The notes under the pieces: model-generated
What the model was told of the DNA's origin: nothing
The model's database searches: none
The model's input: only the letters and a program-made list of their open reading frames with translations
Position numbers and translations under genes: made by a program
Source: a virus
DNA length: 20,610 nt
Reading direction: 5' to 3' (one strand)
IMG/VR virus record: IMGVR_UViG_3300042368_000805
Location: 1 to 20,610 of that record
In this document: positions 1-20,610 of the stretch, piece after piece
Layout: the number at the start of each line of letters is the position of its first letter
Position numbering within the stretch: the stretch's first letter is position 1

Positions 1-1
1 G

Positions 2-1552
2 GCTGTTTTTAAAAGAATCAATTGCATTATAGATTTGATCTTGCAAACCTTCTTTTGCATCGCCAACAAGATTGCGAAGTATTTTATCTTCAGCGGATTG
101 GTTAGATAATGCTAATGGGCTTTTGGTGTAATCCATAAAAGCAGACAGAGCATTGTTAATGTCCATCGCTTCTGATCCTGTAACAAAATATTCTTTTCCG
201 GCACGAAGACTTCTTCGTTCTATTTGATTGCCAGCCTCATTAAATATTGGGCCTCTATGAGCAGCAACGTTTTCTATTTGATTTCCAGCTTGGTCAAATA
301 TCTTTTGTTGTATTTGTTTTTGAGGAGTAAAATATTTTGCAAGAATTTTTTTGGCAGCTTCACCTTGTTGTTTAACAGCTGGTATCTCTGATTTTTTTGT
401 TCTTTCAATTAAAGCTTCTAAACCTTGTTTTAAATTTGTTATTTCAAATTGTTTTCCAGAAGAATTAAGCGCAGAACTATACGCATTGCTTAGTTGTTGT
501 TGAACATTTTCCACCGCAGAAAAAGCTGTATCTGCTGCTACGCCGCCAAAGCCAGCAAGTCCGCCTTGAGATTCTAGGGCTTGGGCTATTTCCATATTTG
601 TATATTTAGCGTTTGGATCTAAAGACAATCCGCTTTCTACAAGATCTCCAACAATTGTTTGGTCAACATCTTTAACTGCATTTTGTAAAGTTTTAGATGG
701 TGCTGCGCCAGAAAGAACGCTTAAAGCTTTTCCACCAACTCTTTGTGCAATACCTTTTTGTGCGTTTTCTAAATATTCTTGAACTATTTTTTGCTGTCCA
801 ACATCGGGAACTTGTCCTTTTGGCAAAAATCCAGCGCTTGTTCTTTGTAGAATTTTAGCAGCAGTTGCTGGTTTTGCCGCCTCTTTGGCAATCTGTTTTG
901 CAGTAGAACCACCACCAAAAAGACCGCCAGTTAATGCTGAAAGACCTCCAACAAGAGCAATGTCTCCAACGTTTGTTTCTCCTGCAGTTCCTAATTGTTG
1001 CCCTATTTTTTGACGTAAATATTCTGTCCCAGCACCAAGTATTCCAGATGTTGCTGCTGCTGTTGGAACAGCCCCGAATCCACCTGTAGCAACAGCCGCT
1101 GGTAAAGCTGTGGCAGCCGTTCCTGCTGCTGTAATGGCTCCAGAAGCTATATCTGTACCAACATCAAGAAGGTCTTTAAATGCTTCGCGTGGGTCTAAAT
1201 TTGCCCAACCACTAGGATCAAGTTTTTTCCAGTCTTTTTCTCCACGCTTTTTTGCAACAATTTCATCATTTATTTGGCTTACTTCTAAATCAGGGTTTTT
1301 TTGTTGAAGGTAATTTATTTGATCTTGAGTAGATCCGCCAAAGTTTTTAACTGCGGTGCGCTGTTGCAAAGGAATATCAGCGGCTTCGTTTAATATTTTT
1401 GCGCTTTGTGTGAATTTTTTGTTGGTTGTTTGATCTCCAGATAAAAACGCATCTAATTCAGCGTCGGTCATATCTTCTGGTCTTTTAGTGGAAGATCCAC
1501 CAGACAAATATGCATCCAATTCTGCGTCTGTCATTTCTTCTGGACGTTTCAT
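2..1552 (-). CDS. Large internal virion / DNA-ejection-type protein, N-terminal part (runs off the left edge)
   Basis: The frame is open from the ATG at 1552 to the window edge, giving 517 residues and no stop, so the C-terminus is missing. The start overlaps the previous stop by one base (TAATG), with GGAAGG upstream. Residues 3-19 and 24-40 are an imperfect repeat (RPEEMTDAELDAYLSG and RPEDMTDAELDAFLSG). Residues about 127-215 are Ala/Gly-rich and hydrophobic, with possible membrane-active helices. Residues 418-428 and 436-446 repeat an IFxxAGNQIE unit. The middle is helical and Gln/Lys-rich. Its place as the last and largest of a run of Ala/Gln-rich proteins after the adaptor resembles T7 gp15/gp16 and P22 gp16/gp20. 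The ejection role is inferred from context and composition. No lytic transglycosylase motif is visible in this part, but it could lie in the missing C-terminus. Confidence 0.75.
   Translation of the reverse strand, partial: MKRPEEMTDAELDAYLSGGSSTKRPEDMTDAELDAFLSGDQTTNKKFTQSAKILNEAADIPLQQRTAVKNFGGSTQDQINYLQQKNPDLEVSQINDEIVAKKRGEKDWKKLDPSGWANLDPREAFKDLLDVGTDIASGAITAAGTAATALPAAVATGGFGAVPTAAATSGILGAGTEYLRQKIGQQLGTAGETNVGDIALVGGLSALTGGLFGGGSTAKQIAKEAAKPATAAKILQRTSAGFLPKGQVPDVGQQKIVQEYLENAQKGIAQRVGGKALSVLSGAAPSKTLQNAVKDVDQTIVGDLVESGLSLDPNAKYTNMEIAQALESQGGLAGFGGVAADTAFSAVENVQQQLSNAYSSALNSSGKQFEITNLKQGLEALIERTKKSEIPAVKQQGEAAKKILAKYFTPQKQIQQKIFDQAGNQIENVAAHRGPIFNEAGNQIERRSLRAGKEYFVTGSEAMDINNALSAFMDYTKSPLALSNQSAEDKILRNLVGDAKEGLQDQIYNAIDSFKNS
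215..301 (-). repeat. Two-copy IFxxAGNQIE peptide repeat
   Basis: Residues 418-428 (IFDQAGNQIEN) and 436-446 (IFNEAGNQIER) of the left-edge protein repeat with an 18-residue period. Eight of eleven residues are identical. It may be a pair of beta hairpins. Function is unknown. Confidence 0.7.
1433..1546 (-). repeat. Two-copy 21-residue repeat at the N-terminus of the ejection-type protein
   Basis: Codons 3-18 and 24-39 encode the same 16-residue unit with 14 identities and two conservative changes (E/D and Y/F). The period is 63 bases. I counted 10 base differences over 48 aligned positions, 8 of them synonymous, so the copies have drifted at DNA level while the peptide stayed almost fixed. 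Confidence 0.85.
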
Positions 1553-2700
1553 TACTTACCTTCCATTTTAATTCTAGCTGCCTCTATTTTTTGTTCTCTA
1601 GTCATAGAGCTTAAATTTGTTGGCTCTTGGCCTCCGCGTTCTTGAGAGTAAATAGCTTTTTGAGCGGCAAAAAGTGGATCTGCTATTCCTTTAAATCTTA
1701 TTTTTACAAGCTGCTCATGCTCTTTCATTTTCTTATCACCGGCAGCAATTAAATCATCAAGAACACCTCTTTGTCCTCTGTTTAATCCAACTGCATTTTT
1801 AAGATATGCTTCAAGCAAGCTTGGATCGTTAGAAGCCGCAGCCTCAAGAAGCTTTTTATCGGCTCCAGCCAATGCACCAAGTTTAGCAACATCCCTGTTA
1901 TATCCGGTGATAATTCTTGATACGGCTCTTTTGTATTGGTCAAACTTTGCGATATCTGTTGGAATATTTCCACCAGCTTCTTCAATAAGATTTTTGGCGT
2001 CTTTTGCAGCAGATATAACTTCCGTAAGACCTGAAATTCCTTCTCCAAATTGATCGTAGTATTGTTTGTTTTGTTCAAGCTCAAGCCTTAATTTTCTATC
2101 TTCTGCACGATCTTCTTTTGCTTGCCTAAGTTCTCCTTTTCTTAAAGAAATCTCTTCAAGCCTCTGCTCTCTTGCAGCCTTTTGTTCTTCTAGTTGAGCA
2201 ACATCTTTAGCTCTCATGCGAGCAACTTCAGCGGCTCCGCCACGTGCTTTAAGCACTGCTTCTTGCAATGCTTGTACAGTTTTTGCCTGATCTGTTGGTC
2301 GTTGATAAGCTTGAAGCAAGTTGCTAGGTCTTTGCGACCAGCTTTCAGCTAAAGAAATTAATGGACTAAGATCCATTTGTTGGGGGCGAGATCTAGCTGC
2401 TGCTAATTGCTCCTCTGCGTTCTTAATTGCTTCTGCTTGAAGCCTTTGCTGTTGGTCATATGCGCTAAGAAGGCTTAAGCTTTCTTCGTCCATACCCTGC
2501 TTTGGCGCACTCATTGCCTGCTCATTTAAATTTGCTTGAGTTGGCTGATTTGCCTGCTGTGGCGCTGCTTGAGACTGAGCCATCAATGGTGCCTGCTGTG
2601 GTGCTGCCTGCATTCCAGCAATTGCATTCATATCTAGTGGCATCATTTCATCAAAGCCAGCTGGTTTTCTACCCATTAATAGATATGGATTTTGAAGCAT
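1552..2700 (-). CDS. Internal virion protein candidate, coiled-coil, 382 aa
   Basis: Residues about 25-75 are Gln/Ala/Met/Pro-rich and probably disordered. Residues about 75-210 are highly charged and helical, with long Glu/Lys/Arg/Gln stretches typical of a coiled coil. Residues about 220-350 look like a compact helical domain containing the segments DIAKFDQYKRAV and ITGYNRDVAKLGALAGADKK. No signal peptide is seen. The start has AGAGG about 7 bases upstream and sits 15 bases after the previous stop; the stop overlaps the next start (TAATG). By position and composition it belongs with the ejection proteins. I recognise no specific family, so the role is inferred. Confidence 0.75.
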   Translation of the reverse strand: MLQNPYLLMGRKPAGFDEMMPLDMNAIAGMQAAPQQAPLMAQSQAAPQQANQPTQANLNEQAMSAPKQGMDEESLSLLSAYDQQQRLQAEAIKNAEEQLAAARSRPQQMDLSPLISLAESWSQRPSNLLQAYQRPTDQAKTVQALQEAVLKARGGAAEVARMRAKDVAQLEEQKAAREQRLEEISLRKGELRQAKEDRAEDRKLRLELEQNKQYYDQFGEGISGLTEVISAAKDAKNLIEEAGGNIPTDIAKFDQYKRAVSRIITGYNRDVAKLGALAGADKKLLEAAASNDPSLLEAYLKNAVGLNRGQRGVLDDLIAAGDKKMKEHEQLVKIRFKGIADPLFAAQKAIYSQERGGQEPTNLSSMTREQKIEAARIKMEGK

Positions 2701-2715
2701 TTTAAACCTCTTAAA

Positions 2716-3111
2716 TTACATCGCTGTAAATGGATATCTCGAAGCATAACTTTTTTGAGCAGGATACATCATCGATTGGTTTTGCATTTCTTGTTGAGCT
2801 AAAAACTGCTGTGGATTCATTTGTGCGGTTTGACCAGCGCCACCAGCTAAGCTTACTTCAGAAGCATCTTTAGCTTTTGCTGCGTCAATTTTTTGTTGGC
2901 TTTGAGAAAGCATGGCCCCAGTTAATCCGCCTTGAATAGCAGAGCCAAATGGATCGGCCTCTTGAATTTGATTTGGCGCCATTCCTGTCCATGGCGACCA
3001 CCTAGCAGTTACGGCTGCTTGTTGTCTTTGTCTTTCTTCTCGCGGCCTATCTACAAGCTCACTTTTAAGAAGACCAGCTCCAGCTAAAAGGCCAATAGTC
3101 ATCGGGTCCAT
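2716..3111 (-). CDS. Small phage structural protein, 131 aa, probably internal core
   Basis: The ATG at 3111 is chosen over an upstream ATG at 3210 because AAGGAG lies 6 bases before it and the upstream stretch codes for another small gene in a different frame. The protein opens with MDPMTIGLLAGAGLLKSE, a short hydrophobic helix, followed by a charged Arg/Gln helix. The middle holds ARWSPWTGM and ADPFGSAIQGGLTGAML, a pattern I associate with small proteins next to internal virion genes in podovirus-like phages. The tail is Gln/Met-rich. It lies between the 50-residue gene and the coiled-coil protein. The exact role is unknown; gp14-like membrane or core function is possible from position. Confidence 0.75.
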   Translation of the reverse strand: MDPMTIGLLAGAGLLKSELVDRPREERQRQQAAVTARWSPWTGMAPNQIQEADPFGSAIQGGLTGAMLSQSQQKIDAAKAKDASEVSLAGGAGQTAQMNPQQFLAQQEMQNQSMMYPAQKSYASRYPFTAM

Positions 3112-3112
3112 T

Positions 3113-3265
3113 TTATTCTCCTTCTTTCTTTCCCATGTCCATCCATGGGCTTTTCTTCTTTTCTGGAAGATCTTTTTCGTTCTTTGTTTCTTTTTCCCAA
3201 CGAGCAGCAATCTTTGGATGCTGAGAATACATAAACTTCATTTGTGCTTTAGATTGAAATGGCAT
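3113..3265 (-). CDS. 50-aa phage protein with SKAQMKFM motif
   Basis: A short frame fills the space between the GNAT gene and the 131-aa gene exactly. Its ATG overlaps the GNAT stop (TAATG), GGGGAG lies 7 bases upstream, and its TAA is one base before the next ATG. It begins MPFQSKAQMKFMYSQHPKIA and continues ARWEKET, then a Lys/Glu-rich tail with PWMDM. The pattern (F-x-SKAQ-x-x-F-M, then HP-x-IA-x-x-W-x-x-ET) matches my memory of a very common tiny protein in tailed-phage structural regions, of unknown function. Fit, motif and ribosome binding site together make it a real gene. Confidence 0.85.
   Translation of the reverse strand: MPFQSKAQMKFMYSQHPKIAARWEKETKNEKDLPEKKKSPWMDMGKKEGE
3118..3123 (-). 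promoter_or_regulatory. Ribosome binding site fixing the start of the 131-aa gene
   Basis: AAGGAG sits 6 bases upstream of the ATG at 3111 and lies inside the last codons of the preceding 50-residue gene, whose TAA ends one base before that ATG. This argues against the longer in-frame start at 3210. Confidence 0.75.
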
Positions 3266-3678
3266 TATTGTTCTCCCCAAAACATTTCTAAAAATATTTC
3301 ATTTCCAAACACTCTGATGCCAATTGCCCTAAAACCAAACTTCATAAGCATGTGCAAATAATTTACATTATCGTTCTTAACTAATGTAGATATTCTTTTG
3401 TATTTTTGCTTGGAATCATTGAAAACTGCTTCAAAGGCTCTAACTGCTGGTATTCCTTTATTACCATCAAAGCATCCACCATATTGCCAATACAAACTTT
3501 CACGGTCGATTTCACGGCATGTAGTAAAACCAATAGGTCGATCATTGTTATGCACAAGCATTGCATAACTGATTCTATCAAGCTGTGGATCTCTAGTTTC
3601 ACCAAATACCGCCCTGTGTGCATATTTGCTATAATTTGCCCATTTTTCTGGAGTGCATTTTATAACCTCAAAATTCAT
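3265..3678 (-). CDS. GNAT-fold protein, T7 gp13-like by size and position, 137 aa
   Basis: The C-terminal half fits a GNAT acyltransferase: a beta strand at about 95-100 (RISTLV), then KNDNVNYLHMLMKFGF at 101-116, the typical N-x-x-x-x-x-L-x-x-x-GF segment, then terminal strands. The acetyl-CoA pyrophosphate loop is poor: the expected R-x-x-G-x-G/A is replaced by GNKGIPAVRAF at 72-82, so catalysis is doubtful. T7 gp13 (138 aa, needed for virion morphogenesis) has a comparable end and also sits just before the internal core genes. The start overlaps the previous stop (TAATG) and lacks a clear Shine-Dalgarno, so translation probably depends on coupling. An active protein or polysaccharide acetyltransferase is the alternative. 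Confidence 0.8.
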   Translation of the reverse strand: MNFEVIKCTPEKWANYSKYAHRAVFGETRDPQLDRISYAMLVHNNDRPIGFTTCREIDRESLYWQYGGCFDGNKGIPAVRAFEAVFNDSKQKYKRISTLVKNDNVNYLHMLMKFGFRAIGIRVFGNEIFLEMFWGEQ

Positions 3679-4373
3679 TATTTCTTACCGCCGCTTCCGA
3701 TTCCTTCAGATGTTCTTTCTGCAGCATAACCCTTCATTTTTTCTCCATATTGTTGGAGCTTCCTGTTTTCTTGGGCAGCGAGATCAGCGATTCTTGCTTG
3801 AAGGTTTAGTTTATCTACATCAGAAGCTTGACCAAGGTTAAACTGAGCAAGTCTTGAAGAAAGATCTGCTCCTTGCATGCCAAGCTGACCGCGCTCTACA
3901 GCACCAGTCTGACGCTGCTGTTGCATCATGTTAGCAACATTTTCAGCTCCACCCATAGCAAGTCTTTCAGCAGCTCCACCGCGAAGACCTCCACGCATAG
4001 CAAGCTGCGATCTAGCGCCAGCCAATGCTCCGGCCTGCTGACGAGAAGCTTGATCCATAAGTCGAGCTTGTTCTGCGCCTTGTTTTTCCAAGGCCATGCG
4101 ATACCATGGAGATTGCTCCATTTGCTTTTGAATGTCTTCGCCTGAAATTGACCTAGCGGTAAGTTGACCTTTATCAGCCAAAGTCTCGATACCACGATAA
4201 GCCTCAAGCTGTGGAGTTGCGGCCTCTTCAGCAAGACGTTTTGTTTCTGCGTTATATAAAGCCTCTTGACGAAGCTGCTCAGGACTTTTTTGTTGAGCAT
4301 CAAGTTTTTGCATTCTTGCTTGGTAAGTCGGGTAATCTTCTCCAGGCCTTCTAGTTCTTTCATTGGTTGCCAT
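3678..4373 (-). CDS. Internal virion protein candidate, Ala/Gln/Arg-rich, 231 aa
   Basis: The protein is almost wholly helical by composition and contains no cysteine. Residues about 10-60 are charged (PGEDYPTYQARMQKLDAQQ), 90-110 carry SPWYRMALEKQ, and 110-150 are rich in Ala, Arg and Gly (ARSQLAMRGGLRGGAAERLA). The rest alternates Gln and Leu like a coiled coil, and the end is Gly/Lys-rich. This composition is typical of phage ejection or core proteins. GGAGG lies 9 bases before the ATG, which overlaps the adaptor stop by one base. It directly follows the adaptor, where T7 and P22 relatives place such proteins. The role is inferred. Confidence 0.75.
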   Translation of the reverse strand: MATNERTRRPGEDYPTYQARMQKLDAQQKSPEQLRQEALYNAETKRLAEEAATPQLEAYRGIETLADKGQLTARSISGEDIQKQMEQSPWYRMALEKQGAEQARLMDQASRQQAGALAGARSQLAMRGGLRGGAAERLAMGGAENVANMMQQQRQTGAVERGQLGMQGADLSSRLAQFNLGQASDVDKLNLQARIADLAAQENRKLQQYGEKMKGYAAERTSEGIGSGGKK

Positions 4374-5074
4374 TAGATATTACCTCCGGTCATTTCAGAA
4401 TATAGCCTATAATCAGGCTCAATAGTGTTTTCATTATCTGGATACATTTCAGCCAATGCCTTTAAAGTATCTGCTTTTTGCTGCTCAAGATCTTGAATAG
4501 CTTTAGGAAGATTTGGATGAAGTTCTTTTTCAAGACATTTCATCTTAATGTAGCTCATAACGTAGTTAACCGCCTCTGGTATGTCACAGATTGACGCATC
4601 ATCTACGAGCTCGTTTGCATTGCGAATGTACCAGATCTGAAGAAATGATCCGGCCTCTGTCGGTGTTGGTGTAATTAATACTTTTGGCTCACCAGGAACA
4701 GAGTTTAAAATAAAGTATCCATATTGCTGAGTGCCGCTAGGAGAGGCCTTGTCTGTTTCATAAATGCCAAACTTATTCCAATTACGAAGACGACTAAGCT
4801 TCCATACTTGCGTTCCTGATCTGTAGATGATCTGGCGGATCTTTAAGCCGTAGATGTCTGCAGGGATGTCATATTCCTCTTCGCCAGGAACAAGAGTTAA
4901 GACACTTCTTGTTACAAAGTAGTCCTCACATAGAGTAAGGATTTGACGCTCCACTTCATCGATAGCTTCATTGGCATAACCGAGAAGCTCTGTCTCTGTG
5001 ATGAATGTCTCGCCTTCTAGGTCGAGATCACGAAGCACCTTTGACTTAATTTCGTTCCACGTCCAAAATTTCAT
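4373..5074 (-). CDS. Head-tail adaptor (gp11/gp4/gp6-like connector), 233 aa
   Basis: The start MKFWTWNEIKSKVLRDLDLE followed by FITETELLGYANEAIDEVE and LTLVPGEEEYDIPADIYGLK is the familiar pattern of podovirus adaptor proteins that sit under the portal: a helical N-terminal part, then a beta section beginning at the G-x-x-x-Y-x-x-P segment, then a helical C-terminus (PKAIQDLEQQKADTLKAL). I place the start at 5074 because GGGAG is 9 bases upstream, whereas an earlier ATG at 5083 would abut that same GGGAG. The start overlaps the previous stop as TGATG. It lies after the hub gene here, the reverse of the T7 order (gp11 before gp12). Confidence 0.82.
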   Translation of the reverse strand: MKFWTWNEIKSKVLRDLDLEGETFITETELLGYANEAIDEVERQILTLCEDYFVTRSVLTLVPGEEEYDIPADIYGLKIRQIIYRSGTQVWKLSRLRNWNKFGIYETDKASPSGTQQYGYFILNSVPGEPKVLITPTPTEAGSFLQIWYIRNANELVDDASICDIPEAVNYVMSYIKMKCLEKELHPNLPKAIQDLEQQKADTLKALAEMYPDNENTIEPDYRLYSEMTGGNI

Positions 5075-5391
5075 CAGGTACATCTCCCAACAAGACAGCG
5101 AATAGTGGTTGCTCCAGCGGCTGTTATATCAAGCTCATTAGAATCAAACTTAGAATAATTAAGCGTAACTGCTACATTATTATAGTTGTGCATAATTATA
5201 ACATCTAACGGCACAAATCCTAAGCCATGTCTGTATCTAAAATTGCTTACTGCGCTAGGTATTTCAATAGAAAAAAACTTAAAATTACCCCTGTCCAATG
5301 GATTGGCATTGCCATAGTCCATAAGCCTTTTAAAGTTCTCTTGGACATACGGATCTTCAATCTCTTTTCTAAGAAGAACGGGGAACGTCAT
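5074..5391 (-). CDS. Small phage virion-associated protein of unknown function, 105 aa
   Basis: The short protein begins with a helical segment (EIEDPYVQENFKRLMDYGNA) and continues as a beta-rich domain with FFSIEIPSAVSNFRYRHGLG and LDVIIMHNYNNVAVTLNYSK. I recall similar small proteins beside phage hub or adaptor genes but know no assigned function. It overlaps the hub stop (ATGA) and the adaptor start (TGATG), so it is tightly coupled to both. This suggests a part or assembly factor of the portal-vertex complex (inference). No signal peptide, membrane segment or catalytic motif is visible. Confidence 0.75.
   Translation of the reverse strand: MTFPVLLRKEIEDPYVQENFKRLMDYGNANPLDRGNFKFFSIEIPSAVSNFRYRHGLGFVPLDVIIMHNYNNVAVTLNYSKFDSNELDITAAGATTIRCLVGRCT
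5084..5088 (-). promoter_or_regulatory. Ribosome binding site deciding the adaptor start
   Basis: GGGAG lies immediately before the in-frame ATG at 5083 (zero spacing) and 9 bases before the ATG at 5074. Only the latter has workable spacing, and it also gives a TGATG overlap with the preceding gene. Confidence 0.6.
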
Positions 5392-8021
5392 GAATTGACC
5401 TCCCCGCTCTCAGCAGTTCTAAAGGCATTTTGAGAAGGACCAGAAATGTCATAAATAATGGAGAAATTAAGCAGATTTAGAGCCTCTCCTTGAGGTTTGC
5501 CGCGCATAACCCACTTTTGACCTAATCCGCTAACTGATTGATTTAATGGATCATTGAATACAAGAGAGTCATTGGTTCTTGTAATGATCTCATATTCTTT
5601 GGTGTATCCATCTTCCTCGAAAGCAATGAAATAGCCTACAGCCTTATCTGGCCAGTCATAGCTAGTGATATTGGTAAGGATAGCCGTCTTAGAGATGTTG
5701 TCGACTGTAACCGTCCCGATAGTATCACTTGATAGCAGGGCAACCTTAGCATTTGTGAATTTAAGGCTTTTATAGTTACAGCGAAGGCTCTTGGCTGGCA
5801 TAAGACGCTTCTCGTGGATAAGACCCTGCTTATTCCATTCAAGGCTTACGTCGCCCCAATAAACGTCCGGTTCGCCCCAGAGGATGTTGCCTTTGTATCT
5901 AATAGGCAGCAGGTTCGCCACTACGCGATTGTCGTCGTTATTGCTAACAATCTGCAGGGCCACGTTAGTATTGCTCTCACAAGTGATATTAGCCTGCGTA
6001 ACGTACTTTCTAGTGGCAGACGTACCAAAGTTATAAGAAGCCGTCTCAAGCGTGTAGATAATGGTTTCATTGATCCAATTGGCTACAGAAATGTCTGGGT
6101 TTATTTTTGGATCGACATATATGCCGTCCCTGTGAACAAGGACATAACCATACTTATCGCAGCGAATCATGTCGCCATTGATAAACTCGATAGCGCAGGG
6201 AACAAAGGACGCGCCAGAGACAGTTGTGAATGTGGCGTTTTCTCTGATGCCCCAATTAAGATCTAGTACATAACATTTGCTCAAATCATTGGTATTACTA
6301 TCAGGTATAGTCCACCAGACACGATTCTTTTTAGAATCATACTTACCTTGTATCTTTTTATTGTTATTATCATTTGCAACAAAAGTTTTATAAGTCTGGT
6401 CATAGTCTTGGTTTAATTTTAATACTTTAAAACCATCTGTATAATAAACAGCATCTTTTCCAAGCCATAGCACACCGTCTAATGCTTGTACAGTGCACTG
6501 ACTATTAAGACATCCTGCCGTATCGCTTATGCGCTCTACTGTCATGCCGCCACGACCGAGCTCATCAAAGAAGCCGTCGACGCGGTAAGAGTTGTTTTTG
6601 CAAAGTATGATGACGTTATTTTTAGTAGAAGACACAGCAACGATGTCGTCATCTACGTCGACATAAAAGCTTTCAGGGCAGCTATCTGGATCGCCTTGAA
6701 TAGATTGTCTAAGTCTAAAATAGTCGTCTCCGCAATTTCCGTAATAGGCAATGTCATTTCTGATGTGAATGCTTTTACATCTTGGCGGAGGATCGTTTGC
6801 TACAACGCCACCGTTTGTATAAAGCTCTTCATTTGTTTCTAAAGAATCATTATTCCAAGCAACATACCATCCACCATTTGGCGATGATCCAGGGCCTACA
6901 CTTGTATCTACAACCCACAAATAATAGTTAGACAGCTGTGAATCAAAGTATAAAAACCCAACTGTCCCAGAGGCTGGAAACGCGGCTTTATTTGCATAAG
7001 ATTTTATTGGAAGAATTGAATCTGGAACGTCATCAATAAAAGACGTTGTTCCATTATTAATTGTTCCTGCAAAGTAATAACTTGTTCCGTTATTTAATGT
7101 TCTATATATGTCTATTTTTAAATTAATAGAAACATCCCAGTTAGTATCTGATGTGTTTGCTATTGTCTTAATATTTGACAAAGTAACTATGTTTCTAATT
7201 CTTTTAAAAGCACCTTCATAACTAATAGAGTTGTATGCGCTTGTGCCAGAATTCCACACAAAATACTCTTCTATGTCATTTGCATAATATGTTTTTGCAG
7301 GATCTCCAGGCACTGGGAAAGCAAGCTGGTTTGAATATCCTTTTACTGTTGAATTAATTATTCCAATCTCATTAGCATTTTCTACTGCTATTGGAAGACT
7401 AGGAGATCCAACATCAAGAAATTCAGTAGATCCAGTTGATCCAGCATTATAACTTCTTCTAAAGACTAGCTTGTAAAAGTAATTTTTTGCTCCGGCAGTG
7501 TACGTCTTAATTACTTTTTCAGAGTCTAAATCTTGAAAATCGTCGTCATATTTAGGAAGTCCAGCCTGCACAAGATATGGAATGTTATCGCTGCTTGTAA
7601 CCTTCATCAAATAACCAGACGACGTAGAGTTTGCTATGAACGTGTGGTAGTTCCAATTTGCATAGGTAAACGTGTCATTGCCTGTCGCGCCAGGGAATGC
7701 AACATGCAGATCTGGTGATGGGCCTTTTATTTCAACCCATTTATCACCAATAGCAGATGAATTGTAATAATAAAGCTTATCTGCACTTTGAGCGTACAGC
7801 TTTCCTTGATAATAAAAACATGTGTTGATCCTAGAGTTTGTTCCTACTCGTGGATGCTGAGAATCGTATAATACAGAGCCAGGCCTAGTAAAAACTTTGC
7901 CTTGGTCTTGATATTGATTAATTAGAAGATTATCACACTGCTTAACCTTGTTTGGTGGAGCAGACAGGTAATAATCGGTAATACCACCAGAGAAATCTTC
8001 TACTTCGACTTTCTGTGCCAT
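5388..8021 (-). CDS. Tail hub / stabilisation protein (T7 gp12 or P22 gp10-like), 877 aa
   Basis: This is the largest complete gene. The N-terminus (VEVEDFSGGITDYYLS, then NLLINQYQDQGKVFTRPGS) fits the SGG-I...N...D-x-G-x-x-x-RPGS start of podovirus hub proteins. Later parts fit too: NLKIDIYRTLNNGTSYYFAG at about 300-319, LYTNGGVVANDPPP at 400-413, and beta-propeller-like strands at 455-545 (VIILCKNNSYRV, TAGC, DGVLWLGKDAVYYTDGFKV). Residues 228-268 and 340-388 carry two extra related FPxxG...Y-x-W units that seem inserted between conserved segments. It should form the nozzle beneath the adaptor and carry fibres. No clear Shine-Dalgarno precedes the ATG, which follows the preceding TAA by two bases, so coupling is likely. 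Confidence 0.82.
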   Translation of the reverse strand: MAQKVEVEDFSGGITDYYLSAPPNKVKQCDNLLINQYQDQGKVFTRPGSVLYDSQHPRVGTNSRINTCFYYQGKLYAQSADKLYYYNSSAIGDKWVEIKGPSPDLHVAFPGATGNDTFTYANWNYHTFIANSTSSGYLMKVTSSDNIPYLVQAGLPKYDDDFQDLDSEKVIKTYTAGAKNYFYKLVFRRSYNAGSTGSTEFLDVGSPSLPIAVENANEIGIINSTVKGYSNQLAFPVPGDPAKTYYANDIEEYFVWNSGTSAYNSISYEGAFKRIRNIVTLSNIKTIANTSDTNWDVSINLKIDIYRTLNNGTSYYFAGTINNGTTSFIDDVPDSILPIKSYANKAAFPASGTVGFLYFDSQLSNYYLWVVDTSVGPGSSPNGGWYVAWNNDSLETNEELYTNGGVVANDPPPRCKSIHIRNDIAYYGNCGDDYFRLRQSIQGDPDSCPESFYVDVDDDIVAVSSTKNNVIILCKNNSYRVDGFFDELGRGGMTVERISDTAGCLNSQCTVQALDGVLWLGKDAVYYTDGFKVLKLNQDYDQTYKTFVANDNNNKKIQGKYDSKKNRVWWTIPDSNTNDLSKCYVLDLNWGIRENATFTTVSGASFVPCAIEFINGDMIRCDKYGYVLVHRDGIYVDPKINPDISVANWINETIIYTLETASYNFGTSATRKYVTQANITCESNTNVALQIVSNNDDNRVVANLLPIRYKGNILWGEPDVYWGDVSLEWNKQGLIHEKRLMPAKSLRCNYKSLKFTNAKVALLSSDTIGTVTVDNISKTAILTNITSYDWPDKAVGYFIAFEEDGYTKEYEIITRTNDSLVFNDPLNQSVSGLGQKWVMRGKPQGEALNLLNFSIIYDISGPSQNAFRTAESGEVNS
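6858..7340 (-). repeat. Two related FPxxG...Y.W modules inside the hub protein
   Basis: Residues 228-268 read KGYSNQLAFPVPGDP, then a strand ending YFVWNSGTSAY. Residues 340-388 read KSYANKAAFPASGTVGFLYF, then YYLWVVD and GGWYVAW. Both share K-x-Y-x-N-x-x-AFP-x-x-G, a Y-rich strand and Y-x-x-W. Short modules of this kind occur in many phage tail and fibre proteins (recalled). The first covers 7218-7340 and the second 6858-7004. Confidence 0.7.
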
Positions 8022-8023
8022 AA

Positions 8024-8413
8024 TTAAACCAAGAAGTAAGCGGTTGCACTTAGGCTGCTGTCATTTGAATATACTTTGTATTTTGTCGAAGCCGTTCCTG
8101 GCTTTACATCAAGAAATAGTTGTTCGCCTGCAGAATTCTTTACCATGATAAAGACATTGGCGTAGCTCTTGCCGTTAGGAACAGTCTTCTCTTGGACATA
8201 TGCTCCATTAACATCTGCAACCCAGTCTGAAGACGATAATGCTTGAGTAACTACTCCGATATTGGTGCTTGGAATAACCGCGCCTACAGATCCGTCATGG
8301 ACGTGATCGTTAGTTTGAGTAATGTTGTACTCGAGTGCTGGGAACCAAACCGAGCCTTTATCGCCAGTATCTGGCAGTTTTAATTTAAGACCAGTTGTGT
8401 ACTGAGTAGCCAT
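8024..8413 (-). CDS. Small beta-rich phage structural protein, 129 aa
   Basis: The start at 8413 (MATQYTTGLKLKLPDTGDKG) is preferred to an in-frame ATG at 8443 because AGGAG lies 5 bases before it. The longer form would also overlap the lipoprotein end. A small motif NDHVHDGSVGAVIP lies near residues 35-48 and the rest is beta-rich, with no signal peptide. The HDG context recalls phage fibre-attachment or virion proteins, but I cannot assign a family. Lying directly upstream of the hub gene, and coupled to it with a two-base gap, it may be a partner of the hub or a fibre connector (inference). Confidence 0.75.
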   Translation of the reverse strand: MATQYTTGLKLKLPDTGDKGSVWFPALEYNITQTNDHVHDGSVGAVIPSTNIGVVTQALSSSDWVADVNGAYVQEKTVPNGKSYANVFIMVKNSAGEQLFLDVKPGTASTKYKVYSNDSSLSATAYFLV

Positions 8414-8418
8414 AACTT

Positions 8419-8423
8419 CTCCT
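8419..8423 (-). promoter_or_regulatory. Ribosome binding site deciding the start of the 129-aa gene
   Basis: AGGAG lies 5 bases before the ATG at 8413. It overlaps the TAG stop of the lipoprotein gene (TAGGAG), so termination happens right on the next ribosome binding site. Confidence 0.75.
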
Positions 8424-9291
8424 ATAATTGTCCAGCCGCCCAAGCGGCAATTAAAAAGTCCACACCGTCATGTACTTTATCGCTATCACAAGGCTGCCAA
8501 TCAGCGCCTAAGTCACGTTGCCATAGATACTCTTCGCATCGATCTCGTGCGGTAGGAAGTCTGTCACTTGGGAAGATGCTTTCGTCTAATAAAACATCAA
8601 TGGCTTGCTGCTGATTGCCATCTTTATATTTTCTGTATAGAGCTACAAATAAAGCATTGCGCGGATTTTCTTCAGCATATCTTCTGATTTCTTCATATTG
8701 AATTGGATCAAGCCCATTACCGATCATAGCTTTTAAGATCAAATCAATAGCGTCTAAGTGTTTTTCAAAACCTGCTTTTTTGATAACAGGGTTTTCTGAA
8801 TTTACAGATACCTCAAAACCAAGCATGCGCTGTAACGTCCAAACCATTGGAGGTGGTAAGAATGTACGGCTAAGAGGCCCGCGCCCCATAGTCCAACCGT
8901 TAGCCTTGCCGTAATCGTAAATTTCACGAAGGTTTTGTTTATCGCCTGTTGCATAGAGGTATGGCCAAAGCATGATAAACATATCTTTAGAGATATCAGA
9001 CTTTGACTGGCCTAAATCATAGCATTGATGAGATTCATTGCGATACCATCGGCCAGCATCACCTTCAGCTTTGTAGATGTCAACATCTTGACACCCGCCA
9101 GCTAGTTTACACAGTGCGGTAAAGCCAAGAGAATCGCAGCCACCTTGATGCGCCCAGCCTTTATGAAGTGACTTATAAAGCTCTGCTTTAGATTTAATTT
9201 TAGGCTCAACTTTATTAGGAGACTGCGCAGGACGATTTGAACACGCCAAAGCCAGCGTCAAGATGACAATACTGGCTAGGCGTAGTTTCAT
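8422..9291 (-). CDS. Exported phage lipoprotein with six further cysteines, 289 aa, function unknown
   Basis: The N-terminus is a lipoprotein signal: MKLR, a hydrophobic core (LASIVILTLAL), then A-Cys17 followed by SNRP. The +2 residue is Ser, not Asp, compatible with outer-membrane sorting. A Pro/Lys-rich linker follows to about 35. The mature domain has exactly six more cysteines (52, 61, 67, 90, 252, 268), enough for three disulfides, as expected of a periplasmic protein. The helical middle (SKDMFIMLWPYLYATGDKQN, then YGKANGWTMGRG) weakly recalls the alpha/alpha-toroid fold of some glycoside hydrolases, but I see no secure catalytic residues. It sits between the fibre tip and hub genes with AGAGG at its start. 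Superinfection exclusion, envelope modification or a virion role are all possible. Confidence 0.8.
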   Translation of the reverse strand: MKLRLASIVILTLALACSNRPAQSPNKVEPKIKSKAELYKSLHKGWAHQGGCDSLGFTALCKLAGGCQDVDIYKAEGDAGRWYRNESHQCYDLGQSKSDISKDMFIMLWPYLYATGDKQNLREIYDYGKANGWTMGRGPLSRTFLPPPMVWTLQRMLGFEVSVNSENPVIKKAGFEKHLDAIDLILKAMIGNGLDPIQYEEIRRYAEENPRNALFVALYRKYKDGNQQQAIDVLLDESIFPSDRLPTARDRCEEYLWQRDLGADWQPCDSDKVHDGVDFLIAAWAAGQL

Positions 9292-9300
9292 GATGACCTC

Positions 9301-9735
9301 TTATGCGATTCTTATTGCAAATCCACCAACAGTTACAATTGGAGCGTTACCATCACCATAAGCTTTAGCGTATAGAGCTTGGGTGGTTCCTGACGGAACT
9401 TGCAAATACCCAACCATTTGAGGAACAATTCCACCAGCCGCAGCAGTTTGATAATTTGAAGTAGTGTAATTTGACTGCACAAAACCAGTACCATCATTAT
9501 TGCTATTTGTTGCAATAACGCTCACGCTGTTGTTCCCACTTCCACCAGGCAAAGAAGCAATACCAAAAATCAAATAAATTCCAGAATTAAGAGTGGCAAG
9601 TGCGCTAGTATTTGCCCTATATGATCCGCTTACTGTGGTCACGGCTCTGCTTGTAAAATCAATTTTTTCACCAACATACCCACTAGGAACCGCAGTACCA
9701 TCACCCGCTGATTGTAATTGTGTTTTAGCTGTCAT
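9301..9735 (-). CDS. Free-standing fibre tip module, 144 aa
   Basis: The whole protein resembles the C-terminal module of the gene just upstream. It has GDGTAVPSGYVGEKI against GDTSGTTVPTGMIGENY, a GSYRANTSALATLNSGIYLI strand pair against GSYKNVTSLQLTQGIWDVSY, and an AIRIA end against ARRIA. The beta-rich, Ser/Thr/Gly-rich composition fits a trimeric fibre tip or knob. AAGGAG lies 6 bases before the ATG and overlaps the previous stop (TAAGGAG). It could be a separate tip subunit, an added head-fibre component, or a spare receptor-binding allele. The fibre class is well supported; the exact role is inference. Confidence 0.75.
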   Translation of the reverse strand: MTAKTQLQSAGDGTAVPSGYVGEKIDFTSRAVTTVSGSYRANTSALATLNSGIYLIFGIASLPGGSGNNSVSVIATNSNNDGTGFVQSNYTTSNYQTAAAGGIVPQMVGYLQVPSGTTQALYAKAYGDGNAPIVTVGGFAIRIA

Positions 9736-9745
9736 GTTTTACTCC

Positions 9746-11188
9746 TTATGCGATTCTTCTAGCGATTATATTTCCATACAATTGAGGAGTACCTCCAGTG
9801 TAGGTTGTGCTTAAATTTAAATAATAAGTTGTAGTGGAAGAAATATTAATAATTACATTTCCCCTCATACTTGTTACTTGATTGTTTACTGATCCATTTG
9901 TTCCGTATTGAAGTGTTGTAGTATTTACTGTTCCGGCTGAACTTGCCGTTGTAGTTGATAGCGCGCAAACAGAGTTTGTACCTACCCATCCAGTAGCTCC
10001 GTTTCCGTCAACCCATCCAATATAAGAAACATCCCAAATGCCTTGAGTTAGTTGTAAACTTGTAACATTTTTGTAGGAACCACTAGATCCTGCGGCAATA
10101 TTTGTAGATTGCAGTGCTGTATAATTTTCCCCAATCATCCCAGTCGGCACAGTTGTACCAGATGTGTCGCCAATGATGTTGCGGGCAGATACGGGGTAGC
10201 CTACTTGGGCTCCTCCAGAAACCTTCCTGACTCTCCATTTTGCTCCTAAACCAGAAAAAGCACCTGACCAGCTTGCTGTATAAGATGTTGCAATTGTAAC
10301 CCACCGACCAAAATAAACATCTATATCTGTACTATTAATTATTCTAAACCCAACACCCTGAGTATCTGTTGATGTATTTGTCGAAGGTCCAGGCCTTAGT
10401 TGACCAATTGCAAATTTATTTCCGTCCGTATGAACGAAAGATTCCATCGGCCTCCAATTAGATCCGTCAAAAATTTCTATTGTAATAATATCAGTTGATA
10501 ATATTGGAGTGTTAAATCTTACTCTTTTTTTCCTCATGTCACTTAATGAGGTTGTTCCAATAATTCCCGTTGAACCACTAACTCCATAAACAAAAGAAGT
10601 GGTATCGTCTGCATCTGTTGCGCTTGAGTTACTTGCATACTCCTCAACCGCTCTTGTCGCTAAAGTAGTTGTGCCGGAACCGGCCCATTCGGCGATAGGT
10701 AATGTAATTTTTAAAGTCATTGCAGCACTACTAACAAGGTCAGCAACGGAATATGCTGACGCTGTCGCTCCTTTTATCAATAGTATTTTTTGAGTACTTG
10801 TTTGATAAAATGCAATTTGTCCATTAGCGTATCCACCACCACTAGCAAAAGATCCATAACCAGCGGGATTAATCCATGAAATAAGACTGTCAATTTTTGA
10901 TGAATCTACGGTCAAACCGCTTGGCAATGAAAACAAAACAGTACCAGCATTTCCGGTGGCGGCACCGCCTGATCCGTTAAAAAACCCAATTGATATTTCG
11001 ACTGAATCTCCTACTCTTCTCCATTTTCCAATAGGGTCTATTTTACCAGTCGAATTCAGTGTAATTGCTCCACCACCTGAACTAGTAAGCGTTGGGGTAT
11101 AAGATTGCCACGCCTCAACTACCGGCACATTAGTAGGCACATTATTTGTAATCTGCGTTTGAGTAGGTGTAAAAGCTGATGATGACAT
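9746..11188 (-). CDS. Modular tail fibre / receptor-binding protein, 480 aa
   Basis: Residues about 27-210 form a recognisable phage fibre module: WQSYTPTLTS, GKWRRVGDSVEISIGFF, LFSLPSGLTVDSSKI, then ITLPIAEWAGSGTTTLATRA with a TSFVYG segment. Residues 210-325 are a second beta domain (VRFNTPILSTDIITIEIFDG up to WRVRKVSGGAQVGYPVS). Residues 338-480 are the GD-x-S-G-T-x-VP-x-G-x-IGE tip module, which recurs as the next gene. No known N-terminal virion anchor is seen, so it may attach through another fibre. AGGAG lies 6 bases before the ATG. The class is clear from modules I recall in many phages; receptor specificity cannot be read. Confidence 0.8.
   Translation of the reverse strand: MSSSAFTPTQTQITNNVPTNVPVVEAWQSYTPTLTSSGGGAITLNSTGKIDPIGKWRRVGDSVEISIGFFNGSGGAATGNAGTVLFSLPSGLTVDSSKIDSLISWINPAGYGSFASGGGYANGQIAFYQTSTQKILLIKGATASAYSVADLVSSAAMTLKITLPIAEWAGSGTTTLATRAVEEYASNSSATDADDTTSFVYGVSGSTGIIGTTSLSDMRKKRVRFNTPILSTDIITIEIFDGSNWRPMESFVHTDGNKFAIGQLRPGPSTNTSTDTQGVGFRIINSTDIDVYFGRWVTIATSYTASWSGAFSGLGAKWRVRKVSGGAQVGYPVSARNIIGDTSGTTVPTGMIGENYTALQSTNIAAGSSGSYKNVTSLQLTQGIWDVSYIGWVDGNGATGWVGTNSVCALSTTTASSAGTVNTTTLQYGTNGSVNNQVTSMRGNVIINISSTTTYYLNLSTTYTGGTPQLYGNIIARRIA
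9749..10177 (-). repeat. Fibre tip module duplicated in the next gene
   Basis: This covers codons 338-480 of the 480-aa fibre. It is similar over its whole length to the gene at 9301-9735. The final 13 bases of coding sequence plus stop (AAGAATCGCATAA) are identical in both genes, while the interiors are diverged. Confidence 0.65.
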
Positions 11189-11200
11189 TGGTTGCTCCTA

Positions 11201-13228
11201 TTAATATGCCCAAGTTGGCTTGGATGCTAATTCTATATCTCCGCTTAAACAAACACCGTTTGCTGTTATTGAGGCAGTAGTTGTTGTTTGAAGCTGATTT
11301 GAATTTATTAAAGCATAAGACTTCAATCCAGTAGAGTTTCCGCCATAAATTGCAGAAATGCTTTGCGTATATGCCGAGCTGGTTAGAATACCATTAACGC
11401 TTACAGTAATTGTCTGGACAGATGCACTTGTAAAATCGCCCTGCAAATTAAACTTTAATCTCCATCCACCGTCTTGCATTTGATACGGAACAAACATTGC
11501 TCTTAAAACTGTGAATCCAGCTTGTGGGCATGTTGTTGTTGGAGCTAATCCGCCATTATAAGACGTACCATGCAAATAAGATTTTAGACCCATTCTAGTT
11601 GCATCAGAATTAGAATATGCAGTAGGAGCCGGAAGTCTTCCTGGGTCTACAGTTCCACTCAAGATTGTTCCAGCGTCCACAGTCAGCGGGAAACTTGCAC
11701 CAATTGCTGGGGCATTCAGAGCGTAATTTATGACGCTTGTGCTTCCAGACGATGCCGGAAGTGTACAACTTAGAAGACCAGATGTACTGATTTGCAGAGA
11801 GAATCCAGATGGAGGAGTGTCACCTGTTGTTTGGTAGCTCAGGTTATAGTCAGAGCCTGGTCCGCTCTTAGCAAACTTAGCAGATACATAGAACCGCACA
11901 GGTGCTGCGCTTGAGATAAATACCCAGCCGGTCAACTCACCTGCGTCATATCCAGCTAAGTTTTGTACGTTTGTAGTTGCGCCAGATGTTAGTGATACGC
12001 TTGCTCTTGCATTGGTTCCACCAACAACTACGCCACGCTTAGGAGCAACGTAAAGGCTTGTGGTGCTTGATGCAATACCTACTGGCACAGAAACTTGACC
12101 TACTGTGCTTGGCTCTGTGACAGTTAGAAGACCTGCCGTTGCGGCAGACAGGAAGTAAACCTCTCCAGCTGTAAGGCCAGATAGTCCAGTTACTTCACCT
12201 GAAAGTGTTAATTCAAAGTTATTAGCGTCTACAATCTTGCTAACAACACCAACAACTTCTGACGCTGCCGCTGAAGTAGCAATAGCTTTTGTGTATGTTG
12301 CACCGTTTAAATAAAGAGTATCTCCAACAACAAAACCATGGCTTGCTTGAAGAACTTTATCAATAGTTCCTCCGCCACCACCACCTGCGATTGCCGCCCA
12401 TCCCGCAGTTGTGTAACCCTCGAAAGAATCTGATGTAGAATTGTAGCGGATATAACCGTTAACGCCAGGAGATGGCCTATCAGCATCTGTTCCACCAGGA
12501 AGCTTTAAAGCTCCTAAAGTAGTTCCCGTAGATGAAACAACTTTATTAACAAGGTTTTGATCTGCTAGATCTAAAACAAAGTCCCCATTTTTATCGGGTA
12601 TTCTGTGTATCCTGCTGTTTGTCAAGGTTGAAGCTGGTTTAATAGTTGCGCCAAAAGCACCTGACGCATCTCCAAGAGTCAAACCATTGTCAGATGAAAC
12701 GGATAAATTTTTCAAAGATCGAACAACACCAGTTCCATTTGCGCTCAAAAACAAATCTACGTTTGCAGATACGCTTTGAATTGTTGCAGAGTCAAGTTGG
12801 ATGCTATCTACAGTAAGCTTTGTGGCTCCCTCAACTTCACCAAGATCATTGATTGTTACCAATGAATTTTGAAGTAGAGCTCCTGTTGTTAAATCAAATC
12901 TAGCAACAGCATTATCTGTGGAGGTTGCTGGCCCCGATACTTTTGCATCAATCTCATTTTGAAGAGCTGTTGTAAGATTTGTTTTACCAATTAATGGCAA
13001 AGACGAGGCCGAACTAATGATACAGCTCGAATCAAGTGTCTTTGTAGACAGGGTTTGAGATGAGTTCAAGTCTACGGCAGTCTTCCAAGCGGAACCGCTG
13101 TACCAGTTGATTCCAGCATCAGTACCGGCTCCAGAATTGAAGTAAATCAATCCAATTGCTGTAGGTGATAATGCTGAAGATGAAACTTGAAGTTGCGCTC
13201 TAATCAGCTCGCCATAAATCTGTGCCAT
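11201..13228 (-). CDS. Long modular tail fibre protein, 675 aa
   Basis: The N-terminus (MAQIYGELIRAQLQ, then PTAIGLIYFN and GINWYSGSAWK) looks like a virion-attachment head. Residues about 98-135 (SGPATSTDNAVARFDLTTGA, LLQNSLVTINDLGEV) and 250-279 (RPSPGVNGYIRYNSTSDSFE, then GYTTAGWAAI) are modules common in phage fibres. A Gly6 run at 282-287 may be a hinge. Residues 288-395 hold a repeated beta domain (GFVVGDTLYLNGATY, GEVTGLSGLTAGEVYFLS). A C-terminal beta sandwich at about 570-675 (FTVLRAMFVPYQMQDGGWRL) should carry the binding surface. AGGAG lies 7 bases before the ATG. No enzymatic motif is seen. Confidence 0.8.
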   Translation of the reverse strand: MAQIYGELIRAQLQVSSSALSPTAIGLIYFNSGAGTDAGINWYSGSAWKTAVDLNSSQTLSTKTLDSSCIISSASSLPLIGKTNLTTALQNEIDAKVSGPATSTDNAVARFDLTTGALLQNSLVTINDLGEVEGATKLTVDSIQLDSATIQSVSANVDLFLSANGTGVVRSLKNLSVSSDNGLTLGDASGAFGATIKPASTLTNSRIHRIPDKNGDFVLDLADQNLVNKVVSSTGTTLGALKLPGGTDADRPSPGVNGYIRYNSTSDSFEGYTTAGWAAIAGGGGGGTIDKVLQASHGFVVGDTLYLNGATYTKAIATSAAASEVVGVVSKIVDANNFELTLSGEVTGLSGLTAGEVYFLSAATAGLLTVTEPSTVGQVSVPVGIASSTTSLYVAPKRGVVVGGTNARASVSLTSGATTNVQNLAGYDAGELTGWVFISSAAPVRFYVSAKFAKSGPGSDYNLSYQTTGDTPPSGFSLQISTSGLLSCTLPASSGSTSVINYALNAPAIGASFPLTVDAGTILSGTVDPGRLPAPTAYSNSDATRMGLKSYLHGTSYNGGLAPTTTCPQAGFTVLRAMFVPYQMQDGGWRLKFNLQGDFTSASVQTITVSVNGILTSSAYTQSISAIYGGNSTGLKSYALINSNQLQTTTTASITANGVCLSGDIELASKPTWAY

Positions 13229-13230
13229 TA

Positions 13231-15348
13231 TTAAACTCCTACAAGCCTATAAGTTCCCGCTGGAAGCGGTGATCCAACCGTTATTCTTACATTAGTGGCA
13301 GAAGTGCCCTTAATGCTAACATACATAACTTCAAAATCGTTACTATTATCTTTAAGCTGCCAGATTGCTAGCCTTGCATCAATACCAGAAACAGTAACGT
13401 CTTTTGTCGTATCGCTGCCATTCCACGAGGTATCATAATATACTCGACTTCCACCGACTTGTTTAATGGAAAGCCCAGTATCAATGTAAACGTTTGCGTC
13501 AGTCGTAAGGTAGTATGCACGACCTGGCGTAGAAGACGAAGCAGATGGCAAAGTATCTACATTCTCAAGTCTTAGGCCTTTATGCTGGCCTGCAGAGTAG
13601 ATATCTTTCCATCTTTTTGAGCTATGGCCAAGATCTGTTCCCGCCCACTCCGTTGTGTACGAGGCATCCGTAAATGGTCTTAAATTACTCTTTGCTTGGA
13701 TAGATCCTTTTGTAGCATTCGATGTGCTTTCTAGGTCTAGGCTTTCACCAGCAGCAGTTCCGCCAATAAGTTCTTGCCCGCCAGCGCGTCCTGCTAGTAG
13801 CGCAAACTGTGTGTGTCCTGCGTCTCCAGTTGTAAGACCGCTAAGTGATCCGTGAGCTATTTCTGTATCAGGAGCAGATGCAAGCCAATTACTTCCATCA
13901 TAAAACAAGCTGTCGCCTGGCTGTGCTGGCTGAGTTTGAGTAATGTCTCTAAATCTGATGAATCTTAGTGTAGATAAACTTTGAATTGGTATATTAACAA
14001 ACTCTGTTTTTATAGAACCATAAAAAGATAGATAAATATCTTTAAATTTATAAGAAGATGAACCCAAATCATAAGCAATATCAGTGGATGGAAGAATGCT
14101 GCCGCCAGAGACAACGGAAGCACCTGATGTAACTAAATTAATTCCTGTTCCGGAGGAAATATTGTTTGCATCAAAAATAAGATTGTCGACTGTTAGAGAT
14201 GAGTCAGTGCCGCTTATGGTGACAAACGAATTTGTGACATACAGAGGACTTTGTAATCTTGTTTCGTTTCCAAGATTAATTTTTCCTGTTCCAGTGGCAT
14301 AAATATTTAAGCTTTTATCTGTTCCAACAGCAGTCAATGTATTTGTGCTGATTTGACATTCGCCAGCGTTCAATATGCTGCATGATAATGAACTTGTAGT
14401 CGTAAGATTTAAAGCGTTTAAACTTACAGTTGGTGTCGCACATGCAATATTGCCGTTAGTGAACGTAAAGTCTGCGATCTGTGATCCAGATGGTAAGCTT
14501 AAGCCACTTGTAAGGTTAAGCGAGTCAGCGTAAAGATCTCCAGTGGTGCGGATATCGTTATCAAGAAAGTCTACTTCTCCAGTAGTGTCTGTGATAACGC
14601 CATTGCCCATAGTCATTGTGCCAGCGGTTACATCTCCGCCAGTTACAAGATCACTTGAGCCAAAATCAATTTCACCAGAGGTATCTGCTATAGATCCGCT
14701 GGTGATTGTCATTGTTCCTGATGTGATCTCGTCTGTCCAAACCTTTAGCCAGCGTTCATCTGTTGTGCCGAGCTCTAATGCGCTATCTGTTGTTGGTCTA
14801 AAGTCATCTGTTACCTGTACATAACCTGTCTGCGGACCAGCACCGTCGCCAGAGTTGGCAGACAGCGTCATATTGGTGTTAGCAGATGCTCCACCAAATA
14901 TTCTTTGACCGGCATATAATCCAGTAATTGGTGTGCCTGTCTCATCTGCGTCATCATGTCCAATCTTTTGAACATAAAGACCAAGAGTTTGATCTTGCCA
15001 TGCAGACAAAATAGACTGGCTAGACCAATCTACATCGTAAATCTTATGCCAGCTAGGGGCAGCTTCACCTTCGCGTTGTTCCCATCGATAACCAGCACTG
15101 CGGCCATCACCATCGTCATTTACGACTCGGTAATCAGCAAGAGTGTTTCCTGTCAAAGGAAGATCTGCTGGGGTTGGTACTGCTGCTTTTGCGTTTGGAT
15201 AAATAACAGCGACTAGATAATCTAGCGCGCCTTGCATGTTTGTGACGTCTGGCAGATTTGGATTTGAATATCCAAAGTCAGACATGTTGTGAACAAAAGG
15301 ATGCTGGTTCTGATTCCAGATTTGGAATCTATGATGGTTAAAGATCAT
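13231..15348 (-). CDS. Long modular tail fibre protein with repeated DLGSS...KDIY motifs, 705 aa
   Basis: The N-terminal part (to about 115) has PADLPLTGNTLADYRVVNDD and PSWHKIYDVDW, a conserved-looking attachment domain. Residues 207-270 are two tandem 32-residue units. Three copies of a fibre motif occur: LELGTTDERWLKVW (191-204), YDLGSSSYKFKDIYLS (426-441) and TDLGHSSKRWKDIYSAG (571-587). Residues 498-550 form another widespread module (AHGSLSGL, LLAGRAGGQELIGGTAAGES). The C-terminus (about 590-705) is a separate beta domain ending PLPAGTYRLVGV. AGGAG lies 7 bases before the ATG. It is the first fibre gene after the coat region, so it may be the one anchored to the virion. Confidence 0.8.
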   Translation of the reverse strand: MIFNHHRFQIWNQNQHPFVHNMSDFGYSNPNLPDVTNMQGALDYLVAVIYPNAKAAVPTPADLPLTGNTLADYRVVNDDGDGRSAGYRWEQREGEAAPSWHKIYDVDWSSQSILSAWQDQTLGLYVQKIGHDDADETGTPITGLYAGQRIFGGASANTNMTLSANSGDGAGPQTGYVQVTDDFRPTTDSALELGTTDERWLKVWTDEITSGTMTITSGSIADTSGEIDFGSSDLVTGGDVTAGTMTMGNGVITDTTGEVDFLDNDIRTTGDLYADSLNLTSGLSLPSGSQIADFTFTNGNIACATPTVSLNALNLTTTSSLSCSILNAGECQISTNTLTAVGTDKSLNIYATGTGKINLGNETRLQSPLYVTNSFVTISGTDSSLTVDNLIFDANNISSGTGINLVTSGASVVSGGSILPSTDIAYDLGSSSYKFKDIYLSFYGSIKTEFVNIPIQSLSTLRFIRFRDITQTQPAQPGDSLFYDGSNWLASAPDTEIAHGSLSGLTTGDAGHTQFALLAGRAGGQELIGGTAAGESLDLESTSNATKGSIQAKSNLRPFTDASYTTEWAGTDLGHSSKRWKDIYSAGQHKGLRLENVDTLPSASSSTPGRAYYLTTDANVYIDTGLSIKQVGGSRVYYDTSWNGSDTTKDVTVSGIDARLAIWQLKDNSNDFEVMYVSIKGTSATNVRITVGSPLPAGTYRLVGV
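14539..14730 (-). repeat. Tandem 32-residue repeat in the 705-aa fibre
   Basis: Residues 207-238 and 239-270 align without gaps, sharing SGTMT/AGTMTM, DTSGEIDF/DTTGEVDF and a D-[LI]-x-T-x-G end. A degenerate third unit (DLYADSLNLTSG) follows. Such units fit the rungs of a beta-helical or triple-stranded shaft (inference). Confidence 0.75.
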
Positions 15349-15366
15349 CCTTGATCTCCTACTATC

Positions 15367-15591
15367 TTAAAAAAGCTCCCAAGAAGCATCCCAGGTTGCT
15401 GTGTCTTCTTTCATGTAAAGCACGCGACTGGACAGCCCGTCGTATGCATATCTTACCACAGAACATGGCGTGCCGTCTGCTGCATCGGCCCGAACAGTGT
15501 AAACATATTGCATGCGACCAGATCCATCATATTCGCAATGTTGTTTAACTAGCTCATGTGCTTGGGTTTTTAAATGGCCGGTATCCGCCAT
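15367..15591 (-). CDS. Small phage protein after the coat gene, 74 aa
   Basis: The ATG at 15591 has GGAGG five bases upstream. The sequence contains CEYDGSGRMQYVYTVRADAA and YAYDGLSSRVLYMKEDTATW, a beta-rich pattern I recall from small phage proteins near fibre genes, with no named function. It lies alone between the coat gene (after a hairpin) and the first fibre. A fibre-assembly or virion accessory role is possible, but nothing in the sequence proves it. Confidence 0.75.
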   Translation of the reverse strand: MADTGHLKTQAHELVKQHCEYDGSGRMQYVYTVRADAADGTPCSVVRYAYDGLSSRVLYMKEDTATWDASWELF

Positions 15592-15608
15592 AAATCCTCC
15601 AGTTAGAA

Positions 15609-15653
15609 GGGGAGAAGCATGACCGTCCTAGCCATGCCCTCCCCCCGTTTTTT
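15609..15653 (+). terminator. Hairpin with a T6 tract facing the plus strand, downstream of the coat gene
   Basis: On the plus strand GGGGAG + GCATG (15609-15614, 15617-15621) pair with CATGC + CTCCCC (15633-15637, 15639-15644) around an 11-base loop. CCG and six T (15648-15653) follow. The shape is that of an intrinsic terminator, but for plus-strand transcription, opposite to all genes here. Read in the operon direction, the same stem is preceded by A6 and followed by TTCTAA, a poor terminator. It may instead be a processing or mRNA-stability hairpin at the 3' end of the coat message. Confidence 0.55.
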
Positions 15654-15658
15654 AGCTG

Positions 15659-16912
15659 TTAGTAAGCGACAGTGTGCATGATTGCGTTATGGCCTGGGGC
15701 GTTAACCTCAAGCTGCCCGAAAAGGCACATGTCGACTACGTATTTGAAGCCATCGGTTCCACGGACTTCAAAATATTCCTTACCTTCTGGGGACTTGCGC
15801 TTACGGAAGCCACCGCGAGTACGGAATACCATTGACTTAAGATCAAGGTACATAATCACGTCGTCGTCCATCTCTACGATGCCAACGAGTTTCAATGTTC
15901 CCTTAACAGAAGTGATCTCAATCTCTGTCCAGCCGTAGATCGAAGCAGATGGCTGCTTAGTAACTGCGAATGGACCTTTTTGAGTCTCAAGAAGCTTCAT
16001 AACAGAGCCAAGGTGCTTAAACGACATAAGAATCGTGTTAGCATTACCTTTAGCTTTGCGACGAACTTCAGTGTATCCATCGAACAATTTGTCGAGGATG
16101 TTGGATGCTGTAACAGCAGATCCATCGATGTTTACAGCTTGCAAAATTGGGTAAGCAAGTTTGCTAACACCGTGAACAGTTGCAGAACCACCGTTTGCAG
16201 AGCTCAAAAGAACTTCGCGAATCGATGTGAAAGATCCTGCAAGTGCACCTGGATGATAACATTTTGCTGCAGCAGAAACTGTGTAAGCAGAAACGTCAAC
16301 AGCCAAACCAGCGCGAGAAGCGGAAACCGTTACAGTTCCAGTTCCAGTTGTTGCTGCGTTAACGTCAATTGCAATGACGTAAACAGTCAATGGTGCGCTG
16401 TTTGAGTCATCAAGAACAAGTTTTTGGCCAAGTTGGAAACGGTCGATGTGGTCAACTTCAAATTGACCGCCAGCCGTACCATCAGTAACCAATTGAGCAA
16501 AGTGGCTTCCAGCACCCAAAGATGTGGAGACAACTTGCTTGAAGTAATCAACCATTGCATCAACTTCACCTGGAAGAATCTTCAGGAAAGTTGCTTCAGG
16601 AATCTTACCTTCAGCGTCCATAAGGTCGCGGTGGTTGAAAACAAGAGAAGCCCAAGCTTCTACATAGCTATCAATCGAACCACGAACATATTGGCTTTGA
16701 GAGATGTCAGAAACATCTGCCAATTGACCAAACTCAACAGAAGATGCACCAGCGCCTTTGAAAGGAACGATGATCTTCGAGCCTTGCCAGCCATTGTCGA
16801 TTTCGAGGTTAGAAAGGAACCAGTCACGCTTGACCAATTCTTCCATAATCATTCTGTTCGGTAGATACTCATTGAGCATCGACTGAAACGAGCTATTTAC
16901 TACAGTTGCCAT
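15659..16912 (-). CDS. Major capsid (coat) protein, HK97-fold type, 417 aa
   Basis: It lies directly after the scaffold gene and has a strong ribosome binding site (AAGGAG, 6-7 bases before the ATG). The N-terminus (MLNEYLPNRMIMEELVKRDW) and GWQGSKIIVPFKGAGASSVE fit the N-arm and E-loop region of HK97-fold coat proteins. RGSIDSYVEAWASLVFNHRD and LKILPGEVDAMVDYFKQ would be the start of the spine helix. Residues about 150-230 (FQLGQKLVLDD, YVIAIDVNAATTGTGTVTVS) look like a beta insertion domain. ANTILMSFKHLGSVMKLLET falls in the A-domain. The fold assignment is by gene order and overall pattern. No protease gene or cleaved delta domain is seen, so maturation probably does not need proteolysis. 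Confidence 0.85.
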   Translation of the reverse strand: MATVVNSSFQSMLNEYLPNRMIMEELVKRDWFLSNLEIDNGWQGSKIIVPFKGAGASSVEFGQLADVSDISQSQYVRGSIDSYVEAWASLVFNHRDLMDAEGKIPEATFLKILPGEVDAMVDYFKQVVSTSLGAGSHFAQLVTDGTAGGQFEVDHIDRFQLGQKLVLDDSNSAPLTVYVIAIDVNAATTGTGTVTVSASRAGLAVDVSAYTVSAAAKCYHPGALAGSFTSIREVLLSSANGGSATVHGVSKLAYPILQAVNIDGSAVTASNILDKLFDGYTEVRRKAKGNANTILMSFKHLGSVMKLLETQKGPFAVTKQPSASIYGWTEIEITSVKGTLKLVGIVEMDDDVIMYLDLKSMVFRTRGGFRKRKSPEGKEYFEVRGTDGFKYVVDMCLFGQLEVNAPGHNAIMHTVAY

Positions 16913-16940
16913 TTCTCACTCCTTGAGAGATTTTGTTTTT

Positions 16941-17924
16941 TTAATATTGATCGCTTAGTTCTCGAGCCCGCTTCTTAAGATCGTCCAACGATTTCACTGT
17001 TGGCTTTACTGCACTTGTCCCGCGACCTTGAATGTTGGGGATGACTGGCTTTTGTGAAGGTTGCACTACTTGCGACACACCAGCAGTTGTAGCAGAACCT
17101 ATGGCTGGGTTAACTGCTCTCAAATGTTTGATGGCTTCACTGACGGCTACGTTTGCTGGGATGTCTTGTCCGCGAGCTGCGTATGCCTGACCAATCTGGA
17201 TACAGTAATCTTTAAAAGCTTCAGGGCTACCCATTCCAGCGTTGTATGCATCAGACACAGCCTTGGCCTCTGGTTGTGAAAGTGCAATATCAAGCTCAAA
17301 TGTTCGTTGCTGAACTGCAAACTGCTGCTGGCTTTGCTGCAATTGTTGGTTCTGCACCTCGTAATAACGAGCAGCTTCACGGGCTTGCTTGCTGGCTTCC
17401 CACTGAGCCTTCTGCTCAGGCGACATCTGCTCGCGTTTTACTAATTCTAAAGCATATCCTAAAATTTTATCTTTGGGAATATTAAGACCTTCAAAAAAGC
17501 TATCAAAATCATTCTCAGATACATACTTTCCAAGAATATCTAATGCTTTCTCTGTTTGAGCCATCTTTGCTTTAGTTTGTTCTAATTCTTCTTTAACAGC
17601 ATGATGTTTTGGCTTAATACTCTCAAGACCATAAGCTTTTTCATAAAGATCTTTTACTTTCTTCTCAATTTCTTGATTTTTAATAAATGGACGCATCCAT
17701 TCATCAATTTCATGATCTTTATCTAAAACTTTAAACTTGTAATTAGGAGCATATGTCTCAGCAGGCGTTACAACTTTGTCTGTTGTCTTTGGTCCGGCTT
17801 TTAATGCTTCTAGTCCAGTCCCAGATGGTGGCGTAGACGACTCTGCGGCAGGCGCTTCTGTGGCTACTGGTGCGGTTTCTGTTGCTGTTGCTGTGGTTTC
17901 TGTGACTGTAGACTCTAATTCCAT
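16941..17924 (-). CDS. Scaffolding protein, 327 aa
   Basis: The position between portal and coat genes, and the composition, indicate a scaffold. Residues 1-60 are Thr/Ala/Glu/Pro-rich and disordered. YKFKVLDKDHEIDEWMRPFI (62-81) starts a conserved-looking segment. Residues 85-215 are charged and Gln-rich helices. The C-terminus is a basic amphipathic helix (KSLDDLKKRARELSDQY), comparable with the coat-binding C-terminus of P22 scaffold. AAGGAG lies 7 bases before the ATG, which overlaps the portal stop as TAATG. Bases about 17440-17760 are markedly more AT-rich than the flanks. There is no protease domain. Confidence 0.85.
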   Translation of the reverse strand: MELESTVTETTATATETAPVATEAPAAESSTPPSGTGLEALKAGPKTTDKVVTPAETYAPNYKFKVLDKDHEIDEWMRPFIKNQEIEKKVKDLYEKAYGLESIKPKHHAVKEELEQTKAKMAQTEKALDILGKYVSENDFDSFFEGLNIPKDKILGYALELVKREQMSPEQKAQWEASKQAREAARYYEVQNQQLQQSQQQFAVQQRTFELDIALSQPEAKAVSDAYNAGMGSPEAFKDYCIQIGQAYAARGQDIPANVAVSEAIKHLRAVNPAIGSATTAGVSQVVQPSQKPVIPNIQGRGTSAVKPTVKSLDDLKKRARELSDQY

Positions 17925-20017
17925 TACATAACTCCTTCAGGGCTTTGCTGGCCCATTTGTTGCCCAGATTGGCCAAGGAGCATACCGGCTACCTCTGCAA
18001 CCTGTGCTTGGTTCATTTGCTGCATAGCATCTTGCGTCATTCCCTGCTGTTGAAGCTGTTTTAGCAACCAATCTAGGGCCTGATACGGAATCCTTACACG
18101 TTTAGGTGCTTTTGTTGGATCTGTATCTGGCACATACATATCGGCAGCAACCATCGCGCCACCAGTAGGGATAAATTCAGACTGAGCAGCCTTGAGTGCA
18201 GCAGCTTCGTTAGCTTGCTTCTCTAAATGATACTGCTCGTATTGCATATATAGCTCTTGAACCTCTGGAGCCAACAATCCGAAGTCTCTTTCCTTCTTTC
18301 TTTTCGCAACTTGCTTAAGAACATACTGCGAATCATCGCTTGGAGAGATCTGCGGCATCTCGCCACGCTCAATTGCAAGGAAATCGTTCTTAACGTTACG
18401 CTCATTGATCGTAAAGTCACCAAACGCCTCTTGCCAGTTAGCAAAAGGAAACTGTGTGATGAGTTTTCCGATGTCATCGCGCTGTAAGTTAGTGCCAACA
18501 TACTGCATGATGTGATTAAGCACCAAAGTCTTACCTAGCTTTGTCTCAATTGTTTCAAGTTGGTCTTCTACTTTGATTAAATGAGACAACGGAGTGGTTG
18601 TTTTAAACTCTGCGATGTTAATTATCTCTGCGCGACCAATGGCAGCGATAAGTTCGTCGCCTTCAAGGTAGAATTTGGCTAGATCTAGGTATTTTTCACA
18701 GATCTCAACAAGAAACTCACCAAACTTTTCAGCATAAATGGAGAATTTCTGTGTCTGATTCATGCTGCGAAAAAGCATAGCCATGGGATCTAAATTGGTC
18801 TGTTTTTCCTGATCTACGAGGTCAATCATGAGTGCGCGGTTCATCTCCTGCTCATTCATGGCTATGTATTCGTAGAATTGCTCCCCGTTCCTGCCAGGAA
18901 GAATGGTTGGCGGCTGGCCTTGGTATGTGATACCTCGCACGCCAGGAAGAAGACTACCTTGGGATACCTTTGTCCCCGATTGATATAGGATTTTATCTTC
19001 CGCAATAGTGATACCGTGAAGCGCGACCTGCGACGACGCACGATTTATTTCCGCCTGCCAAGGCCTAGCAACCTTAACAATGCTAGTGGCCCTTGCTTTA
19101 GTAGGATGTTCATCAAAACCTTTCCAAGCAATCGGGAAGATCCCAGCAGGTAATGGCCCCTCTTCAAGGATGCCCGCTTTTGTGGTGACGTAAAAGTATC
19201 CCTCTGGATACTCTGGAGAAGGCTTAAAGTAGTATTCAAGGAGTAGAGTTTGATCTTTTTCACGTCCGTACCCATTTTTTAATGAGTCAAACACAACAAA
19301 CTCTTCGGTGGATTCAGTAATGAGCTTTAGCTTATCTTCTTGGCCTTTATAGCGTTCTTTTAAGGCTTTGCTTGATTCAAGCTTCTCAATACCGATCCAG
19401 CGAGCGTCTTTCATCTGCATGCATGATGGATCTCTGAATATATTCTGACCGAAAACACGCTCAAACACAAATTCTCCAGAGAATACTGGCTTAGCTGGAT
19501 CTGCCATTGGCATGCCAGCCTCGTCGACCATAGGATTTCCAAGCTCGTCTGTGACGGACTCGTATCCTTTTAGTTTTCCCTTTGTTGGATCAAAAAAGAT
19601 CTTTACCGCACATTCACCGATCCCGCAGAAATCACCGCAGAGATCACGAATGAGAGCGTTTAGTTTATATTTGTTTTTTGCGTCTTCCCAGACAGCTTGA
19701 TTGAGCTCTGCAGACTTTTGATCTTGTAGCTCTGTTTGATTGCGAGGAACAATCGTTACACCAGGAGCTTGATTCATAATTGCGTTTACATAAATCCTGT
19801 GAGCTCTATGAAGCCAGTTTTTAGTAATGCGCAGCTGATATGGATCTGTTGTCGTGCCGTTAACACGATTTCTTTGCCAGAGATCATTAAGACGCTTAGA
19901 ATAATGTTCGCCACTAATAAGCAAGATGTTAGAGCGCATCTCACTTAAAACTTCTTTATCTAATGACTTTGCATCGTCGTGAAGTTTATTGAGCTCATCA
20001 ATTTTCATGGGCTTCAT
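17924..20017 (-). CDS. Portal protein (P22-like type), 697 aa
   Basis: The dodecameric portal is the DNA gate of the head. Length is close to P22 portal (725 aa). The N-terminus (MRSNILLISGEHYSKRLNDL, then RITKNWLHRAHRIYVNAIMN) and IRDLCGDFCGIGECAVKIFF fit the wing of P22-like portals. FERVFGQNIFRDPSCMQMKD and RPWQAEINRASSQVALHG fit the conserved crown/stem region. The C-terminus is Gln/Met-rich (barrel-like tail). The ATG at 20017 is chosen because AAGGAG lies 8 bases upstream; a TTG at 20020 is also in frame, and an ATG at 20008 is possible. It overlaps the upstream small gene by 20 bases and the scaffold start by one. Confidence 0.87.
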   Translation of the reverse strand: MKPMKIDELNKLHDDAKSLDKEVLSEMRSNILLISGEHYSKRLNDLWQRNRVNGTTTDPYQLRITKNWLHRAHRIYVNAIMNQAPGVTIVPRNQTELQDQKSAELNQAVWEDAKNKYKLNALIRDLCGDFCGIGECAVKIFFDPTKGKLKGYESVTDELGNPMVDEAGMPMADPAKPVFSGEFVFERVFGQNIFRDPSCMQMKDARWIGIEKLESSKALKERYKGQEDKLKLITESTEEFVVFDSLKNGYGREKDQTLLLEYYFKPSPEYPEGYFYVTTKAGILEEGPLPAGIFPIAWKGFDEHPTKARATSIVKVARPWQAEINRASSQVALHGITIAEDKILYQSGTKVSQGSLLPGVRGITYQGQPPTILPGRNGEQFYEYIAMNEQEMNRALMIDLVDQEKQTNLDPMAMLFRSMNQTQKFSIYAEKFGEFLVEICEKYLDLAKFYLEGDELIAAIGRAEIINIAEFKTTTPLSHLIKVEDQLETIETKLGKTLVLNHIMQYVGTNLQRDDIGKLITQFPFANWQEAFGDFTINERNVKNDFLAIERGEMPQISPSDDSQYVLKQVAKRKKERDFGLLAPEVQELYMQYEQYHLEKQANEAAALKAAQSEFIPTGGAMVAADMYVPDTDPTKAPKRVRIPYQALDWLLKQLQQQGMTQDAMQQMNQAQVAEVAGMLLGQSGQQMGQQSPEGVM

Positions 20018-20315
20018 CAAATGCTCTCCTTTGCTCTACGTTTAATACTTCACGCTCAAAGCCAAATGGATCGTCAATCATTAACTGAGAAAGGCGAACA
20101 TCGTTCATTAGTTCTTTGTCGATAGCAGTTGGTTTTTTAACATCATATGCATCAACAAAGTTTCCTACCTCTTGGCTTTTTTCTAAGAAAAACTCGACTT
20201 CAAAATCTGTTGTTTTGATTTTGCTTACGCCAAGTTTTCGACATTCGTTTATAATACCAAGAAGTTTGTATCTTTTGCTAGTTGCCGTACATTTCGTTCC
20301 AGGCTGCGACTTCAT
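19998..20315 (-). CDS. Small conserved-looking protein between terminase and portal, 105 aa
   Basis: The frame is open between the terminase end and the portal start. The best-looking segment is KRYKLLGIINECRKLGVSKI followed by KTTDFEVEFFLE, a short helix then strands, a pattern I associate with small pre-portal phage proteins of unknown function. The rest is charged (LMIDDPFGFEREVLN). The ATG at 20315 overlaps terminase by 38 bases; an earlier ATG at 20354 would overlap by 77. Neither has a convincing ribosome binding site. No in-frame ATG, GTG or TTG follows in the next 30 codons, so the overlap appears real. Confidence 0.6.
   Translation of the reverse strand: MKSQPGTKCTATSKRYKLLGIINECRKLGVSKIKTTDFEVEFFLEKSQEVGNFVDAYDVKKPTAIDKELMNDVRLSQLMIDDPFGFEREVLNVEQRRAFDEAHEN
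20026..20031 (-). promoter_or_regulatory. Ribosome binding site of the portal gene
   Basis: AAGGAG lies 8 bases before ATG 20017 and 5 bases before TTG 20020, inside the end of the upstream small gene. It favours the ATG as the true start. Confidence 0.7.
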
Positions 20316-20610
20316 CTCTAAAGGCTTGCCACTCGTCTTTCGTCTGGTCTTCATCTAACATCTCCCCGCGACGCTGCTTGATTTGCCATTCCATGAACTT
20401 TTCTTTAGTCCATCTAGTATCAGGCACTTCTTCTCTTTCGTCATCATCAATTTTTAAATTTGGAGCAATTTTAACAAAATCCCATGGAATTAACTTTAAA
20501 ACATATCTTAAAGCGTCAGTTAGATCGTCTTGGAATTTTCTGTTCTTCTCGCCAGCAGGAACAGACATTAACTCTGTGACAAGCTTACGATTATCGTAAA
20601 CTCCTTCATC
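20278..20610 (-). CDS. terL: Terminase large subunit, C-terminal 110 residues (cut by the right edge)
   Basis: The frame is open to the window edge, entering with DEGVYDNRKLVTELMSVPAG. KFQDDLTDALRYVL is the typical final motif of the RNase-H-like nuclease domain of large terminases, where an Asp helps bind metal. A charged 70-residue tail follows (LKIDDDEREEVPDTRW, RRGEMLDEDQTKDEW), longer than in many homologues and possibly the portal-binding end. An internal ATG at 20568 is not the start. The order terminase, small gene, portal supports the call. The ATPase domain lies outside the window. Confidence 0.82.
   Translation of the reverse strand, partial: DEGVYDNRKLVTELMSVPAGEKNRKFQDDLTDALRYVLKLIPWDFVKIAPNLKIDDDEREEVPDTRWTKEKFMEWQIKQRRGEMLDEDQTKDEWQAFRDEVAAWNEMYGN

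Follow-up and report, generated by a model that had tools for sequence, protein, structure and literature searches.

The window analysed here, meaning the whole stretch of 20,610 nucleotides (positions 1 to 20,610 of IMG/VR record IMGVR_UViG_3300042368_000805), carries at 8422-9291 an open reading frame of 289 codons, encoding an apparent lipoprotein, directly behind a series of fibre genes. A first-pass annotation of the same DNA had proposed this frame, which is real and lies on the minus strand (read from 9291 down to 8422), a point that annotation had left unstated. The genes and signals surrounding it are, in the order of transcription:

11201-13228, minus strand: fibre gene, 675 aa, product ending in KPTWAY
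9746-11188, minus strand: fibre gene, 480 aa, product ending in RRIA
9301-9735, minus strand: fibre or knob gene, 144 aa, product ending in AIRIA; immediately upstream, and the constant neighbour of the family
9296-9302, minus strand: ribosome-binding site AAGAGGT, read from the sequence, sharing bases with the stop codon of the fibre gene just before it
8422-9291, minus strand: lipoprotein gene, based on its open reading frame, relatives in 37 IMG/VR contigs and a dN/dS of 0.07-0.19
8024-8413, minus strand: 129-aa protein of unknown function, downstream; its place is taken in other phages by unrelated genes
5388-8021, minus strand: 877-aa structural protein with weak PHROG matches to internal virion or structural proteins; the "hub" of the first-pass annotation

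The lipoprotein gene starts 9 nt past the stop of the fibre gene upstream, and searches for promoters and terminators found nothing above chance between it and the adjoining genes, so that it and the fibre genes most likely belong to one structural operon. It had been placed between fibre and hub genes; the fibre genes of 9301-13228 are indeed upstream, while on the other side the uncharacterised 129-aa gene comes before the 877-aa structural gene. The fibre genes themselves share their starts (e.g. MTAKxxLQSAGDGTAxPxGYVGE) and their ends (RIA or KPTWAY) around highly variable middles, and a fibre of contig L002, one of the relatives discussed below, has a conserved island at about 9690-9750 between two diverged stretches, which suggests that the fibre knobs are exchanged at short conserved anchors.

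Within the lipoprotein gene, the following features bear on the analysis:

9244-9291, minus strand: signal-II peptide, residues 1-16 (MKLRLASIVILTLALA), predicted from the lipobox pattern and hydrophobic core in the window and its relatives
9241-9243, minus strand: Cys17, the putative lipid-accepting residue, from the alignment of relatives
9022-9138, minus strand: Cys52 (9136-9138) and Cys90 (9022-9024), a probable pair
9091-9111, minus strand: Cys61 and Cys67, a probable disulfide pair, lost jointly in contig L022
8980-9000, minus strand: core motif S98-D-I-S-K-D-M104, present in lipidated and non-lipidated relatives, K102 being R in contig L118
8610-8670, minus strand: drop in divergence relative to contigs L002 and L003, a likely crossover edge of an exchanged fibre block
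8488-8538, minus strand: Cys252 (8536-8538) and Cys268 (8488-8490), a probable pair

The N-terminus has the features expected of a signal-II peptide, namely an n-region with K2 and R4, an h-region, and the segment LTLALA before Cys17, and it matches a PROSITE-style lipobox; of 421 other genes in the same contigs, each of 80 aa or more, only 4 pass this test. At positions -3 and -2 the window protein has A-L rather than the canonical [LVI][ASTVI], while its homologues have LVSC, LTSC, ISSC or LALSC. All close relatives retain a lipobox, and none of the full-length ones lacks Cys17. The protein is thus predicted to be a substrate of signal peptidase II, the class to which bacterial and phage lipoproteins belong, with cleavage before Cys17 as the first-pass annotation had anticipated, leaving a mature product of 273 residues (about 31 kDa, calculated pI 5.8). 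The residue that follows the lipid cysteine is S, Q, G, K, A or V across the family and never Asp, which fits sorting to the outer membrane, though the rule is an enterobacterial one and may not apply to the host.

The six cysteines reported for the mature part are confirmed, at positions 52, 61, 67, 90, 252 and 268. All seven cysteines are found in 25 of the 32 aligned rows, and one further row, which lost the lipid cysteine to trimming, still shows the mature six. Their pattern of loss and retention suggests three bonds. A 61-67 disulfide is suggested by contig L022, from which exactly these two residues are gone (replaced by Ala and Ser); this is a single contig, and the signal-less branch described below has Cys67 without Cys61. 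Bonds 252-268 and 52-90 are suggested by a few deep changes: Cys252 and Cys268 are both missing in L065 and in L068-L071 and both present elsewhere, and Cys52 and Cys90 are kept together in every row but L065, where both are gone.

The first-pass annotation had named a missing signal-II prediction and missing disulfide pairing as observations that would count against it, and both do occur in part of the family. An outer branch of six contigs (L068-L072 and L118) has no signal peptide and lacks cysteines 61, 252 and 268 where it can be aligned, while in L065, which is still a lipoprotein, all six cysteines of the mature part are missing; in the protein tree these sequences fall outside all the other lipoproteins. 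They nevertheless retain a core common to all, which includes Y39, D53, F57, G80, R84, S98-D99, S101, K/R102, D103 and M104 and, further along, G136-R137, P147, H178-L179, N212-A213, F240-P241, P246, Y255, R259 and D264-W265, so that the conserved core (SDxSKDM and the rest) is defined by neither the lipid nor the disulfides. The relative in L024 (7873-8787) is missing the conserved C-terminal helix and ends in DEEQVQ, possibly through truncation by mutation or through an assembly error.

The relatives in the 37 IMG/VR contigs range in identity from 94% down to about 30%; the contigs were found through their carrying the lipoprotein gene, and this defines the sample for all comparisons made here. 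Of 56 contigs hit by a degenerate nucleotide pattern for this motif of the core, 22 were taken as new and examined; one (L118) proved a real member, and the other 21 were chance matches. No relatives were found among 50,697 GenBank phage records (including by tblastn) or in a plasmid search, and two scans of 84,980 species genomes found no bacterial relative by stringent peptide patterns, which could miss divergent ones. Pfam, PHROGs, NCBIfam, PADLOC and the PDB sequences gave no usable match, at most weak and unrelated ones; a weak match to PHROG 20841, of unknown function (E 0.056, L065 only, over the core motif), was not used. The family is, accordingly, undescribed in the libraries searched (GenBank phages, plasmids, bacterial genomes by pattern, and curated families). 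Several structural proteins of the window and its relatives likewise have no relatives among GenBank phages, and the terminase of L028 is the only one that does, these being distant and in phages of many hosts. The content of protease and lipoprotein genes had raised the idea of a Bdellovibrio-like predator as host, which was not supported.

A fibre gene lies directly upstream of the lipoprotein gene in 30 of 34 contigs (29 of 33, plus L118) at a gap of -13 to 51 nt, the count being of contigs with a readable upstream gene and fibres being assigned by similarity to those of the window. The upstream gene of L065 has no sequence similarity to the window's fibres, and in L024, L027 and L028 other genes, not fibres, adjoin the lipoprotein gene. 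Homologues had been expected always to lie next to the hub gene; it is the upstream fibre that is constant, and the downstream gene varies: one group shares with the window the structural genes of 129 and 877 aa, and in others small membrane and lysis-like genes are found.

Several other genes of the related contigs deserve record in their own right. L022 encodes a papain-family (C1) cysteine protease (11288-12094, minus strand; Pfam 6.8e-46) with an apparent secretion signal, unusual for phages, and an open reading frame in L019 (9801-10817, minus strand) reads like it. In L026 a gene a few places past the lipoprotein (9539-10168) encodes a Matrixin-like (M10) metalloprotease that seems to carry a signal peptide, its Pfam match being below the curated cut-off. 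Several phage types encode, downstream of it, short proteins resembling LysR-type DNA-binding domains (LDIDDL...LNLTQPAITQR; L010:9974-10321, L007:9923-10199, L047:8892-9158). Also downstream, L010 has a gene (10202-10987, minus strand) whose 261-aa product shows an apparent signal peptide and matches nothing in Pfam, and similar-sized genes occupy the same place in L009, L018 and L025. Finally, L047 carries after an amidase a set of genes (10383-11939) reading as QueD-, QueE- and FolE-like, of the queuosine/7-deazaguanine type, which suggests modified phage DNA or tRNA.

The protein tree mixes structural backgrounds, and its well-supported branches force at least four changes between them; judged by this tree, there have been at least four transfers of the lipoprotein gene between phages whose structural modules are unrelated. 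In pairs of contigs from different backgrounds, nucleotide identity above 80% extends over almost nothing but the lipoprotein gene (from about -27 to the stop), as in L006 and L007, at 91%. Between the window and L002, dS is 0.05-0.07 for the genes just downstream, 0.30 for the lipoprotein gene and more than 1 for the fibres. This excess over the downstream genes, with the jump at about 8610-8670, indicates that the gene sits at the edge of an exchanged fibre block. Its dN/dS (0.07-0.19) points to purifying selection. Among the window, L002 and L003 the lipoprotein is 91-94% identical, while the neighbouring fibres share only 35-48%. The idea that each lipoprotein is matched to a type of fibre knob was not supported by these figures; a protein that stays nearly constant across fibre swaps is not tuned to one knob, and its target would have to be shared. 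What emerges from these comparisons is a probable host-facing factor that is exchangeable, within the adsorption module, across phages whose structural genes are unrelated.

Conservation among homologues and synteny also bear out the first-pass view of an envelope-facing lipoprotein that exceeds T5 Llp and Rz1 in size and whose gene accompanies those of the fibres. The spanin Rz1 is a phage-encoded outer-membrane lipoprotein made late, but it is small, proline-rich and nested in or next to Rz in a lysis cassette, whereas the window protein is a large, helical, cysteine-containing one encoded by the fibres, with no Rz-like partner seen beside its gene. Closer parallels are found among exclusion proteins. 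In T5, llp adjoins the receptor-binding gene pb5 on its downstream side, and Llp has an intramolecular disulfide, Cys11-Cys58 (PMC9586334); in small coli-siphophages, too, receptor-binding proteins and exclusion factors are encoded at one locus (PMC11990801; exclusion factors at the tail-tip locus also in PMC12685063), the latter disabling the receptor and so keeping offspring off the debris of lysed cells (PMC11990801). The family resembles Llp in being a phage lipoprotein with a predicted envelope location, probable disulfides and a gene downstream of a receptor-binding or fibre one. It differs in that Llp is small and jams FhuA, while here there are 273 mature residues, three probable disulfides, signal-less relatives and no sequence relation that we could find. 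Moreover, Llp is expressed early, according to the title of a reference in PMC11990801, whereas the gene described here most likely lies in a structural operon. Cor of T1 and phi80 and the Rtp45-type proteins are similarly lipoproteins of the tail-tip or receptor-binding locus that stop receptor binding (PMC9586334, PMC12685063, PMC11990801), and the position next to a receptor-binding or fibre gene that marks exclusion lipoproteins is found here in the 30 of 34 contigs counted above; at about 31 kDa, against about 6 kDa for Rtp45, the protein is outside their size range. No usable match to Llp or Cor was obtained in PHROGs, in Pfam or, by tblastn, in the GenBank phage records, none of the libraries used linked the family to the Rtp45-type proteins either, and by sequence the protein is not a member of those families, though by analogy it may work as they do.

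The shared position of T5 llp and the coliphage exclusion lipoproteins leads us to take receptor inactivation or masking as the likeliest role. The best reading, which we put forward tentatively and at somewhat less than even confidence, is an envelope-anchored factor that inactivates, masks or alters a common surface receptor. The protein would probably be made late, given the operon it appears to share with the fibre genes; it would be exported, lipidated at Cys17, stabilised in the periplasm by up to three disulfides, and anchored, presumably, in the host outer membrane. As part of the phage's adsorption cassette, it would inactivate, mask or chemically alter a widely shared surface component used in adsorption, presumably the receptor, so that progeny would not be lost to the dying cell or to its debris, and further phages would be shut out of the infected cell. 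The constancy across fibre swaps, the size of the protein and the signal-less branch argue for a common surface component as the target, possibly a glycan. Supporting an exclusion role are the lipoprotein features, the paired losses of cysteines, the place behind the fibres, the repeated movement and the purifying selection. Against it stand a size several times that of known exclusion lipoproteins, the want of sequence kin of known function, the near-constancy of the protein beside diverging fibres, the absence of an adjoining fibre gene in L024 and L027/L028, and the branch of L068-L072 and L118, which keep the core without a signal and are hard to square with a role confined to the envelope. 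Of the roles suggested by the first-pass annotation, receptor masking and envelope remodelling remain the best options, and the lipidated form is unlikely to be delivered with the virion, since a protein exported by Sec and Lol leaves the cytoplasm, where the virion is assembled.

The main rival is an all-helical enzyme acting on an envelope glycan (e.g. capsule, O-antigen or peptidoglycan), made late and anchored in the envelope, which would aid receptor removal, lysis or release, with the non-lipidated forms acting after lysis. We consider this possible but rather unlikely. It agrees with a conserved core that is independent of lipid and cysteines, with the presence, in several other phage types, of an amidase or VanY-type peptidase and small membrane proteins within a few genes downstream, and with the position of the gene in L027/L028 after genes reading like a GT2 glycosyltransferase and a methyltransferase. 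A single AF2 model, all-helical with about 11 helices, is also in keeping with it, although at pLDDT 58.7 and pTM 0.59 it is too weak for any claim of fold; the (alpha/alpha) toroid glycoside hydrolases and lyases, a likeness to which had been taken to hint at action on polysaccharides, would have in common with it the all-helical character predicted at this low confidence, and sequence searches for toroid GH/PL families in Pfam, NCBIfam and the PDB were empty or gave weak unrelated matches. Against an enzyme, Pfam, NCBIfam and the PDB sequence families hold no match, and in window-type phages the gene is mid-operon, away from the lysis genes. Nor are the invariant positions enriched in charged residues, His or Asn (11 of 29, against 77 of 244), and an argument for catalysis from charged invariant residues was dropped for that reason.

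It is less probable still, and in our opinion unlikely, that the gene is hitchhiking cargo (a host-derived lipoprotein of general fitness value, for example) at the edge of a fibre-exchange hot spot, with no tie to adsorption. The sharp fall in divergence from L002 and L003 near 8610-8670, within the gene, is what such cargo might display, and L024, L027 and L028 do carry it away from fibres; but the strict adjacency to fibres across many phages whose other genes are unrelated, the strong purifying selection and the lack of any bacterial homologue in a pattern-limited search all argue otherwise. A role in the virion or its assembly is quite improbable, whether at the fibre tip or as a maturation helper whose gene follows that of its client fibre, an arrangement known for the assembly chaperones of T4 and Mu fibres. 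The constant place of the gene would suit such a role, as would the signal-less relatives, which would not leave the cytoplasm, the site of tail assembly. Against it, a lipobox conserved throughout the close family would export the protein from assembling virions, and the gene hardly changes when one fibre knob is exchanged for another.

Returning to an exclusion factor of the adsorption cassette, we would extend it, with a little more reserve, to the family as a whole: a new family of large, disulfide-stabilised outer-membrane lipoproteins may travel with fibre cassettes among phages that are unrelated in their structural modules, and may inactivate or enzymatically alter a common host surface component, its non-lipidated branch acting likewise after release. 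The combination of a gene behind a fibre, a lipobox and the motif SDxSKDM would provide a sequence handle for finding the family in many uncultivated phages. Known exclusion lipoproteins are tiny plugs for one receptor; a fibre-linked lipoprotein some fivefold larger, constant while the knobs change, would, if this is true, point to a more general neutralisation of the host surface.
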